DNA of 64,000 bases from an uncultured Clostridia bacterium (GTDB lineage: Bacteria; Bacillota; Clostridia; Oscillospirales; Acutalibacteraceae). Where the stretch lies: assembly GCA_945876745.1 (NCBI GenBank), contig CAMCPL010000004.1:111082-175081 (forward strand), given 5' to 3'. This document shows positions 1-64,000 of the stretch, piece by piece. The position numbers and the translations under genes were made by a program. Below the pieces are notes generated by a model, which worked only from the letters and a program-made list of their open reading frames with translations, did not search any database and had not been told where the DNA came from. Each line of letters starts with the position of its first letter. The stretch's first letter is position 1.

Positions 1-3
1 GCT

Positions 4-576
4 ATGAACTATTTGAATGATTACGGAGTAAATGATGCGCTTAATATGCTTGCAAGCGTAATGGGATACGTTATTATCGGCTTGATTTTCAGCATTACAT
101 ACAGAACCTTTGCCTGCCTCGCTCTTTATAATGATGCAAAGGCAAGAGGAATAAAGGATTCGACCGTGTATGTTGTGCTTGAATTTTTCTTTCCTATTAT
201 TGTTGCAATCGTTTATCTTTGCAACAGAAAAAAGGCGGCAAAGATTCAGCCGAAGCTTTGTAATAACTGCCGAACAACCGTTAATACAAATTCAACCTTT
301 TGCCCTAATTGTTTGGGTACAGAGTTTACAGACTATTTAATCCCAAATAATGAGAAGTATCATAAGAATGCGAAATTATTCACTATTCTTGCTATTGTGC
401 TATTCGTTGTTGCAAATATTTTTTCATCAATCGGATCGCAGGAAATTCAACAACAGTCGGAAGATTTCCTTGATGAATACGGCTACGGATACAATCAAGA
501 TTATTATGATGACGAATATCAGGATTTTGAAGACTTCTTCAATCAATTTGAAAACGAATTTGAGAGTATAGAATAG
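4..576 (+). CDS. Zinc-ribbon membrane protein of unknown function
   Basis: 190-residue hypothetical protein. Hydrophobic segments lie near residues 15-45, 53-73 and 123-143, so it should sit in the cytoplasmic membrane. Between the second and third is a treble-clef-like zinc ribbon with Cys86, Cys89, Cys100 and Cys103 (CNNC and CPNC). The C-terminal 40 residues are strongly acidic and Tyr/Phe/Asp rich. Such zinc_ribbon_2 domains beside membrane helices are common in Firmicutes proteins without assigned function. The start is three bases from the window edge, so the ribosome binding site cannot be inspected and the true start could lie outside. No function is proposed. Confidence 0.7.
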   Translation: MNYLNDYGVNDALNMLASVMGYVIIGLIFSITYRTFACLALYNDAKARGIKDSTVYVVLEFFFPIIVAIVYLCNRKKAAKIQPKLCNNCRTTVNTNSTFCPNCLGTEFTDYLIPNNEKYHKNAKLFTILAIVLFVVANIFSSIGSQEIQQQSEDFLDEYGYGYNQDYYDDEYQDFEDFFNQFENEFESIE

Positions 577-582
577 TCAAAA

Positions 583-620
583 ATTAAAACGGCGTTTAGG
601 TTTTCCTATCGCCGTTTAAT
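583..620. terminator. Bidirectional terminator between convergent genes
   Basis: An inverted repeat ATTAAAACGGCG / CGCCGTTTAAT (one A bulged) with a 14-nt loop separates two convergent genes. A-runs on one side and T-runs on the other would allow use in both directions. The minus-strand gene ends inside the right arm. Confidence 0.5.
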
Positions 621-1361
621 CATTTTCTTTATCATTAATTGCCAGATTCCGAAAACCTCTCGTGTAAAAGCAGGTATTCTTAAAAATCTTATCGACCTTC
701 CCGAAAGCCGTGATACATTTAATCCGCATTGTCTTGCAATAAGCGTTGCTCTGTATAGGTGATATTCGTTTGTTGCAATTGCAATTTTGCCGGTATATCC
801 AAGTGATTGAATTATTTTTTTTGAAAATTCAAGGTTTTCACGTGTAGAGGTCGATTTGTCTTCAATAATCAACCTGCTTTCGTCAATACCCATAGAAATG
901 AGAACGCTTTTCATACATTGCGCTTCGGATATTTCTTCGTCTGCGCCCTGACCTCCCGACAGTATCGCTATACTGTCTTTGTTTTTTATCAAATGCTCAT
1001 ATCCTGCCGAGCATCTTGAAACAAGTGCTCTTGTAGGTACTTTGCCCTTTACACGACAGCCTAAAATAATTATTACGTTTTCGCAAGTTGCGTTGCCTGA
1101 ACAGTGCACAATAATTTTTATCAGCGTAATAATAAATGATATGAGAAATATAATAAATACTGTAAGAGCAAATATTAACAAAATCCTAATTGCGGGATTT
1201 TTGCATAGCTGCATTATTAAATCAAATGATGCTCCCGTTATGACAAACAAAATTCCAAGCGCAATTCCGAAAACATTGCCAATATTGATTTTTGCCCAAA
1301 TAAGCGGAAGCGTATAAGTTATAAAAAATATTATGCCTATTGATATTAGTATAAGTTTCAT
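606..1361 (-). CDS. DUF218 (SanA/ElyC/YdcF-like) membrane protein
   Basis: 251 residues. Two or three membrane segments fill residues 1-84, followed by a cytosolic or extracytosolic DUF218 domain (about 95-220). The family signature is visible: ILGCRV at 99-104, SGGQGADEEISEA at 135-147, a conserved Glu-Asp near 167-168, the STSTREN stretch at 171-177 and NEYHLYRA at 198-205. DUF218 proteins (SanA, ElyC, YdcF) are linked in other bacteria to envelope integrity and cell wall precursor metabolism, but their reaction is not settled. A good AAGGAG site precedes the ATG. It is a single-gene unit transcribed toward the preceding gene. Confidence 0.8.
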   Translation of the reverse strand: MKLILISIGIIFFITYTLPLIWAKINIGNVFGIALGILFVITGASFDLIMQLCKNPAIRILLIFALTVFIIFLISFIITLIKIIVHCSGNATCENVIIILGCRVKGKVPTRALVSRCSAGYEHLIKNKDSIAILSGGQGADEEISEAQCMKSVLISMGIDESRLIIEDKSTSTRENLEFSKKIIQSLGYTGKIAIATNEYHLYRATLIARQCGLNVSRLSGRSIRFLRIPAFTREVFGIWQLMIKKMIKRR

Positions 1362-1446
1362 TTATGCTCCTTTGTGCAATTTATATAATAAATCTATCAT
1401 ATTATGCTCCATTTGTAAATAAAATTATAAAAATTATCTAAAATTA

Positions 1447-1475
1447 GTGACAAAATATTTATACTATGATAAAAT
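1447..1475 (+). promoter_or_regulatory. Putative gdhA promoter
   Basis: GTGACA (1447-1452), 17-bp spacer, TAAAAT (1470-1475), about 50 bp upstream of the glutamate dehydrogenase start. Only the first -35 base departs from TTGACA. Confidence 0.5.
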
Positions 1476-1511
1476 TAAGACATCTTTTTTATGAAGAAAT
1501 ATTATGAATAG

Positions 1512-2858
<1,347 letters not shown>

Positions 2859-2874
2859 TATAATGCACATTTTC

Positions 2875-2899
2875 GGACGGCTTTATGCCGTCCTTTTTT
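2875..2899 (+). terminator. Rho-independent terminator of gdhA
   Basis: GGACGGC - TTTAT - GCCGTCC perfect 7-bp stem followed by six T residues, 16 bp after the gdhA stop. Confidence 0.9.
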
Positions 2900-2928
2900 G
2901 TTATTATTATAAATAATTTAATATATTA

Positions 2929-2957
2929 TTGCAAGAACTTATATTTTGTGTTATAAT
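2929..2957 (+). promoter_or_regulatory. Promoter of the ruvCAB operon
   Basis: TTGCAA (2929-2934), 17-bp spacer, TATAAT (2952-2957), 30 bp before the ruvC ATG. Sigma-A type. No LexA-like box (GAAC-N4-GTTC) is visible here, so SOS control is not supported. Confidence 0.75.
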
Positions 2958-2987
2958 CAACAAAAATAATATGGGCGAGTGTGTAAT

Positions 2988-3500
2988 ATGGTTATTTTGG
3001 GCATTGACCCCGGATATGCTATTGTCGGTTGGGGAGTAATTGAATATGAACACTCAAGGTTCAGAGTTCTCGGCTACGGCGCAATAACAACAAACGCCGA
3101 TACACCGTTTCCTCAAAGGCTCGAATCTATTTATAACGATATGTGTTATGTTTTTGAAAAATATAAGCCGTCAGTTATGAGTATGGAAAAGCTGTTTTAT
3201 AATTCAAACCAAAAAACGGTAATAGACGTTGCACAGGCAAGGGGAGTAATTACTCTTTGTGCTCAAATGCACAATAAGGAAATCTTTGAGTACACACCGC
3301 TTCAGGTTAAGCAATCCGTTACAGGCTACGGCAGAGCCGAAAAAAAGCAGGTAATGGAAATGACAAGAAGTATTCTGTCTTTAGAAAGCGTGCCGAAGCC
3401 CGATGATACTGCTGATGCACTTGCACTTGCTATATGCCACGCACATTGCAATGCTTCATCACTCGGTAAGTTATATAATATCGAAAGTAAATTAAGGTAA
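2988..3500 (+). CDS. ruvC: Holliday junction resolvase RuvC
   Basis: 170-residue endodeoxyribonuclease that nicks Holliday junctions symmetrically, working with the RuvAB branch migration motor encoded directly downstream. The RNase H-like fold and its acidic catalytic set are visible: Asp7 in GIDPG, Glu67 in SMEKLF, Asp140 and Asp143 in the PKPDDTADALALA segment. I chose the ATG at 2988 because the protein then starts MVILGIDPG as in the family and GGGCGAG lies 9 bp upstream; an in-frame GTG at 2979 would add three residues. The stop is 4 bp before ruvA. Confidence 0.95.
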   Translation: MVILGIDPGYAIVGWGVIEYEHSRFRVLGYGAITTNADTPFPQRLESIYNDMCYVFEKYKPSVMSMEKLFYNSNQKTVIDVAQARGVITLCAQMHNKEIFEYTPLQVKQSVTGYGRAEKKQVMEMTRSILSLESVPKPDDTADALALAICHAHCNASSLGKLYNIESKLR

Positions 3501-3504
3501 TTCT

Positions 3505-4110
3505 ATGATTTATTCACTTAAAGGAACACTAAAATATACTGACCCTACATTTGTCGTCGTTGAATGCGGCGGCGTCGGCTTCAAGTGCTTTGCGAGTACA
3601 ACTACGATAACATCGCTTACATCTGTCGGCTCAACGGTTGAGCTTCTTACTTATATGAGTATTCGTGAGGACGCTATGGACTTGTATGGTTTTTCAAGCA
3701 GTAATGAGCTTGAAGCCTTCAAAAAGCTGATTTCAATCAGCGGCGTAGGTCCAAAGGCGGCAATTTCAATTTTGTCTTCACTTTCTCCCGATAAGCTTGC
3801 AGTTGCAATTTCGTGTGGAGACACAAAGGCTATTCAATCCGCACAGGGAATCGGTAAAAAAACTGCTGAAAGAATTGTTCTTGAGCTTAAGGATAAAATG
3901 TCGGCAGTAGCTCCAAGCGAGGTTGCTTCAACCGTTATCAGCGTTCAAAACGCCTCTAACCAAAGTAATATGAACGAAGCTGTTGAGGTCTTGGTTTCTC
4001 TCGGCTTTTCCCAATCCGAAGCAACGCTTGCAGTCAGCAAACTTGACAGCTCGTTGTCGGTTGACGAGCTTATAAGAAAAGGACTGAAAAATCTTTCATC
4101 AAATCTTTAA
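3505..4110 (+). CDS. ruvA: Holliday junction branch migration complex subunit RuvA
   Basis: 201 residues, normal for RuvA. It forms tetramers that hold the four-way junction in an open square and load RuvB. An N-terminal OB-fold (MIYSLKGTL, then VGFKCFAST) is followed by paired helix-hairpin-helix motifs near ISGVGPKAAISILS (about 77-90) and QGIGKKTAERIVLELKDKM (about 115-133). After a Ser/Asn-rich linker comes the small RuvB-contacting C-terminal domain (NEAVEVLVSLGFSQSEA). It lies between ruvC and ruvB with short gaps, clearly one transcription unit. Confidence 0.95.
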   Translation: MIYSLKGTLKYTDPTFVVVECGGVGFKCFASTTTITSLTSVGSTVELLTYMSIREDAMDLYGFSSSNELEAFKKLISISGVGPKAAISILSSLSPDKLAVAISCGDTKAIQSAQGIGKKTAERIVLELKDKMSAVAPSEVASTVISVQNASNQSNMNEAVEVLVSLGFSQSEATLAVSKLDSSLSVDELIRKGLKNLSSNL

Positions 4111-4120
4111 TGGGTGACTT

Positions 4121-5176
4121 ATGATAGAAAACGAATTTGAATACGATTTTGAAAACAGAATATCGGCTCCGGAATTTACTCCTGCTGACGAAGAAATTGA
4201 AAACTCTTTGCGTCCGACGCGCCTTAACGAGTATATCGGACAGGAAAAGGTTAAGGAAAATCTTTCAATTTATATCAAGGCTGCAAGATTAAGAGGCGAG
4301 CCGCTTGACCATGTTTTGCTTTACGGTCCTCCCGGACTTGGTAAAACAACTCTTTCGGGAATTATTGCAAATGAGATGGGCGTTAATATTCGTATTACAT
4401 CCGGTCCTGCAATCGAAAAGCAGGGTGATCTCGTAGCAATTCTTTCAAATCTTGAACAGGGTGACATACTGTTTATCGACGAGATTCACAGGCTCAACCG
4501 AAATGTCGAGGAAATTCTGTATCCTGCAATGGAAGACGGAAAGATTGATATTATTATCGGCAAGGGGCCGAGTGCAAGAAGCTATCAACTCAGTTTGCCG
4601 AGATTTACTCTTGTCGGCGCAACAACTCGTGCAGGTCAGCTTTCGGCACCTCTTCGTGACAGATTCGGAGTTATTTTCAGACTTGAGATGTACAACGCTG
4701 ACGAGCTTTGTGAAATTGTTAAGCGCTCTTCTAAAATTCTTGATATTCCGATTGATACCGACGGAGCTTACCAAATTGCTTCTCGTTCAAGAGGAACGCC
4801 GAGAATTGCCAACCGCCTGTTGAAACGAAGTCGAGACTTCGCCGAGGTTAAATATCAGGGCGTGATAACGAGCGAAGCGGCACAAGCGGCTCTCGGCAGT
4901 ATGGAAATTGACGAACTCGGTCTTGATGCAGTAGACAGAAGACTGCTTCAAACAATGATAAAAAGCTACAACGGCGGTCCTGTCGGACTTGAAACAATTT
5001 CCGCCGCAATAGGTGAGGAATCTGTTACAATTGAGGATGTATACGAGCCGTATCTTATGCAAATCGGTTTTTTGGCAAGAACACCGAGAGGAAGAATTGT
5101 GACGCCACTCGGCTATGAGCATTTGGGAATAGCTTTTGATACAAAAAATAACGGTCAACAAACATTTGATTTATAA
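4121..5176 (+). CDS. ruvB: Holliday junction branch migration ATPase RuvB
   Basis: 351-residue AAA+ motor that drives branch migration with RuvA. Walker A GPPGLGKT is at 69-76, Walker [11 protein letters not shown] around 116-125, sensor 1 GATTRAG near 165-171, the RuvB-specific [15 protein letters not shown] near 227-241, and the C-terminal winged helix containing [16 protein letters not shown] near 285-300. Length matches the family (330-350). The extra acidic N-terminal 20 residues are a little longer than usual. It sits 10 bp after ruvA and 14 bp before glmM. Confidence 0.96.
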
Positions 5177-5190
5177 ACAAGGAGATATTT

Positions 5191-6543
5191 ATGGGCAGAT
5201 TATTCGGAACTGACGGAGTTAGAGGTATTGCAAATAAGGATTTAACAAACGACCTTGCAATGAAAATCGGCGCCGCTGCCGCAACGGTATTGTTAAGAGA
5301 AGCAAAAAGCAAGAAGCCTACCGTGTTAATCGGTAAGGATACAAGAGCGTCGGGCGATATGCTTGAAGCGGCGCTTACCGCAGGACTTTGCAGCGTTGGT
5401 TGTAATGTTCTTTCAATCGGTATAGTACCTACTCCTGCCGTTGCTTATCTTGTAGGTCTTTATGAGTGCGAAGCAGGTATTATGATTTCGGCTTCTCATA
5501 ACCCTTGTGAGTATAACGGAATTAAGATTTTCCAAAAAACGGGATATAAGCTCGATGATGCAATTGAAGAAGAAATTGAAGCGATTATCCTCGATAACGC
5601 CGAAGAAATTGATATCAAAATCGGCGGTGATGTAGGCAACAGACTTTATTCAAAAACTGCTGTTAATGACTATATCGACCACGTTGTTTCTACTACCGAC
5701 GTTAGATTTGACGGCTTGAAGATTGCGCTTGACTGCGCAAACGGTTCCGCATCAGTCTGTGCAAAGGAAATTTTTACAAGGCTCGGTGCAAAATGCATTA
5801 TGCTTTCCGATACACCGGACGGTACAAATATTAACGATAAATGCGGCTCAACTCACCCGGAGGAGCTTATGAGCTTTGTTAAGGACGCTAATCTTGATTT
5901 AGGTCTTGCATTTGACGGAGACGCGGACAGAATGCTTGCAGTTGACGAAAACGGTTGTCTTGTTGACGGCGACAAGGTTATCGCCATTTGTGCAAACAAG
6001 ATGAAGCAGGAGGGAAGCCTGCAAAAGGATACTGCCGTAGTTACGGTAATGAGTAATATGGGCTTCTTTAAGTTCTGCGACGAGCACGGTATTAAATGTG
6101 CAAAAACCGCAGTCGGCGACAGATACGTTCTTGAGAGGATGTTAAAGGACGGCTACAATATAGGCGGCGAGCAGTCGGGACACGTTATTTTCCTTGATTA
6201 CGCAACGACCGGAGACGGAGAGCTTTCGGGCGTTCAGCTTGTTGAAACTGTTGTTAAATCAGGCAAAAAGCTGTCCGAGCTTGCAAGTATTATGAAAGTT
6301 TATCCGCAGGTATTGATTAATGTTAAGGTATCTGCCGAGGGCAAAAAGAAGTATAATAACGACGAATATATTATTGCAGCAACTCAAAAAGCGGAAATGG
6401 AGCTTATGGGAGACGGCAGAGTTTTGGTAAGAGTAAGCGGAACCGAGCCTCTTGTGAGAGTTATGCTTGAGGGTAAGGATGTTGAGCATATTCAAAGACT
6501 CGGAGAAGAAATTGCACAGGTAGTTAAGGAAAGACTTTCATAA
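5191..6543 (+). CDS. glmM: Phosphoglucosamine mutase GlmM
   Basis: 450 residues, full length. It converts glucosamine-6-phosphate to glucosamine-1-phosphate, the precursor of UDP-GlcNAc for peptidoglycan. The N-terminal signature GRLFGTDGVRG opens the protein; ISASHNP carries the phosphorylated Ser102; DGDADR near 241-246 binds Mg2+; GGEQSGH near 326-332 is the sugar loop that distinguishes GlmM; RVSGTEPLVRVM near 423-434 binds the substrate phosphate. AAGGAG precedes the ATG. Its stop overlaps the next start by one base (TAATG), so the two are translationally coupled. Confidence 0.96.
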   Translation: MGRLFGTDGVRGIANKDLTNDLAMKIGAAAATVLLREAKSKKPTVLIGKDTRASGDMLEAALTAGLCSVGCNVLSIGIVPTPAVAYLVGLYECEAGIMISASHNPCEYNGIKIFQKTGYKLDDAIEEEIEAIILDNAEEIDIKIGGDVGNRLYSKTAVNDYIDHVVSTTDVRFDGLKIALDCANGSASVCAKEIFTRLGAKCIMLSDTPDGTNINDKCGSTHPEELMSFVKDANLDLGLAFDGDADRMLAVDENGCLVDGDKVIAICANKMKQEGSLQKDTAVVTVMSNMGFFKFCDEHGIKCAKTAVGDRYVLERMLKDGYNIGGEQSGHVIFLDYATTGDGELSGVQLVETVVKSGKKLSELASIMKVYPQVLINVKVSAEGKKKYNNDEYIIAATQKAEMELMGDGRVLVRVSGTEPLVRVMLEGKDVEHIQRLGEEIAQVVKERLS

Positions 6544-7418
6544 TGAGATATTCAACAGATTGGAAGGATTACGAGCTTATTGACTGCACAAGCGGCGAAA
6601 AGCTTGAAAGATGGACGAGAGAAATTCTTGTCAGACCCGACCCGCAGGTCATTTGGAAAAGTGAAAAGGAAAACCGACTTTGGTTTCAGCCAAACGCACG
6701 ATATGTTAGGTCAAAAACAGGCGGCGGAAGCTGGCAGGTATTTTCAAGAATGCCGTCCGCTTGGCAGGTTAGATATAAGGACTTGACCTTTAATATTAAA
6801 ACGATGGGCTTTAAGCACACGGGACTTTTCCCCGAACAGGCGGTTAACTGGGACTATGTTAGGGAGCTAATCAAAAATTCCGATAAAGAACAGGTTAAGG
6901 TTCTTAACTTGTTTGCATATACCGGCGCCGCAACAGTCGCTTGCTTAAAGGAAGGCGCAAGCGTTGTACACGTTGACGCGTCAAAGGGAATGACTAATTG
7001 GGCAAAGGAAAATGCCGAGGCTTCCGGAGTAGCAGACGGTGACGTAAGGTGGATTGTAGACGATTGTATGAAGTTTGTTAAGCGTGAATTTAGGCGTGAA
7101 AACAAGTACGACATCATCATTCTTGACCCGCCGTCATACGGCAGAGGTCCAAAGGGCGAAACATGGAGATTAGAGGATTGCTTATATGACTTTATGCAGG
7201 AGGTAGAAAAAATACTTTCCGACGAGCCTATTGCAATCATTCTTAATTCATACACTACCGGACTCAGTGCAAGCGTTATGAAATATATTCTTGACGACGT
7301 TGTAACGAAAAAGCACGGCGGTAAGACTTCGGCTGATGAAATCGGATTACCGATTTCATCAAACGGCGGAATATTGCCTTGCGGTGCAACTGCAATCTGG
7401 ACACAGGAGATAGACTGA
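6543..7418 (+). CDS. Class I SAM-dependent RNA methyltransferase (RlmI/RlmK-like domain)
   Basis: 291 residues. The methyltransferase core shows SAM motif I VLNLFAYTGAATVACLKEGA (about 119-138), an acidic second strand end VHVDASKGM, and motif IV IILDPPSYGRG (about 194-204), the Asn/Asp-Pro-Pro-Tyr variant seen in RlmI/RlmK-type 23S rRNA methyltransferases. The N-terminal PUA domain of RlmI is absent; instead there is a short Trp-rich region. The base it modifies is unknown; 23S rRNA is the family-based guess. It starts on the glmM stop codon and is followed 6 bp later by ecfA1. Confidence 0.8.
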   Translation: MRYSTDWKDYELIDCTSGEKLERWTREILVRPDPQVIWKSEKENRLWFQPNARYVRSKTGGGSWQVFSRMPSAWQVRYKDLTFNIKTMGFKHTGLFPEQAVNWDYVRELIKNSDKEQVKVLNLFAYTGAATVACLKEGASVVHVDASKGMTNWAKENAEASGVADGDVRWIVDDCMKFVKREFRRENKYDIIILDPPSYGRGPKGETWRLEDCLYDFMQEVEKILSDEPIAIILNSYTTGLSASVMKYILDDVVTKKHGGKTSADEIGLPISSNGGILPCGATAIWTQEID

Positions 7419-7424
7419 CAGTAA

Positions 7425-8270
7425 ATGAATTTAATTGAATTTAATAACGTTTCCTTTTCGTATGAAACGCAGGACGATAACGGAAATGTTACAACCAATA
7501 AGGTTTTGGAAAATTTCAACTTAAAAATTGAACAAGGCTCCTTTGTTGCTATTCTTGGTCATAACGGCTCGGGAAAATCGACGGTTGCAAAATTAACAAA
7601 CGGCATACTTACCGCTGACGAGGGCGAAATTATTGTAGACGGCATTAAGGCTGAAAATGACGAGAGTATTTATTCAATTCGCCGAAAGGTCGGTATGGTT
7701 TTTCAAAATCCGGATAATCAAATTGTTTCTTCGATAGTCGAGGAGGACGTTGCTTTCGGTGTTGAAAATCTCGGAATAGAGCCGAGCGAATGTAGAAAAA
7801 GAGTTGACGAGGCGCTAAAAACAGTTAATATGTACGATTACAGACTTCGCACTCCGTCAAAGCTTTCCGGCGGTCAAAAGCAGAGAGTAGCCGTTGCCGG
7901 TATTATTGCAATGAAGCCGAAGTGTATCGTCCTCGACGAGCCTACCGCAATGCTTGACCCAAGCGGAAGAAAAGAAGTTTTGGACACAATAATTAAACTA
8001 AATAAGCAGGAAAATATAACTATTTTGCTTATTACTCATTATATGGACGAGGCAGTTTTAGCAGACAGAGTTGTCGTAATGGATAACGGCGCTATTATGC
8101 TTGACGGTACGCCGAGAGAAGTTTTTTCAAATCCTGAAAAAATGGATGAGCTTTATCTCGAAGTACCTCAGTCAACACTTCTTGCGCACAAGCTCGGATT
8201 GCTTGACGAACAAACGGTGCTCAATTCACAGGAATGTGCACAGCTTTTATACAATAATTTGAAAAGGTAG
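7425..8270 (+). CDS. ecfA1: Energy-coupling factor transporter ATPase EcfA1
   Basis: 281-residue ABC ATPase, one half of the heterodimeric motor of group II ECF importers, which take up vitamins and metal cofactors using interchangeable S components. Walker A GHNGSGKST at 45-53, Q-loop FQNPDNQ at 93-99, signature LSGGQ at 147-151, Walker B with DEPT at 171-174, and the switch His in LLITHYMDE near 206. The Q-loop FQNPDNQIV is typical of CbiO/EcfA proteins. The S component is not in the window, as expected for the shared module. Co-transcribed with ecfA2 and ecfT. Confidence 0.94.
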   Translation: MNLIEFNNVSFSYETQDDNGNVTTNKVLENFNLKIEQGSFVAILGHNGSGKSTVAKLTNGILTADEGEIIVDGIKAENDESIYSIRRKVGMVFQNPDNQIVSSIVEEDVAFGVENLGIEPSECRKRVDEALKTVNMYDYRLRTPSKLSGGQKQRVAVAGIIAMKPKCIVLDEPTAMLDPSGRKEVLDTIIKLNKQENITILLITHYMDEAVLADRVVVMDNGAIMLDGTPREVFSNPEKMDELYLEVPQSTLLAHKLGLLDEQTVLNSQECAQLLYNNLKR

Positions 8271-8278
8271 ATAACCGA

Positions 8279-9151
8279 ATGTCAGTATTGGAAACAAAAA
8301 ACTTAAAATTCATTTACAGCGTCGGTACTCCGTTTGAGGCCTGTGCCGTTGATGATATATCCTTTAATGCCGAAAAAAATGAAATAATCGGCGTTATCGG
8401 TCATACGGGAAGCGGTAAGTCTACCTTTATTCAGCACCTTAACGGTTTGATTAAGCCCACCGAGGGAACTGTTATTGTAGAGGGTAAGGATATCTGGGCA
8501 AAGGAGAATAAGCCGAATTTAAGACAGGTGAAATTTGCCGTTGGTCTTTGCTTTCAGTATCCGGAGCACCAAATATTTGAAGAAACGGTATTTGATGAAA
8601 TTGCCTTCGGACCGAAGCAAATGGGTCTTGACGCGCAGGAAATCAAAGAACGAGTTTACGAAAGTATGGACTTTGTAGGATTGAAGCGTGAGTATGAGGA
8701 TAAGTCGCCGTTTGATATGTCGGGCGGACAGAAGAGACGTGTTGCCATTGCCTCTATTATTGCTATGAAGCCGAAGGTTCTGATATTGGACGAGCCGTGC
8801 GCAGGTCTTGACCCAAAGGGTAGAAATGTCATACTTGATTTGGTAAAGCAATACCAGAGTAAGCAGGGGAATACCGTTATATTTGTTTCTCATTCTATGG
8901 AAGACGTTGCGAAAATAGCCGACAGAGTTCTCGTGTTAAAAGACGGCAAAGCCGCAATGCTCGATACAGTTGAAAATGTATATTCAAGAGGTCGTGAACT
9001 TAAAGAAATGGGGCTTAACGTTCCGGAGGTTACGGATATTTTCCTTAAACTTCACGATATGGGAATCCCGTGTAAAACAAATATTTATACCGTTGAACAG
9101 GCGGTTGATGAATTTAACAGATTAAAAATGAATACGGAGGTGACGGTATGA
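8279..9151 (+). CDS. ecfA2: Energy-coupling factor transporter ATPase EcfA2
   Basis: 290-residue partner ATPase of EcfA1. Walker A GHTGSGKST at 41-49, Q-loop FQYPEHQIFEETV (the tyrosine form typical of EcfA2), signature MSGGQKRRVAIAS near 149-161, Walker B VLILDEPCAGLD near 168-179 and switch FVSHSMEDV near 205. The C-terminal extension of about 50 residues after the core is a family trait. It overlaps ecfT by four bases (ATGA), which favours coupled translation. Confidence 0.94.
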   Translation: MSVLETKNLKFIYSVGTPFEACAVDDISFNAEKNEIIGVIGHTGSGKSTFIQHLNGLIKPTEGTVIVEGKDIWAKENKPNLRQVKFAVGLCFQYPEHQIFEETVFDEIAFGPKQMGLDAQEIKERVYESMDFVGLKREYEDKSPFDMSGGQKRRVAIASIIAMKPKVLILDEPCAGLDPKGRNVILDLVKQYQSKQGNTVIFVSHSMEDVAKIADRVLVLKDGKAAMLDTVENVYSRGRELKEMGLNVPEVTDIFLKLHDMGIPCKTNIYTVEQAVDEFNRLKMNTEVTV

Positions 9152-9960
9152 TTTCGGACGTTACAATCGGACAGTACCTGCCGGGTAATTCATTTATTCA
9201 TAAAATTGATGCAAGGATAAAAATAGTAATTTCACTGTTGTTTATGATATCCGTTTTCCTTTGCAGAAATTATATTTCATTATCGTTTGTACTTCTTCTT
9301 GCAATCGGCGTTTGTGCCTTGTCAAGGATAAAACCGAAAATTATTCTAAAAGGTCTAAAACCGATTATCATAATAGTTTTATTTACTACGGTGATTAATC
9401 TGTTTTACGGAAACGGTGAGCCGATTTTTCAGTTTTGGATTTTGAAAATAACCGAGGACGGAATAAATAAGGCTGTGTTTATGGGACTTCGTATTATCAT
9501 TCTTGTTATTTTCGGTCTTATGCTGACGTACACAACTACGCCGACCTCTCTCACCGACGCAATCGAAGCGCTTTTGAAGCCGCTTACATATCTTCATATT
9601 GATGTTCAGTCCTTTGCTATGACAATGACTATTGCGCTTCGGTTTATACCGACGCTGCTTGAGGAAGTCGACAAGATTATGGCGGCTCAAAAAAGCAGGG
9701 GCGCCGATATGGAAAGCGGCAATATTTTCAAAAGAATAAAGGCAATTGTGCCGATTATGATTCCGCTTTTCGTCTCGTCCTTCCGACGTGCAAACGAGCT
9801 TGAGTACGCTATGGAATGTAGGTGCTATACAGGTGGAAACGGCAGGACAAAGATGAAGGTTATGAAAATGCAGGGCAGAGATTATTTTGCACTCATCTTT
9901 GCTTTGTTGTACATTGCTTCAATAATTTTACTTCGAATTTTTACTACAAGCATTATATGA
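9148..9960 (+). CDS. ecfT: Energy-coupling factor transporter transmembrane protein EcfT
   Basis: 270-residue integral membrane scaffold that joins the ATPases to S components. About five hydrophobic segments are visible (near 23-60, 70-90, 110-130, 145-165, 245-265). The two cytoplasmic coupling motifs are recognisable: AAQKSRGADM near 182-191 and AMECRCYTGG near 215-224, each with the essential small-Arg-X pattern. Ends in an ATGA overlap with truA. Confidence 0.92.
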   Translation: MISDVTIGQYLPGNSFIHKIDARIKIVISLLFMISVFLCRNYISLSFVLLLAIGVCALSRIKPKIILKGLKPIIIIVLFTTVINLFYGNGEPIFQFWILKITEDGINKAVFMGLRIIILVIFGLMLTYTTTPTSLTDAIEALLKPLTYLHIDVQSFAMTMTIALRFIPTLLEEVDKIMAAQKSRGADMESGNIFKRIKAIVPIMIPLFVSSFRRANELEYAMECRCYTGGNGRTKMKVMKMQGRDYFALIFALLYIASIILLRIFTTSII

Positions 9961-10691
9961 AAAAGCTACTGATTACTTTAAGATACGACGGATATAACTA
10001 TCACGGCTATCAGGTGCAAAAAAACGCAGTAACGGTTCAAGAGGTTTTTCAAAACGCCGTTGAAAAGGTGTTTAATAAGCGTCTTGACGTAACAGGATGC
10101 AGCAGAACCGACAGCGGTGTTCACGCTAATATGTATTGTGTTTGTATTGAAAGTGATATGGATATATCTAATGAAAGCGTTATTATGGCGCTGAATACTT
10201 ATTTGCCGAGCGATATTGCCGTTTATGACTGTAAAGAGGTTGATGTTGATTTTCATCCCCGATATTCCTGCAAAAGTAAGGAATACCTTTATAAGCTATA
10301 TAACGGAAAATATCCAAATCCGTTTTTGGACAGATACGCATATTGGTACAGATTTCCTATTGATGAAAAATACTTGAACGAACAGGCGCAGGCTTTTTTG
10401 GGAACTCACGATTTTGCGGGCTTTTGTTCATCAAAATCGGATGTCGAAGATACCGAAAGGACAATATATTCCTTTGACGTATGGCGAGAGGGGGATATGG
10501 TGTACTTCAAGGTATGCGGCGACGGCTTCTTGTACAATATGGTAAGAATAATGGTAGGCAGCCTGCTATTCGTCTCGCAGGGCAAAATAAAAAAAGACGA
10601 GCTATATGACGTAATAAAATCCTGTGACAGAAATAGAGCCGGAAAAACAGCTCCAGCAAAGGGTTTATATCTAAACAAGGTTAACTATTAG
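9957..10691 (+). CDS. truA: tRNA pseudouridine(38-40) synthase TruA
   Basis: 244 residues. It isomerises uridines 38-40 in the anticodon arm of many tRNAs. The catalytic Asp52 lies in CSRTDSGVHA (48-57), and the fold continues through HDFAGFCSSKSD and GDGFLYNMVRIMVG. An open frame reaches further upstream to 9822, but that part lies inside ecfT and is unlike TruA; the ATG at 9957, overlapping the ecfT stop, gives the standard MKKLLITLRYDG start. The ecfA1-ecfA2-ecfT-truA order is conserved in Firmicutes, although the rplM-rpsI genes that often follow are missing here. Confidence 0.95.
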   Translation: MKKLLITLRYDGYNYHGYQVQKNAVTVQEVFQNAVEKVFNKRLDVTGCSRTDSGVHANMYCVCIESDMDISNESVIMALNTYLPSDIAVYDCKEVDVDFHPRYSCKSKEYLYKLYNGKYPNPFLDRYAYWYRFPIDEKYLNEQAQAFLGTHDFAGFCSSKSDVEDTERTIYSFDVWREGDMVYFKVCGDGFLYNMVRIMVGSLLFVSQGKIKKDELYDVIKSCDRNRAGKTAPAKGLYLNKVNY

Positions 10692-10699
10692 GAAAGATT

Positions 10700-11881
10700 A
10701 TGCCAAGTAACGAAAGAATTAATAAAAGAAAAGAACAACAACGCAAAAAGGAAAGAAAAACAAAGATTACCGTTTGGATAATTTTGTTTGTTATTTTCTT
10801 TGCAATGATAATAATGAAAGTCTGCGAAATAGATTTCAACAGTATCAAAAATGCATTTTCGCAGGAAGCGTCAGTGTCTTCTTCGGGATATTACCCGTAT
10901 ACTTCCGACGGAGATAATGCACAGCTCGATATTGTAAATAACAAATTTGTTGTTTTTACAGATAGTGCAGTAGACGTGTTAAATATTCAAAATGCAAAAA
11001 AGCTATATTCCTTTGAACACGGCTATGCATCTCCTGCAAAAGCGTATTCTTCAAATTATATTTGCGTTTACGACAGAGCAGGTACAAGATTAAGACTTGA
11101 TTCACTTTCAAAAAATCTTTATGAATTAAGCCTTAATAAGCCTATTATTACTGCCGCTGTTGCAGATAACGGTGCCGTTGCTTATTCGACCTTTTCGGAT
11201 AGCTCAAAGTCAAAAATCGTTATCTTGTCAAAAAACAGAAACACTAAAGCAGAGTTTGAAATCAGCGACGGATACGTAACCTGTATTGCTCTTAATTCTA
11301 ATGCAAGTAAATGTGCATATGTAACTGTTAACAGCGAAAACGGCGAGTTTATTTCAACAGTTCATACCGTATCGGTTGCAAGTAATGAAGAAATTGCAAA
11401 ATTTGATTATAATAATTCCGATATACTTAATTTGAAATATGGCGCATACGATAGAATGTATGTTGTCGGCGTTGATTTTCTTTCTGTAATAAAAGGTCAA
11501 AAGGAACAAACTCAGGTTTTTGAAAAGGGAAGTATAACTACTCTGAATTATTGCTTTACGAACGATGATGAGCTTGTGCTGAATTACAGCGAATATTCTA
11601 ATTCGCAATCAACCGTAATTTCGTATGTAAAATCAAACGGTAAGGTGAAAACGAGTATCAACACCGATTCCGAGCCGAAATATTTAAGCACATACGAAAA
11701 TAAGATTGCAGTTCTTTATCCCAATAGCTTTTCTGTTTACTCGCTTACAAACGGTGAATTGAAACAAACCTTAGCTTGCGATAGCTATATTAACAGCGTA
11801 CATTGTGTGTCATCTAAATCATATGTTCAATACGGACAGAATGTTGATGTAATCGAAGCTCAAACGAAGGGTGATGAATAA
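10700..11881 (+). CDS. Membrane-anchored beta-propeller-like protein (DUF5711-like)
   Basis: 393 residues. A short basic N-terminus (residues 1-23, rich in Lys and Arg) leads to one transmembrane helix near 24-43. The remainder is probably extracytoplasmic and made of repeated beta-strand units of about 40-50 residues with Asp/Asn/Ser-rich turns, as in WD40-like or PQQ-like propellers. It resembles the DUF5711 proteins of Clostridia, placed from memory of the family pattern only. It sits between truA and a CvpA-type gene with almost no spacing, suggesting an envelope role. No catalytic motif is visible. Confidence 0.65.
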   Translation: MPSNERINKRKEQQRKKERKTKITVWIILFVIFFAMIIMKVCEIDFNSIKNAFSQEASVSSSGYYPYTSDGDNAQLDIVNNKFVVFTDSAVDVLNIQNAKKLYSFEHGYASPAKAYSSNYICVYDRAGTRLRLDSLSKNLYELSLNKPIITAAVADNGAVAYSTFSDSSKSKIVILSKNRNTKAEFEISDGYVTCIALNSNASKCAYVTVNSENGEFISTVHTVSVASNEEIAKFDYNNSDILNLKYGAYDRMYVVGVDFLSVIKGQKEQTQVFEKGSITTLNYCFTNDDELVLNYSEYSNSQSTVISYVKSNGKVKTSINTDSEPKYLSTYENKIAVLYPNSFSVYSLTNGELKQTLACDSYINSVHCVSSKSYVQYGQNVDVIEAQTKGDE

Positions 11882-11883
11882 TT

Positions 11884-12606
11884 TTGACAATTTTTAACTA
11901 TACTGTAAATTATGTTGATGTAATAATTGTCGGCATAATGCTTTTGTTTATGATAATAGGATGGGCAAGAGGAATTTTTATAACCGTAGTAAATTTAATT
12001 AGATATGCACTCGGTTTCTTTTTGTGTACATATTGCTCAAACAGTCTTGCACAACCGATTTATGACGGATTCGTTAAGGAAAGAATTGTTAATACACTTG
12101 CAAAGAAAGTTGTTACAAGTGCAAACATAGACGAGATATCCGCTAATCTTAATCAATTTGTCGATAATCTTCCGGATATCGTTAAGAGTAATCTTGACGT
12201 TTCTACGCTTTCAATAAAATCCGGAGACGATATTGCCGCTTCAATAAGCGACTCGCTTTTTCAACCGATTGCAATGCTTTTGCTCAAAGGAATAATTTTT
12301 ATTGCCGTTTTCGTTATCTTTTTCGGAATTACAGGTATAATTATTTCTGCATTGCAACGACGCTCAAAGAAGAAAAACAAGGAAAAGAAAAGCGTTCTTA
12401 AAACGACCGACAGATTATTCGGATGTATATTCGGTGGCGTTAAGGGTATAATTATTGTATTTGTATTTGTATCCTGCGTTGATTTTATTTCACAGCTTGA
12501 ACCGGCATCCGGCTCTGCTTTTGTAACGAAAGCACTTGACAGCTCGCTGTATAATTATATTATTTCATTTAATCCGTTTAACGTGATTACCGAAGGATTG
12601 TTATAA
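11884..12606 (+). CDS. CvpA family membrane protein
   Basis: 240 residues with four hydrophobic segments (about 10-30, 35-52, 128-155, 182-205). The N-terminal NYVDVIIVGIMLLFMIIGWARG matches the CvpA pattern, in which a membrane helix is followed by a Gly-rich turn. CvpA is needed for colicin V export in E. coli and more generally affects envelope homeostasis; its molecular activity is not established. It starts with TTG two bases after the preceding stop, with GGGTGA about 8 bp upstream. A basic loop of Arg and Lys near 165-180 should face the cytosol. Confidence 0.75.
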   Translation: MTIFNYTVNYVDVIIVGIMLLFMIIGWARGIFITVVNLIRYALGFFLCTYCSNSLAQPIYDGFVKERIVNTLAKKVVTSANIDEISANLNQFVDNLPDIVKSNLDVSTLSIKSGDDIAASISDSLFQPIAMLLLKGIIFIAVFVIFFGITGIIISALQRRSKKKNKEKKSVLKTTDRLFGCIFGGVKGIIIVFVFVSCVDFISQLEPASGSAFVTKALDSSLYNYIISFNPFNVITEGLL

Positions 12607-12622
12607 TCAGAAAGGAATTGTT

Positions 12623-13246
12623 ATGAGCAAACTGAACGAAAACATCAAGGATTTATTTACAAATTGGAATACGATACCTAACTGGCTTTGCTTTTTAAGG
12701 ATTGCACTCATACCTGTATTTTCCGTCCTGTTCATAAAAGAGCAGTATATTGCGGCATTTATTTTGATGATAATTGCGGCTGTAACCGATTTAATCGACG
12801 GAAAGATTGCAAGAAAATTCAATATGATTTCGAATTTAGGAAAGATACTTGACCCTATTGCAGATAAGCTTTCTCAAATTGCAATAGTAATTATTCTTAT
12901 CGTTAAATTCTGGAGCTTTGAGGGCCCTTTGAAATATCTGTTCTTCTTATTCATAATTAAAGAGGGAATTATGGTTATTGCAGGTGCAGCACTTCTTGCA
13001 AAGGGTATGCGTCCTGTTGCCGCAGAGATGTGGGGCAAGGTTGCAACGACTGTATTTTACATATTTATGATTGCAATTATTGCTATCGGACCTAACGGTG
13101 CGCTCGTAGGTGTTGCATTCTTTAAGGCTTTGCCTGACGGAATAATCTACGCTATGGTAATAATTTCCGTAATTCTTGCATTTGTTTCGCTTTTCGGCTA
13201 CGCTCCCGGATTTATTCGACAAATAAAGGAAAACAAAAATAAGTAA
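12623..13246 (+). CDS. pgsA: CDP-diacylglycerol-glycerol-3-phosphate 3-phosphatidyltransferase
   Basis: 207 residues. It makes phosphatidylglycerol phosphate, the first committed step to phosphatidylglycerol and cardiolipin, in the cytoplasmic membrane. The CDP-alcohol phosphatidyltransferase signature is complete: Asp56, Asp59-Gly60, Ala63-Arg64, Gly73, Asp77 and Asp81, all metal or CDP ligands. The start MNWNTIPNWLCFLRIALIPVF-like context (residues 14-34) is typical of PgsA. Four to five further hydrophobic segments follow. AGAAAGGAATT precedes the ATG. Confidence 0.9.
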   Translation: MSKLNENIKDLFTNWNTIPNWLCFLRIALIPVFSVLFIKEQYIAAFILMIIAAVTDLIDGKIARKFNMISNLGKILDPIADKLSQIAIVIILIVKFWSFEGPLKYLFFLFIIKEGIMVIAGAALLAKGMRPVAAEMWGKVATTVFYIFMIAIIAIGPNGALVGVAFFKALPDGIIYAMVIISVILAFVSLFGYAPGFIRQIKENKNK

Positions 13247-13282
13247 TTTTCATAACTATAAAAACTATTAGGAGAATTTTAT

Positions 13283-15598
13283 TTGATGAAACAACCAATG
13301 TGTTCGCGTTGCGGCGAAAGACCTGCCGTAATTTTCTATCAAAAAATGGTAAACGGCGAAATGAAGCCGGAAAGTCTTTGCTTCAAATGCGCGAAGGAAC
13401 TAAATGTTGATTTAGGTCCTATCAAAACAATGATTGAAAAAATGGGCATCAGCGAGGAAGAGTTTGAGGCGGCTTCTGAGCAAATGAGTCAATTTATGGA
13501 AAATATGGACGATTTCGACTTCGGCGACATAGGAGCTATGTTCAATTCCGAAAATGCCGACGGAGCTCAAACAATGCCATTTGCCGATTTGTTCAACGGA
13601 ATTTCCGGTGATACTGCTTCCGACAGTAAGCAAAGCTCAAAACAGGGCAAAAAAAATAAAAAGTCGCGCAAGCCTGCCGAGGATAACAGAAAGTTTTTGA
13701 ACAACTACTGCAACAATCTTACCGCTAAAGCGAAAAAAGGTGAAATTGATAACATAATCGGCAGAGAAAATGAAATTGAACGTACTGTTCAGATTTTGTG
13801 CAGAAGAACAAAGAACAACCCCTGTTTAATCGGTGAGCCCGGTGTAGGTAAAACTGCGATAGCAGAGGGACTTGCAATAAAAATTGCAAAGGGTGAGGTT
13901 CCTGCACGCCTTGCAAATAAGGAAATTTATCTGCTTGATTTAACTGCGCTTGTTGCCGGAACACAGTTTAGAGGACAGTTTGAGGGCAGAATTAAAGGAC
14001 TTGTTGACGAGGTTAAACACGAGGGAAATATAATTCTTTTCATTGACGAGGTTCATAATCTTGTCGGTACCGGCGACAGCGAGGGCACTATGAATGCTGC
14101 TAATATTCTCAAGCCTGCGCTTTCAAGAGGCGAAATTCAGGTTATCGGCGCCACTACCTTTAATGAGTACAGAAAATATATCGAAAAAGATGCCGCGCTT
14201 GAAAGAAGATTTCAGCCAGTAAAGATTGAAGAGCCTTCTATTGACGACGCATACAGAATGTTGATAGGTATAAAATCATATTACGAAAACTATCACAAGG
14301 TTGCAATTAACGATACCCTTGTTTATAAAGCTGTCACAATGAGCGAAAGATTTGTAACCGACAGATATTTGCCGGATAAAGCTATTGACCTTTTGGATGA
14401 AGCATGCACCTGCGCTAATTTGAGAAATCCCGCTATCAGTCGCCTTCAGCTTTTAACAGAACAAAAATCGTCTATTATGGACAGGATTGACGAGCTATCA
14501 ACGCCCGAAGACGATACCGAAATTGATTATGAAATGATTTCAAAGCTCAAGAGTGAGCTGATTAATATTGACAACGAGCTGCCGGAGGTTGAAGAAAAGG
14601 CAAAGGATAATCAGGTTCTTGAAGCAGACCTTGCAAAGGTTATTTCAATGTGGACGGGTATTCCTGTTTCAAAGGTTGAACAAAATGACCTTGCAAAGCT
14701 TGCCGATCTTGACAAGGAGCTGAAGAGGCATATTATCGGACAGGATAACGCGATTGAAAAGGTTGCCAACGCGGTTCGCAGGGGCAGAATACAAATAAGC
14801 GCTAAAAAAAGACCGCAGTCCTTTATTTTTGTAGGTCCGACAGGCGTAGGTAAAACCGAGCTTGTAAAGCAGCTTGCAAACGCTTTGTTTGACAGTCCCG
14901 ATAATCTTATCAGACTTGATATGAGCGAGTTTATGGAAAAATTCAGCGTATCGAGAATTATCGGCTCACCTCCGGGATATGTCGGCTATGATGACGCAGG
15001 TCAGCTTACCGAAAAGGTAAGAAGAAAGCCTTACAGCGTAATTTTGTTTGATGAAATCGAAAAGGCACATAAGGATGTTTTGAACATTTTGCTTCAAATT
15101 CTGGATGAGGGCAGAATTACCGACGCACAGGGCAGGGTAGTAAACTTCGAAAATACCGTTATTATTATGACCTCGAACGCCGGTTCAACCGACCAAAACA
15201 CTATGGGCTTCGGTAAGACGGATAACGACATTAATCAAGAGGTTACAATGAAAGCTCTTGAAAGATTTTTACGTCCCGAATTTCTCGGCAGAGTTGATGA
15301 AATCGTAATATTCAATAAACTGACCTTTGACAATTTTGAAAAGATTGCAAAGATTATGCTTGATGAATTAGTGCCCGGCTTAAAGGATAAGGGTATTGAT
15401 TTTGTTTATGACGAAAGCGTCAGCGTATTTCTTGCAAAGCTTGCATACGGCTCAAAAAAGAATGCGAGAGGGCTTCGTGACGCTGTAAGACGTGAGATTG
15501 AAGAAAAGCTCGCAAATGCTATTGTATTTAACCAAAATACACAAATTAATAAAATTTCAATTACTGCCGATGAAGAAATAAAAATAAAAATTAATTAA
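13283..15598 (+). CDS. clpE: ClpE-like AAA+ unfoldase with N-terminal zinc finger
   Basis: 771 residues. An N-terminal Cys4 zinc site (Cys7, Cys10, Cys33, Cys36) replaces the usual ClpC N-domain repeats, then an acidic, low-complexity linker (about 60-130), then AAA module 1 with Walker A GEPGVGKT at 184-191, a short middle domain near 400-440, and AAA module 2 with Walker [10 protein letters not shown] near 515. The zinc finger plus two AAA modules is the ClpE layout; it would feed substrates to ClpP, which is not in the window. No CtsR heptad repeat is visible upstream. TTG at 13283 (8 bp after AGGAG) or ATG at 13286 can start it; one residue differs. Confidence 0.85.
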
Positions 15599-15604
15599 AA
15601 AGTA

Positions 15605-15633
15605 TTGACATTTCGACGCACATTAGATATAAT
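15605..15633 (+). promoter_or_regulatory. Strong promoter of the first tRNA cluster
   Basis: TTGACA (15605-15610), 17-bp spacer, TATAAT (15628-15633), both consensus, 18 bp before tRNA-Gly and just after the clpE stop. A fully consensus promoter fits a stable RNA operon. Confidence 0.9.
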
Positions 15634-15650
15634 AATGTGCGTTGTGACAC

Positions 15651-15724
15651 GCGGGTGTAGTTCAATGGTAGAATCCCAGCCTTCCAAGCTGGTCGCGTGG
15701 GTTCGATTCCCATCACCCGCTCCA
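15651..15724 (+). tRNA. tRNA-Gly(TCC)
   Basis: 74-nt cloverleaf with GCGGGTG/CACCCGC acceptor stem, anticodon loop CTTCCAA on a CCAGC/GCTGG stem, GGTTCGATTCC T arm and encoded CCA. First of five tRNAs in this cluster. Confidence 0.96.
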
Positions 15725-15730
15725 AAAATT

Positions 15731-15807
<77 letters not shown>

Positions 15808-15817
15808 TTAGTTTTAT

Positions 15818-15895
15818 GGTGGGATTGGCCTAGTTGGTTAGGGCGCCAGTTTGTGGCACTGGAGGTCATCAGTTCGACTCTGATATCCCACCCCA
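15818..15895 (+). tRNA. tRNA-His(GTG)
   Basis: Cloverleaf with acceptor GTGGGAT/ATCCCAC plus the extra G at -1 (15818) facing C73, the identity element of tRNA-His. Anticodon loop TTGTGGC, encoded CCA. Confidence 0.96.
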
Positions 15896-15901
15896 TTTTT
15901 T

Positions 15902-15976
15902 TGGGGAGTAGCCAAGCGGTAAGGCAACGGACTTTGACTCCGTCATGCGTGGGTTCAAATCCCGCCTCCCCAGCCA
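15902..15976 (+). tRNA. tRNA-Gln(TTG)
   Basis: 75-nt cloverleaf; acceptor TGGGGAG/CTCCCCA with the weak U1-A72 pair typical of tRNA-Gln, anticodon loop CTTTGAC, encoded CCA. Confidence 0.96.
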
Positions 15977-15986
15977 AATTTTATAT

Positions 15987-16062
15987 GATCCATTAGCTCA
16001 GGCGGTAGAGCACTTGACTTTTAATCAAGGTGTCCGGGGTTCGAATCCCCGATGGGTCACCA
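15987..16062 (+). tRNA. tRNA-Lys(TTT)
   Basis: 76-nt cloverleaf; acceptor GATCCAT/ATGGGTC with one G-T pair, anticodon loop CTTTTAA, encoded CCA. Last tRNA before the cluster terminator. Confidence 0.96.
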
Positions 16063-16063
16063 A

Positions 16064-16096
16064 AAATAAAAGTCGCAAAAGCGACTTTTATTTTTT
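16064..16096 (+). terminator. Terminator of the first tRNA cluster
   Basis: AAATAAAAGTCGC - AAAA - GCGACTTTTATTT 13-bp stem followed by T residues, directly after the CCA of tRNA-Lys. Confidence 0.9.
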
Positions 16097-16151
16097 GCTT
16101 ATCTTTCTCTATAATTTTTCTCTTTTCGCTAAAAAATGAGATTATTTTCTG

Positions 16152-16180
16152 TTTACATTACATCTTTAATATGATAAAAT
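16152..16180 (+). promoter_or_regulatory. Putative thyA-folA promoter
   Basis: TTTACA (16152-16157), 17-bp spacer, TAAAAT (16175-16180), 30 bp upstream of the thyA start. Confidence 0.55.
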
Positions 16181-16209
16181 TAGTATATTAGGATAACGGA
16201 GGTAAGCCT

Positions 16210-17112
16210 ATGTCACAATGGGATAAGGATTATATTGGACTTTGCAAGCTTATCTTAAGCGAGGGTATTGAAGTCGAAAACAGAACGGGAATTAATACTA
16301 TTAAGGTACCGTCACATCATTTTCATTTTGATTTGCAACAGGAATTTCCTATACTTACGACAAAGCAGCTGTTCATTCGTCAGGCTGTTTTGGAAATGCT
16401 TTGGATATATCAGGCTCAATCCAATGACGTTAGATGGCTTCAGGAAAGAGACGTAAAGATTTGGAACGAATGGGAAATTGACGAAAACGGAATTTGGAGC
16501 GCAACTCAAATGCTCGCTGATGAAAACGGTAAGCTAATAAAGCAGAAAGTTCAAAAGAATTTCGGCAGGGAGTATGCGCATACAATCGGAACCGCTTACG
16601 GCTATATCGTTAATAAATTCCAAATGACTCAAAATTTGATTAATACTCTCAAGAATAACCGTAATGACAGAAGAATGATTATGACTTTGTGGCAGAATGA
16701 CTATTTGGAAACTGCCGTGCTTCCGAGCTGTGTTTGGTCGAGCGAATGGGATGTTACAGACGGCAAGCTAAATTGCTGGGTGCACCAGAGAAGCTGTGAT
16801 GTTCCTCTCGGTCTTCCGTTTAATGTAACTCAATATGCAGTTTTGAATTGTATGCTTGCACAGGTTTGCGGATTAAAGCCCGGAACTATTGACTGGTCAA
16901 TTAAGGATGCACATATTTATGTTAATCAAGTTGAGGGTATTAAGGAGCAAATAAGACGCTTTGACGAAACAGGCGACCTTCCGGCACCTGAATTATGGCT
17001 TAACCCCGAGGTTGACGACTTTTTCAAGTTTGATAATTCAAGAGACTGCAAGGATGTTAAACTAATTAATTATCAGCATTTAGGAAAAATTTCTTTCCCT
17101 ATTGCGCAGTAA
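16210..17112 (+). CDS. thyA: Thymidylate synthase ThyA
   Basis: 300 residues. It methylates dUMP to dTMP with methylenetetrahydrofolate, leaving dihydrofolate for the reductase encoded next. Active-site Cys174 lies in AVLPSCVW; Arg154-Arg155 in NDRRMIM and Arg194-Ser195-Cys196-Asp197 in HQRSCDVPLGLPFN bind the dUMP phosphate; HIYVNQVEGIKEQI near 236-249 is the HxY segment. The active-site context SCVWSSEW differs from the common PPCHxFxQF form, as in several Clostridial ThyA proteins. A GGAGGTAAG site precedes the ATG. Confidence 0.94.
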   Translation: MSQWDKDYIGLCKLILSEGIEVENRTGINTIKVPSHHFHFDLQQEFPILTTKQLFIRQAVLEMLWIYQAQSNDVRWLQERDVKIWNEWEIDENGIWSATQMLADENGKLIKQKVQKNFGREYAHTIGTAYGYIVNKFQMTQNLINTLKNNRNDRRMIMTLWQNDYLETAVLPSCVWSSEWDVTDGKLNCWVHQRSCDVPLGLPFNVTQYAVLNCMLAQVCGLKPGTIDWSIKDAHIYVNQVEGIKEQIRRFDETGDLPAPELWLNPEVDDFFKFDNSRDCKDVKLINYQHLGKISFPIAQ

Positions 17113-17121
17113 GGAGCGCTT

Positions 17122-17601
17122 ATGTCAATTTCAATTATTGCCGCTGTCGGCAGAAATTTAGAATTAGGTAAAAAGAATGACCTTATTTGGCATTTTAAGC
17201 AGGATATGAAGTTCTTTAAGGAAACAACTTTAGGTCATACCGTCATAATGGGCAGAAAGACCTTTGAGTCGCTTCCAAAGGCGTTGCCTAACAGACTTAA
17301 TGTTGTAATTACCTCCGATAAAGGATACAATGCCGAAAATGCCGTTGTTGTTTCAAGTGTTGAAGAAGCGTTGAAATATTGCGAAAATGATGAAGCGTTT
17401 ATTATCGGCGGCGGTATGATTTATAAGGAGCTTCTTCCTTATGCCGATAAGCTGTATTTAACTGAAATCGAGGATAGCTGTGAAGATGCCGACACATTTT
17501 TTCCGTCGTTTGATAAAGAAAAATATAATCGCACCGTACTCAAGTCACTCTACGAAAATTCAATTGCTTTTTCGCATATAATTTATGAGAAAATTAAATA
17601 G
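17122..17601 (+). CDS. folA: Dihydrofolate reductase
   Basis: 159 residues, normal length. It reduces dihydrofolate to tetrahydrofolate with NADPH, regenerating the cofactor oxidised by ThyA. The acidic catalytic residue is Asp28 in IWHFKQDMKFFK; MGRKTFESLP at 43-52 and EAFIIGGGMIYKELLPYADKLYLTEI near 92-117 form the NADPH site. It lies 9 bp after thyA, the classic thyA-folA pair, and is followed by a terminator. Confidence 0.95.
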   Translation: MSISIIAAVGRNLELGKKNDLIWHFKQDMKFFKETTLGHTVIMGRKTFESLPKALPNRLNVVITSDKGYNAENAVVVSSVEEALKYCENDEAFIIGGGMIYKELLPYADKLYLTEIEDSCEDADTFFPSFDKEKYNRTVLKSLYENSIAFSHIIYEKIK

Positions 17602-17610
17602 CTTTTATGA

Positions 17611-17640
17611 AAAATACCGAGTTTACTTTCGGTATTTTTT
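17611..17640 (+). terminator. Terminator of thyA-folA
   Basis: AAATACCGA - 8-nt loop - TCGGTATTT stem followed by a T-run. Confidence 0.85.
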
Positions 17641-17673
17641 TATGTAATATGACGATAATATAAGAAATAATAA

Positions 17674-17739
17674 ATTTCCTATTGACAAAGTAGGAAATAA
17701 AGTATATATTATTTTTGAAAAACCTATTAGATTAATAGG
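17674..17739 (+). promoter_or_regulatory. iscS promoter with two operator-like palindromes
   Basis: TTGACA (17682-17687), 17-bp spacer, TATATT (17705-17710). Two palindromes frame it. The first, 17675-17699, has 8-bp arms ATTTCCTA and TAGGAAAT around a 9-nt centre and covers the -35 box. The second, 17723-17739, has 7-bp arms CCTATTA and TAATAGG around GAT and lies just after the -10 box. Both share CCTATT at the left and TAGGAA at the right with the same 21-bp span, which indicates one regulator binding twice. An Rrf2-family Fe-S sensor such as IscR is the obvious guess given the downstream genes; no such gene is in the window. Confidence 0.7.
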
Positions 17740-17764
17740 AATATAAAAAAAGGCGGAAAACAAA

Positions 17765-18949
17765 ATGAAAACTATATATGTTGATAACGCCGCTACTACA
17801 AGAATGTCCGATGTTGCTTATGAAGCAATGAAGCCTATGATGCAGGAAATCTACGGCAACCCGTCATCGCTTCATCATATCGGTCAAACGGCGAAGGAAT
17901 ATTTGGACGATGCAAGGGCAAGAATAGCAAAATGCATAAATGCTCAACCTAATGAAATTTATTTTACTTCCGGCGGAAGCGAAGCCGATAATCAGGCAAT
18001 TCTGACTGCGGCATATAACGGCGCAAAAAAAGGCAAGAAGCATATTATTTCTTCAAAATTTGAGCATCACGCTGTTTTGCATACTCTTGACAAGCTTGCA
18101 AAAGAGGGCTTTGAAATTGAGCTTCTTGACGTTTACGAAAACGGTATTGTAAAGGTTGAAGACGTCAAAAATGCGTTGAGAGACGATACTGCGCTTGTCA
18201 CCATTATGACTGCAAATAACGAAGTCGGAACGATTCAGCCTATTAAGGAAATCGGTGAAATCTGCAAGGAAAATAAGGTTATTTTCCATACCGACGCCGT
18301 TCAGGCTATCGGTCATATCCCTGTTGATGTAATCGAAATGAATGTTGATATGCTTTCCGTATCTGCCCATAAATTCCACGGTCCGAGAGGCGTTGGATTC
18401 CTGTATTGCAGAAAAGGCATTTTGCTTCAAAACCTTATAAACGGAGGTGCTCAGGAAAGAGGTAAGAGAGCCGGAACAGAGAATACTCCTGCAATTATGG
18501 GAATGGCTGCGGCAATTGAAGACGCTTGTTCTAATCTCGAAAAGAATGCACAATATGTATCAAAGCTGAGAGATATGATAATTGACGGTTGCGCCGATAT
18601 TGAGCTTTCAAGACTCAACGGCGACAGATATAACAGGTTGCCGGGTACGATTAATTTCTGCTTTGAGGGTATTGAGGGCGAAGGCTTGCTTTTACTGCTT
18701 GACCAAGACGGCATTTGCGCTTCTTCTGGTTCAGCTTGTACAAGCGGTTCTCTTGACCCGTCTCACGTGTTGCTTGCAATGGGCGTGCCTGTTGCGGTTG
18801 CTCACGGTTCGCTTAGAATTTCACTTTGCGAATACAATACAGAACAGGAAGCGAAAACTATTATAGATTCTATTCATAAGGTTGTAGCATACCTTAGATC
18901 AATATCACCCGTATGGGAGAAAATTCAAAAGGGAGAGGTAGTAGAATAA
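17765..18949 (+). CDS. iscS: Cysteine desulfurase (IscS/NifS family)
   Basis: 394 residues, PLP-dependent. It takes sulfur from cysteine as an enzyme persulfide for Fe-S cluster and thio-tRNA synthesis. DNAATTRM at 7-14, FTSGGSEADN at 67-76, PLP Lys203 in SVSAHKFHGPRG, and persulfide Cys325 in SSGSACTSGSLDPSHVL mark the class I (IscS/NifS) form with its flexible loop. Downstream neighbours iscU (scaffold), nadA (Fe-S enzyme) and mnmA (tRNA thiolation) are its likely sulfur clients. Preceded by AGGCGGA. Confidence 0.95.
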   Translation: MKTIYVDNAATTRMSDVAYEAMKPMMQEIYGNPSSLHHIGQTAKEYLDDARARIAKCINAQPNEIYFTSGGSEADNQAILTAAYNGAKKGKKHIISSKFEHHAVLHTLDKLAKEGFEIELLDVYENGIVKVEDVKNALRDDTALVTIMTANNEVGTIQPIKEIGEICKENKVIFHTDAVQAIGHIPVDVIEMNVDMLSVSAHKFHGPRGVGFLYCRKGILLQNLINGGAQERGKRAGTENTPAIMGMAAAIEDACSNLEKNAQYVSKLRDMIIDGCADIELSRLNGDRYNRLPGTINFCFEGIEGEGLLLLLDQDGICASSGSACTSGSLDPSHVLLAMGVPVAVAHGSLRISLCEYNTEQEAKTIIDSIHKVVAYLRSISPVWEKIQKGEVVE

Positions 18950-19371
18950 TGGCATTATATTCAGAAAAGGTAATGGATCACTTTACAAATCCGAGAAATG
19001 TAGGTAAAATTGATGATGCAGACGGCGTTGGCGAGGTTGGCAACGCAAAATGCGGCGACATTATGAAAATTTACCTCAAGATAGATGAAAATCAAATTAT
19101 TACCGATGTAAAATTCAATACCTTCGGTTGTGCTTCTGCGATTGCTTCAAGCTCTATGGCTACCTGCTTAATTAAGGGCAAGCCTGTCAGCGAGGCTATT
19201 GAGCTTTCAAATAAGGCGGTTATTGAAGCGCTTGACGGATTACCGCCGGTAAAGATTCATTGCTCTGTTTTGGCTGAAGAAGCAATCAAGGCGGCTGTTA
19301 AGGATTATTATGACAGAAACGGAATTTCTTACGATCCCGCTATGTTTGAGGAAAAGGATATTCACGAATAA
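18949..19371 (+). CDS. iscU: Iron-sulfur cluster assembly scaffold IscU/NifU-like
   Basis: 140 residues. Scaffold on which [2Fe-2S] and [4Fe-4S] clusters are built with sulfur from the adjacent desulfurase. The three conserved cysteines are Cys35, Cys61 and Cys105, and Asp37 completes the site (NAKCGDIM; TFGCASAIASSS; KIHCSVLAEEAI). The start at 18949 overlaps the iscS stop (TAATG) and gives MALYSEKVMDHFTNPRNVG, the standard N-terminus; the frame is open further upstream but those residues lie in iscS. The absence of an iscA or hscBA pair fits the short Clostridial ISC operon. Confidence 0.94.
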   Translation: MALYSEKVMDHFTNPRNVGKIDDADGVGEVGNAKCGDIMKIYLKIDENQIITDVKFNTFGCASAIASSSMATCLIKGKPVSEAIELSNKAVIEALDGLPPVKIHCSVLAEEAIKAAVKDYYDRNGISYDPAMFEEKDIHE

Positions 19372-19396
19372 ACCGAATACCGAAAGGAACGGCATT

Positions 19397-20311
19397 ATGG
19401 CACTAAAGGATGTTCAAAACGAGATTATAAGATTAAAAAAAGAAAATGATATTTGCATACTTGCGCATTGCTATCAGTCGCCCGATATATTAGAGGTTGC
19501 TGATTTTGTAGGCGACAGCTTTGCTTTGTCTGTTTCTGCTTCAAAGGTAACAAATAAAACCGTAATTATGTGCGGTGTTAGATTTATGGCTGAAACGGTA
19601 AAAATTTTGTCACCCGACAAAAAGGTTATTCTTGCCAATCCGACGGCAGGCTGTCCGATGGCTGAAATGATGGATAAGGAGCTTATCGAGCAGGTTAAGC
19701 AGCAGTATCCCGATTATACCGTTGTTGCTTATGTAAATACAACGAGCGAGCTTAAAACAGTTTGCGATGTTTGCGTAACATCTTCTTCTGCTTACAAAAT
19801 CTGCAAAAAGCTGGAAAACGACAAAATTCTTTTTATCCCCGATAAAAATTTAGGCTCATATATTGCACAGCAGCTTCCGGAAAAGGATTTTAAGCTTCTT
19901 TCGGGCGGTTGCCCTACTCATGCAAAAATCAACGAAAGGGAAGTCCTTAAAGCAAAGCAGGAGCACCCGAATGCACAGTTCCTTGTTCATCCCGAATGTG
20001 TTCCCGATGTTGTAAAGCACGCTGATTATGTTGGCTCAACAACAGGTATTATGGACTATGTAAAAAACAGCGATTGCAAGGAGTTTATTATCGGTACCGA
20101 AAACAGTATCGTTCAGCATTTGCAGCTTGAATGTCCCGATAAAATGTTCTATCCGCTTTCAAAGGATTTAGTTTGTCATAATATGAAAGCAACGACAATT
20201 GTTGACGTACTTAATTGCGTAAAAGGTATAGGCGGCGAGGAAATTGAACTCGACGAGGACATAAGACTCGGTGCAAAGCGCTGTATCGACAAAATGATTG
20301 AATTGGGTTAG
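19397..20311 (+). CDS. nadA: Quinolinate synthase NadA
   Basis: 304 residues. It condenses iminoaspartate with dihydroxyacetone phosphate to quinolinate in NAD synthesis and holds an oxygen-sensitive [4Fe-4S] cluster. The three cluster cysteines are recognisable in MCGVRFMAET, HPECVPDV and LVCHNMKAT. ILAHCYQSPDILEVADFVGDSF near 17-38 is the N-terminal signature. Neither nadB nor nadC is nearby; the genes around it are sulfur donors. The ATG at 19397 follows AAGGAAC and gives the family start; the open frame begins earlier, inside iscU. Confidence 0.94.
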   Translation: MALKDVQNEIIRLKKENDICILAHCYQSPDILEVADFVGDSFALSVSASKVTNKTVIMCGVRFMAETVKILSPDKKVILANPTAGCPMAEMMDKELIEQVKQQYPDYTVVAYVNTTSELKTVCDVCVTSSSAYKICKKLENDKILFIPDKNLGSYIAQQLPEKDFKLLSGGCPTHAKINEREVLKAKQEHPNAQFLVHPECVPDVVKHADYVGSTTGIMDYVKNSDCKEFIIGTENSIVQHLQLECPDKMFYPLSKDLVCHNMKATTIVDVLNCVKGIGGEEIELDEDIRLGAKRCIDKMIELG

Positions 20312-20313
20312 GT

Positions 20314-21378
20314 ATGAAAAAGGCTATTATTGCTATGAGCGGCGGTGTTGATTCCAGCGTTGCCGCTTATTTTATTAAACAAATGGGCTTTGAGTGTATC
20401 GGAGCTACAATGAAGCTGTACGATAACGAGGATATCGGTATCAGTCGTGAAAAGACCTGTTGCTCACTTGACGATATCGACGACGCAAGGGCAGTTGCTC
20501 ATAAGCTCGGTATGCCGTACTATGTTTTCAACTTTAAGGAAGAATTTGAAAAAAGAGTCATTGAAAAATTCATAAAAACTTATGAAATCGGCGGCACTCC
20601 AAATCCTTGTATCGACTGCAACAGATATTTGAAATTTGAAAAGCTGATGCAGAGAATGAAAGAGCTTCAATATGATTATGTTGTAACCGGTCATTATGCC
20701 GATATTGAATACAAAGACGGTCGCTATCTTTTGAAAAAGGGTAAGGACTTATCAAAGGATCAAAGCTATGTTTTGTATTCGCTTACTCAGTTTCAGCTTG
20801 AGCATACTCTTTTTCCTCTCGGAAAGTATTCAAAGGAAGAAATAAGACGTGTTGCCGAAGAAAACGGCTTTGTCAATGCAAGAAAAAAGGACAGTCAGGA
20901 TATTTGCTTTGTTCCCGACGGTGATTATTCAAAATTCATTGAGGGCTACTGTAATAAGAAATATGAAAAGGGCTTTTTCATTGATAAAGACGGAAACATT
21001 TTAGGCGAGCACAACGGAATTATTCGTTATACCATAGGTCAGCGTAAAGGACTTAATATTTCGCTCGGTCATCCTGCATATGTTGTTTCAAAGGATATTG
21101 TGAATAATACTGTTACTCTCGGTGCAAACGAGGATTTGTTTTGCGATACTCTTTTTGCAAACGACTTCAACTGGATTATCGAAAAGCCCAAAAATCCGAT
21201 AAATTGTCTTGCAAAAACGAGATATAATATGAAAGAGGTTCCTTGCCGTGTTGAATGTGAAGAAAATTCAGACAGGGTAAAGGTAGTTTTTGATAATCCC
21301 GTAAGGGCTGTAACTTCGGGACAGGCAGTTGTGTTGTACGACGGCGACTATGTCCTCGGCGGCGGTACGATAATATAA
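20314..21378 (+). CDS. mnmA: tRNA-specific 2-thiouridylase MnmA
   Basis: 354 residues. It adds sulfur to U34 of tRNA-Lys, -Glu and -Gln using persulfide from IscS. The PP-loop MSGGVDSSVAA is at 8-18; catalytic Cys99 lies in GGTPNPCIDCNRYLKF and the second catalytic Cys198 in KDSQDICFVPDGDY. The C-terminal beta-barrel (IGQRKGLNISLGHPAYVV onward) is complete. It begins two bases after nadA, so a single sulfur operon iscS-iscU-nadA-mnmA is likely. Two of its substrate tRNAs, Gln(TTG) and Lys(TTT), are encoded about 5 kb upstream. Confidence 0.95.
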   Translation: MKKAIIAMSGGVDSSVAAYFIKQMGFECIGATMKLYDNEDIGISREKTCCSLDDIDDARAVAHKLGMPYYVFNFKEEFEKRVIEKFIKTYEIGGTPNPCIDCNRYLKFEKLMQRMKELQYDYVVTGHYADIEYKDGRYLLKKGKDLSKDQSYVLYSLTQFQLEHTLFPLGKYSKEEIRRVAEENGFVNARKKDSQDICFVPDGDYSKFIEGYCNKKYEKGFFIDKDGNILGEHNGIIRYTIGQRKGLNISLGHPAYVVSKDIVNNTVTLGANEDLFCDTLFANDFNWIIEKPKNPINCLAKTRYNMKEVPCRVECEENSDRVKVVFDNPVRAVTSGQAVVLYDGDYVLGGGTII

Positions 21379-21454
21379 TTGTTACAAATTATTGAACTGT
21401 TAAAAAAGATTTAATGATTTATTCATTACGGTTAAAAGATTTTTTAATTATTGC

Positions 21455-21481
21455 AGGTTATACTTTAATCATAAAAGGTGG
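21455..21481 (+). promoter_or_regulatory. 27-nt conserved upstream motif, copy 1
   Basis: AGGTTATACTTTAATCATAA followed by AAGGTGG. It matches 25 of 27 bases with the segment at 32498-32524 in front of the carboxyltransferase operon. Here it precedes no recognised gene, only a 15-codon frame (21499-21546, MHGVGKKFLFSLFLL) and the hairpin element. Role unknown; a promoter -10 (TATACT) or a 5'-leader site are possible. Confidence 0.45.
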
Positions 21482-21580
21482 AAGACAGGAAGCAGAAAAT
21501 GCACGGAGTCGGTAAAAAGTTTCTCTTTTCATTGTTTCTCCTCTAACCGCTTGTCTTTAAAAAAGCTCCAATCCACCGTT

Positions 21581-21858
21581 TAGGGTAACGGCAATAATCC
21601 GAACCACGGTTTATCGTGGCAGATTTGCCCTTACTCTTTGTTAAAATACTCGTTAATCCGGAAGGATTAACTGCGTTTTGTGCCTTGATTATGACCAAAT
21701 CTGCACACGATAAACTGCAAAGCATCAAAAATGCTTGGAGTAAAGATGAGATTTGGCGTCTTGAGATGGCAGCCTTGCTGACGCAAGGCAACAGCGAAAG
21801 CGACAAATATCGCTTTAATACTGCATTTTGACGGGTTCGGATTATTGCCGTTACCCTA
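21581..21858. mobile_element. 278-bp hairpin-rich element with 25-bp perfect terminal inverted repeats
   Basis: The ends, 21581-21605 and 21834-21858, are perfect 25-bp inverted repeats (outer bases TAGGGTAACGGC / GCCGTTACCCTA). Inside, further complementary pairs nest: CGGTTTATCGTG and GCAGATTTG pair with CAAATCTGC and CACGATAAACTG; GTTAATCC-GGAA-GGATTAAC, GCCTTG-CTGACG-CAAGGC and AAAGCGA-CAAATA-TCGCTTT are local hairpins. Either a MITE-like non-autonomous element or a structured RNA. No target duplication is obvious. A 71-codon open frame inside is not credible as a gene. Confidence 0.65.
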
Positions 21859-21872
21859 TCTTAATAATTAGT

Positions 21873-21913
21873 AAATAATGCGTGTGTTTTTTGACATAAC
21901 GCATTATTTTTTT
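21873..21913 (+). terminator. Terminator after the hairpin element
   Basis: AATAATGCGT - 15-nt loop - ACGCATTATT stem followed by T-run. It would end any transcript coming from mnmA or from the 21.45-kb motif. The 88 bp beyond it hold only AT-rich DNA with a TATAAT (21967-21972) that may drive the lipoprotein gene. Confidence 0.7.
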
Positions 21914-22001
21914 GTAATAATATGTAATTTTTTTAATTTACTATTTATTTTTTTTATTTATTCTGTTATAATTAGTGTAACTATTTTTCGGAGGGCTGAA
22001 A

Positions 22002-23297
22002 ATGAAACGCATAAAACCGCTGTTTTGTATACTGTTAATATGCGTTATGCTTACCGGTTGCAGCTTTAATCTTGCTACTTCGACAAGTGATTTAATATCC
22101 GCCGTTTCTCCCTTCGGTGAAAATGCAGAGATTAAAAAAGCTCTTGATGATTATTTGGGCGGCGGTTATATTTTGAAAAATCCGTCGTTCGGTGATTACA
22201 TAACTTCGTATAATTTTTATGATTTAGATAATGACGGCGAAGACGAGGCTGTTGCGTTTTATCAAACGAAGGATGCGCTGAACACAGTCAATATGGCACT
22301 CATTAAAAAGTACGATAAAAGGTGGCAGGTTGATGCAGTAACGCAGGGCTTGGGAACAGGAGCGTACAGGCTTGATTTTTGTGACATAAATAATGATTCG
22401 AGCTTGGACATTCTTGTTTGCTGGAACAGTATTTCAAATTCAACTAACCATACCTTTGCAGCGTATGAAATTATTTTTGAAGACGGTGCATACAGCTTTT
22501 CACAAATCGGCGAATCAAAGGTAATTAATAACTATACTGTTGTAGATTTTGATTCAAACGGCAACAATGAAATTTTATTCTTCGAGATTAATACCGGTAC
22601 AAAAACAACCGCAAAAGCAGAGCTTTACGATTTAAGCAATAACAGATTTAGTCTCATTGGTGAAACAAAACTTGATTCAAGAGTTATTTCGTATACGAAT
22701 ATAAAACAGGAAAAGGCTGAAAACGATATAAGAATTTACGCAGACGCACTCGGCTCCAGCGGCGACAGTAAGCTGACTGAAATTATCTACTACTCAAATT
22801 CCTATAAATCTATTGTTTCACCGTTTTACAGCTATTCATCCGGCATTACAAGCGGTACGTCAAGAAGCTGTCTCGTAAACTGCGAGGATATTGACGCTGA
22901 CGAATTAATCGAAATTCCAACCGACGACAACAGAGACTTCGGTGACGGCATTGTATCAATTGATTGGAAAATATACAAAAATACGGTTTTAATGCACAAA
23001 GCGTATTCTCTATATGTTAAGGAAGACAGATACACAGTCATTATTCCGGATGAATACTATGACAAAATCAGCGCCGATTACGACAGCGAAAACAGGGAAC
23101 TGTTTGTTTATAACGAAAACGGCGAGCCTGTATTTTCAGTTACTCCGAAGCTCAAAGCGTTGTTCGATGAAGATGAGCCAAACGGCTATTCGATTATTGC
23201 TCGGCAATCGGGATATTATTATCTTGCAAAAACCTACGAACAGTCGAGCGTTGAGATTGATGAAAATATGTTAGAGAAGTTAATTATTATTTGCTGA
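22002..23297 (+). CDS. Lipoprotein with FG-GAP/VCBS-like repeats
   Basis: 431 residues. The signal peptide ends in lipobox LTGC with Cys20 as the lipidation site, so it should be anchored to the outer face of the membrane. At least three repeats carry an EF-hand-like metal loop of the FG-GAP/VCBS type: DLDNDGEDEA near 74-83, DINNDSSLDI near 129-138 and DFDSNGNNEI near 184-193. These suggest a calcium-dependent beta-propeller in the N-terminal half; the C-terminal half is not recognised. It lies 21 bp upstream of a response regulator and histidine kinase and is probably co-transcribed, so a sensory or accessory role is inferred. CGGAGGG precedes the ATG. Confidence 0.75.
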   Translation: MKRIKPLFCILLICVMLTGCSFNLATSTSDLISAVSPFGENAEIKKALDDYLGGGYILKNPSFGDYITSYNFYDLDNDGEDEAVAFYQTKDALNTVNMALIKKYDKRWQVDAVTQGLGTGAYRLDFCDINNDSSLDILVCWNSISNSTNHTFAAYEIIFEDGAYSFSQIGESKVINNYTVVDFDSNGNNEILFFEINTGTKTTAKAELYDLSNNRFSLIGETKLDSRVISYTNIKQEKAENDIRIYADALGSSGDSKLTEIIYYSNSYKSIVSPFYSYSSGITSGTSRSCLVNCEDIDADELIEIPTDDNRDFGDGIVSIDWKIYKNTVLMHKAYSLYVKEDRYTVIIPDEYYDKISADYDSENRELFVYNENGEPVFSVTPKLKALFDEDEPNGYSIIARQSGYYYLAKTYEQSSVEIDENMLEKLIIIC

Positions 23298-23318
23298 TAT
23301 GAAAGGCAGGGAATATAT

Positions 23319-24032
23319 ATGAAAAAGGTTCTTGTTGCAGAAGACGAAGAGTCTATTCGCGAATTTATTGTTATAAATTTGACACGAAGCGGATACGTCG
23401 TTGAGCAGGCTGAAAACGGTCTTGAAGCGCTCAATAAGTTTAAGCTTGATGAAAAAGGCTATGATGTTGCAATTTTAGACATTATGATGCCCGAAATGGA
23501 TGGCTTGAGCGTTTGCAAGGAATTGAGAAATTTATCTAATGACCTCGGTATAATTATGCTCAGCGCAAAAACACAGGAAATGGATAAGGTTACAGGTCTT
23601 CTTTTCGGAGCCGACGATTATGTTACAAAGCCGTTTTCTCCCAGTGAGCTTATGGCAAGAGTTGACGCTGTGTACAGACGTGTCGAAATGACAAGAGGAA
23701 TTAGAAAGAACGACAGCCTTTCAGATTCGATAACTCTTGATGAATTTGAACTTAATTTGAGAAACAGAACCCTTTTGAAGTCGGGTTCGATGATTGAGCT
23801 TACACAGGTTGAGTTTCAAATTATTGAATATTTTTTCAAAAATCCAAATGCCGCTTTGTCAAGAAACGATATATTAAAGCAGGTATGGGGTGCTAATTAT
23901 TTCGGTGATGAAAAAATCGTCGATGTAAATATTCGCAGACTACGAATGAAAATCGAGGATAATCCGTCAAGTCCTACAAGACTTGTTACAATTTGGGGAC
24001 TCGGCTATAAATGGATAACTAACGAACAGTAA
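23319..24032 (+). CDS. OmpR-family response regulator
   Basis: 237 residues. Receiver domain with acidic pocket AEDEE (7-11), phosphorylated Asp54 in ILDIMMPEMDG, Ser/Thr in MLSAKT and Lys in VTKPFSPSEL near 105. The C-terminal winged-helix domain (about 140-235) ends in the PhoB-like KIVDVNIRRLRMKIEDNPSSPTRLVTIWGLGYK. It binds DNA after phosphorylation by the kinase encoded next. Target genes cannot be read from the sequence. Confidence 0.93.
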   Translation: MKKVLVAEDEESIREFIVINLTRSGYVVEQAENGLEALNKFKLDEKGYDVAILDIMMPEMDGLSVCKELRNLSNDLGIIMLSAKTQEMDKVTGLLFGADDYVTKPFSPSELMARVDAVYRRVEMTRGIRKNDSLSDSITLDEFELNLRNRTLLKSGSMIELTQVEFQIIEYFFKNPNAALSRNDILKQVWGANYFGDEKIVDVNIRRLRMKIEDNPSSPTRLVTIWGLGYKWITNEQ

Positions 24033-24044
24033 CGGAGCGTATTG

Positions 24045-25538
24045 ATGACAAAGGATTTTAACGCTGTTTTGATTGAAAAATTGAAAAGCAAAAAAATCGA
24101 GGGTATTACTCGCAGATGGCTGATAATAATAATCGGTCTGATAGTATTACTTTTTGTCATCGCATTTTCCGTTTTTGCCGTTACTATACATAATTATTAT
24201 TACAGTTCTGTTGAAAGCATCGTTAATTCGGCGGCTTCCGATTCGGCTATAAACTATTTTGAGAACAGCATCAACAACGGTGATTCTCTCGAAACTGCCG
24301 CCGCGCAATTTGTTGATTCCTACGAAAACAAGGATTCGACTACCGTTTGGATTCTTGATAATGACGGAGAAGTAATTCTTTCTTCAAACGGCTTTGCGGT
24401 CGAAAAACAGAATATGCCCGATTTTAACAAGGCTATGGATAGCGAAACCGACAGAGGAAAATATATCGGAAGACTGAAAAACAGACAGAAGATTTTTGCC
24501 GTTACAAGGATAATTAGAAATTCCGAGGGCGTAGAATTCGGTGCAATTCGTGTTATGGCCTGCGTTAACGAGCTTGACAGTCAAATAAGGAAAATATACT
24601 TTTTGATAGCGCTTGTTTTCATTTTTGTACTTGCGGTAATTGTGCTTTCTAATTTGTATTTTATCAGAACAATTATTATTCCGCTTCAGGAAATTAACAG
24701 CGCAACAACGCTCATTGCACAGGGTAATCTTGCTGTAAGAATTGAAAAAAAGTATAATGATGAAATAGGAGATTTGGCAGACAGTATTAACACTATGGCA
24801 ACCGAGATTGCAACTGCCGACAAAATGAAAAACGATTTTATTTCTACTATTTCACACGAGCTTCGTACACCGCTGACTTCTATTAAAGGTTGGGGTGAAA
24901 CGCTGATTTTAGGCAACAGAGACAATGTTGACGAGCTTACGCAAAAGGGCTTGCAGGTAATAGTTAAGGAAGCGGGAAGACTTGAGGGCTTTGTCGAAGA
25001 GCTGCTTGATTTTTCAAGGCTGCAAAGCGGCAGAATGACGCTTCGTCTTGCAAAAACCGATATACTTGCAGAGCTTGAGGAAACGCTGTTTACCTTTATA
25101 GAAAGAGCCTTGAGAGAGGGCTATGAAGTAAAATACAGTATTCCCGATGTACCGACTGTTGCAAACGCCGACGCAAACAGGCTTAAGCAGGTGTTTATGA
25201 ACATTCTTGATAACGCCCTGAAGTATTCGAGACCCGGCAGTAAAATCCTTGTTAAAGCCGAATTTACGAAGAAAGACGGTAAGGATTTTGTAAAAATCGG
25301 CATTGCCGATCAGGGCTGTGGAATTTCAAAAGATGATTTGCCACACGTTAAGGAAAAGTTCTATAAGGCAAATGTAAGTGTGAAAGGCTCCGGAATAGGC
25401 TTAGCCGTTACGAGCGAAATCGTTAATCTTCATAACGGATTTTTAGATATAGACAGCATTGAGGGCAAGGGTACTCTTGTAACAATTATGCTTCCGCTTT
25501 TGGAACCCCCTCAAACAAATAATAGTGAAGGACAATAA
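24045..25538 (+). CDS. HAMP-containing sensor histidine kinase
   Basis: 497 residues. A TM helix at about 23-48 and another at 184-208 bracket an extracytoplasmic sensing domain of about 135 residues. A HAMP domain (209-260) leads to HisKA with phosphorylated His271 in STISHELRTPLTS, then an HATPase domain with N-box FMNILDNALKYS, G1 IADQGCGIS and G2 GSGIGLAVTSEIV. Orthodox class I kinase paired with the preceding regulator. ATG at 24045 sits 7 bp after GGAG; a TTG one codon earlier is less likely. Confidence 0.93.
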   Translation: MTKDFNAVLIEKLKSKKIEGITRRWLIIIIGLIVLLFVIAFSVFAVTIHNYYYSSVESIVNSAASDSAINYFENSINNGDSLETAAAQFVDSYENKDSTTVWILDNDGEVILSSNGFAVEKQNMPDFNKAMDSETDRGKYIGRLKNRQKIFAVTRIIRNSEGVEFGAIRVMACVNELDSQIRKIYFLIALVFIFVLAVIVLSNLYFIRTIIIPLQEINSATTLIAQGNLAVRIEKKYNDEIGDLADSINTMATEIATADKMKNDFISTISHELRTPLTSIKGWGETLILGNRDNVDELTQKGLQVIVKEAGRLEGFVEELLDFSRLQSGRMTLRLAKTDILAELEETLFTFIERALREGYEVKYSIPDVPTVANADANRLKQVFMNILDNALKYSRPGSKILVKAEFTKKDGKDFVKIGIADQGCGISKDDLPHVKEKFYKANVSVKGSGIGLAVTSEIVNLHNGFLDIDSIEGKGTLVTIMLPLLEPPQTNNSEGQ

Positions 25539-25541
25539 TAT

Positions 25542-26516
25542 ATGAGTAAAAAGAAGCATATTACCTCAGTCGGTGGTCAGGCGCTTATCGAGGGCGTTAT
25601 GATGCAGGGACCGAGGGGAGTAGCTACTGCGGTAAGAAAACCGGATAAATCAATATGTGTTGAATATCATGATGTAAAGCATCTCAAGGATAAAAACAAG
25701 TTTTTCGCCTTGCCGATAATCAGAGGAATTGTTGCGTTTATCGAGTCGATGATACTCGGCTACAAGCTGTTGATGTATTCTGCCGAGACTTCGGGTATGG
25801 AAGACATCGAAGATGTTGAAATGAATAAATTTGAAAAATGGCTTACCGATAAAATGGGCGATAAATTTATGGATTTCATAATGGTTATTGCTTCAATTCT
25901 CGGATTTGCACTTGCTTTTGTTATATTCTTCTTTTTACCTGTATTTATTTTTAATAAGCTGAACGCTCTTTGCAATATGTCGCTTACTCCGTGGCAGGGA
26001 ACAATTGAGGGATGTATGAAAATTGTCATTTTCATCGTTTATATGCTCCTTGTTTCTCAAATGAAGGATATTAAAAGACTATTCAAATATCACGGTGCCG
26101 AGCATAAAAGTATTGCGTGCTATGAAGCAGGCGAGGAATTGACTGTTGAGAACGTTAAAAAATGTTCACGCTTTCATCCGAGATGCGGAACATCATTTAT
26201 GTTTGTAATGCTTATACTCAGTATCGTAGTAGTAACGCTTCTTTCTCTTGTTGTTCCTGTCCAGCTAAAGCAAAATACAATTGCTTGGATGCTTATTAAA
26301 CTTCCGCTTATTCCGATAATTATGGGACTCGGCTATGAGTTTATAAAGTACGCAGGTAAGCATAATAATCTCTTCGTTAAAATTGTATCTGCGCCCGGTC
26401 TTTGGATGCAGAGAATAACAACTAAAGAGCCGGATGACGATATTATCGAGGTTGGTATTGAATCGTTAAAGGCAGTTATAACCGATGATATTGAGGATGA
26501 TGAGATTAAGCAATGA
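25542..26516 (+). CDS. DUF1385 (YqhQ-like) membrane protein
   Basis: 324 residues. The DUF1385 signature GGQALIEGVMMQGP lies at 11-24, followed by IIRGIVAFIESMILGYKLLMYSAE. Further family blocks are YHGAEHKSIACYEAGEELTVENVKKCSRFHPRCGTSF (about 180-216) and EFIKYAGKHNN. Four or five membrane helices are visible. Function is unknown in the family. In many Clostridia this gene lies between rpmE and prmC; here prmC follows with an ATGA overlap but rpmE is absent. Confidence 0.9.
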   Translation: MSKKKHITSVGGQALIEGVMMQGPRGVATAVRKPDKSICVEYHDVKHLKDKNKFFALPIIRGIVAFIESMILGYKLLMYSAETSGMEDIEDVEMNKFEKWLTDKMGDKFMDFIMVIASILGFALAFVIFFFLPVFIFNKLNALCNMSLTPWQGTIEGCMKIVIFIVYMLLVSQMKDIKRLFKYHGAEHKSIACYEAGEELTVENVKKCSRFHPRCGTSFMFVMLILSIVVVTLLSLVVPVQLKQNTIAWMLIKLPLIPIIMGLGYEFIKYAGKHNNLFVKIVSAPGLWMQRITTKEPDDDIIEVGIESLKAVITDDIEDDEIKQ

Positions 26517-27331
26517 ATGTAAGTGAGGCGTATGAATACAGCGTTTTGTTTCTGAAAGCAAACGGAGTTGACGAGCCTGAATTTAAGGCTAAAAACATCA
26601 TTTGCGAAATTGTCTCGATAAAGCTCGGTCAGTTCGATTTTCATAAAAATGATTTTGTAAATACAAAAAAACTTGCAGATTTTCTTTGGCGACTGAAAAG
26701 CGGCGAGCCGCTTCAATATGTAATCGGAAAATGGGATTTTTACGAAAGTGAATTTGAAGTAGGCCAAGGCGTTTTAATTCCCAGACCTGAAACCGAAGAA
26801 TTAGTTGATGAAGTTGTAAAATTCGCAAAAACGCTGAATAATCCGTTGATTTTTGACCTGTGTTCGGGAAGCGGCTGTATAGGGATCAGCATTGCAAAAA
26901 AAATACCGACCTCTACAGTTTATTGCATAGAAAAAAGCGAGCAAGCCTTCAAATATCTCGAAAAAAATGCTAATGGTCTTTCGAATGTTGTGACATTATT
27001 AGCCGATATTAACGACGATTTTGATTTACCGCAGGCAGATATAATCGTTTCAAATCCTCCGTACATTAAATCAAACGAGCTTTCCTCTTTACAAAAGGAA
27101 GTTCAGTTTGAGCCAAAAATGGCGCTCGACGGCGGTATTGACGGTCTTGATTTTTACCGTATAATTAATGATAAATGGCGCACAAGGCTTAAGAAAAACG
27201 GAAGGCTGTTTTTGGAAATAGGAAACGATCAGGGCGAGAGTATAAAAGATACGCTTATTTCGTTTACAAATGTTACCGTCAAAAAAGATATTTATTCTAA
27301 TGACAGAATAGTTATCGCAGAAAATGATTAG
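26513..27331 (+). CDS. prmC: Release factor glutamine methyltransferase PrmC
   Basis: 272 residues. It methylates the GGQ glutamine of peptide chain release factors. SAM motif I FDLCSGSGCIGISIA (about 116-130) and the catalytic VSNPPYI motif (about 180-186) are clear, after an N-terminal helical domain ending PLQYVIGKWDFYESEF and GVLIPRPETEEL. The gene overlaps the DUF1385 stop by four bases. prfA, often adjacent, is not present. Confidence 0.93.
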   Translation: MNVSEAYEYSVLFLKANGVDEPEFKAKNIICEIVSIKLGQFDFHKNDFVNTKKLADFLWRLKSGEPLQYVIGKWDFYESEFEVGQGVLIPRPETEELVDEVVKFAKTLNNPLIFDLCSGSGCIGISIAKKIPTSTVYCIEKSEQAFKYLEKNANGLSNVVTLLADINDDFDLPQADIIVSNPPYIKSNELSSLQKEVQFEPKMALDGGIDGLDFYRIINDKWRTRLKKNGRLFLEIGNDQGESIKDTLISFTNVTVKKDIYSNDRIVIAEND

Positions 27332-27353
27332 AATTATTATGGGTGATAAATAA

Positions 27354-28022
27354 ATGATTTCAATTTTCAGATATATTATGCAGGGTCAATACCTGATGGC
27401 AATGATTGCCGTTTTGTCAAGGTGCTTTGTAGTCTTTTGCTGTTTGCCTATTCATGAGCTTGCACACGGTCTTATGGCTTATGCTCTTGGAGACAGAACT
27501 GCAAAAAATCAGGGTCGTTTGTCCCTAAATCCTCTTGCTCATCTTAATCCGTTAGGAACGATTATGATTTTTCTTTTCGGTATAGGTTATGCAAACCCTG
27601 TTCCTATTAATCCGAGAAATTTCAAAAATGTTAAGGGCGGTATGGCGCTCACGGCGCTTGCAGGACCTTCGGCAAATCTTCTTATGGGATTTGTTTCTGT
27701 TTGGGGCTACTATATTTTTGCACGAATCGGCACAGGTAATTCTTTCTTGCAAGCCATTGCTATGTTCTTTTTGTATGCCGCACAGATTAACGTAATGCTT
27801 GCGGTATTCAATCTTCTTCCTATTCCGCCGCTTGACGGCTCGAAGATAGTTGCGGCAGTCTTGCCGGATAAAGCGTATTACAAATATATGATGTATGAAA
27901 GATACATTATGATTGCGCTTATGCTGCTTTTGTTCATCGGTGTTCTTGATACTCCGATTAGCTTTTTGACAAGTGTTTTAATGAGATTTATTTCAATAAT
28001 TCCTGCATTGATTTTTGGATAA
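27354..28022 (+). CDS. Site-2 protease family membrane metalloprotease (M50)
   Basis: 222 residues. Zinc motif HELAH at 34-38 (His34, Glu35, His38) with the third ligand in LLPIPPLDGSKI near 155-166, as in the short YwhC/Rip-like S2P group that lacks a PDZ domain. Four to five membrane helices. Its substrate is unknown. It sits between prmC and scpA, an arrangement seen in many Clostridia, and begins after GGGTGAT. Confidence 0.88.
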   Translation: MISIFRYIMQGQYLMAMIAVLSRCFVVFCCLPIHELAHGLMAYALGDRTAKNQGRLSLNPLAHLNPLGTIMIFLFGIGYANPVPINPRNFKNVKGGMALTALAGPSANLLMGFVSVWGYYIFARIGTGNSFLQAIAMFFLYAAQINVMLAVFNLLPIPPLDGSKIVAAVLPDKAYYKYMMYERYIMIALMLLLFIGVLDTPISFLTSVLMRFISIIPALIFG

Positions 28023-28025
28023 TTT

Positions 28026-28766
28026 ATGGAAAGTATAACTTATAAAATTGAAGTATTTGAGGGACCTATGGATCTCTTGCTTCATTTGATAAACAAGCAT
28101 AAACTGAATATTAACGACATTCCGATTGTGGAGCTCGTCAATCAATACCTTGACTATGTTCGCCAAATGGAACAGGCTGATTTTGATGTTGCCGGTGACT
28201 TTCTTGAAATGGCGGCAAGACTTATTTATATCAAAACCGTATCTCTTTTACCGCGCCACGAGGAAGCCGAAAAGCTCAAAAAAGAGCTTACCGGTGAGCT
28301 TATTGACTATCGCGACTGTAAAATTCTTGCAAAAAAGCTCAGCGAGTCAACAGATGGCTTTTCACGACATATCAGACAGGCGCAAGAGGGCTGGGTCAAT
28401 TATGATTATGAACGCTTTCACGAAAGTGAAGAGCTTTTGCAAGCGTACATAAATGCCGCCGGAAAGGCTCAAAGAAGACTTCCGCCGCCTATTGACAGCT
28501 TTAAGGGAATTGTTGCAAGAAAATTTGTTGCCGTTGCTTCAAAGGTTAGAACCGTTATGCGCAGACTTTGGGGCGGAAAAAAGGTGAATTTCCTGTCGTT
28601 GTTTGAGGGTTCAAAATCGAAATCCGATATTGTTGCAACCTTTTTGGCTGTTTTGGAGCTTGCAAAAACAAAAAAAATTACTATCGACGGAGATTTCAAA
28701 AATCCTCAGGTACAGATAGTTAAAGACGCAAATTTTGATGTTAACGAGGTAGAAGGCTTTGAATAA
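28026..28766 (+). CDS. scpA: Segregation and condensation protein ScpA
   Basis: 246-residue kleisin subunit of the SMC-ScpA-ScpB condensin, which organises and separates chromosomes. The N-terminal YKIEVFEGPMDLLLHLINKHKLNINDIPI (about 5-33) and VAGDFLEMAARLIYIKTVSLLP near 57-78 are the SMC-neck binding part; the C-terminal winged helix (SKSDIVATFLAVLELAKTKKI) closes the ring on the SMC head. It starts three bases after the protease stop and overlaps scpB by eight bases. Confidence 0.94.
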   Translation: MESITYKIEVFEGPMDLLLHLINKHKLNINDIPIVELVNQYLDYVRQMEQADFDVAGDFLEMAARLIYIKTVSLLPRHEEAEKLKKELTGELIDYRDCKILAKKLSESTDGFSRHIRQAQEGWVNYDYERFHESEELLQAYINAAGKAQRRLPPPIDSFKGIVARKFVAVASKVRTVMRRLWGGKKVNFLSLFEGSKSKSDIVATFLAVLELAKTKKITIDGDFKNPQVQIVKDANFDVNEVEGFE

Positions 28767-29394
28767 TACCGAAAAAATTATTTCCTCAATTGAAGCAATG
28801 CTTTTTGCGGCGGGAGACCCCGTTGAAGTAACAAAGCTTGCGGATATTCTTGAAATAGATGTTGAAACGGCGGAAAAAATGCTCGGTTATCTTTCGGCGC
28901 AGTATGATGAAAGAAATTCGGGAATTATGCTGATTAGAATTGAAAACAAATATCAGCTTTGCACTCGCGAGGAATACAATGAAGAAGTGCGAAAGCTAAT
29001 GGAAATAAAGAAAAATGCACCGCTTAGCAATGCGGCGTTTGAAGTTTTGGCTATAATAGCTTATAATAAAAGCGTTACGAGAAGCTTTGTTGAACAGGTT
29101 AGAGGAGTGGATTGCTCAGGACCTATTTCATCACTCGTTCAAAAGGGACTTATCGAGGAAAAAGGCAGACTTGATTTACCCGGAAGACCTCTTGTTTACG
29201 GTACAACTGACAGATTTTTGAGATGCTTTTCTCTTAATTCTCTTGACGATTTGCCGGAACTTCCGAAATCGGATGAGGTTGAACAGATTACTCAAGATAC
29301 CAATCAAACCTCGCTTTTTGATGATAAATCCGACATTAATGACGAAAATGCACAAAACAGTGACTCGGTGCCGAATGGCGGTAAGGAGGAATAA
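28759..29394 (+). CDS. scpB: Segregation and condensation protein ScpB
   Basis: 211 residues. Dimeric tandem winged-helix partner of ScpA. IISSIEAMLFAAGDPV at 5-20 and LSNAAFEVLAIIAYNKSVTRSFVEQVRGVDCSGPISSLVQKGLI near 90-133 are the two hallmark segments. The C-terminal 45 residues are acidic and poorly conserved. It uses a TTG start inside the end of scpA, with GAGG 9 bp upstream, consistent with coupled translation. The next gene starts right after the stop. Confidence 0.93.
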   Translation: MNNTEKIISSIEAMLFAAGDPVEVTKLADILEIDVETAEKMLGYLSAQYDERNSGIMLIRIENKYQLCTREEYNEEVRKLMEIKKNAPLSNAAFEVLAIIAYNKSVTRSFVEQVRGVDCSGPISSLVQKGLIEEKGRLDLPGRPLVYGTTDRFLRCFSLNSLDDLPELPKSDEVEQITQDTNQTSLFDDKSDINDENAQNSDSVPNGGKEE

Positions 29395-30123
29395 ATGAAA
29401 GCATTTTTGATTATATTGATTGTTCTTATTGTACTTTTTGCATTTATTCTTTCTCTATCTGCCGAGGCAACGATTATATACGATAAGGGCTGGAAAACAA
29501 GCGTACAGGTTTTGTTCATCAAAAAGGATATAGAGCTTGGAAAAATCATAAACTTTATTCTTTTTCCCGACAAAGCAGGTAAGCAGGCAGCAGAAGAAAA
29601 AAAGAAGAAAAAAGAAATCAAAAAGGCTCAAAATAAAGCACAAAAAGCAGACGAAAATCCTACGGAAAATACACAGCCGCAAGCTGAAAACGAAGAAATT
29701 TCCGAACAGCCACCTACACAGAAAAAGCAGAATTTCATTACAAAGCTTATAGACGAAGAAGGCATTGTCGGAATTTTGACGCTTGTTTCAAATTTGCTCG
29801 AAACCGTCTCTACCGCAATGACAACTTTATTTAGGGGTTTGCATATTTACTCATTATATGTTAAAATGATTATTGGCGGCGGTGATGCGGCTCAAATTGC
29901 GCAGGATTACGGCAGGATTTGCGGTATATATTATCCGATTAAGGGTGTAATACTCAATGGTATGAAGGTCGATCAATATGATGATTTAATCGAGCCTGAT
30001 TTCATCGCTGAGCAAAACGAATATGAATTTCAGCTCATTGCATCAATAAACGTAGCATTATTGCTTAAAGTAGGTATCAAAGCGGGAATCACATTCCTGA
30101 AAAATATGATAAATAATAAATAA
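29395..30123 (+). CDS. DUF2953 family protein
   Basis: 242 residues. One N-terminal membrane helix (about 2-22), a Lys/Glu-rich segment near 68-110 with low complexity, then GLHIYSLYVKMIIGGGDAAQIAQDYGRICGIYYPI (about 145-180), typical of DUF2953, which in Firmicutes is usually followed by ytfJ, as here. The pairing with a forespore gene suggests a sporulation link, by neighbourhood only. Confidence 0.8.
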   Translation: MKAFLIILIVLIVLFAFILSLSAEATIIYDKGWKTSVQVLFIKKDIELGKIINFILFPDKAGKQAAEEKKKKKEIKKAQNKAQKADENPTENTQPQAENEEISEQPPTQKKQNFITKLIDEEGIVGILTLVSNLLETVSTAMTTLFRGLHIYSLYVKMIIGGGDAAQIAQDYGRICGIYYPIKGVILNGMKVDQYDDLIEPDFIAEQNEYEFQLIASINVALLLKVGIKAGITFLKNMINNK

Positions 30124-30137
30124 TTTTTTAAGGAGAA

Positions 30138-30536
30138 ATGGATATGAAAGAAACTCCAGTAAACAAAATAATGGAATCAACACTTCAAAAAATGAGAGAA
30201 ATGGTTGACGTTTCGACTATCATCGGTGAGCCGATTGTTACAGGTGATACGACTCTTATCCCTGTATCAAAGGTATCCTACGGCTTTACTACAGGCGGAA
30301 CAGATTTGCCGTCAAAGCAGAACAAGGAGCTTTTCGGCGGTGCCGGCGGAGGCGGAATTTCAATTACTCCGGTTGCATTTATTGTAATTCAGGATACAAA
30401 GGTTAGACTTATGCAGATTGATAATTATACTTCATCTGCCGATAGAGCTATTTCTATGATTCCTGAGCTTATTGATAAGGTGTCCGAGCTTATCGCTGCT
30501 AAAACAGACGATAAAAAGGAAGAAGCTGCCGAATAA
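30138..30536 (+). CDS. ytfJ: YtfJ/GerW family sporulation protein
   Basis: 132 residues. VDVSTIIGEPIVTGDTTLIPVSKVSYGFTTGGTD (about 22-55), a Gly-rich loop GGAGGGGISITPVAFIV near 66-82 and DKVSELI near the end define the family. In B. subtilis the homologue (GerW) is made in the forespore and needed for SleB-dependent germination. Presence here supports a spore-forming host. AAGGAG precedes the ATG. Confidence 0.9.
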   Translation: MDMKETPVNKIMESTLQKMREMVDVSTIIGEPIVTGDTTLIPVSKVSYGFTTGGTDLPSKQNKELFGGAGGGGISITPVAFIVIQDTKVRLMQIDNYTSSADRAISMIPELIDKVSELIAAKTDDKKEEAAE

Positions 30537-30550
30537 TTTGAATTAAATTT

Positions 30551-30585
30551 AATCACCTGCATATATTTATGTGGGTGATTGTTTT
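30551..30585 (+). terminator. Terminator-like hairpin that also covers the dacF start region
   Basis: AATCACCTGCATA - TATT - TATGTGGGTGATT forms a 13-bp stem with two wobble pairs, then GTTTT. The right arm holds the ATG (30569) of the next gene and a GGGTGAT that could serve as its ribosome binding site, so the hairpin may control translation as well as end the ytfJ message. Confidence 0.55.
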
Positions 30586-31633
30586 GTGTAAAAAAATAAT
30601 AATATGTCTTTTTGTGTTTTGTTATTTGTCGAGTGTAACTGTTTATGCACAAAGCGAGTCTGTATCAGCAAATTATGCCGTAAGTATTGATATGGCAACA
30701 AAGAATATTTTGTACGATAAATGCAGTAATGAAAAAGCCTCTATGGCTTCAACGACAAAGATAATGACGTGCATTATTGCTTGTAAGCAGGGTGATTTTG
30801 ACCAAACAGTTGTTGTTACCGACGAAATGCTAAACGGCACTGAGGGCTCTTTAATTTATTTGAAGCAGGGAGACAGTATAACCCTATATGATCTTGTTGT
30901 CGGAGCAATGCTTGCTTCGGGTAACGATGCGGCGAATGTAATTGCGTTTGTAATAAGCGGCAGTATAGAAGAATTTTGTAATTTAATGAACGAGTACGCA
31001 AAAAATATCGGTATGAAAAATACAAATTTTGAAACTCCGTCCGGACTTGACAGCAAGAATCATTATTCAACTGCTTACGATATGTCGCTGCTCGGTGCCT
31101 ATGCGCTGAATGATGAAACGTTTTCTTCGATTTGTAAAATGCAAAGCGCCGAAATAGAAATTAACGGAGAAGCTCAAACTGTTTATAATCACAATAAGCT
31201 CTTGAGTATAGATGAAGATTGCGTCGGAATTAAGACAGGATATACCGATAATTCCGGAAGATGCCTTGTCAGTGCATACAAATACAAGTCGAGTACAATT
31301 ATAATTGTTACACTGTGTGCAAGTGATGATTGGAATGACCACAAAAAGATACTTGATTTTTCAAAAAAGAAGTACAGACTGACTTCTCAAACAGAATATT
31401 TTGAGCTTGACATAGTCGGCGCACAGAATGATAAAATAGTATGTGAGGCGTCTTTTGATGTTTCGTATATTTCGAGCTTTGATAAAAAGGCATATTTTTA
31501 TCCGATTGTTTATGCGCCGATACTTAAGAATTCAAAGGTCGGAGTATTGGAGCTTTATTCCGACGAAGTATATATAGGGAGTGTAGATATTATCGTCCCG
31601 GAAAGTGTAAAAGCATGGCAAACAACGAAATAA
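30569..31633 (+). CDS. D-alanyl-D-alanine carboxypeptidase, DacF/PBP5 family
   Basis: 354 residues with an N-terminal signal sequence (hydrophobic 9-24, then VYAQSES). It trims the terminal D-Ala from peptidoglycan stem peptides outside the membrane. The penicillin-binding motifs are Ser61-x-x-Lys64 (STTK), SGN at 117-119 and KTG near 219-221. The C-terminal beta domain is present, but no obvious amphipathic membrane anchor follows. The true start may be the TTG at 30584 rather than the ATG at 30569; both leave the signal intact. DacF acts in spore cortex formation in Bacillus and its neighbour ytfJ is a spore gene. Confidence 0.88.
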   Translation: MWVIVLCKKIIICLFVFCYLSSVTVYAQSESVSANYAVSIDMATKNILYDKCSNEKASMASTTKIMTCIIACKQGDFDQTVVVTDEMLNGTEGSLIYLKQGDSITLYDLVVGAMLASGNDAANVIAFVISGSIEEFCNLMNEYAKNIGMKNTNFETPSGLDSKNHYSTAYDMSLLGAYALNDETFSSICKMQSAEIEINGEAQTVYNHNKLLSIDEDCVGIKTGYTDNSGRCLVSAYKYKSSTIIIVTLCASDDWNDHKKILDFSKKKYRLTSQTEYFELDIVGAQNDKIVCEASFDVSYISSFDKKAYFYPIVYAPILKNSKVGVLELYSDEVYIGSVDIIVPESVKAWQTTK

Positions 31634-32358
31634 GACTTCAAAAATTTATGGCAGAACAGGGGATAGCTTCACGCAGAAAAAGCGAGGAGCTAATTCGCGA
31701 GGGTAAGGTTAAGGTAAACGGTCATCCTGCACAGCTGGGTATGAAAATTAATCCACGCAAGGATTTGGTTACCGTCGGAAAGCAGAAGATTACATTTATC
31801 AAAAAACGAAAAATGATTTATGTTATGCTCAATAAGCCCAGAGGATATGTTACAACTGTTTCCGACGAGCTTGGCAGAAAAACCGTGATGGAGCTTTTAC
31901 CCGATTTCGGCGACAGAATTTATCCTGTCGGCAGACTTGATAAGGATAGCGAGGGCTTGCTTATTCTTACAAACGACGGTTCGTTTACAAACTGTATGAC
32001 GCACCCGTCTCACGAATATGCAAAGGTTTACAGAGTAACCGTGCGTCCTGGTGTTAACGATGAAATTCTTTCTAATTTAAGAAACGGTATTGAAATTGAC
32101 GGCAGAAAAACAGCACCGTGTGAGGTAACTGTTTTAACGACCGAGCCAAACAGAGTTGTGCTTGAATTTATTATTCACGAGGGCAGAAACAGACAGATTC
32201 GCAAAATGTGTGAAAGTCAGGGTCTTGAGGTTGCGAGACTAAAAAGAACGTCAATCGGCTCATTAAAGCTCGGAATGTTGAAGCAGGGCGACTACCGTGA
32301 ATTGACGGAGCAGGAAATAAAAAAGCTCCTTCGTTCTGCAGGTCATAAGGAAAACTGA
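31615..32358 (+). CDS. rluB: RsuA/RluB-type rRNA pseudouridine synthase
   Basis: 247 residues. An S4 RNA-binding domain (IRLQKFMAEQGIASRRKSEELIREGKV, about 5-31) precedes the synthase domain with catalytic Asp in PVGRLDKDSEGLLILTNDG (about 100-118) and the family block GRNRQIRKMCESQGLEVARLKR near 188-209. RluB-like enzymes modify 23S rRNA near position 2605; scpA-scpB-rluB linkage in Firmicutes supports RluB over RsuA. It overlaps the carboxypeptidase end by 19 bases. Confidence 0.9.
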   Translation: MANNEIRLQKFMAEQGIASRRKSEELIREGKVKVNGHPAQLGMKINPRKDLVTVGKQKITFIKKRKMIYVMLNKPRGYVTTVSDELGRKTVMELLPDFGDRIYPVGRLDKDSEGLLILTNDGSFTNCMTHPSHEYAKVYRVTVRPGVNDEILSNLRNGIEIDGRKTAPCEVTVLTTEPNRVVLEFIIHEGRNRQIRKMCESQGLEVARLKRTSIGSLKLGMLKQGDYRELTEQEIKKLLRSAGHKEN

Positions 32359-32366
32359 ATAACGTA

Positions 32367-32400
32367 ATAAGTCGTGAATATATTTTCACGGCTTTTATTT
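32367..32400 (+). terminator. Terminator after rluB
   Basis: AAGTCGTGAA - 6-nt loop - TTCACGGCTT stem with one G-T pair, then TTATTTTAT. Confidence 0.75.
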
Positions 32401-32435
32401 TATAATAAATTTTTTCAGATAAAATAAATTTTGTA

Positions 32436-32471
32436 TTGATATTGAAGTAAAATAATGTTAAAATCTATAAT
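32436..32471 (+). promoter_or_regulatory. Promoter of the carboxyltransferase operon
   Basis: TTGATA (32436-32441), 17-bp spacer, TAAAAT (32459-32464). An overlapping alternative is TTGAAG (32442-32447), 18-bp spacer, TATAAT (32466-32471). Confidence 0.6.
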
Positions 32472-32497
32472 AGCATAATTTGGAGTATTTTAATTTC

Positions 32498-32524
32498 AGG
32501 TTATTCTTTAATCATAAAAGGAGG
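32498..32524 (+). promoter_or_regulatory. 27-nt conserved upstream motif, copy 2
   Basis: AGGTTATTCTTTAATCATAA followed by AAGGAGG. It differs from 21455-21481 at two bases. Here it lies in the 5' leader of the carboxyltransferase operon and includes its ribosome binding site. Confidence 0.45.
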
Positions 32525-32531
32525 ATATTAA

Positions 32532-33848
32532 ATGGATAAAACCGCAAAGATTGATGCTGTCAGCAGGCTTGCGGCTCTGTTTGACGACGGTGTATTTACT
32601 CAAATTGATTCTTTTGCAAAAGGTGCACAGGGTGACACCGAGGTTGTTGCCGGCTTTGGAAATGTTAACAATGTTCAATGCTATGCTTTTGCGCAAAATT
32701 CCGAAGTAAACGGTGGTGCGATAACTGTCGCTCAATGCTCAAAGATAAAAAAGGTTTATTCGCTTGCGAAAAAAACAGGATGCCCTGTAATCGGCATTTA
32801 CGATTCTAACGGCGTTTTGCTTACAGAGGGCTTTGAGGTGCTTAATGCCTTTGGAGAAATTGTTAAGGCGGCAACACAAATATCGGGCGTAATACCTCAA
32901 ATTTCAATTATTGACGGTGCTTGCCTCGGTACAAGTGCACTAATGGCAAATATGGCTGACGTTGTTGTCGCAGTAAAGGACAGCGATTTTTATGTAACAG
33001 CTCCGAGCGATGAAACTGTTGAGCAAACTGCAAAGCAGGGCGGGGTTGATATTGTTGCCGAAGATTTTGACGTCGCTGTAAACGAGGTAAAAAAGCTCGT
33101 TGCGCTTCTTCCGCAAAACAATCTTCAGGGCGTTGGATTTTCCGGTGAATGCAATCAGCCGAGCCTTGTTGCAAATGACGCGTCTTCTCTTGAGGATATT
33201 GTTGCATCAATAGCAGATGATGACATAAGCGTTGAACTTAAAAAGGATTATGCAGAAAATGTAATGACAGTTTTGAGCTGTGTTCAAGGCTGTACAACCG
33301 GTATTATCGGCTTCAAGGGCGCTTCTCTTTGCCCCTCTTGTTGCTATAAGGCAGAAGGCTTCATAAAGCTATGCGACGCTTTCAATATCCCGATTATAAC
33401 AATTGCTAATGCCGACGGTCTTAAGAAGGATAATGAAGCTCAAATGCTCGTTGCATTAACAAAGCTTACGAGTGCGTACTCAACTGCAACCTGTCCGAAA
33501 ATCAGTCTTGTTACCTCACAGTCAATAGGAAGCGCATACATTACTCTTGCAGGCAAGGGCGCTAATGCAGACTTTACACTTGCTTGGGAAAACGCAGTCG
33601 CTTCTCCTCTTGATGTTGAGAGTGCAGTTGCATTCCTGTTTAACGACAGACTTGCAAACGGCGAGGACAGACAGCTTCTTGAAGCAGAGTATAAAAATAC
33701 GATAGGCTCAGCTTATTCTGCCGCAGCCTGCGGAGCTGTTGATGATATATTTACACCTGAAGAAACAAGAACAAAGATTTGTGAATATCTGGGCATAATC
33801 ATCAATAAAAGAGAAACAACTATTCCAAGAAAACACAGCGTAAAATAA
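32532..33848 (+). CDS. Divergent acyl-CoA carboxyltransferase subunit (MmdA / 12S-like)
   Basis: 438 residues of the crotonase-like carboxyltransferase fold, related to the alpha subunit of methylmalonyl-CoA decarboxylase and the 12S subunit of transcarboxylase but about 70-80 residues shorter. The order of conserved blocks is kept (AVSRLAALFDDGVFTQIDSF; VAGFGNVN; SGVIPQISIIDGACLGTSAL; CPKISLVTSQSIGSAYI), yet the glycine pairs that form oxyanion holes are changed: DSNGVLLTEG where relatives have DSGGARIQEG, and SIGSAY where they have YGGAY. The protein may be catalytically altered. It heads an operon with a biotin carrier and an OadA-like gene. Substrate unknown; an acyl-CoA is inferred. Confidence 0.75.
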   Translation: MDKTAKIDAVSRLAALFDDGVFTQIDSFAKGAQGDTEVVAGFGNVNNVQCYAFAQNSEVNGGAITVAQCSKIKKVYSLAKKTGCPVIGIYDSNGVLLTEGFEVLNAFGEIVKAATQISGVIPQISIIDGACLGTSALMANMADVVVAVKDSDFYVTAPSDETVEQTAKQGGVDIVAEDFDVAVNEVKKLVALLPQNNLQGVGFSGECNQPSLVANDASSLEDIVASIADDDISVELKKDYAENVMTVLSCVQGCTTGIIGFKGASLCPSCCYKAEGFIKLCDAFNIPIITIANADGLKKDNEAQMLVALTKLTSAYSTATCPKISLVTSQSIGSAYITLAGKGANADFTLAWENAVASPLDVESAVAFLFNDRLANGEDRQLLEAEYKNTIGSAYSAAACGAVDDIFTPEETRTKICEYLGIIINKRETTIPRKHSVK

Positions 33849-33862
33849 CGGAGGACAAATAT

Positions 33863-34231
33863 ATGAAAAACTATACAATTACAGTAAACGGAACCGCTTA
33901 TAATGTAACAGTTGAAGAGGGTACCTCTAATGCACCTGCTTCTCAAGCGCCTGTAAGCGCACCTGTTGCAGCTCCCCAAGCTGCTCCTGCAAAGCCTGCC
34001 GCACCTGCATCTGCCGGTTCAGTTAAGGTTGATGCTCCTATGCCGGGTAATATTCTTGATATTAAGGTATCAAACGGCGCAAGCGTAAAAGCCGGCGAGG
34101 TATTGGTTATTCTTGAAGCTATGAAGATGGAAAACGATATTGTTGCACCGCAGGACGGTACAGTTGCTTCTATTAATGTTAACAAGGGCGATACTGTTGA
34201 AGCAGGTCAGACAATTATCACATTAAACTAA
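33863..34231 (+). CDS. Biotin carboxyl carrier protein (1.3S / OadA-C-terminal type)
   Basis: 122 residues. A beta-strand start (MKNYTITVNGTAYNVTVEEG) leads to a flexible Ala/Pro linker (about 23-52), then a biotinyl domain with Lys88 in the EAMKMEN motif as the biotinylation site. The flexible linker lets biotin swing between the two carboxyltransferases encoded on either side. A biotin ligase is required but not in the window. Preceded by CGGAGG, 14 bp after the preceding stop. Confidence 0.93.
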   Translation: MKNYTITVNGTAYNVTVEEGTSNAPASQAPVSAPVAAPQAAPAKPAAPASAGSVKVDAPMPGNILDIKVSNGASVKAGEVLVILEAMKMENDIVAPQDGTVASINVNKGDTVEAGQTIITLN

Positions 34232-34249
34232 CGAAAACAGGTGAATATA

Positions 34250-35647
34250 ATGGCAAAAGTCGGAATTACTGAAACAGTCCTTCGTGACGCTCATCAGTCG
34301 CTCATTGCTACAAGAATGAGAACGGAGGAATTTGTCGATATACTCGACAAGATGGATGATATCGGATTTCACTCACTTGAATGTTGGGGCGGTGCTACTT
34401 TTGACAGCTGCCTTAGATTCTTAAATGAAGATCCGTGGGAAAGATTAAGAACAATTCGCAAAAAATGTCCGAAAACGAAGCTTCAAATGCTTTTCAGAGG
34501 ACAGAATATGCTCGGCTACCGTCATTACAGTGACGAGATAGTGGATTATTTCGTTAAAAAGAGCATTGATAACGGTATTGATATTTTGAGAATTTTCGAT
34601 GCGCTCAATGACGTAAGAAATCTCGAAACCGCAATAAATGCCGCAAACAAGTACGGCGGTCACGTTCAGGCGGCTATTTCGTATACAACAGGTCCCGTGT
34701 TCGATACACAGTATTATTGCAATTATGCAAAGCAGCTTGAAAATGCAGGCGCGGCTTCAATTTGCATTAAGGATATGGCAGGCTTGCTTACTCCATACGG
34801 CACTTACGATTTGGTAAAAGCACTTAAAGAAACTGTTAATATTCCTATTCAGCTTCACACTCATTATACATCGGGACTTGCTTCAATGGTGCTTCTCAAG
34901 GGTATTGAAGCAGGAGTTGATGTTATTGATACAGCGATGTCACCGCTTGCAATGGGAACCTCTCATGCCGCTACCGAATCAATGGTTGCAGCGTTAAAGG
35001 GAACGGAATTTGACACAGAGCTTGATCTTAAAGCGCTCAGCGAAATAAGAGATTTCTTTGCACCTCTTCGTCAAAAGTATCTTGAAAGCGGACTTCTTGA
35101 TCCGAAAATGCTCGGCGTTGACGCAAATACATTATTATATCAGGTACCGGGTGGTATGCTTTCTAATCTTAATAGCCAGCTTAAGCAGGCAGGAAAAGAG
35201 GACAAGCTTGAAGAGGTGCTTGCAGAAGTGCCGAGAGTACGTAAGGATTCGGGCTATCCGCCTCTCGTTACCCCGACATCTCAAATTGTCGGCACTCAAG
35301 CCGTATTTAACGTAATTATGGGCGAAAGATATAAAATGGTAACTAAAGAATTTAAGGATATGGTTGCCGGAAAGTACGGTGCAACTCCTTGTGAAATCGA
35401 TCCCGAATTCAGAAAGAAGATTGTAGGCGACGATGATATTATCGATTGCCGTCCTGCCGATTTATTGACAGATACCGTTGAACAGTTCAAATCGGAAATT
35501 CAGGAATTTTATGAGCAGGAGGAGGATGTTCTTTCTTATGCTCAGTTCGGTCAGGTTGCAATTAAATTCTTTGAAAGCAGAAGAGACAAAAAGTACTCTC
35601 TTGACGGCAAGCACGACGATATTGTAAATAAAATTCACGCTGTATAA
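34250..35647 (+). CDS. OadA/PycB-type carboxyltransferase (oxaloacetate or pyruvate side, 5S-like)
   Basis: 465 residues. TIM-barrel HMGL-like domain: metal ligand Asp13 in TVLRDAHQSL, the RGQNMLGYRHY block, the carbamylated lysine in SICIKDMAGLLTPYG and QLHTHYTSG with two His metal ligands. The C-terminal conserved carboxylase domain (MLGVDANTLLYQVPGGMLSNL) is present. It lacks a fused biotinyl domain, matching the separate carrier gene. It should move CO2 between oxaloacetate/pyruvate and biotin. ATG at 34250 lies 6 bp after AGGTGA; a GTG three codons earlier is the alternative. Confidence 0.9.
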   Translation: MAKVGITETVLRDAHQSLIATRMRTEEFVDILDKMDDIGFHSLECWGGATFDSCLRFLNEDPWERLRTIRKKCPKTKLQMLFRGQNMLGYRHYSDEIVDYFVKKSIDNGIDILRIFDALNDVRNLETAINAANKYGGHVQAAISYTTGPVFDTQYYCNYAKQLENAGAASICIKDMAGLLTPYGTYDLVKALKETVNIPIQLHTHYTSGLASMVLLKGIEAGVDVIDTAMSPLAMGTSHAATESMVAALKGTEFDTELDLKALSEIRDFFAPLRQKYLESGLLDPKMLGVDANTLLYQVPGGMLSNLNSQLKQAGKEDKLEEVLAEVPRVRKDSGYPPLVTPTSQIVGTQAVFNVIMGERYKMVTKEFKDMVAGKYGATPCEIDPEFRKKIVGDDDIIDCRPADLLTDTVEQFKSEIQEFYEQEEDVLSYAQFGQVAIKFFESRRDKKYSLDGKHDDIVNKIHAV

Positions 35648-35662
35648 AAAACATTTCATAAC

Positions 35663-35699
35663 AAAAAGCGCACTACTCTTGACGAGACGGTGCGTTTTT
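35663..35699 (+). terminator. Terminator of the carboxyltransferase operon
   Basis: AAAA(G)CGCAC and GTGCGTTTTTT form the stem, with one bulged G and a 16-nt loop. The loop contains the TTGACG -35 box of the following promoter. Confidence 0.8.
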
Positions 35700-35707
35700 T
35701 ATATAAT
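35679..35707 (+). promoter_or_regulatory. Promoter embedded in the preceding terminator
   Basis: TTGACG (35679-35684), 17-bp spacer, TATAAT (35702-35707). The -35 box is in the terminator loop and the -10 box follows its T-run, 38 bp before the transglutaminase-like gene. Confidence 0.7.
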
Positions 35708-35744
35708 GTAGGTATAAAGAAAATTTTGGCAAGGAGAATGGCTT

Positions 35745-37238
35745 ATGAAAAGAATAACCGCTTTATTGTGCAGTGCGATTATTTTAATAACCGTATTCAC
35801 TCCGTTTTCGGTTTTTGCTTTCTCAAAAACGGACGAATCCGAAGTTGAGCTTTTGCAGGCCGGCAGCTTTTCGATAAGTGATTTTTCTGTGCAAACACTT
35901 TCGGTATCTGCAAAAACCGCTTCAAGCGTTGAATCGTTCATATATGAAAATCTTTTTAATTATGTAGATTCATTCAGCGTGCAATCCTACGGAATAACCG
36001 CTTCGGATTTTCAGTCTATTTATTCTAATGTAATAAATGATAATCCCGACTTGTTTTATGTTTCGAGCTCGTTTGGTTATTCCTATATTCCGTCATCAGG
36101 CATTATAGTAACCGTAACTCCGAGCTACGCTATTACTAAGGATGAAATTACGCAGGCTAAGCTTGTTTTCGAAACGGGAATACAAAAGGCTTTAAGACAG
36201 GTCGATTCGTCGATGAATGACGCCCAAAAGGCACTTGTCATCCACGACTATATTATGAATACTGCTACTTATCCTGTAATCAACAATGTTTCGACTGACG
36301 ACAGGGAATCTTATCACTCTGCTTACGGAATGTTTTATGACGGATATGTTGTTTGCGCAGGATATACTCTTGCATATTCAGCAATTATGCAAAGGCTTGG
36401 TATAGACTGCAAATATGTTGTTTCAAGCGAGATGCAGCACGCATGGAATAGTGTGAAAATCGACGGATATTGGTACAATGTGGATTTAACATTTGACGAT
36501 ATTCATTTTGCACAGGGTGTTAACGCTCTCGGCACATTTATGCATAACTGTTTTTTGAAAAGCGATAATGCTCTTCAAAGTATAATCGGCTTTTGGCATA
36601 CAGGTATTCAGCATTATTCAGGCGTTACCTGTACAAACACAAAATATGACGATTATTTTTGGAACGGTGTCAACACAAATATTTATGTTGACAACGGAGA
36701 TTACATTTATTCCGCATATGATGAAAACACCAGAAATATCAGTATTAACCGTCGTACCGTTTCCGGAAATGTTACAAAGCTCAATACTCAAACAATAGCT
36801 GCTTTTTATGTCACACTTACTAAATCTAACAGCGACGGTTCGCAAACGGCAAGAGTAGTTATTCCGTTTTCAAAATTCATAAAACTTGATAATCAATATT
36901 TTATTTCGTATGTTAAGAATCTAAAAGTTTATGCAAACAACAATTATTCCGGAACACCGGTTATTGATTCGTTTGATATTTACACAAAGGAAATGTACAA
37001 CCTGCTTTCAAATAACGAGTTTAACTTTACACTCGGTGTAGTAAACGGAGAAATCGGATATACGACATATAACAACCGTTATGATATTCAAACAATTCCG
37101 AGAATGAGCGTCTTTACCGAATATTATAATTCGACCTCGGATACTGCGGTTTATCACCCGTATATTGACGCTAATAACGACAAGGTGATTAATGCAAAGG
37201 ACTTTGCTTACATATACAACGCAAGCAAGGGAATGTAG
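35745..37238 (+). CDS. Secreted transglutaminase-like protein with C-terminal dockerin-like repeat
   Basis: 497 residues with a signal peptide (about 1-25). The central domain has the transglutaminase/protease triad: Cys204 in GYVVCAGYT, His232 in EMQHAWNSV and Asp247 in YNVDLTFDD. Such bacterial domains act as proteases or cross-linking enzymes on the cell surface; no transpeptidase substrate can be read. The last 23 residues contain one calcium-loop unit, DANNDKVINAKDFAYIYN, shaped like half of a type I dockerin. A single copy may only be a structural calcium site. It is a single-gene unit with its own promoter. Confidence 0.8.
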   Translation: MKRITALLCSAIILITVFTPFSVFAFSKTDESEVELLQAGSFSISDFSVQTLSVSAKTASSVESFIYENLFNYVDSFSVQSYGITASDFQSIYSNVINDNPDLFYVSSSFGYSYIPSSGIIVTVTPSYAITKDEITQAKLVFETGIQKALRQVDSSMNDAQKALVIHDYIMNTATYPVINNVSTDDRESYHSAYGMFYDGYVVCAGYTLAYSAIMQRLGIDCKYVVSSEMQHAWNSVKIDGYWYNVDLTFDDIHFAQGVNALGTFMHNCFLKSDNALQSIIGFWHTGIQHYSGVTCTNTKYDDYFWNGVNTNIYVDNGDYIYSAYDENTRNISINRRTVSGNVTKLNTQTIAAFYVTLTKSNSDGSQTARVVIPFSKFIKLDNQYFISYVKNLKVYANNNYSGTPVIDSFDIYTKEMYNLLSNNEFNFTLGVVNGEIGYTTYNNRYDIQTIPRMSVFTEYYNSTSDTAVYHPYIDANNDKVINAKDFAYIYNASKGM

Positions 37239-37272
37239 AATTAATATATTTTTATAAACAATATATTAACTA

Positions 37273-37301
37273 TTGACGAATTGAGAAAAAAGTAGTATTA
37301 T
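37273..37301 (+). promoter_or_regulatory. Promoter of the SDR gene
   Basis: TTGACG (37273-37278), 17-bp spacer, TATTAT (37296-37301), 36 bp before the start; TTTGGAGG ribosome binding site at 37322-37329. Confidence 0.7.
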
Positions 37302-37336
37302 AGAATTGTTAAATTTATATTATTTGGAGGCTAAAC

Positions 37337-38356
37337 ATGAATGTATTAATCTTCGGCGGTACCGGTCTTTTAGGCTCGGCTGCTGCACAAATCTTTATCG
37401 ACAGAGGCCATAAGGTAAAGACTATTGCTCTTCCTCCGCTTCCTGAAGGAGCTCCTATTCCTGAGGAAATGGAAATTGAGTTCGGTAACTTCCTTGAGCT
37501 TACTGACGAAGAACTCGAAAAGGCAATGACAGGCGTTGACGCATTTGTATATGCTGCAGGTGTTGACGAAAGAGTTGAATTTCCTGCTCCTGTTTACGAT
37601 GCTTACAAGAAGTACAACATTGACCCTGTTGACAGATGTCTTGCTATGGCAAAGAAATGCGGAGTAAAGAGATGCGTAGTTCTTGGCTCATATTTTGCTT
37701 GGCTTGCTAAGCAAAAGCCGGAAATGAAGCTCTGCGAAAAGCACCCGTACATCCGTTCAAGAGTTGATCAGGAAGAGGTTGCATTTAAGTATGCCGACGA
37801 AAATATGGGCGTTGGCGTTCTTGAGCTTCCTTACATATTCGGCACACAGCCGGGTAGAAGACCTGTTTGGGTAATTCTTATCGAACAGCTTCAAAGATTT
37901 TCAAAAATGCCTTTCACAATGTATCCAAAGGGAGGTACTGCAATGCTTACAGTTCGCCAGGTTGGTGAAGCAATTGTAGGTGCCGCTGAAAAGGTTGAAG
38001 GCGCAAGAGCATACGGCATTTCCTGCTACAATATGACTTGGAGAGAATTCCTCAAGATCGTATACAGAGCAATGACAGGCGAGCCTAACAGAAAGATTGT
38101 TGACGTTCCGAAGTGGACATTCCAGGCTTTCGGTCTTGTTATGAGAAAGGATTATGCAAAGAGAAACGTTGACTCAGGTATTGATCCTGTTGGACTTGCA
38201 GATATTATGGGTATGAATCTCTTTATTCCTACCGATGATACTAAGGAATTAGGTTGTACTCCTGACGATATCGAAGCTGCAATCTTCGATTCGATCAAAC
38301 TTTCAAAGGACGCTTTCGAGGGTAAACAACAGCTTCTTGGTATGAAGGGCGAATAA
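37337..38356 (+). CDS. NAD-dependent epimerase/dehydratase family (extended SDR) protein
   Basis: 339 residues. NAD(P)-binding Rossmann motif FGGTGLLGSAAA at 6-17 and a DAFVYAAG block near 69-76 place it in the extended short-chain dehydrogenase group. The usual catalytic Tyr-x-x-x-Lys is not evident: the corresponding region reads HPYIRSRVDQEE, with Arg in place of Lys, so it could be an atypical SDR that binds nucleotide without standard oxidoreductase chemistry. Codon use is strongly biased (AAG, GAA, CTT), suggesting good expression. Substrate unknown. It stands alone between its own promoter and a terminator. Confidence 0.75.
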   Translation: MNVLIFGGTGLLGSAAAQIFIDRGHKVKTIALPPLPEGAPIPEEMEIEFGNFLELTDEELEKAMTGVDAFVYAAGVDERVEFPAPVYDAYKKYNIDPVDRCLAMAKKCGVKRCVVLGSYFAWLAKQKPEMKLCEKHPYIRSRVDQEEVAFKYADENMGVGVLELPYIFGTQPGRRPVWVILIEQLQRFSKMPFTMYPKGGTAMLTVRQVGEAIVGAAEKVEGARAYGISCYNMTWREFLKIVYRAMTGEPNRKIVDVPKWTFQAFGLVMRKDYAKRNVDSGIDPVGLADIMGMNLFIPTDDTKELGCTPDDIEAAIFDSIKLSKDAFEGKQQLLGMKGE

Positions 38357-38367
38357 TTATAACTTTA

Positions 38368-38393
38368 ACGGCGGCTTCGTGCCGCCGTATTTT
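38368..38393 (+). terminator. Terminator of the SDR gene
   Basis: ACGGCGGC - TTCGT - GCCGCCGT perfect 8-bp GC-rich stem followed by ATTTT. Confidence 0.8.
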
Positions 38394-38419
38394 GGTGTTA
38401 TGAAAAATAAAGAAAAGAG

Positions 38420-38468
38420 GTTCTATAATAAATGTTGGAGTTCCCACCCTAACATTTATTATAGAACC
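38420..38468. repeat. Near-perfect palindromic element, copy A
   Basis: GGTTCTATAATAAATGTTGG begins it and the complementary AACATTTATTATAGAACC ends it, with a 12-nt asymmetric centre (AGTTCCCACCCT). The same left end and the reverse complement of the centre recur at 63950-64000, so it is a dispersed element in two orientations. It looks like two transposon ends fused without a body; ISL3-type ends are a guess. Confidence 0.6.
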
Positions 38469-38471
38469 AAA

Positions 38472-38501
38472 AAAAAGCTCTTGAAAAATCAAGGGCTTTT
38501 T
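38472..38501 (-). terminator. Terminator of the probable 6S RNA
   Basis: AAAAAGCTCTTGA - AAAA - TCAAGGGCTTTTT; symmetric A and T tails let it work in either direction, and on the minus strand it ends the 6S transcript. Confidence 0.8.
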
Positions 38502-38703
38502 GTAATCCGCATATCCGCCTATGCCGAATATAACCTGCGGGTAAAAGCAGGTGGGTATCTCCCAAAATACTTTGTGCTCCCAACGTCCTCGTAATGAGGG
38601 AGGTCTGCATTCCCGTAAATCGGAGTCAGATTCCCTAATTTATAATGTTTGTTCGGGTTATTTGGGCGATAGGTTGTCGTGATACGCAGACTGTTATTAT
38701 TGT
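38474..38703 (-). ncRNA. ssrS: Probable 6S RNA
   Basis: About 230 nt on the minus strand between a TATAAT (minus strand, 38710-38715) and a terminator. The two ends pair: TCTGCGTAT near the 5' end with ATATGCGGA near the 3' end, then CCTAT with ATAGG, leaving a long rod with a central open region. The 3' half carries GGGAGATACCCACCTGC and a TTTT loop closed by GCAGG, which I recall from Clostridial 6S RNAs. 6S RNA binds the sigma-70-type RNA polymerase holoenzyme and mimics an open promoter. Identity rests on size, fold and remembered motifs, not on a model search. Confidence 0.6.
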
Positions 38704-38723
38704 ATTCGTATTATACGGATTTA

Positions 38724-39041
38724 TTACTGTTCGGGCTCAAAATATTCAACGTCGTATTTCTTTTCAACCATAGACATAAGAATATCGGAAACCTGTTCGT
38801 ATTCAATATCGTCTTGAATTTCCTCAAGATATTCATCGCCGTTTTCGTCGTTTACAACCTTGAGAATAATTACCTCATAGTCGGCTTCAACAATTTCCTC
38901 GGCAACATCGTGATATTCTGTTATTGCAACATATACGTCATCGTCTGTTTCATATCTTTCAAGAAGCTCAAAAACTATTTCATTTCCGTCTTCGTCCGTA
39001 ACCGAAAGCAAATCCGGCTCGTAGTATTCTTCGTTTTCCAT
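38724..39041 (-). CDS. DUF1292 family acidic protein
   Basis: 105 residues, about a third Asp and Glu, no membrane segment. DLLSVTDEDGNEIVFELLERYETDDDVYVAITEY (about 9-42) and YEVIILKVVNDENGDEYLEEIQDD near 55-78 are typical DUF1292 blocks. In Firmicutes DUF1292 proteins are often linked to the yrrK-yrzL(ireB)-alaS region; function is unknown. ATG at 39041 lies 7 bp after AAGGAG; a GTG two codons earlier is less well placed. It is transcribed divergently from the structured RNA and toward the 6S RNA. Confidence 0.85.
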   Translation of the reverse strand: MENEEYYEPDLLSVTDEDGNEIVFELLERYETDDDVYVAITEYHDVAEEIVEADYEVIILKVVNDENGDEYLEEIQDDIEYEQVSDILMSMVEKKYDVEYFEPEQ

Positions 39042-39069
39042 AAGCACACTCCTTATATGTGATAAATCT

Positions 39070-39098
39070 ATTATATATTTTAATTATGATTTAGTCAA
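39070..39098 (-). promoter_or_regulatory. Promoter of the DUF1292 gene
   Basis: On the minus strand TTGACT (39098-39093), 17-bp spacer, TATAAT (39075-39070), about 30 bp before the start. Confidence 0.75.
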
Positions 39099-39156
39099 TA
39101 GCTTTAATTCATTTGTAAAATTTTTCAAAAAAATATAAAAATGTGAAAAAAAACTA

Positions 39157-39185
39157 TTGACATTTAACAAAAAGCGTGTTATATT
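39157..39185 (+). promoter_or_regulatory. Strong promoter of the structured RNA
   Basis: TTGACA (39157-39162), 17-bp spacer, TATATT (39180-39185). Near-consensus, and followed by no protein gene on this strand for over 2 kb. Confidence 0.85.
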
Positions 39186-39275
39186 AAAGGTGAACTAAGA
39201 GAGATGAACTTAGTACCAATTAAATATACAGGAGGTTAAAGTATGAAGCTACAGATTGATAGTTCAGCCACCTGT

Positions 39276-39616
39276 GAGGTATCCCAATAAATAACGGAAC
39301 TTCGATGCCGCGAGTATTAAAACGGAATTAATCACCGGCAAATTTCTTTAGAGAACAAAACAGTTATTGCAGAATTGGTAAGTACCCATAGGTGTCGGCA
39401 AAACTGAATAGTAAGGATATATATTTTTTAGATTATTATCTGCAAATAATCAGAGTAGATGGCTCTATAAATTCAAGCTACAAATTTGTGAGGTAAACTC
39501 CAATGTACTAATTAGTTTATTTCAAGATTAAAGAAATGAGGTAAACTCCAATGGGCTGAAAAGACCTGTTATATAGTAAGTTGTAAACCCAACTGAAATT
39601 GAGGTATAGTCCAATG
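39276..39616 (+). repeat. Four-copy GAGGTA..CCAATG motif within the structured RNA
   Basis: Copies at 39276-39289 (GAGGTATCCCAATA), 39490-39505 and 39538-39553 (both GAGGTAAACTCCAATG) and 39601-39616 (GAGGTATAGTCCAATG). Copies 1 and 2 also share AAGCTACARATT upstream (39246-39257, 39475-39486). Copy 1 is the 5' strand of the central helix; all four could pair with the single 3' strand at 39374-39386. Confidence 0.75.
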
Positions 39617-39646
39617 TACAGTTAAATAAAACTAAATATCAATTTG

Positions 39647-39674
39647 CTCCCGACTGAAAATGTCGGGAGTTTTT
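39647..39674 (+). terminator. Terminator of the structured RNA
   Basis: CTCCCGAC - TGAAAAT - GTCGGGAG perfect 8-bp stem followed by five T residues. Confidence 0.92.
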
Positions 39675-39728
39675 CATTGTGTTACCATATAAAAAGGGAA
39701 TGTAACAAAACTTACATTCCCCAACATA

Positions 39729-40610
39729 TTACATTTCGCTTGCCTGATACGCTACGCCGAGAAGGGCGGAATCATTACCCATTTTACTTCTGACAATTCT
39801 TACATTTTTGTAGTTGTCCATAAGTTTGTTATATATCTTACGGTCTATCAACTCTATGATGTAATCCTCGTTCATAATTCCGCCGCCCAGAACTATAAGC
39901 GGAGGATTGAAAATGTAAATAATATTTATTAAACCGATAATTATTTCATCAATCCACTTGTCGATTTCGCTTCTTATTTCCGGTTTATCTATGTTTTCTC
40001 TTTGGAAAATTTGATAAGCGTCAAGCTCTTCCTTTGATACCTTGTTTACCGCTTTAATGAGTGCATTTGCCGATGCATAACATTCAAAGCAGCCCTCACC
40101 TCCGCAGGTGCATTGCTTTCCGCCGCCGTGAATTATCATATGTCCGAGTTCACCTGCAGACGAACCTGAACCCTTAAACAGCTTATTATTCATAAATATT
40201 GCACCGCCGATGCCTGTTCCGAGTGCAAGACAAATAAAATCGCTTTCGCCCTTTGCTGCACCGAATTTTGCTTCGCCCATAGCGGCAGCGTTTACATCGT
40301 TTTCAACAAAGGTCGGTATGCCGGTTTTATTCTCAATCAGCTTTTTAACCATCATACCGGTGTAGTAGGGAATATTGCCTGTTGAATACACAACAATACC
40401 GTTTTCACTGTCAACCTGACCTGCCGTTGAAACGGCAATTCTGTCAATATTTTCGTATTCCTCAATAATTTTAATAATGCGTTCGATTATAGCCTGACCG
40501 CCTTGTTGCGCATTAGTCGGGATTTTATGTTTTTCGACAATGTGGAAGCTGTCGTCAATAAGTCCGTATTTAATAAATGTTCCGCCAATGTCAAAGGCTA
40601 AAATTTTCAT
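39729..40610 (-). CDS. nanK: ROK family kinase, probable N-acetylmannosamine kinase NanK
   Basis: 293 residues. Phosphate-binding FDIGGTFIKYG at 5-15, the sugar-binding END motif (VENDVNAAAMGEA near 101-113), and the ROK zinc motif GHMIIHGGGKQCTCGGEGCFECYAS near 146-170 with His and three Cys ligands. ROK kinases vary in substrate; pairing with NanE (four-base overlap) and the divergent NanA makes ManNAc the likely substrate, giving ManNAc-6-phosphate for NanE. Glucokinase activity is the alternative. Confidence 0.85.
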   Translation of the reverse strand: MKILAFDIGGTFIKYGLIDDSFHIVEKHKIPTNAQQGGQAIIERIIKIIEEYENIDRIAVSTAGQVDSENGIVVYSTGNIPYYTGMMVKKLIENKTGIPTFVENDVNAAAMGEAKFGAAKGESDFICLALGTGIGGAIFMNNKLFKGSGSSAGELGHMIIHGGGKQCTCGGEGCFECYASANALIKAVNKVSKEELDAYQIFQRENIDKPEIRSEIDKWIDEIIIGLINIIYIFNPPLIVLGGGIMNEDYIIELIDRKIYNKLMDNYKNVRIVRSKMGNDSALLGVAYQASEM

Positions 40611-41308
40611 ATTAATTCCTCCAATGCCTTAACAAATCGTTTTGTAATATCCATAGGTCTTGTTATCGCAGTGCCGCAAACAGCGCTGAAAGCGCCGTTT
40701 TTGTATACATTTTTCAAGTCGTCCGGCGTCCAAATACCACCCTCAGCAATAATAGGCTTGTCAAGCTCTGACGAATATTTCTTAATTAGTTCCAAATCAG
40801 GAAGCACTCTGCCTTTTGTGTAAGGTGTGTAACCCGCCATAGTTGTTCCGATTAAATCAAAGCCAAGTTCAGCCGCGGTCTTGCCCTCCTCAAAGCATGA
40901 GGTGTCTGCCATAAAAAGCTGATTTGGGTACTTTTTTCTTACATTAACAAAAAAATCTTCAAGGGTCTCACCGTTTGGTCTAATTCGCTTTGTAGCGTCT
41001 GTTGCTATAATCTCACAGCCGGCGTTTACTAATTCGTCTACCTCCTTCATTGTAGGCGTAATATAAACATCGCTGTCGTCATAAACAGACTTTATAATTC
41101 CTATTATCGGCAGGTCAACCGTTTTTTTGATGGCGGCTATATCAATTATCGTATTAGCTCTTATTCCGACAGCTCCGCCGAGCTTTGCGGCATATGCCAT
41201 TTTTGTCATAATATATGGGTCGCAAAGCGGCTCTGTTGATAAAGCCTGACACGAAACAATCAGACCGCCCTTAATTTTTTTCAAAATTTCCTCATTACAT
41301 CTATTCAT
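40607..41308 (-). CDS. nanE: N-acylmannosamine-6-phosphate 2-epimerase NanE
   Basis: 233-residue TIM-barrel enzyme converting ManNAc-6-phosphate to GlcNAc-6-phosphate. GGLIVSCQALSTEPLCDPYIMTKMAYAAKLGGAVGIRAN (about 15-53), GIIKSVYDDSDVYITPT, LFMADTSCFEEG and LIGTTMAGYTPYTKG (about 151-165), and PIIAEGGIWTPDDLK near 190-204 are family blocks. It is the first gene of the minus-strand nanE-nanK pair. The later enzymes NagA and NagB are not in the window. Confidence 0.92.
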   Translation of the reverse strand: MNRCNEEILKKIKGGLIVSCQALSTEPLCDPYIMTKMAYAAKLGGAVGIRANTIIDIAAIKKTVDLPIIGIIKSVYDDSDVYITPTMKEVDELVNAGCEIIATDATKRIRPNGETLEDFFVNVRKKYPNQLFMADTSCFEEGKTAAELGFDLIGTTMAGYTPYTKGRVLPDLELIKKYSSELDKPIIAEGGIWTPDDLKNVYKNGAFSAVCGTAITRPMDITKRFVKALEELI

Positions 41309-41314
41309 ATTTTA

Positions 41315-41342
41315 ATTATAACACATCTTTATCAAAATTCAA
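41315..41342 (-). promoter_or_regulatory. nanE promoter, divergent
   Basis: Minus strand TTGAAT (41342-41337), 16-bp spacer, TATAAT (41320-41315), just upstream of the nanE start. Its -35 box lies 7 bp from that of the opposing nanA promoter, so one regulator could control both. Confidence 0.6.
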
Positions 41343-41349
41343 TATTATG

Positions 41350-41378
41350 TTGAAAATACAACTCAAATATGATATGAT
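41350..41378 (+). promoter_or_regulatory. nanA promoter, divergent
   Basis: TTGAAA (41350-41355), 17-bp spacer, TATGAT (41373-41378). The implied leader before the chosen nanA ATG is only about 10 nt. Confidence 0.5.
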
Positions 41379-41394
41379 TATTTTGGTGATGAAA

Positions 41395-42306
41395 ATGGAT
41401 TTAGAACGTTTCAAGGGTGTATTTGTCGCGTTAAATACTATTTATGACGAAAACGACAATATTAATACCGCAGAAATTCAAAAGTTGATTAATGTCTATA
41501 AGACTAAAGGTGTTAAGGGTGTTTATATCTGCGGATCAACCGGCGAGGGCTTTTTGCTTTCGACAAATGAGCGTAAGCTCGTTGCCGAAGCTGTTAAAGA
41601 AGCGGCAGGGGACAATTTTACCGTAATTTCACACGTCGGCTGTGCAGGTACGAAAGAAAGTATAGAGCTTGCAAAGCACGCTGAAAGTATAGGCATTGAT
41701 GCAGTGTCGGCAGTTCCGAGCGTTTATTACAGACTTTCGCCTAAATGTGTTGAAAAGCATTGGAACGGAATTATTGATTCAACAAATTTACCGTTTATTA
41801 TTTATAATATTCCGCAGCTTACAGGCTTTAATCTACCTTACGATTTATTTAAGAGAATGGCTGAAAATCCAAAGGTTATCGGTATAAAAAATTCAGAAGA
41901 ACCTGTATACAATATGGAGAGATACCGAACAATAGCAGGTGACGATTTCATAATCTTTAACGGCTCGGACGAGCAATTCCTCGGTGGTAGATTAATGGGC
42001 GCTAATGCAGGAATCGGCGGAACATACGGAACTATGCCGGAGCTGTTTGCGGCACTTGACAGATTGATTAATGAAAATAAGATTGAGCAAGCGAAGGAGC
42101 TTCAATTTAAGATTAACGAAATCATTTTCGATTTGCTTTCACTTGATTCATTATACGGTGCGGCAAAGCAAATTATCAGTATAAGATTCAATATTAATGC
42201 AGGTCAACCTCGTTCGCCGTTTTTGCCTGTTGAATATAGCGAAAAGGTTCAGGCTATAGCTGATAAAATCGAAAAATTTGTTGAACAATTAGGAGAATAT
42301 AAATGA
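41395..42306 (+). CDS. nanA: N-acetylneuraminate lyase NanA
   Basis: 303 residues of the DapA/NAL aldolase family. It splits sialic acid into ManNAc and pyruvate. GSTGEG near 46-51, the catalytic Tyr in PFIIYNIPQLTGFNL (about 132-146), the Schiff-base Lys in VIGIKNSEEPVYNMERY (about 160-176) and GIGGTYGTMPE near 207-217 are visible. Context with nanE and nanK supports NanA over dihydrodipicolinate synthase. The ATG at 41395 (MDLERFKGVF) follows GGTG by 6 bp; two earlier ATGs are open in frame. It overlaps the next gene by four bases. Confidence 0.92.
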   Translation: MDLERFKGVFVALNTIYDENDNINTAEIQKLINVYKTKGVKGVYICGSTGEGFLLSTNERKLVAEAVKEAAGDNFTVISHVGCAGTKESIELAKHAESIGIDAVSAVPSVYYRLSPKCVEKHWNGIIDSTNLPFIIYNIPQLTGFNLPYDLFKRMAENPKVIGIKNSEEPVYNMERYRTIAGDDFIIFNGSDEQFLGGRLMGANAGIGGTYGTMPELFAALDRLINENKIEQAKELQFKINEIIFDLLSLDSLYGAAKQIISIRFNINAGQPRSPFLPVEYSEKVQAIADKIEKFVEQLGEYK

Positions 42307-42923
42307 ACAATAACATAAATAATAATGAAAATCTCGATAATCCCTTAGTAGTACATAACAAAAATGACGCTTCGTACTATAATTCAAGCGACAATAATCA
42401 AATGAATGAAACTCTTGTTCTTGAAGAACAAAATACGCTTGAACGTCATAGATTTAAGAAGGATAAATCTAAAAAGAACAACAAATGGATTGCTTTGGTA
42501 GTTTTTGTTGTTATTCTTGCCGTACTGTTTTGCGTACTCTATTTTACGGGAAATATTACCTTCGGCGAAAAGGAAACAACTTCTCAAACGACAACAACCG
42601 AGCAATCTACTACATCTGTCGAAGATGCATACAAGGGAACTATTGTTGTAAAGAATTTTGCGATATTCGTTGACGGAAGTGAGGTTGACGGTATTCAGGG
42701 CTTACAATCTTCTATCAGCTTTCTTGAACCGAGCGAAACCTCATTTGTAATTATTAATGACGAAGCAGATGCCGATTTCTTAAATAACGAGGTTTTGCCT
42801 GTCCTTATGGAAATGGGTTTTTACGGCAAGCATACCGAAATTAAGCATAAATCTACTCCTACCCTTGAACCGTCAACTATTCCTACTACACAGGAAGAAG
42901 TTTCTGACGAAGTGACGGAATAA
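42303..42923 (+). CDS. Single-pass membrane protein of unknown function
   Basis: 206 residues. Residues 1-60 are Asn-rich and then basic (HRFKKDKSKKNNK), one membrane helix spans about 62-83, and a Thr/Ser-rich spacer near 90-107 leads to a small extracytoplasmic alpha/beta domain (VVKNFAIFVDGSEVDGIQ...NEVLPVLMEMGFYGK) with a Thr/Pro/Glu-rich tail. No family recognised. Its ATG overlaps the nanA stop (ATGA) and AGGAGA lies 7 bp upstream, so it is co-transcribed with nanA. A sialic acid role is not shown. Confidence 0.7.
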   Translation: MNNNINNNENLDNPLVVHNKNDASYYNSSDNNQMNETLVLEEQNTLERHRFKKDKSKKNNKWIALVVFVVILAVLFCVLYFTGNITFGEKETTSQTTTTEQSTTSVEDAYKGTIVVKNFAIFVDGSEVDGIQGLQSSISFLEPSETSFVIINDEADADFLNNEVLPVLMEMGFYGKHTEIKHKSTPTLEPSTIPTTQEEVSDEVTE

Positions 42924-42951
42924 TTAATAATTGTGCAAATATTACTTCCTA

Positions 42952-42982
42952 ACTCCTCTTGGCTTCAAGAGGAGTCTTTTTT
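42952..42982 (+). terminator. Terminator after nanA operon
   Basis: ACTCCTCTT - GGCTTC - AAGAGGAGT perfect 9-bp stem followed by CTTTTTT. Confidence 0.9.
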
Positions 42983-43025
42983 GTGAATTTTGTATTAATA
43001 TTGTAAACAATATGTTAACAAAGCA

Positions 43026-43054
43026 TTGACCTACACAGCATATATAAATATAAT
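43026..43054 (+). promoter_or_regulatory. Promoter of the yicC-gmk-priA superoperon
   Basis: TTGACC (43026-43031), 17-bp spacer, TATAAT (43049-43054), 28 bp before yicC; AAAGGGGTGG ribosome binding site follows. Confidence 0.75.
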
Positions 43055-43081
43055 ATATAAAAAAGAAAAAGGGGTGGATAT

Positions 43082-43960
43082 ATGATTAAGTCGATGACGG
43101 GCTTCGGAAGAGCACAGGCGGAAGCCGACGGCTATTTTATCAGCGTTGAAATCAAATCTGTTAATCATAGATATTTTGAATTTTCCTCAAGAATACCGAG
43201 ACAGTATGCCTTTCTTGATGAAAAGCTGAAATCTTACATCAACTCTCGTGTTTCGAGAGGAAAGGTTGAGTGTTACGTTACAATTGAGGCACTTGATACA
43301 GACACATCGGATGTTGCGGTTAATCATACTCTTGCAAGAGCATATGTCAAGGCATTAAAGGAATTGTCCGAGGAGTATTCGCTCAAGGAGGATTTCGGCG
43401 CAGGAACAATTTCCCGTTTTCCGGAAGTGCTTGTTGTTCGCAAGGGTGAAGAAGACGAAGAAAAGCTTTGGGAGTCCGTAAAAGCAGTATGCTCGCAGGC
43501 ACTCGACAAATTCATTGCAATGCGCGAAACAGAGGGCGAGAAGATGTATAATGATATTTATTCAAGAGGTCAGTATATTCTTGAACAGGTATCATATATA
43601 GAGCAACGTTCTCCTCAAACCGTTAAGGAGTATAACGAAAAGCTCATTGAACGTGTACACGAGCTAATAGGCGACGCATCTCTCGACGAAGCAAGAATTA
43701 TTCAAGAGGTTGCTATTTATGCCGATAAGGTTGCTGTTGCAGAGGAAACTGTTAGACTTCGTTCTCATATAGACCAGCTCAACGATTTCATTAAAAGCGA
43801 CGAGCCAATCGGCAGAAAGATTGATTTTCTTGTACAGGAAATTAACCGTGAGACGAATACAATCGGTTCAAAGGCAAACGATGTTGACATAGCCCGCAGA
43901 GTTGTTGACATCAAAAGCGAGGTTGAAAAAATCAGAGAGCAAATTCAAAACATTGAATAA
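43082..43960 (+). CDS. yicC: YicC/YloC family endoribonuclease
   Basis: 292 residues. [13 protein letters not shown] at 2-14 is the family start; [19 protein letters not shown] (about 22-40) and the C-terminal [24 protein letters not shown] near 245-268 complete the signature. YicC-type proteins are RNases in E. coli and B. subtilis. It heads the conserved yicC-remA-gmk-rpoZ order and ends 11 bp before remA. Confidence 0.92.
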
Positions 43961-43971
43961 TAGGAGAAGTT

Positions 43972-44223
43972 ATGAAGCTTGTTAATATTGGTTTCGGCAA
44001 TCTGATTAATGCCGACAGAGTTATTTCGATAATCTCTCCCGAAAGTGCTCCTGCAAAAAGAATTGTGCAAAAAGGTAAGGAAGACGGAACGCTGATTGAC
44101 GCAACACACGGCAGAAAAACCATGAGCATAATTATAACCGACAGCGATAATGTTGTTTTGAGCTATATGGACTTGAAGCAAATCGGTGCTAAGTTTGGAG
44201 TGGAGGTAGATGAAGATGAATAA
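43972..44223 (+). CDS. remA: Extracellular matrix regulator RemA (DUF370)
   Basis: 83 residues. [28 protein letters not shown] (about 3-30) and [24 protein letters not shown] near 44-67 are the family core. RemA is a small DNA-binding protein that activates biofilm matrix genes in B. subtilis; in Clostridia the targets are unknown. Its end overlaps gmk. Confidence 0.93.
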
Positions 44224-44803
44224 AAAAGGTCTTTTGGTAATACTATCTGCTCCCAGCGGCTGCGGTAAGGACACGGTTTTTCAGGAACTGCGTAAGGTCA
44301 GAAACGACGTCGTTGAGTCCGTTTCTGCAACTACGAGAGCGCCGAGAGACGGTGAAGAAGAGGGTATAAATTATTATTTCAAAAGTGAGTCGGATTTTCA
44401 GCTTATGGTGGTAAATGATGAGCTTTTGGAATATGCTAAATATAACAACTGCTATTACGGAACGCCGATAGCCGGTGTTGAAAAAGCTATTAATGAGGGC
44501 AAGGTCTGCTTTTTGATTATTGACGTTCAGGGGGCTCAAAGAATTATGAGTCAACGACCCGACAGTATTTCAATTTTCCTTTTACCGCCGAGTCTTGAAA
44601 TTTTAAGAAGCAGACTTGAAAATCGCTGCACAAACGATGAGGACGATATAAACAGACGTATGGCAATTGCCGAAAAGGAAATCCATATGGCTTCGTCCTA
44701 CAAATACAGAGTTGTTAACGACGACCTCAATGAGTGCGTCGAAAAAATAAATGAAATAATTAATGTTGAACTATTAACAAAAAACAGTAAGGAGATAATA
44801 TAA
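44216..44803 (+). CDS. gmk: Guanylate kinase
   Basis: 195 residues. It phosphorylates GMP to GDP. P-loop [11 protein letters not shown] near 9-19, GMP-binding [21 protein letters not shown] near 38-58 and YGTP near 80 are seen. The ATG at 44216 lies 9 bp after GGAGG; an ATG two codons earlier is too close to it. The start lies inside the last codons of remA. The Asp after the P-loop Lys (GKDT rather than GKST/GKGT) is a minor variation. Confidence 0.94.
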
Positions 44804-45012
44804 TGTTCAATCCGGATTTGAAGAAAATGTTAGGTAATGTAAACAGCAGATACAGCCTTGTAGTAGGTACTGCAAAAAGAGCAAGAGAAATCAGAGACGA
44901 GGCTATCAAAAATGAAGAGAGAATCGACGTTAAAACCGTTTCTCTTGCAATCGAAGATATCTGTGACGGAAAATATGTTATTGAAGAGCCGCAGGAGCTC
45001 AAATCAAAGTAA
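44803..45012 (+). CDS. rpoZ: DNA-directed RNA polymerase subunit omega
   Basis: 69 residues, a normal omega subunit. NSRYSLVVGTAKRAREIRDEA (about 14-34) and KTVSLAIEDICDGKYVI near 44-60 are the conserved parts that clasp the beta-prime C-terminus. It starts on the last base of the gmk stop codon. coaBC, which follows rpoZ in most Firmicutes, is missing and priA begins six bases later. Confidence 0.93.
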   Translation: MFNPDLKKMLGNVNSRYSLVVGTAKRAREIRDEAIKNEERIDVKTVSLAIEDICDGKYVIEEPQELKSK

Positions 45013-45018
45013 TTCAAT

Positions 45019-47232
45019 ATGAATTTCAAAATTGCAACCGTTGCGGTTGACAACACTTTTTTTAGCTTTGATACAGACTACGACTATATACTTCCAAATG
45101 AATTTGAAGCATATGTTGGCTCAAGAGTAAACGTCCCTTTCGGAAAAGGAAATACCGTAAGAAGCGGTATTATTATCTCTATCAAGCAAGATGATAATAA
45201 CAATACACAGTTAAAATCAATCGTCGAAGTTCTTGACAGACCGCTAAGCGATGAAATGGTAAGTCTTGCGCTTTGGATGAAGGAAAGATGCTTTTGTACA
45301 ACCTATGACTGCTTGAAGCAAATGCTTCCTCGTTCATACGGGAAAATAGGCTCAAAGTCGCTCAAAATGGTGCGTTTAACCGAAAACGAATTTGATTTCG
45401 CCACACTTACAAATAAGCAAAGAAATGTTTGTGAATTGCTTGCAGACATCGGTGCGGCAGGAGTAAATGAAATTTGTGAGTTTTGTTCTGTTGGCGTAGG
45501 CGTGCTTAATACGCTGAAAAAGCATAATGTTGTTGAATTTTATAATAAAGAAGTAATGCGAAATCCTTATTCAACCGCAAAAGAGGTTGTCAAGGAAAAT
45601 ATCGTTCTTTCACCCGAACAGAATAAAGCATATTTGCAAAATAGAAAATTGCTTGATAAAGGCGGTGTCGGTCTGCTTTTCGGCGTTACCGGAAGCGGAA
45701 AAACGCAGATTTACCTTATGCTGATTGACGATGTTCTTGACGCAGGTAGGGACGCAATTGTTCTTGTTCCCGAAATTTCTCTTACTCCACAGGTGCTTGA
45801 AAAATTTCATTCACGCTATGGCTCAAAAACTGCCGTTATTCACAGCGGTCTTTCGCTTGGTGAAAGAAATGATGAATTTAAGCGCATTGACAGAGGAGAA
45901 GCAAAAATTGTAATCGGAACACGTTCCGCCGTTTTTGCGCCTGTTCATAATCTCGGAATAATCATTATTGACGAGGAACAGGAACAAACTTATAAATCGG
46001 AGCGTACGCCGCGATATAATGCAAAGGATGTTGCAAGATACAGAACAAAGTATAATAATGCTTTGCTTTTGCTCGGTTCCGCGACTCCGTCAATAGAATC
46101 GTATTCTAACGCATTAAAGGGTAAGTATACGCTTTCGGTTTTGAACGAAAGATACGGAAACGCCGTTCTTCCCAATGTTGTTACCGTTGATATGAAAAAC
46201 GAATTAAGAAATGGTAACAAAAGCTGTATTTCAAGCGTTTTGCGTGAGAGCTTAATAGAAACTGTTGAAAACGGAAAGCAAGCTATTTTACTTATTAACC
46301 GCAGGGGATATAATACTTTTATCGCGTGTAACGAATGCGGACATATATTGACTTGTCCGAATTGCTCAATTTCGCTGACATACCACAGCTATAACAACAG
46401 GCTTACCTGCCATTACTGCGGCTATACAAAGCGACTTGACAACAAATGCGATAACTGTCAAAGTGATAGTGTTCGATACAGTGGCTACGGTACACAGAGA
46501 ATTGAAGAAGAGGTAAGCGCGCTTGTACCCGGTGCAAGGGTTTTAAGAATGGATGCGGACACAACCTCGACTAAATTTTCCCACGAAAAGCTGTTAAATC
46601 AGTTTGCTCAAAAGGAATATAATATCTTAATCGGTACGCAAATGGTTGCAAAAGGACTTGATTTTGAGGATGTGAGCCTCGTCGGTGTTGTAAACGCCGA
46701 TAATTCACTTTATGACGAAAGCTATTTTGCAAACGAAAGAGCGTTTGATTTAATTACGCAGGTGGTAGGCAGAGCCGGAAGACGAAATACACAGGGCAAA
46801 GCGATTATTCAAACCGTTAATCCTTATAATGAAATTATCGAATTTGCTTCAAATCAGGACTATAAAGCCTTTTACGACAGCGAAATTCAAATACGCAAAC
46901 TTATGATTTATCCGCCGTTTTGCGATATTTTTTTAGCAACCTTTACAGGTGAAAACGAGAATGATGTTGCACTTTGTGCAAAAGCGTTTTTTGAAGAAAT
47001 GGTGGAGCTTAATAAGTCGCAGTACAGCGATGTAAAGCTCGTTGCTTTAGGTCCAACGCCTGCAAAAATTTCAAAAATCAATAACAGCTACCGTTATCGT
47101 TTAGCATTAAAAACGAAAAATAATAAAAGAATTCGCCAAATGATAACAAATATTCTAAAATCTGTTCAAAAAAATAAGTTATATTCTAAAGTAAGCATTG
47201 GTATCAGCTTAAATCCTGCTGATATTTCATAG
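45019..47232 (+). CDS. priA: Primosomal protein N' (replication restart helicase PriA)
   Basis: 737 residues. It rebuilds replication forks by unwinding the lagging strand and loading the primosome. A 3'-DNA-end binding domain occupies the first 100 residues; Walker A GVTGSGKTQIY near 222-232, DEEQ box IIIDEEQEQTYKSE near 314-327, then a zinc-binding region with eight cysteines (CNECGHILTCPNCS...CHYCGYTKRLDNKCDNC, about 437-478) and helicase motifs V and VI (TQMVAKGLDFEDV; QVVGRAGR). Full length. Confidence 0.95.
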   Translation: MNFKIATVAVDNTFFSFDTDYDYILPNEFEAYVGSRVNVPFGKGNTVRSGIIISIKQDDNNNTQLKSIVEVLDRPLSDEMVSLALWMKERCFCTTYDCLKQMLPRSYGKIGSKSLKMVRLTENEFDFATLTNKQRNVCELLADIGAAGVNEICEFCSVGVGVLNTLKKHNVVEFYNKEVMRNPYSTAKEVVKENIVLSPEQNKAYLQNRKLLDKGGVGLLFGVTGSGKTQIYLMLIDDVLDAGRDAIVLVPEISLTPQVLEKFHSRYGSKTAVIHSGLSLGERNDEFKRIDRGEAKIVIGTRSAVFAPVHNLGIIIIDEEQEQTYKSERTPRYNAKDVARYRTKYNNALLLLGSATPSIESYSNALKGKYTLSVLNERYGNAVLPNVVTVDMKNELRNGNKSCISSVLRESLIETVENGKQAILLINRRGYNTFIACNECGHILTCPNCSISLTYHSYNNRLTCHYCGYTKRLDNKCDNCQSDSVRYSGYGTQRIEEEVSALVPGARVLRMDADTTSTKFSHEKLLNQFAQKEYNILIGTQMVAKGLDFEDVSLVGVVNADNSLYDESYFANERAFDLITQVVGRAGRRNTQGKAIIQTVNPYNEIIEFASNQDYKAFYDSEIQIRKLMIYPPFCDIFLATFTGENENDVALCAKAFFEEMVELNKSQYSDVKLVALGPTPAKISKINNSYRYRLALKTKNNKRIRQMITNILKSVQKNKLYSKVSIGISLNPADIS

Positions 47233-47248
47233 AAATAAGGAGTTCAAA

Positions 47249-47701
47249 ATGGCACTTAGAAAGGTTGTAGAAATCGGAGACCCGATTTTGAATAAAAAAT
47301 GCAGACCTATCGAAAAATTTGACGATAAGCTTGCAACATTAATCGACGATATGTTTGAGACTATGTATGCCGCAAACGGAGTAGGACTTGCAGGTCCTCA
47401 GGTAGGAATGTTAAAAAGAGTTGTTGTAATAGACGTAGGTGACGGTCCTATGGAGCTTGTCAATCCGGAAATTGTAATGACGCAGGGTGAACAAAGGGTT
47501 TCCGAGGGTTGCCTGTCTGTTCCCGGAAAATACGGCGTTTGCTCAAGACCTGCAAAGGTTCAGGTTAAAGCGCAGGACAGAAACGGCAAATGGCAGGTGT
47601 TCACGGGAGAAGACTTAAAGGCAAGATGCTTCTGTCACGAGATTGATCACCTTGACGGTATTTTGTTTACATCAAAGGTTATCGGTAAGCTGGAGGAATA
47701 A
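47249..47701 (+). CDS. def: Peptide deformylase
   Basis: 150 residues. It removes the formyl group from nascent peptides. All three motifs are present: GVGLAGPQVG near 44-53, EGCLSVPG near 88-95 with the metal-ligand Cys, and HEIDHLDG near 131-138 with two His ligands and the catalytic Glu. AAGGAG precedes the ATG. The stop overlaps the fmt start by one base. Confidence 0.96.
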   Translation: MALRKVVEIGDPILNKKCRPIEKFDDKLATLIDDMFETMYAANGVGLAGPQVGMLKRVVVIDVGDGPMELVNPEIVMTQGEQRVSEGCLSVPGKYGVCSRPAKVQVKAQDRNGKWQVFTGEDLKARCFCHEIDHLDGILFTSKVIGKLEE

Positions 47702-48636
47702 TGAATATTGTTTTTATGGGTACTCCGGATTTCGCAGTACCGTGCCTAAAGAAATTAATTGAATCAGGACATAATGTTTGCTGTGTATTCACTCAACCTG
47801 ACAAGCCTGTCGGAAGAAAGCAAATACTAACCCCGCCTCCTGTTAAAGAGCTTGCGATTAAATATGATATTCCTGTTTTTCAACCGGAAAAAATCAAGGG
47901 CTCAAATGCATTGGAAATAATTGAATCTTTCAATCCGGATATTAATATTGTTGTTGCCTACGGAAAAATTTTGCCTAAAGAAATTTTAGATTCGGCAAAA
48001 TTCGGCTCAATTAATGTTCACGCGTCGCTTTTGCCCAAGTATAGAGGTGCCGCCCCAATTCAATGGGCTGTTCTAAACGGAGAAGAAAAAACAGGCGTTT
48101 CGATAATGCAAATGGATGAGGGACTTGACACGGGTGATATACTTTACGTAGAAGAGACCCAAATCGGTGAAAATGAAACCTCGGCAGAGCTTTTTGACAG
48201 ATTATCCGAAATCGGCGCCGAGACTTTAATTAAAACTCTGACTATGCTTGAAAACGGTGAGTTATCTCCAAAAAAGCAACCTGACGCTGATACCTTTTAC
48301 GCTTCGATGATTGACAAATCAATGTGCGAAATTGATTGGAATGATTCCGCCGACCATATACACAACAAGGTCAGAGGGCTTCAAACATGGCCTGTTGCAT
48401 CAACTACCGTAAATAATAAAAAGCTGAAAATTCATAAAACGGTTATTTCGGGAAAAACTTCCGATAAGGCAGGTAAGGTCGTTGATAACAACGGAGTGCT
48501 AACCGTTTGCTGCGGTGACGGAAAATGCCTTGACATTCTCGAATTACAGCTTGACGGAAAAAAGAGAATGGATACAAAATCATTTTTACAGGGCAACAAA
48601 ATAGAAATCGGCTCTGTATTGGGAGATGAACTATAA
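47701..48636 (+). CDS. fmt: Methionyl-tRNA formyltransferase
   Basis: 311 residues. It formylates initiator Met-tRNA using 10-formyltetrahydrofolate, the counterpart of Def. MGTPDFAVPCL at 6-16, VAYGKILPKEIL, the catalytic NVHASLLPKYRGAAPIQWAVLNGE near 105-128 (Asn, His and a following Asp in MDEGLDTGDIL) and a C-terminal OB-like domain are visible. It overlaps the following metallopeptidase by 11 bases. Confidence 0.95.
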   Translation: MNIVFMGTPDFAVPCLKKLIESGHNVCCVFTQPDKPVGRKQILTPPPVKELAIKYDIPVFQPEKIKGSNALEIIESFNPDINIVVAYGKILPKEILDSAKFGSINVHASLLPKYRGAAPIQWAVLNGEEKTGVSIMQMDEGLDTGDILYVEETQIGENETSAELFDRLSEIGAETLIKTLTMLENGELSPKKQPDADTFYASMIDKSMCEIDWNDSADHIHNKVRGLQTWPVASTTVNNKKLKIHKTVISGKTSDKAGKVVDNNGVLTVCCGDGKCLDILELQLDGKKRMDTKSFLQGNKIEIGSVLGDEL

Positions 48637-49336
48637 TTATATGTACTACTATTTGATGTATTATTTGACAGGCTTTATAATGCTTCCGACTTTTATTTTT
48701 GCATTATTCTGTCAAATTAAGGTTAAAACAAGCTTCAACAAGTACTCTTCAATTACAAGCAGAAGCGGAATGACAGGTGCAGACGCCGCTTGGAGAATAC
48801 TTCAGCTTAACGGTATTACAGATGTAAAAATCAGGAAAGTATCGGGAACACTTACCGACTATTATGACCCTAAAGCAAAGGAAATTTGCCTGAGCGACGA
48901 TGTTTTTTCATCACGTTCTATTGCGGCAATCGGTGTTGCGTGTCACGAAGCAGGTCACGCCTGTCAGCACAATCAGGAGTATTTTCCGCTGAAATTACGC
49001 AATTTTGTTATTCCTGCTACGAGAATAGGCTCGTCACTCGGCGTTCCGCTTTGCCTTATCGGATTGCTTATTAATTCAACAACGCTCGCTTATGTAGGTA
49101 TTATACTTTATTGCTTTGTAGCATTGTTTCAGCTTATTACGTTGCCTGTTGAATTTAACGCAAGCAAAAGAGCGCTTGAAAACATATCCGAAAATGGATT
49201 TTTGTCGTCTGACGAATATGTCGGTGCAAAAAAGGTGTTGACTGCGGCAGCTCTTACTTACGTTGCTGCGCTTGCTTCGGCACTTGCTTCAATTTTCAGA
49301 CTGTTAATTATTGTATCGGGTGGCAGAAGACGTTGA
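48626..49336 (+). CDS. YugP-type membrane zinc metallopeptidase
   Basis: 236 residues. One membrane helix near 10-30, then a neutral zinc metallopeptidase domain with HEAGHACQH near 108-116 (two His ligands and catalytic Glu), and a hydrophobic C-terminal half with VEFNASKRAL near 173-182, the third family block. The YugP family often lies between fmt and rsmB in Clostridia. Substrate unknown. Confidence 0.87.
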   Translation: MNYNYMYYYLMYYLTGFIMLPTFIFALFCQIKVKTSFNKYSSITSRSGMTGADAAWRILQLNGITDVKIRKVSGTLTDYYDPKAKEICLSDDVFSSRSIAAIGVACHEAGHACQHNQEYFPLKLRNFVIPATRIGSSLGVPLCLIGLLINSTTLAYVGIILYCFVALFQLITLPVEFNASKRALENISENGFLSSDEYVGAKKVLTAAALTYVAALASALASIFRLLIIVSGGRRR

Positions 49337-50568
49337 ACAGCAGATTAAAAGCGTTTGAGATTTTGCAAAGCATACTTCGGGATAATGCATACTCAAATTT
49401 AACTCTCGAAAAAGAGTTAAAATCCGTAAACACGACAGACAGAGCGTTTGTATCAAAAATTGTTTACGGTGTTATTGAACGCAAGCTGACTCTCGATTAT
49501 GCTTTGGATAAATTTCTTACCGGAAAAACAAAGCCAAAACTAAAAATTGTATTGTATATCGGCGCATACCAAATTCTTTTTATGGATAAAGTACCTGCGC
49601 CCGTTGCTATTTACGAAACTGTTGAGCTTGCAGGTGAAGTCGGACTTTCATATTATAAAAACGTTGTTAACGCCGTGCTTCGTAAAATTGACGGCTTTAA
49701 GCAGGAGCTTGAAAATATTGATGATTTGAGCATAAAATACTCCTGTCCCAAGAATTTGATTAATATGTGGCAAAAAATGTACGGAGAAGAAAATACTGTC
49801 AATATACTTTCGGCAATTAATGAAAGACCTCCTGTTTTTGCCATACCGAACAGAAAATTTGTTACCGCCGATGAATTACAGTATGAGCTTTTTGACAACG
49901 GAATTTCCTGTGAGGTGTTCGGCGAGGTTGTTAAAATTAACGGCGGCTTTGACCTGTCGGAATGTAAGCCGTTTACAAACGGACTGTTCTACATAGAAGA
50001 TTTAAGCTCTTATACAAGTGCAAATGTTATGAATATAAGCAAGGACGATATTGTATTGGATGTTTGCGCCGCACCGGGCGGAAAATCTTTTACTATGGCT
50101 CAAAGGGCTAAAACAGTCTACTCTTTAGACATTCACGAACACAGAGTTGAGCTTATAAAAAAGAGCGCAAAAAGGCTAACTTTCGACAATATTATTGCAA
50201 AGGTAAATGATGCGACCGTTTATAATTGCGAGTTGCCTATGGCAAACAAAGTACTCTGCGATGTACCGTGCAGCGGATTCGGAATTATACGCAGAAAGCC
50301 TGAAATTCGCTATAAAAATCTTGACGAAATAAAAGAACTGTTTGATATTCAATTTACAATACTTCAAACCTCTTCAAGATATCTTTTGCCAAACGGCGAG
50401 CTTTTGTATTCAACCTGCACTCTAAACAAAAAAGAAAACGAGAAAGTTGTAGAAAAATTTCTCAAAAGCAATCCTGATTTTTCACTTGTCAAGCAAAAAA
50501 CGATTTTTCCGTCAAGTGACGGCGGAGACGGATTTTTCTACGCACTTATGGTAAAACACAATGACTGA
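49333..50568 (+). CDS. rsmB: 16S rRNA (cytosine-967-C5) methyltransferase RsmB
   Basis: 411 residues. An N-terminal NusB-like domain (about 1-130) is followed by the NOL1/NOP2/Sun methyltransferase domain: VLDVCAAPGGKSFTMAQ near 238-254, CDVPCSGFGIIRRKPEIRY near 309-327 and LLYSTCTLNKKENEKVV near 357-373, with the two motif cysteines used in catalysis and release. It starts with TTG overlapping the previous stop (TTGA). Confidence 0.93.
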   Translation: MNSRLKAFEILQSILRDNAYSNLTLEKELKSVNTTDRAFVSKIVYGVIERKLTLDYALDKFLTGKTKPKLKIVLYIGAYQILFMDKVPAPVAIYETVELAGEVGLSYYKNVVNAVLRKIDGFKQELENIDDLSIKYSCPKNLINMWQKMYGEENTVNILSAINERPPVFAIPNRKFVTADELQYELFDNGISCEVFGEVVKINGGFDLSECKPFTNGLFYIEDLSSYTSANVMNISKDDIVLDVCAAPGGKSFTMAQRAKTVYSLDIHEHRVELIKKSAKRLTFDNIIAKVNDATVYNCELPMANKVLCDVPCSGFGIIRRKPEIRYKNLDEIKELFDIQFTILQTSSRYLLPNGELLYSTCTLNKKENEKVVEKFLKSNPDFSLVKQKTIFPSSDGGDGFFYALMVKHND

Positions 50569-51610
50569 TATAAAATCTATGACCTTTGATGAGCTTGAAA
50601 AAGAAATTTTAGGCTTAAACATTCCTAAATTCCGTGCAAAGCAAATATATTCGTGGCTTCATCAAAAGGGCGTTATGAGCTTTGATGAAATGACGAATTT
50701 ATCAAAGGAGCTACGAAACAAGCTGAATGAAAAATATTTTATACCAAGCGTTGATATTGAAGAAAAATATGTGTCTTCTATCGACTCGACTATAAAATAT
50801 CTTTTCAGGCTCTATGACGGTGAATATGTCGAAGCAGTAATTATGAAATATAAATACGGATATACTATCTGTATTTCAAGTCAGGTCGGTTGTAAAATGG
50901 GCTGCAAATTCTGTGCTTCAACTCTCGCAGGCTTCAAAAGAAATTTGCTTGCCGGTGAAATGGAGGGTCAAATCCATAAAGCACAGCAGGACTTAAATAT
51001 CAGAATTTCTCATATTGTTCTTATGGGAATAGGCGAGCCGCTTGATAATTACGATAACGTAGTAAGGTTTTTGCGTACGGTAAATAACGAAAACGGACTT
51101 CATATTTCATTGAGAGATATTACACTTTCAACCTGCGGAATTGTTCCGAAAATTTACGACTTAATGAACGAGGGCTTGCCTATTACGCTTACCTTGTCGC
51201 TTCACGCACCTAATGATGAAATACGTTCAAAAACAATGCCTGTTAATGACAAATGGAATATTGACGAGGTATTGACAGCCTGCAAGGCTTATGCGCAAAA
51301 AACAGGCAGGAGGGTATCGTTTGAATATACGCTTATCAGCGGTGTTAATGATTCTAAAGAATGTGCTGTTGAGCTTGCTTCAAAGCTAAAGGGCTTTTTG
51401 TGCCACGTTAATTTGATTCCGGTTAATGATGTTAAGGAACGTCAAAACGTTCAATCAAGCTCAAAATCAATAAAAACTTTTTATAACACCTTGTGTTCTC
51501 TCGGTATAAATGCTACAATAAGAAGAACGCTCGGCTCGGATATAAACGCTTCCTGCGGTCAGTTAAGACGCAGAAAAAACGAGGTGGACAAAAATGAAAA
51601 TTGTTGCTAA
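50561..51610 (+). CDS. rlmN: Dual-specificity 23S rRNA/tRNA adenine-C2 methyltransferase RlmN
   Basis: 349-residue radical SAM enzyme. It makes 2-methyladenosine at A2503 of 23S rRNA and A37 of some tRNAs. The cluster motif CKMGCKFCAST lies near 111-121 (three Cys four residues and three apart), followed by GIGEPLDNYDNVV and ITLSTCGIVPKI; a C-terminal catalytic Cys is in NASCGQLRRR near 334-343. Overlaps prpC by 17 bases. Confidence 0.94.
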   Translation: MTDIKSMTFDELEKEILGLNIPKFRAKQIYSWLHQKGVMSFDEMTNLSKELRNKLNEKYFIPSVDIEEKYVSSIDSTIKYLFRLYDGEYVEAVIMKYKYGYTICISSQVGCKMGCKFCASTLAGFKRNLLAGEMEGQIHKAQQDLNIRISHIVLMGIGEPLDNYDNVVRFLRTVNNENGLHISLRDITLSTCGIVPKIYDLMNEGLPITLTLSLHAPNDEIRSKTMPVNDKWNIDEVLTACKAYAQKTGRRVSFEYTLISGVNDSKECAVELASKLKGFLCHVNLIPVNDVKERQNVQSSSKSIKTFYNTLCSLGINATIRRTLGSDINASCGQLRRRKNEVDKNENCC

Positions 51611-52322
51611 AACGGATAAAGGCTTAGTCAGAAGCAGTAATCAGGACGCTTATGCAGTCGGTGAGCTTCCCGGTGAGGTTGCATGGGCTGTCGTTTGCGA
51701 CGGCATGGGCGGCGAAGCAGGCGGTAACATAGCTTCTGCGCTTGCCGTAAAGGTTATTAGCGAAAAGATTACTTCAGCCTATAACGAAAAAATGAGAGAC
51801 GCTTCAATAAAGAATTTATTAGATTCTGCGATATGCGCCGCAAATATTGAGGTTTACGATATGGCTTATTCAAGACCTGATTTACAGGGAATGGGCACAA
51901 CTGTTGTTGCGGTTATAGTAAGAGACAAAACTGCATTTATTGCTCACGCAGGTGATAGTAGAGCGTATATTGTAAGCGGGGAAACAATTCAGCAAATTAC
52001 AACTGACCATAGCCTTGTACAAAATATGGTTGACAGGGGAGAAATTACCGCTGAGCAAGCACAGCATCACCCAAAAAAGAATTTAATCACTCGTGCTGTC
52101 GGTGTAGAAAAACGAATTGATATTGATTTCAGCGAGATTGATTTGAACGACAATGAAACGCTGATTCTATGTACGGACGGACTCAGTAATTTTGTTACAA
52201 ATAAAGAAATGATTGATGATATAAAAGACGGTCAGTATTACGCATTTGCAGACAGACTGGTAAAAAGAGCAAACAAGAACGGCGGTGGCGACAACATAAC
52301 GGTTGTTGCAATTGCAAACTGA
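51594..52322 (+). CDS. prpC: PP2C-type Ser/Thr protein phosphatase (Stp1/PrpC)
   Basis: 242 residues. It removes phosphate from targets of the PrkC kinase encoded next. The metal-binding motifs of the PPM family are visible: RSSNQDAYAVG near 12-22, VCDGMGGEAGGNIAS near 37-51, GDSRAYIV near 120-127, DHSLVQNMV and GGGDNITVVAI at the end with Asp. Normal length. Confidence 0.94.
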   Translation: MKIVAKTDKGLVRSSNQDAYAVGELPGEVAWAVVCDGMGGEAGGNIASALAVKVISEKITSAYNEKMRDASIKNLLDSAICAANIEVYDMAYSRPDLQGMGTTVVAVIVRDKTAFIAHAGDSRAYIVSGETIQQITTDHSLVQNMVDRGEITAEQAQHHPKKNLITRAVGVEKRIDIDFSEIDLNDNETLILCTDGLSNFVTNKEMIDDIKDGQYYAFADRLVKRANKNGGGDNITVVAIAN

Positions 52323-52341
52323 TATATACGGAGTTGAAACA

Positions 52342-54297
52342 ATGGATAATTATGTAGGAAAAAGACTTGACGGAAGATATGAGGTTCAGGAAATTATCGG
52401 CGTTGGCGGTATGTCGGTCGTTTATAAGGCTTACGATAATGTTGACGACAGGACTGTTGCCGTAAAAATTCTTAAGGACGAATTTTTGAATAATGAGGAA
52501 TTTAAGCGTAGATTTAAGAATGAAAGCAAGGCTATTGCTCTTTTGTCTCACGAAAATATCGTAAAGGTATATGACGTTAATTTCGGAGAAAAGCTGCAAT
52601 ATATTGTTATGGAATATATCGACGGCATTACGCTAAAGGAATATATTAATAAGCAAAATTCAATTTCGTGGAATGATGCGCTGTTCTTTATGACCCAAAT
52701 TCTTCGAGCAGTTCAGCATGCCCACGATAAAGGTATTGTTCACCGTGACATAAAGCCGCAGAATATAATTCTTTTACCAAACGGCAATATAAAAGTTACT
52801 GATTTCGGTATTGCGAGATTTTCACGCTCCGACACAAAAACACTTACTGAACAGGCAATAGGCTCCGTTCATTATATTGCTCCGGAACAGGCAAAGGGCG
52901 AGGTTACCGATGAAAAGGCTGACATTTATTCAATCGGTGTTGTTCTTTATGAAATGCTTGCGGGTAAGGTGCCTTTCGACAGTGAAAATGCGGTGTCTGT
53001 TGCGCTTATGCAGGTACAGGCTAATGCCCAAAAGCTCACGCAGATTAATCCTGATATACCCAAAGGGCTTGAACAAATTTGTGTTCACGCTATGCAAAAA
53101 AATCCTCGTGACAGATATCAAACAGCAACAGAAATGCTTCTTGATATCGAGGAGGTAATAAAAAATCCAAACACAACGTTTAACTATTCAAATAATAACG
53201 AGACATTTACTTCTACTGTTGTTGAGCCGCCTTATCAAATTGATGATGAATATGATGAGGTTATTGATCCTCAAGAGGCTGAGGGTAGAAAAAAGAAGAC
53301 AATTGCGGCTGTTGTTATAAGCGTTATTGTGCTTATAGGTGTAATAATCGGTGTTGTCTTTATGTTCACCTCCGGAATGAATGCAAAGTCTCAAAAGCTT
53401 GAGAGCTTTGTCGGATTTTCATATGACGAGCTTCAGAACGATACCTCCTACGACTATCAATTCGTTGCAGAATACAGAAAAACAAATGACCAAGAGCCAG
53501 GCATTATCATTAGCCAATCTCCTGAAGCCGGTTCACGTGTAACGAAAGGCTCAACAGTAACTCTTATTGTTGCAGCAAGTGAAAAGGATATCAGCGTAAC
53601 AAATGTTTACGGACTGTCTCTTGAGCTTGCGCAGGAAACCTTGAAGCAGGACGGTCTGACAAATTTCAAAACTATGAAGGTTTCAAGCGAGAGCGTTGAA
53701 GAGGGCAAGGTTGTTTATACCGACCCTAAAGCAGGTACAATTGTCAGCTCCGATCAGGAAATTACTATTTTTATTTCAGACGGCCCGTCAACAACAACCG
53801 TTGAAACGATTAAAGTACCTGACGTTACCGGTCTTACACAAAGCGGTGCAAAGGCATTTTTGGAAAAATACGGCTTCAAAAATGTGACTTTTACAACCCA
53901 GGACAGCGTTCTTAAAAAGGGAATTGTTATATCTCAGTCGCCCGGTGCAGGAACCTCTGTAAAAGAAACGGACACTATCAAGGTTATAATTTCAACCGGT
54001 GAAACAACAACGGCACCGAGAAATGTCACATATTCCTTTGATATTGTGTTGCCGAACGTTGAGGGTACAAACGATACGCTTGTTGTAAAGGTTAACGGCG
54101 AGACTTATTCATCAAAGAATGTTAACATTAACGGTAAAACAATAAAGGTTTCAGTATCGTGTGAGGGAGAAAAACAAAGCAGTATTCAAATTATGCTAAG
54201 CAAGGCAGGATATATGGAAACATTCAGCGTTGACGGAAAAGAAGATAAATCCTATACTGTCGATTTTTCAAATGCAAATGCCGAGGGAACTGATTAA
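52342..54297 (+). CDS. prkC: PASTA-domain Ser/Thr protein kinase PrkC
   Basis: 651 residues. Cytosolic Hanks-type kinase domain (about 9-275): glycine loop IGVGGMSVVYKA, invariant Lys in VAVKIL, HRDIKPQNI, DFGIA and APEQ. A membrane helix near 318-342 is followed by three extracellular PASTA repeats (about 350-425, 426-493, 494-560) that sense muropeptides or lipid II, and a 90-residue C-terminal beta domain not found in Bacillus PrkC. In Bacilli it signals growth and spore germination. ATG at 52342 has CGGAG upstream; the open frame starts earlier but overlaps prpC. Confidence 0.95.
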   Translation: MDNYVGKRLDGRYEVQEIIGVGGMSVVYKAYDNVDDRTVAVKILKDEFLNNEEFKRRFKNESKAIALLSHENIVKVYDVNFGEKLQYIVMEYIDGITLKEYINKQNSISWNDALFFMTQILRAVQHAHDKGIVHRDIKPQNIILLPNGNIKVTDFGIARFSRSDTKTLTEQAIGSVHYIAPEQAKGEVTDEKADIYSIGVVLYEMLAGKVPFDSENAVSVALMQVQANAQKLTQINPDIPKGLEQICVHAMQKNPRDRYQTATEMLLDIEEVIKNPNTTFNYSNNNETFTSTVVEPPYQIDDEYDEVIDPQEAEGRKKKTIAAVVISVIVLIGVIIGVVFMFTSGMNAKSQKLESFVGFSYDELQNDTSYDYQFVAEYRKTNDQEPGIIISQSPEAGSRVTKGSTVTLIVAASEKDISVTNVYGLSLELAQETLKQDGLTNFKTMKVSSESVEEGKVVYTDPKAGTIVSSDQEITIFISDGPSTTTVETIKVPDVTGLTQSGAKAFLEKYGFKNVTFTTQDSVLKKGIVISQSPGAGTSVKETDTIKVIISTGETTTAPRNVTYSFDIVLPNVEGTNDTLVVKVNGETYSSKNVNINGKTIKVSVSCEGEKQSSIQIMLSKAGYMETFSVDGKEDKSYTVDFSNANAEGTD

Positions 54298-54302
54298 TTT
54301 TA

Positions 54303-55199
54303 ATGGAAACAATTACTAAAACAGGAAAACTTGTAAAGGGCATAGGCGGCTTTTACTATGTTGACTGCGACGATGAGATATTTGAATGTAAAGCAAGGGG
54401 AAGTTTTCGTAATCAAAGCATAACGCCTCTTGTCGGAGATAATGTTGAAATCAACATTAATGAAAGCGGCGAAAATACAATAGACAAAATTTTTGAGAGA
54501 AAAAATGAACTTGTAAGACCGCCGCTTGCAAATTTGGATAGGTTATTTATAGTAGCCTCGCTTGTTGACCCAAAAATCAACACCTCGGTTATTGATAATC
54601 TCATAGCCGTTGCCGAATACAAAAACATTGAGCCTATAATTATTATTACAAAAACAGATCTTGACTCTTCGTGTGAAAAATATAAAAGCATTTATGAAAA
54701 ATCAGGATTTACGGTTTTTTCCTGTAATAATAACGACAAGACGGCCTGTGAAGAAATTAAGCCGCTTTTGAACGACTGCTGCTGTGCTTTTACCGGAAAT
54801 ACAGGTGTTGGCAAGTCTACTTTGCTTAATAATATTTTTCCCGAATTAGAGCTTAAAACGGGTGAAACAAGTAAAAAGCTCGGACGAGGAAAGCACACAA
54901 CACGTCATTGTGAGCTTTTCAAAACCGAAAACGGCGGATATATTGCCGATACACCGGGCTTTTCATCTCTTGATTTTATGAAATGCGAAAGAATACTTAA
55001 GGAAGATTTGCCGCATTGTTTTAGAGAATTTGAAGATTATCTCTCAGAGTGTAAATTTTCAAGCTGTTCTCATACAAATGATAAAGGATGTGCCGTAATT
55101 CAAGCTGTTAATGACGGCAAGATTGACCCTTCAAGGCATAAAAGCTATGTTGATATGTACAACGAGGTAAAAAATATTAAACAATGGGAAATAAAATAA
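54303..55199 (+). CDS. rsgA: Ribosome small-subunit-dependent GTPase RsgA
   Basis: 298 residues. Late 30S assembly factor. OB-fold at the N-terminus, then a circularly permuted GTPase whose motifs run G4 ITKTDL, G1 FTGNTGVGKSTLLNNIFP, G3 IADTPGFSSLD, followed by a zinc finger with CKFSSCSHTNDKGCAV (Cys, Cys, His, Cys). Usual neighbour rpe is absent; thiN starts inside its end. Confidence 0.94.
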   Translation: METITKTGKLVKGIGGFYYVDCDDEIFECKARGSFRNQSITPLVGDNVEININESGENTIDKIFERKNELVRPPLANLDRLFIVASLVDPKINTSVIDNLIAVAEYKNIEPIIIITKTDLDSSCEKYKSIYEKSGFTVFSCNNNDKTACEEIKPLLNDCCCAFTGNTGVGKSTLLNNIFPELELKTGETSKKLGRGKHTTRHCELFKTENGGYIADTPGFSSLDFMKCERILKEDLPHCFREFEDYLSECKFSSCSHTNDKGCAVIQAVNDGKIDPSRHKSYVDMYNEVKNIKQWEIK

Positions 55200-55828
55200 A
55201 GCGCTGTGTGATTGTATCAGGCGCACCTGAGGCGGATTTGTCGTTTATTGAAAATAACATAATAGAAAACGATTATGTTATTTGTGCAGATTCCGGATAT
55301 AAAAAATGTATACAAATCGGAATTGTTCCCGATTTAATTATCGGCGATTTCGATTCCTCTTTGAAACCGGATTTGCCTTGTGAAATAATAACACTAAACC
55401 GTGAAAAGGCTTACACCGATACATTTCACTGCGTAATAGAAGCTGTTGAACGAGGATACAAAAACATTATTATATTTGGTGCGATAGGGGATAGATTTGA
55501 CCATACATACGCAAATATTTTATGTCTCAATTATTGCTTGAAAAATTCAGTACAATGTTGTATAGCTAACCAAAAAAACAGAATTTCTCTTATCAAAAAC
55601 GAAAAGAGAATAAATAGGGATTATAAAAATTTTTCACTTTTTGCATTTTTAGAGCCTTGCCGGCAGGTGAGAATTAACGGCGCTTACTATACGGCAGGTT
55701 TTTACTCACAGGACGCTATTGATTTTGAAACAGACAGCCAAATGGGAGTTAGCAATTTCGTAACAGACGAATATGCAACCGTAACAGTTGAAAGCGGAAC
55801 GCTTTTGCTGATAGAGAGTAACGATTAA
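55184..55828 (+). CDS. thiN: Thiamine pyrophosphokinase
   Basis: 214 residues. It transfers pyrophosphate from ATP to thiamine. VICADSGYKKCIQIGIVPDLIIGDFDS (about 28-54), TDTFHCVIEAVERGYKNIIIFGAIGDRFDHTYANI near 73-107 and the C-terminal GVSNFVTDEYATVTVESGTLLLI are conserved, with Asp residues in GDFDS and DRFDH for metal and thiamine. Overlaps rsgA by 16 bases. Confidence 0.92.
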   Translation: MGNKIKRCVIVSGAPEADLSFIENNIIENDYVICADSGYKKCIQIGIVPDLIIGDFDSSLKPDLPCEIITLNREKAYTDTFHCVIEAVERGYKNIIIFGAIGDRFDHTYANILCLNYCLKNSVQCCIANQKNRISLIKNEKRINRDYKNFSLFAFLEPCRQVRINGAYYTAGFYSQDAIDFETDSQMGVSNFVTDEYATVTVESGTLLLIESND

Positions 55829-55876
55829 ACTTAGTTTGCATATACTGTAATAAACGCAGATAACGAGGTGTTTATT

Positions 55877-56023
55877 ATGAAAAAGCAATGCAAACGGGAC
55901 TATTTATTTGTTGCTTTCGGTATCGGATGTGTACTTGCGTGCTGTCTGCCAAGCATATGGGTAACCCGAATGCTTGCAATAGCCGTAATAATACTCGGAA
56001 TAATAATCTGTTGCAGAAAGTAG
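55877..56023 (+). CDS. Small membrane protein (48 aa) between thiN and spoVM
   Basis: 48 residues, MKKQCKRDYLFVAFGIGCVL to RK at the end. A basic start, two hydrophobic stretches (about 9-25 and 31-46) and six cysteines, several at the ends of the helices. GAGGTG lies 6 bp before the ATG. The position directly ahead of spoVM and the good ribosome binding site support a real gene, perhaps sporulation related. No family recognised. Confidence 0.6.
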   Translation: MKKQCKRDYLFVAFGIGCVLACCLPSIWVTRMLAIAVIILGIIICCRK

Positions 56024-56032
56024 GGGTAGATT

Positions 56033-56122
56033 GTGAAAATAGTATTATTAAAAAGTCCGAAGCTTCTTGCACCGATACTTAGAGCAATGTTCAAGGTAAA
56101 GAAAATTCAATATAACGATTGA
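56033..56122 (+). CDS. spoVM: Stage V sporulation protein SpoVM
   Basis: 29 residues, MKIVLLKSPKLLAPILRAMF followed by KVKKIQYND. It matches B. subtilis SpoVM (26 residues, which runs MKFYTIKLPKFLGGIVRAML) in the central Pro, Lys, Leu pattern and the Ile-x-Arg-Ala-Met segment. SpoVM is an amphipathic helix that recognises the convex forespore membrane and recruits SpoIVA to start the coat. It uses GTG with AGGGGT 5-6 bp upstream. Location just after thiN is the same as in Bacillus. A terminator follows. Confidence 0.88.
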   Translation: MKIVLLKSPKLLAPILRAMFKVKKIQYND

Positions 56123-56138
56123 TATAAATCTACTTAAG

Positions 56139-56163
56139 CACCGAGAAAAATACTCGGTGTTTT
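56139..56163 (+). terminator. Terminator of the superoperon after spoVM
   Basis: CACCGAG - AAAAATA - CTCGGTG perfect 7-bp stem followed by TTTT. Confidence 0.88.
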
Positions 56164-56174
56164 ATAATTTGGTA

Positions 56175-56208
56175 TTGATATTTCAGTTTGAATATATTAT
56201 AATATATT
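56175..56208 (+). promoter_or_regulatory. lon promoter with palindrome over the -10 box
   Basis: TTGATA (56175-56180), 17-bp spacer, TATAAT (56198-56203). The perfect 18-bp palindrome AATATATTATAATATATT (56191-56208) covers the -10 box; being pure A/T it may be chance. No CtsR or CIRCE site is visible. Confidence 0.6.
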
Positions 56209-56250
56209 GGATTATTTTAAGAAATAAAGAATTATCCTTTTGGTGATTAT

Positions 56251-58677
56251 ATGGAAGAAATTAGAAATTTTGACATTCTTCAAAATGAAGATGACATTTT
56301 AGGATTTGAAAAAATTCCTGCAATTCCTTTGAGAGGGCTTGTAGTTTATCCGAAAATGAATTTGCATTTTGATGTAGGCAGGAAAAAGAGTATTCAGGCG
56401 CTTAATGCCGCTATGGATGATAATCAGCTTATTTTCCTCGTTGCACAATGTGATTCATCGGTCGACGACCCAAAGGAGGACGATGTTTTTGATATTGGCG
56501 TCATCTGCAAAATTAAGCAGATGATTAAAATTCCTCATTCGGATAATTTGAGAGTAATAGTTGAAGGCGTTGTAAGAGCAAGCGTTATTTCAATGAATAC
56601 AAATAACGGATATTTTGAAGCACTTGTTGAGAGAGTTCCCATATACGAGGTAAAAACTTCTCCGGAAATTTATGCGTATTCAAGACTTCTTAAAAATGAG
56701 TATGAAAAATATGCTTCTATGTTTAAGAAGATTTCTAATGAAGTAGTCGCGAAAATTATCGCTACAAGCGACATCAGCGACCTTTGCGATTTTGTATGCG
56801 AAAACAGTTTTTTCTCATTTATTGATAAGCAGGAAATGCTTGAAGAAATTTATCCTGAAAAAAGAATTAGAAAGCTAATTGCACTTTTAAGAAAAGAAAC
56901 GTTGACTTTGGAAATTGAAGCGGATATTCAGGACAAGCTTCAAAAGGAAATTGATAAAAGCCAAAGAGAGTATTATCTTCGTGAGGAAATGAAAGTGATT
57001 GCCGACGAGTTAGGCGACGGTGAAAATCCTATCGAAGAAGCAGACGAATACAGAAATAAAGTTAAAGCCCTTGAATGCGGCGAAGAAATTAAATCAAAAC
57101 TATTTAAGGAATGCGATAAGCTTATGAAGATGCCGAGTGGCTCTCATGAAGCAACTGTCATTCGTACATATCTTGACAAATGTCTTGAAATTCCTTTCGG
57201 AAAGTATTCGAAGCAAAGTATAAATCTTGAAAAATCAAGAAAGGTTCTTGATTCCGACCATTTCGGATTAGACAAGGTTAAAACAAGAATAATCGAATCT
57301 CTTGCCGTTATGAAAAGAACAAATGAGTACAACGGTCAGATTATCTGTCTTGCAGGACCTCCGGGAGTAGGAAAAACAAGTATTGTTAAATCTCTTGCGA
57401 AGTCAATGAACAGAAAATACATTCGCATTGCACTCGGCGGCGTTCACGATGAAGCAGAAATCAGAGGTCACAGAAAGACCTACATAGGTGCAATGGCAGG
57501 CAGAATAATTGAAGCGCTTATCTCTGCCGGTACAATGAACCCGATTATTTTACTTGACGAAATTGACAAGGTTGGAAGCGACTATAAGGGAGACCCGTCT
57601 TCAGCTTTATTAGAAGCGCTTGACCCGGAGCAAAACAATTCGTTCAACGACCATTATATAGATTTTCCTGTTGATTTAAGCAAGGTTTTGTTTATAACAA
57701 CCGCCAATGACACTTCAACGATTTCAGCACCGCTTTACGACAGAATGGAAGTTATTGAGCTTAATTCATACACTGTTGAAGAAAAGTTCAATATTGCAAA
57801 GCGCCATTTAGTTAAAAAACAAGCTCAAAAGCATTCTTTGTCATTGAGAGAACTGAAAATAAGTGATAAAGCGTTGTATAAAATAATCGAATGTTATACA
57901 AGAGAAGCGGGAGTAAGAGGTCTTGAAAAACAAATTGCAACACTTTGCCGTAAAGCAAGCGTTGCGATTGAAAACGGAGCAAAATCCTTTAAGGTCGATG
58001 AAAGCAATCTTTCTGATTATCTCGGTGTTGAAAGGTATTCAAAGGATGAAATCCCTGCTGAAAATTCTGTCGGTACTGTAAACGGTCTTGCGTGGACGCA
58101 GGTCGGAGGAACGCTTCTCCCGATTGAAGTATCTGCCTTTGACGGAAGCGGAAAAATCGAGCTTACAGGCAATCTCGGAGACGTTATGAAGGAAAGCGCA
58201 AAAACTGCCGTAAGCTACATTAGAAGCAAGGCTTATGAATACGGTGTTGACGCAGACTTTTATAAAACAAAGGATATTCACATTCACGCTCCCGAAGCCG
58301 CAATCCCGAAAGACGGACCCTCGGCAGGACTTGCGATAACAACTGCGCTTTTAAGCGAGCTGACTGATATACCGATAAAACGCAACGTCGCTATGACCGG
58401 CGAAATATCACTAAAGGGTAAGGCTCTCGCAATAGGCGGTCTTAAAGAAAAATCAATGGCGGCATATAAAGCCGGTTGTGATACTGTAATTATTCCAAAG
58501 GATAACGTAAAGGATTTGTCCGAGGTCAATGAAGAAGTTAAATCTGCCGTAAGATTTATAAGCGTCAGCAGGTTTGACGAGGTTATCGAGCAAGCGCTGG
58601 AATATATGCCGAAAAAAAGAAAAAGTGAAATGATAATTAAAGCCGATACTGATTCAGCTTCGGCGGTAACACAGTAA
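56251..58677 (+). CDS. lon: ATP-dependent protease La (Lon)
   Basis: 808 residues. An N-terminal substrate-binding domain (IPAIPLRGLVVYPKMNLHFDVGR, about 22-44), AAA+ module with Walker A CLAGPPGVGKTS near 366-377 and Walker B PIILLDEIDK near 431-440, and a C-terminal serine-lysine protease domain: catalytic Ser in PKDGPSAGLAI near 689-699 and Lys in GLKEKSMAAYKAG near 730-742. Degrades damaged and regulatory proteins. AGGTGATT-type site before the ATG. The engB gene follows directly, the usual lon-engB pair. Confidence 0.95.
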   Translation: MEEIRNFDILQNEDDILGFEKIPAIPLRGLVVYPKMNLHFDVGRKKSIQALNAAMDDNQLIFLVAQCDSSVDDPKEDDVFDIGVICKIKQMIKIPHSDNLRVIVEGVVRASVISMNTNNGYFEALVERVPIYEVKTSPEIYAYSRLLKNEYEKYASMFKKISNEVVAKIIATSDISDLCDFVCENSFFSFIDKQEMLEEIYPEKRIRKLIALLRKETLTLEIEADIQDKLQKEIDKSQREYYLREEMKVIADELGDGENPIEEADEYRNKVKALECGEEIKSKLFKECDKLMKMPSGSHEATVIRTYLDKCLEIPFGKYSKQSINLEKSRKVLDSDHFGLDKVKTRIIESLAVMKRTNEYNGQIICLAGPPGVGKTSIVKSLAKSMNRKYIRIALGGVHDEAEIRGHRKTYIGAMAGRIIEALISAGTMNPIILLDEIDKVGSDYKGDPSSALLEALDPEQNNSFNDHYIDFPVDLSKVLFITTANDTSTISAPLYDRMEVIELNSYTVEEKFNIAKRHLVKKQAQKHSLSLRELKISDKALYKIIECYTREAGVRGLEKQIATLCRKASVAIENGAKSFKVDESNLSDYLGVERYSKDEIPAENSVGTVNGLAWTQVGGTLLPIEVSAFDGSGKIELTGNLGDVMKESAKTAVSYIRSKAYEYGVDADFYKTKDIHIHAPEAAIPKDGPSAGLAITTALLSELTDIPIKRNVAMTGEISLKGKALAIGGLKEKSMAAYKAGCDTVIIPKDNVKDLSEVNEEVKSAVRFISVSRFDEVIEQALEYMPKKRKSEMIIKADTDSASAVTQ

Positions 58678-58678
58678 T

Positions 58679-59257
58679 ATGAATTATAATTTAGCAAAAT
58701 TTGAAAGGGCATACGGAATATTTGAACAGCTTCCCGAAAGCAAAGAAAGCGAAATAGTTTTTTCCGGCAGGTCGAATGTAGGAAAAAGCTCGCTGCTTAA
58801 TAAGCTGTTCAACAGAAAATCTCTTGCAAGAGTTAGCTCCGTACCCGGAAAAACAATTACTATAAATTTCTACGATGTTGACGGAGTAAAATTTGTCGAC
58901 CTTCCGGGCTACGGCTACGCAAAATTAAGCAAAAGTGAGAAAGAAAGATTTGCCGGTCTTATGGAGGGATATTTCAATTCCGACAGAAACATAAAGCTTG
59001 TAGTTCAGCTTGTCGATATGCGGCATAAGCCGTCGGCAGACGATTACGCAATGATTTCTTTTTTGCAGGAAATGCAAATTCCGTTTATTGTTGCCTGTAC
59101 GAAAGCTGACAAGCTCAAGGTTAAGGAATTTCAAAAGAGAAGTGCCGAGCTTCTTTCGGAGCTTGAGAATGTCGATGAAAATGTAATAATTCCGTTTTCG
59201 TCTCAAAACGGCTTAGGGGCGGATAAAATTAAGCAATTGATTGAAAATTCACTATAA
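58679..59257 (+). CDS. engB: Ribosome biogenesis GTPase EngB/YsxC
   Basis: 192 residues. Essential GTPase in 50S assembly. G1 SGRSNVGKSSLLN near 29-41, G2 PGKTITIN, G3 VDLPGYGYAKLSK near 72-84, G4 CTKADK near 141-146 and FSSQNGLG (G5) are in order. The ATG comes two bases after the lon stop without a clear ribosome binding site of its own, implying translational coupling. Confidence 0.94.
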   Translation: MNYNLAKFERAYGIFEQLPESKESEIVFSGRSNVGKSSLLNKLFNRKSLARVSSVPGKTITINFYDVDGVKFVDLPGYGYAKLSKSEKERFAGLMEGYFNSDRNIKLVVQLVDMRHKPSADDYAMISFLQEMQIPFIVACTKADKLKVKEFQKRSAELLSELENVDENVIIPFSSQNGLGADKIKQLIENSL

Positions 59258-59285
59258 ACAAACTATGATGATGCGGAGGACAAAA

Positions 59286-60560
59286 ATGAGCAAGACACCA
59301 TTTATTTCATTGGAAAAGGCAAAGGAAATTATTAAAGATTATCCCACTCCTTTTCATATTTATGACGAAAAGGGAATTAGAGAAAATGTAAAAGCATTAA
59401 AGGACGCTTTTTCTTGGAACGAGGGATTTAAGGAATACTTTGCCGTTAAGGCAACGCCAAATCCGTTTTTGATTAAAATTTTGCAGGAATACGGCTGTGG
59501 CTGTGACTGTTCTTCAAAAACCGAATTAATGATGGCAAAAACAATCGGCGCAACGGGCGACGACATTATGTTTTCATCAAATGATACGCCTATTGAAGAA
59601 TTTAAGTATTGTAACGACTTAGGCGGTATTATTAATCTTGATGATATAACACATATCGAAGCTGTTGAAAAGGCTTGCGGTAAGCTTCCGAAGAAAATGA
59701 GCTGTCGTTACAATCCGGGCGGTATGTTCAAAATCAGCAATGATATTATGGACAATCCCGGTGACGCAAAATACGGAATGACAACTCCTCAGATTTTTGA
59801 AGCATTCAGAATTATGAAAGAAAAGGGTGTTGAGGAATTTGGTATCCACGCATTTCTTGCATCAAATACCGTAACTAACGATTATTATCCTATGCTTGCA
59901 AAAGTATTGTTTGAGCTTGCGGTTGAGCTTAAGGAGCAAATCGGTGTTCGTATTTCCTTTATCAACCTTTCGGGCGGCATTGGTATTCCTTATAGACCTG
60001 AACAGGAAGCAAATGATATTGCGGTAATCGGCGAGGGCGTTCATAAGGTATTTGATGAGGTTCTCGTTCCGGCCGGAATGGGCGACGTTAAGCTATGCAC
60101 AGAGCTTGGCAGATATATGATGGGACCGTTCGGCGGTCTTGTTACAACCGCAATTAACGAAAAGCATACCCATAAAGAATATGTCGGTGTTGACGCTTGT
60201 GCGGTAAATCTTATGCGTCCTGCTATCTACGGCGCTTATCATCATATAACCGTACTCGGTAAGGAAAATGAAGAATGTACTAATAAATATGATGTAACAG
60301 GCTCGCTTTGTGAAAACTGCGACAAGTTTGCAATTGACAGAATGTTGCCTGAAATTGAGATGGGAGATATTCTCTTTATCCACGACACAGGCGCTCATGG
60401 CTTTTCTATGGGCTATAATTACAACGGCAAGCTAAAGTCCGCAGAAATTTTATTGAAAGAGGACGGAACATATCAGCTTATCAGAAGAGCAGAAACCCCG
60501 AAGGACTATTTTGCCACCTTTGACTGCTTCGATTTCTATAATGATTTAATTACTGAATAA
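59286..60560 (+). CDS. lysA: Fold-III PLP decarboxylase, diaminopimelate decarboxylase-like
   Basis: 424 residues. PLP Lys lies in FAVKATPNPFLIK (about 45-57), the Gly-rich phosphate loop is NLSGGIGIPYRPE near 235-247, and the C-terminal domain has GSLCENCDKFAID and GAHGFSMGYNYNGKLKSAEIL near 375-395, matching the LysA pattern CESxD and GAYGFxMxxNYN. LysA makes lysine from meso-diaminopimelate. The CEN-Cys-D variation leaves room for a related amino acid decarboxylase. ATG at 59286 follows GCGGAGG; the open frame starts earlier inside engB. Confidence 0.82.
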   Translation: MSKTPFISLEKAKEIIKDYPTPFHIYDEKGIRENVKALKDAFSWNEGFKEYFAVKATPNPFLIKILQEYGCGCDCSSKTELMMAKTIGATGDDIMFSSNDTPIEEFKYCNDLGGIINLDDITHIEAVEKACGKLPKKMSCRYNPGGMFKISNDIMDNPGDAKYGMTTPQIFEAFRIMKEKGVEEFGIHAFLASNTVTNDYYPMLAKVLFELAVELKEQIGVRISFINLSGGIGIPYRPEQEANDIAVIGEGVHKVFDEVLVPAGMGDVKLCTELGRYMMGPFGGLVTTAINEKHTHKEYVGVDACAVNLMRPAIYGAYHHITVLGKENEECTNKYDVTGSLCENCDKFAIDRMLPEIEMGDILFIHDTGAHGFSMGYNYNGKLKSAEILLKEDGTYQLIRRAETPKDYFATFDCFDFYNDLITE

Positions 60561-60568
60561 TGTCATTT

Positions 60569-60601
60569 AACAGCGGTAAGAAAACTTATCGCTGTTTTTT
60601 T
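60569..60601 (+). terminator. Terminator of lysA
   Basis: AACAGCGGTAAG - AAAA - CTTATCGCTGTT 12-bp stem with one G-T pair, then T-run. Confidence 0.88.
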
Positions 60602-60611
60602 AATTTAGGTC

Positions 60612-60640
60612 TTTACTATCACGATTTAATGTGTTAAAAT
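60612..60640 (+). promoter_or_regulatory. Promoter of the yerC-hslO unit
   Basis: TTTACT (60612-60617), 17-bp spacer, TAAAAT (60635-60640), 36 bp before the yerC-like start. Confidence 0.5.
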
Positions 60641-60675
60641 ATGAAAGTAAATAATTTTAACAAACGGTGATTGAT

Positions 60676-60978
60676 ATGAACAATAAGCTGCAAAATGAAA
60701 ATATGGACTTTCTGTTTAAGGCAATTCTCTCTCTTGAGACGCTCGAAGAGTGCTATGACTTTTTTGAGGATTTGTGTACGGTTCAAGAGCTGAAAACCTT
60801 GAGCCAAAGAATAGTAGTTGCAAAAATGCTTTCTGAAAAATCTGTTTATACGGATATTGTTGAGCAAACCGGAGCATCTACAGCAACTATAAGCAGAGTT
60901 AACCGTTCTTTACAGTACGGCTGTGACGGATATGACAAAATTTTTGAAAGAATAAACGAGAATAATTTTAATGAGTAG
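60676..60978 (+). CDS. YerC/YecD family TrpR-related protein
   Basis: 100 residues. The TrpR-superfamily helix-turn-helix is seen in CTVQELKTLSQRIVVAKMLSEKSVYTDIVEQTGASTATISRVNRSLQYG (about 32-80). Trp-repressor-type DNA-binding protein without an identified ligand; in Firmicutes YerC is a conserved orphan regulator. ATG at 60676 is 5 bp after GGTGA; a GTG three codons earlier is the alternative. It overlaps the next gene by eight bases. Confidence 0.88.
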   Translation: MNNKLQNENMDFLFKAILSLETLEECYDFFEDLCTVQELKTLSQRIVVAKMLSEKSVYTDIVEQTGASTATISRVNRSLQYGCDGYDKIFERINENNFNE

Positions 60979-61711
60979 CTATGAATATTTGTCATCGGTT
61001 TATGATGAATTGAGTGAAAATGTAGATTATGATGTCAGAAGTGATTACATTTCTGACATTTTCTGTGATAACTCAATTTCGTCGGGCACTGTTTTGGATC
61101 TTGCCTGCGGAACCGCCTCTATGAGCGAAAGGCTTATGAAAAAAGGGTACAGCATTATCGGCATTGATTTGTCCGAGCAAATGCTTGAAATAGCTTCACA
61201 AAGGCTTTCCCAAACAGGGGATAACTTTACCTTACTCAAAGCTAATATGCAGGATTTTGAGCTTGAAACAAAGGTTGACGCCTGTATTTGTTGTCTTGAC
61301 AGCATTAATCACCTCAATTCAATAAACGCCGTTCAAAAAACATTTGAATGTGTTAATAACAGCTTAAAGCAAGGCGGATTATTTGTTTTCGACGTTAATA
61401 CAATTTACAAGCATCAATGCGTATTATCAGGCAATACATTTGTTTTTGACGAAGAGGATTATTATCTTGTTTGGGATAACGAGCAAGTTGATGAAAATAC
61501 AGTTAGAATACTAATTGATTTGTTTAGATTTAACGGTCAATCGTACGACAGATTCAGCGAGGAATTTTGCGAAAAAGCATATAGTATTGATGAGCTGAAA
61601 ACTGCGCTTGAAAATTCGGGATTTAGCGATATTAAGGTATATGATGAATTGACATATAACGCTCCCGAAGAGACAAGCGAAAGATTATTTTTTATATGTA
61701 AGAAGGCATAA
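60971..61711 (+). CDS. Class I SAM-dependent methyltransferase
   Basis: 246 residues. Motif I VLDLACGTASMSERLMKKG (about 38-56), IIGIDLSEQMLEIASQRL (motif II with acidic ribose ligand) and VDACICCLDSINHLNS (motif IV region) place it with small-molecule or protein methyltransferases of the UbiE/COQ5-like group. The substrate cannot be read. It lies between the YerC-like gene and hslO, an order I do not link to a pathway. Confidence 0.8.
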   Translation: MSSYEYLSSVYDELSENVDYDVRSDYISDIFCDNSISSGTVLDLACGTASMSERLMKKGYSIIGIDLSEQMLEIASQRLSQTGDNFTLLKANMQDFELETKVDACICCLDSINHLNSINAVQKTFECVNNSLKQGGLFVFDVNTIYKHQCVLSGNTFVFDEEDYYLVWDNEQVDENTVRILIDLFRFNGQSYDRFSEEFCEKAYSIDELKTALENSGFSDIKVYDELTYNAPEETSERLFFICKKA

Positions 61712-61715
61712 TATT

Positions 61716-62600
61716 ATGGGAAAAATCGTAAGATATATAACAACGGACGGCTCGGCATTTATTATTGCAACCGATTCTACAGATATGGTTTATGAAATGG
61801 AGCAGATTCATAAAACATCTGCAACCGTCACCGCCGCACTCGGAAGACTTATTACAGGTGCTTCAATGATGGGTGATATGCTTAAAAGCAAGGAGGATAC
61901 AATAACTGTCAGAATAGACGCTAACGGTGAATGCGGCGATTTGATAGCTGTTTCCGATTATAACGGTAATGCTCGTGCCTATGTCCAAAATCCTGTGGTC
62001 GAGCTACCTCTAAAGCCAAACGGAAAACTCGATGTATCAGGTGCGGTCGGTACGCAGGGACAGCTTTATGTCATTAAAGATATCGGTCTTAAAGAGCCTT
62101 ATATCGGTCAGGTTCCGATAATCAGCGGTGAAATCGCAGAGGATTTGACTAATTACTTTGCTCAAAGTGAGCAGACGCCGTCGGTTTGTGCTCTCGGAGT
62201 ACTTGTTAATCCCGATTTAACCGTAAAAAAAGCAGGCGGATATATTATTCAGCTTTTGCCCGGTTGTGCGGATGAAATAATTGATAAGATTGAAAATAAT
62301 ATAAACAGCATTAAATCCGTGACGTCAATGCTTGACGACGGAATGAGCGTTGACGAAATCGCTATGGCGGCAATGCAGGGAATAGAAATTGAAAAGCTCG
62401 ACGAAACCGTCGCCGCCTACAAATGCAATTGTTCAAGACAGAGAATTGAAAATGCTTTGATATCACTCGGAGAGAAAGAGCTTATTGAAATGTCGCAGGA
62501 TACAAAGAATACAGATATCCAATGTCACTTTTGCAACAAAGAATATTCTTTTACACCGCAGGAAATAAAGGTGCTTTTGAACAAAGCAATAAAAAAATAA
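61716..62600 (+). CDS. hslO: Redox-regulated chaperonin Hsp33
   Basis: 294 residues. Holdase activated by oxidation. The N-terminal core (VTAALGRLITGASMMGDMLKSKEDTITVRIDANGECG, about 36-72) leads to the C-terminal zinc switch with CNCS near 236-239 and CHFC near 270-273. These four Cys bind zinc when reduced and form disulfides on oxidative stress, useful to an anaerobe meeting oxygen or hypochlorous acid. Normal length. Confidence 0.94.
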   Translation: MGKIVRYITTDGSAFIIATDSTDMVYEMEQIHKTSATVTAALGRLITGASMMGDMLKSKEDTITVRIDANGECGDLIAVSDYNGNARAYVQNPVVELPLKPNGKLDVSGAVGTQGQLYVIKDIGLKEPYIGQVPIISGEIAEDLTNYFAQSEQTPSVCALGVLVNPDLTVKKAGGYIIQLLPGCADEIIDKIENNINSIKSVTSMLDDGMSVDEIAMAAMQGIEIEKLDETVAAYKCNCSRQRIENALISLGEKELIEMSQDTKNTDIQCHFCNKEYSFTPQEIKVLLNKAIKK

Positions 62601-62618
62601 AAAATATTAAAAAAAGTG

Positions 62619-62647
62619 TTGACAAGTAACGATAAATATTGTATATT
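62619..62647 (+). promoter_or_regulatory. Promoter of the second tRNA cluster
   Basis: TTGACA (62619-62624), 17-bp spacer, TATATT (62642-62647), 24 bp before tRNA-Val. Confidence 0.85.
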
Positions 62648-62670
62648 ATTAAGCGTTGCAAGCAACATTT

Positions 62671-62746
62671 GGGAGTATAGCTCAGCTGGGAGAGCACCTG
62701 CCTTACAAGCAGGGGGTCACAGGTTCGAGCCCTGTTGTTCCCACCA
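62671..62746 (+). tRNA. tRNA-Val(TAC)
   Basis: 76-nt cloverleaf; acceptor GGGAGTA/TGTTCCC with G-T pairs, anticodon loop CTTACAA on CCTGC/GCAGG, encoded CCA. Confidence 0.96.
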
Positions 62747-62774
62747 TAACCAAGGCGATAGCCTTGGTATAAAT

Positions 62775-62851
62775 GGCCCGGTAGTTCAGTTGGTTAGAAC
62801 GCCAGCCTGTCACGCTGGAGGTCGACGGTTCGAGCCCGTTCCGGGTCGCCA
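62775..62851 (+). tRNA. tRNA-Asp(GTC)
   Basis: 77-nt cloverleaf; acceptor GGCCCGG/CCGGGTC, anticodon loop CTGTCAC, G discriminator as expected for Asp, encoded CCA. A small CAAGGCGATAGCCTTG hairpin separates it from tRNA-Val. Confidence 0.96.
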
Positions 62852-62859
62852 TTTATTTT

Positions 62860-62935
<76 letters not shown>

Positions 62936-62938
62936 TTT

Positions 62939-63014
62939 GCGGATTTAGCTCATCCGGTAGAGCGTCACCTTGCCAAGGTGAAGGTAGCGAGTTCGAGTCT
63001 CGTAATCCGCTCCA
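62939..63014 (+). tRNA. tRNA-Gly(GCC)
   Basis: 76-nt cloverleaf; acceptor GCGGATT/AATCCGC, anticodon loop TTGCCAA, encoded CCA. With Gly(TCC) in the first cluster it covers the glycine box. Confidence 0.96.
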
Positions 63015-63021
63015 TAAATTG

Positions 63022-63053
63022 TTAATAGAAAACACCGCGGTGTTTTCTATTAA
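63022..63053. repeat. 32-bp perfect palindrome between tRNA genes
   Basis: 16-bp arms TTAATAGAAAACACCG and CGGTGTTTTCTATTAA meet with no loop bases between them. It lies 7 bp after tRNA-Gly(GCC) and 7 bp before tRNA-Cys. As RNA it makes a very stable hairpin; as DNA it could extrude a cruciform or bind a dimeric protein. It lacks a T-run, so it is not a standard terminator. Confidence 0.9.
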
Positions 63054-63060
63054 TTTATAC

Positions 63061-63134
63061 GGCACCATAGCCAAGGGGTAAGGCAGAGGTCTGCAAAACC
63101 TTTATCCCCAGTTCAAATCTGGGTGGTGCCTCCA
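63061..63134 (+). tRNA. tRNA-Cys(GCA)
   Basis: 74-nt cloverleaf; acceptor GGCACCA/TGGTGCC, anticodon loop CTGCAAA, U discriminator as expected for Cys, encoded CCA. Confidence 0.96.
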
Positions 63135-63169
63135 GAAAAAAGTCCTGTTCGAAAGAACAGGACTTTTTT
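63135..63169 (+). terminator. Terminator of the second tRNA cluster
   Basis: AAAAAAGTCCTGTTC - GAAA - GAACAGGACTTTTTT perfect 15-bp stem with T-run, directly after tRNA-Cys. Confidence 0.93.
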
Positions 63170-63183
63170 CAACTAAACCACCC

Positions 63184-63350
63184 TAACGGGTGGGTGAAAT
63201 ATTGCTTCGAAATGTGAAATTCTCGCTTCACTCGAGTGAAATCGCTGCGGCGGTGGGTGGATTTAATTTCACATTTTGCGTTAGCAAAATATTTCACCAA
63301 AGGCGAAAGCCTTTGATTTCACCGTGCGATCGCACGATTTCACTTATAAT
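63184..63350. repeat. Mosaic of short palindromes joined by GATTTCAC/GTGAAATC
   Basis: Consecutive small palindromes, TTCACTCGAGTGAA, TTTTGCGTTAGCAAAA, AAAGGCGAAAGCCTTT and CGTGCGATCGCACG, are separated by copies of ATTTCAC or its complement GTGAAAT (at least eight). The outer parts also pair (GGTGAAATATT with AATATTTCACC). This looks like a composite intergenic palindromic repeat. No gene is seen in it. Confidence 0.7.
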
Positions 63351-63398
63351 TGCGACTTTGTCGCTTTTATACTATAATTAACATAAGGCGGTAATGAG

Positions 63399-63893
63399 AT
63401 GTCCTTGCAAACAATTGAAATAAATTCTGTAAAAATAATTTTCGACAAAGAAAAAACAAAAGAGTATCGCTCGGATTTTAATAAACCTTGTGATTATCAA
63501 GATTGCAGAAATTATTACAAAAATATTCAAAACAATTTTGAACTTGTTGAGTTTTTGAGTGGATTTGGAATTGATTATAATTGTACTGAAGAAGTTTTTT
63601 CTTGGGATTTAGGAAATGATAACGATGCATTAATTCATCACGAAGGCTATTAAGGCGTTTTTGGTAAGATAGAAGGCGATAAATTTGATTTTGAAAAGTT
63701 TGGTGTAAAAATCACTTTTCAAAAGGTAGCTTCTGTACCTTGTGATAGGGCAGGAGAATATTTTTGGATATGTATCGAGGGAGAGTTCCCTTATATACTT
63801 GATGAAGAAAGAGATTTACCCATAACATTTTCTCAAAAACTTCAAAAGTTAGGTATAATCAGTAAAATCAAATCTATATTTAAGAAAAAATGA
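63399..63893 (+). pseudogene. Hypothetical gene broken by one in-frame stop
   Basis: From ATG 63399 the frame reads 84 residues to TAA at 63651-63653, then stays open and protein-like for another 79 residues to TGA at 63891-63893 (GVFGKIEGDKFDFEKFGVKI onward). The two halves have the same Asp/Lys/Phe-rich composition, so one point mutation probably truncated a protein of about 164 residues. The CRNYYKNI and FLSGFGID segments recall small cytosolic proteins found near polymorphic toxins, a weak guess. A sequencing error or recoding are alternatives. Confidence 0.6.
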
Positions 63894-63949
63894 AGAAAAT
63901 CCTCGTTTTTTTAACCAGTTCTTTTTTGGTCAGTAGTACCAAAAAATTG

Positions 63950-64000
63950 GTTCTATAATAAATGTTGGGGTGGGAACTCCAACATTTATTTTTTTGCATA
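63950..64000. repeat. Palindromic element, copy B (truncated by window end)
   Basis: GGTTCTATAATAAATGTTGG starts it at about 63950, followed by GGTGGGAACTCC and then AACATTTATT. The centre is the reverse complement of that in copy A at 38420-38468, so the element is inverted relative to it. It may be the end of a full insertion sequence lying beyond the window. Confidence 0.55.

Follow-up and report, generated by a model that had tools for sequence, protein, structure and literature searches.

The window, that is, the whole stretch of 64,000 nucleotides that was analysed, contains a transcription unit lying between a DUF1292 gene and a ROK-family gene. The features of this locus are, in order of position:

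38500..38695, minus strand: 6S RNA (RF00013), beyond the DUF1292 gene; 40.3 bits, just below the cut-off of 46.4
38724..39047, minus strand: DUF1292 gene (PF06949), a divergent neighbour kept in relatives
39157..39185, plus strand: predicted promoter TTGACA-N17-TATATT, its -10 preceded by TG
39191..39674, plus strand: predicted transcript of ~484 nt (about 485), with a start placed from the promoter
39194..39214, plus strand: P0, 5' hairpin ACTAAG..CTTAGT, read by eye and lying outside the covariation model
39230..39235, plus strand: Shine-Dalgarno site of ORF1, AGGAGG, which can pair with CCACCT at 39268-39273
39243..39290, plus strand: ORF1, 15 codons, MKLQIDSSATCEVSQ
39270..39393, plus strand: helix P1 (39270-39275 with 39388-39393; 39279-39281 with 39383-39385; 39284-39288 with 39374-39378)
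39306..39340, plus strand: P2 (39306-39309 with 39337-39340), around a hairpin whose loop is AACGG
39369..39443, plus strand: pseudoknot, GCAGA (39369-39373) with TCTGC (39439-39443)
39431..39451, plus strand: hairpin GATTAT..ATAATC, whose loop bears the 3' pseudoknot strand
39452..39466, plus strand: hairpin AGAG..CTCT, the last of the fold
39490..39511, plus strand: mini-frame 1, GAGGTAAACTCC A ATG TAC TAA (M-Y-stop)
39538..39559, plus strand: mini-frame 2, GAGGTAAACTCC A ATG GGC TGA (M-G-stop), its AUG 48 nt after that of mini-frame 1
39601..39625, plus strand: mini-frame 3, GAGGTATAGTCC A ATG TAC AGT TAA (M-Y-S-stop)
39646..39674, plus strand: predicted intrinsic terminator, 9-pair stem and T-run
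39729-40610, minus strand: ROK-family gene, 3' of the terminator

The original prediction had placed here a stand-alone RNA with a near-consensus promoter and a strong terminator, and comparison with homologues bears it out: a matching promoter was found by pattern search in 55 of 60 homologues and a terminator pattern likewise in 55 of 60. The promoter scan returned 7 promoter-like sites when 4.9 were expected, so that the promoter call depends mainly on conservation. The distance from promoter to terminator is 456-883 (median 525) in the 50 homologues with both ends located. Downstream of the RNA, the sequence differs among relatives. Given the terminator and a next gene on the opposite strand, the unit does not have the layout of an element acting in cis on a downstream gene. 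On the other side, a 6S RNA was detected beyond the DUF1292 gene in all 20 homologous loci scanned, 11 of them at or above the cut-off. Between a NAD-dependent epimerase-like gene and this 6S RNA, positions 38416-38471 form a near-perfect AT-rich hairpin of ~20 pairs followed by a second terminator-like hairpin; the permissive Rfam matches there look like chance. Elsewhere in the window, a Gut-1 RNA (RF01706) was found at 63170-63247 on the plus strand (57.6 bits, above the cut-off), downstream of a five-tRNA cluster.

A DNA search of 60 relatives gave matches in 31. The RNA occupies the same place in 25 same-genus loci, adjoined by the DUF1292 gene in 24 of them; the 25th contig begins just before the RNA. 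Of 80 genomes from the genus, 60 gave the RNA with a covariance model built from 15 sequences; among the good assemblies these were 44 of 51. A better model applied to the 20 genomes left unmatched gave 7 hits, all weak (E up to 1); one of them, L110, was accepted by its layout as a diverged copy. The order-wide search with the first model matched only the genus (2/295 genomes), and a family search with the second model matched 10 of 300 genomes. These include two clear new genera (L123, E 1.7e-26; L124, E 1.6e-21) and a candidate further genus (L127, E 0.0048). The DUF1292 gene adjoins the RNA in L110, L123, L124 and L127, and 6S lies beyond it in the last three; membership of L127 is supported by this pair of neighbours. 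Several candidates were rejected: L125 and L126, which lie in apparently protein-coding DNA, a second match in L002 (E 0.00097) and, from a set of 30 loci, L026, L027 and L029 (promoter-like pieces from other genera) and likewise L028 and L030. A mobile element was also considered and dropped, as the 13 phage records that match do so only with short promoter-side pieces (query 7-53). Plasmid records gave no match to the RNA, and viral contigs none to one ORF1 pattern. An ORF1 pattern, which covers part of the ORF1 types and leaves the window's own type outside, was found on 25 contigs among 84,980 named genomes, most of them titled Eubacterium, Ruminococcaceae, Eubacteriales or Clostridia and one Candidatus Eubacterium faecigallinarum; one Bacteroides-titled and one Clostridium-titled contig may be labelling errors. 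The carriers are gut bacteria labelled Eubacterium, of a genus that we take to be Eubacterium_R in GTDB.

The original prediction had further described nested helices in the first 220 nt and proposed covariation among homologues as their test. The structure was confirmed, and its extent has to be corrected: the covarying part spans about 39230-39466 and includes a pseudoknot. Folding of the sequence alone gave a z of -2.64, with none of 100 shuffles equally stable. The fold was read by eye and its pairs were then counted in two alignments, A1 with 15 of 24 sequences and A3 with 47 of 60, the latter fitted to the model and omitting long-insert and most diverged rows. In the 15 clade-A sequences, 31 of 47 pairs have both sides changed somewhere, and pairing holds in 87.0% of cells, against 32-44% in controls with slid partners; in the 47 sequences, 40 of 47 pairs, pseudoknot included, vary on both sides and 86.5% of cells are paired, against 37-46%. 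None of 500 shuffles reached the observed values in either alignment, except for further pair types in the 15-sequence alignment (2/500). The RNA thus has compensatory changes in a conserved fold, as expected of a structured non-coding RNA.

Most elements of the fold are well supported in the 47 sequences. P2 and its inner hairpin, whose loop is AACGG in one clade, are paired at 98.9% and 93.6%, and 10 of 10 pairs change on both sides. The first segment of P1 is 93.9% paired (6/6 pairs changing on both sides), the hairpin at 39431..39451 95.3% (6/6) and the last hairpin 98.7% (5/5). The pseudoknot, which in the fold read by eye is GCAGG:CCTGC with its 3' strand within a hairpin loop, is 99.6% paired and changes on both sides at 2 of 5 pairs. 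The third, innermost segment of P1 is poorly aligned (56.9% paired) and the ORF1 hairpin, in which the Shine-Dalgarno site of ORF1 lies, reaches 59%; both are poorly served by one cross-clade alignment and, by eye, have a clade-specific pairing register. Three members (L011, L019 and L023) carry an extra 5' domain of ~240-350 nt between promoter and ORF1 (about 300-400 nt); these domains are mutually similar, with conserved stretches such as GGTGGCTGGTAAATCGCAGGGTTTCCGC, and the other members do not have them.

The unit had been thought to hold no credible gene. This was incomplete, as it missed the 15-codon ORF1 and three minimal frames, each led by a Shine-Dalgarno site. The Shine-Dalgarno site of ORF1 is AGGAGG in 57 of 60 RNAs and AGGGGG in 3. 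The second half of ORF1 is also one strand of helix P1, and since CCACCT overlaps the P1-forming strand, its predicted pairing with the Shine-Dalgarno site would compete with P1.

The tail between the fold and the terminator carries the minimal frames. In 60 RNAs we counted 144 sites with a Shine-Dalgarno, CC-N-AUG and an early stop, i.e. one to four per RNA (33 RNAs have two, 18 three, 5 four and 4 one). The pattern used to choose them asks for CC ahead of the AUG and, further 5', for a purine-rich stretch, so that this part of the motif is built in, and the rows are related, so that the counts are not independent events. The stop is codon 3 in 99 sites and codon 4 in 26; in another 19 it comes later, and codon 2 is a stop in none. 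The background stop frequency of the tails is 0.094. Thus 99 of 144 sites have the layout of a two-codon minigene (Shine-Dalgarno, start, one sense codon, stop) and 26 have two sense codons; the window has two sites of the first kind and one three-codon site. At least one site stops by codon 4 in all 60 RNAs, but only in 42 of them do all such sites do so. Codon 3 is TAA in 70 sites, TAG in 20, TGA in 9 and TGG in none; in the sites where it is a sense codon, the stop often follows at codon 4. Endings such as TAC-TAA, GGC-TAA, CAC-TAA, TAC-AGT-TAA and TAC-AAG-TAA take each other's place; the early stop is thus preserved through different letters, for which a simple sequence motif would have no need. 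Codon 2 is variable and the predicted peptides are MY, MG, MF, MH, MD, MYS and MYK; hence it is not the peptides that are kept. Pairing of the mini-frames with the core, or a GG..CC hairpin at each site, was looked for by eye and discarded, the letter counts showing no convincing covariation.

The sites are also regularly spaced. Among 84 AUG-to-AUG distances the minimum is 45, and 63 fall within 45-65. Where a terminator was located (55 RNAs), none of 81 distances is below 45, against a mean of 48 when sites were placed at random (lowest of 2000 runs: 36). Sixteen distances are of 95-120, and in 13 of these a further Shine-Dalgarno-led frame of 10-14 codons, starting with ATG or TTG, lies midway. 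The last AUG is at least 15 nt from the terminator stem in all 55 RNAs; in the window, the AUG of mini-frame 3 is 63 nt past that of mini-frame 2 and 32 nt before the stem. These minimum spacings (45 nt, and 15 nt to the terminator) are roughly the room that bound ribosomes need, given the size of their footprint. Fold, frames, spacing and conservation can all be read directly in these sequences.

The tail Shine-Dalgarno sites are as strong as those of gene starts: the mean anti-Shine-Dalgarno energy is -7.1 for sites, -6.1 for genes and -2.1 for random places, and the medians of sites and genes are both -7.0. By predicted pairing, the sites are not more accessible than their surroundings in the tail (unpaired 0.40 vs 0.47), which speaks against the reading of the tail as ribosome sites. 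None of 57 gene starts in the window, called by a crude rule, has the form CC(A/C/G)ATG. Of GAGG-N5-9-(T/A)CC(A/G)ATG there are 75 occurrences within the RNAs, against 3 outside them in 195,630 bases of loci (both strands); in the whole own genome there are four GAGG-N5-9-CCRATGNNNTRA, two of them in this RNA, and none in the reversed control. As the CCRATG motif is rare both at gene starts and elsewhere, it is not the ordinary style of gene starts here.

Short-frame arrays were also searched for in the rest of the order. A loose two-site pattern matched at 76 places, spread over 69 of 394 genomes; the reversed control gave ~29, so that the background is high. Eight of the 76 places, picked by eye for an early stop, were fetched: three are array-like (L148, L149 and L152), two have a single MG frame (L150 and L151) and three have single short frames (L153-L155). 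In L148, from another family, a consensus promoter is followed by M-G, M-Y and M-F frames, at distances of 75 and 71 nt, and by a terminator; the 307 nt that were folded gave a modest fold (z -1.74; 5 of 100 shuffles as good). L157, from the genus of L148, has six or seven short frames, MR and MF included, four of them after GGAGGTACRGTCC or GGAGGTACGATCC. In L149, from a third family, a 15-codon MSNTEPVQQWQARGR, which resembles the ORF1 of the genus (MDLEPVQT...), is followed by M-H-K and M-Y; its starts are kept in three related genomes, one with M-Y then TGA and one with CC-C-ATG, and L161 shares part of its head. L152, from a fourth family, has M-Y-N, MGDYR, M-A-S and MGDYK. The arrays outside the family are more widely spaced, at 71-75 nt in L148 and as much as 190 in L157, and their homology rests on motif and layout, not on alignment. 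Judged in this way, common descent with the window RNA is likely for L149 and plausible for L148, L157 and L152. A sharper one-site pattern matched 32 of 391 genomes at class level, with two matches within 100 nt in the own genome only; most of the other class-level matches look like chance.

Two kinds of single frame were seen on the way. In L150 and L151, of another family, a promoter and one M-G-stop minigene are followed by several hundred bases of GA-rich repeats (e.g. GGATTTGGAAG, GATCAAAGGATT) without evident genes, possibly a long RNA. In L153, L154 and L155, Shine-Dalgarno-led frames of 3-5 codons with a CCAATG start lie just 5' of apparent protein genes and are possible cis-acting minigenes in Clostridia.

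Because starts with an immediate stop, one per ribosome footprint, recur in all carriers, we regard the engagement of ribosomes as the point of the tail. Our preferred reading, put forward tentatively and at somewhat less than even chance, is a new class of RNA that engages ribosomes in futile mini-frames, as a translation decoy or sensor. If the RNA is transcribed from its promoter and loaded with ribosomes, as we infer, each tail site would take up a ribosome that makes a di- or tripeptide, stops and reloads. Any effect on the cell would then come from initiation capacity tied up by the RNA, acting as a decoy or a translation sensor and coding for no protein. The tail would be the effector, and the folded head would set when or how it is used: a ribosome translating ORF1 would open P1, so that the fold may switch with translation. 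Further points speak against a decoy. With one to four sites, the RNA would need to be very abundant to matter, and so strong a covariation of the core hints at a separate role, which the decoy treats as secondary. A broader version, unlikely as it stands though worth stating, would make these arrays an order-wide class of stand-alone ribosome-trap RNAs, in which tandem minimal frames, one per footprint, tune translation by futile initiation and termination, and in which the pseudoknotted head present in the genus, opened by ORF1 translation, controls the trap.

A serious competitor, itself only a minority prospect, is that the folded core does the work and that ribosomes on the mini-frames merely shield the AU-rich tail, with ORF1, from nucleases or from transcription termination. 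Single minigenes have been proposed to stabilise their own transcript in cis, as have the two-codon minigene of axe-txe and the six-codon one of the LEE4 leader (PMC8708949); here the sites are located in the tail, outside a core that is kept by compensatory change at 40 of 47 pairs. This covarying core argues for a function of its own, and the odds between shielding and decoy are therefore close. Shielding leaves unexplained why a 200-nt tail in need of armour exists at all, and it fits poorly with L148, which with its 307 nt and modest fold looks mostly array. Our preference for the decoy or sensor rests on the array, which is the part found again in other families and appears to make up nearly all of L148.

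The array might instead act through its products, if dipeptidyl-tRNAs fell off the ribosome, tied up particular tRNAs and so tuned translation. Two-codon minigenes can indeed be toxic through such drop-off, the last codon being decisive (PMC8708949), and codon 2 of the tail sites is not random, ending in C in 127 of 144. It is nevertheless spread over TAC (63), GGC (25), CAC (14), TTC (11), GAC (10) and 21 others, which indicates no single tRNA, and many frames have two sense codons past the AUG, making drop-off improbable.

We consider equally improbable that the sites mimic mRNA starts and titrate a small RNA or a protein binding GAGGU..UCCRAUG. The stretch from Shine-Dalgarno to AUG is itself conserved (A at -6 in 85%, T at -4 in 76%) and recurs in other families as GGAGGTACRGTCCRATG. 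However, a binding site alone needs neither an early stop that changes its letters nor a minimum spacing of 45 nt, and with the motif so rare elsewhere (the 3 occurrences given above), the examined DNA shows no set of mRNAs to protect. A sponge of the csrA/CsrB type was dropped, as GGA is not constant in the sites.

A small polycistronic mRNA, whose products would be ORF1 and a 10-codon frame of the MLRKFI type, is a shade less probable still. ORF1 is 15-17 codons long in 53 of 60 RNAs and is open in frame in 55, a stop falling within codons 2-14 in 5 of 60 against 46 and 40 of 60 in the other frames; the MLRKFI-like frame recurs within one clade. Against this, the length of ORF1 differs in 7 of 60 RNAs, the di- and tripeptides vary, and the nonsynonymous-to-synonymous ratio of ORF1 is 0.63 in its own frame and 0.69 and 0.78 in the two others, so that its amino acids bear little sign of selection.

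The RNA was finally compared with known families. The original prediction could not assign it to any, and Rfam covariance models agreed, with no match to the RNA in scans of the window (at the gathering threshold), of the element and of 20 homologous and 11 more distant loci. With permissive filters, the best match on the strand of the RNA was manA-II (19.2 bits against a cut-off of 100). In the window and these 20 and 11 loci, ROOL, GOLLD, OLE, tmRNA, SRP, RNase P, T-box and other Rfam families gave no match to the RNA, while the same scans did detect 6S, T-box and tRNA in the flanks; ARAGORN found no tmRNA in the window, and the only 6S match nearby was that at 38500-38695 on the other strand, the RNA itself being unmatched by RF00013. 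An identity with raiA, which had been suggested, is not supported: RF03072 does not match the RNA in the window, the 20 homologous or the 11 distant loci. A raiA search of 30 relatives gave 0 matches, as it did in its control genomes, so that it says nothing of the genus as a whole. That this is a known RNA (raiA, 6S, RNase P, T-box, ROOL, GOLLD or OLE) diverged beyond the reach of Rfam is very improbable given these scans, even though its size and pseudoknot are within the range of large bacterial RNAs and raiA is given two pseudoknots (PMC11706538). Excerpts of the openly licensed PMC literature on minigenes, minimal-ORF RNAs and large structured RNAs, among them PMC11109978 and PMC12286853, contain no description of such an RNA. 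We therefore regard the architecture of the RNA as new; its function is predicted.

Several known systems come close to this RNA. STAB-SD elements are Shine-Dalgarno sites that stabilise an RNA through ribosome binding; unlike them, the tail has several sites, each with an AUG and an early stop. The 6S RNA is a non-coding RNA that occupies RNA polymerase. It is a conserved neighbour and would offer a formal parallel in occupying a core machine, the predicted partner here being the ribosome; between the two RNAs there is no relation of sequence or structure. The axe-txe, LEE1 and LEE4 minigenes resemble the tail frames in their strong Shine-Dalgarno, AUG, stop and AU-rich surroundings, and in them the frame matters, not the peptide (PMC8708949). 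The two-codon minigenes of axe-txe and LEE1 share with the tail frames the single codon between AUG and stop, and for the six-codon minigene of the LEE4 leader, ribosome binding alone sufficed (PMC8708949). These minigenes act in cis on a downstream gene (PMC8708949), whereas here one to four frames stand in a row, roughly ribosome-spaced, behind a folded domain and in a transcript with a predicted terminator at its end. With raiA / ModT (RF03072; PMC11706538) the RNA has in common that it stands alone, is pseudoknotted, ends at a terminator of its own and comes from Bacillota; it differs in lacking a match to that family in sequence or structure and in having reading frames, which the excerpts of PMC11706538 do not describe for raiA. 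With ROOL, GOLLD and OLE it shares being a large structured stand-alone RNA of poorly understood function (PMC12286853). It differs from them in having no Rfam match and in combining a small folded core with a tail of frames, an array of which is not mentioned in excerpts of PMC12286853.

The usual division of bacterial RNAs is into coding and non-coding ones. This RNA appears to keep the signals of translation, Shine-Dalgarno, AUG and stop, in several copies about one ribosome apart, and to discard the protein. If ribosomes do load on it, translation itself would be its way of acting; it would belong to a class overlooked by searches for long frames and by searches for purely structural RNAs alike, and how cells meter their initiation capacity would become testable. 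If true, a trap RNA of this kind would be for the ribosome the counterpart of what the neighbouring 6S RNA is for RNA polymerase.
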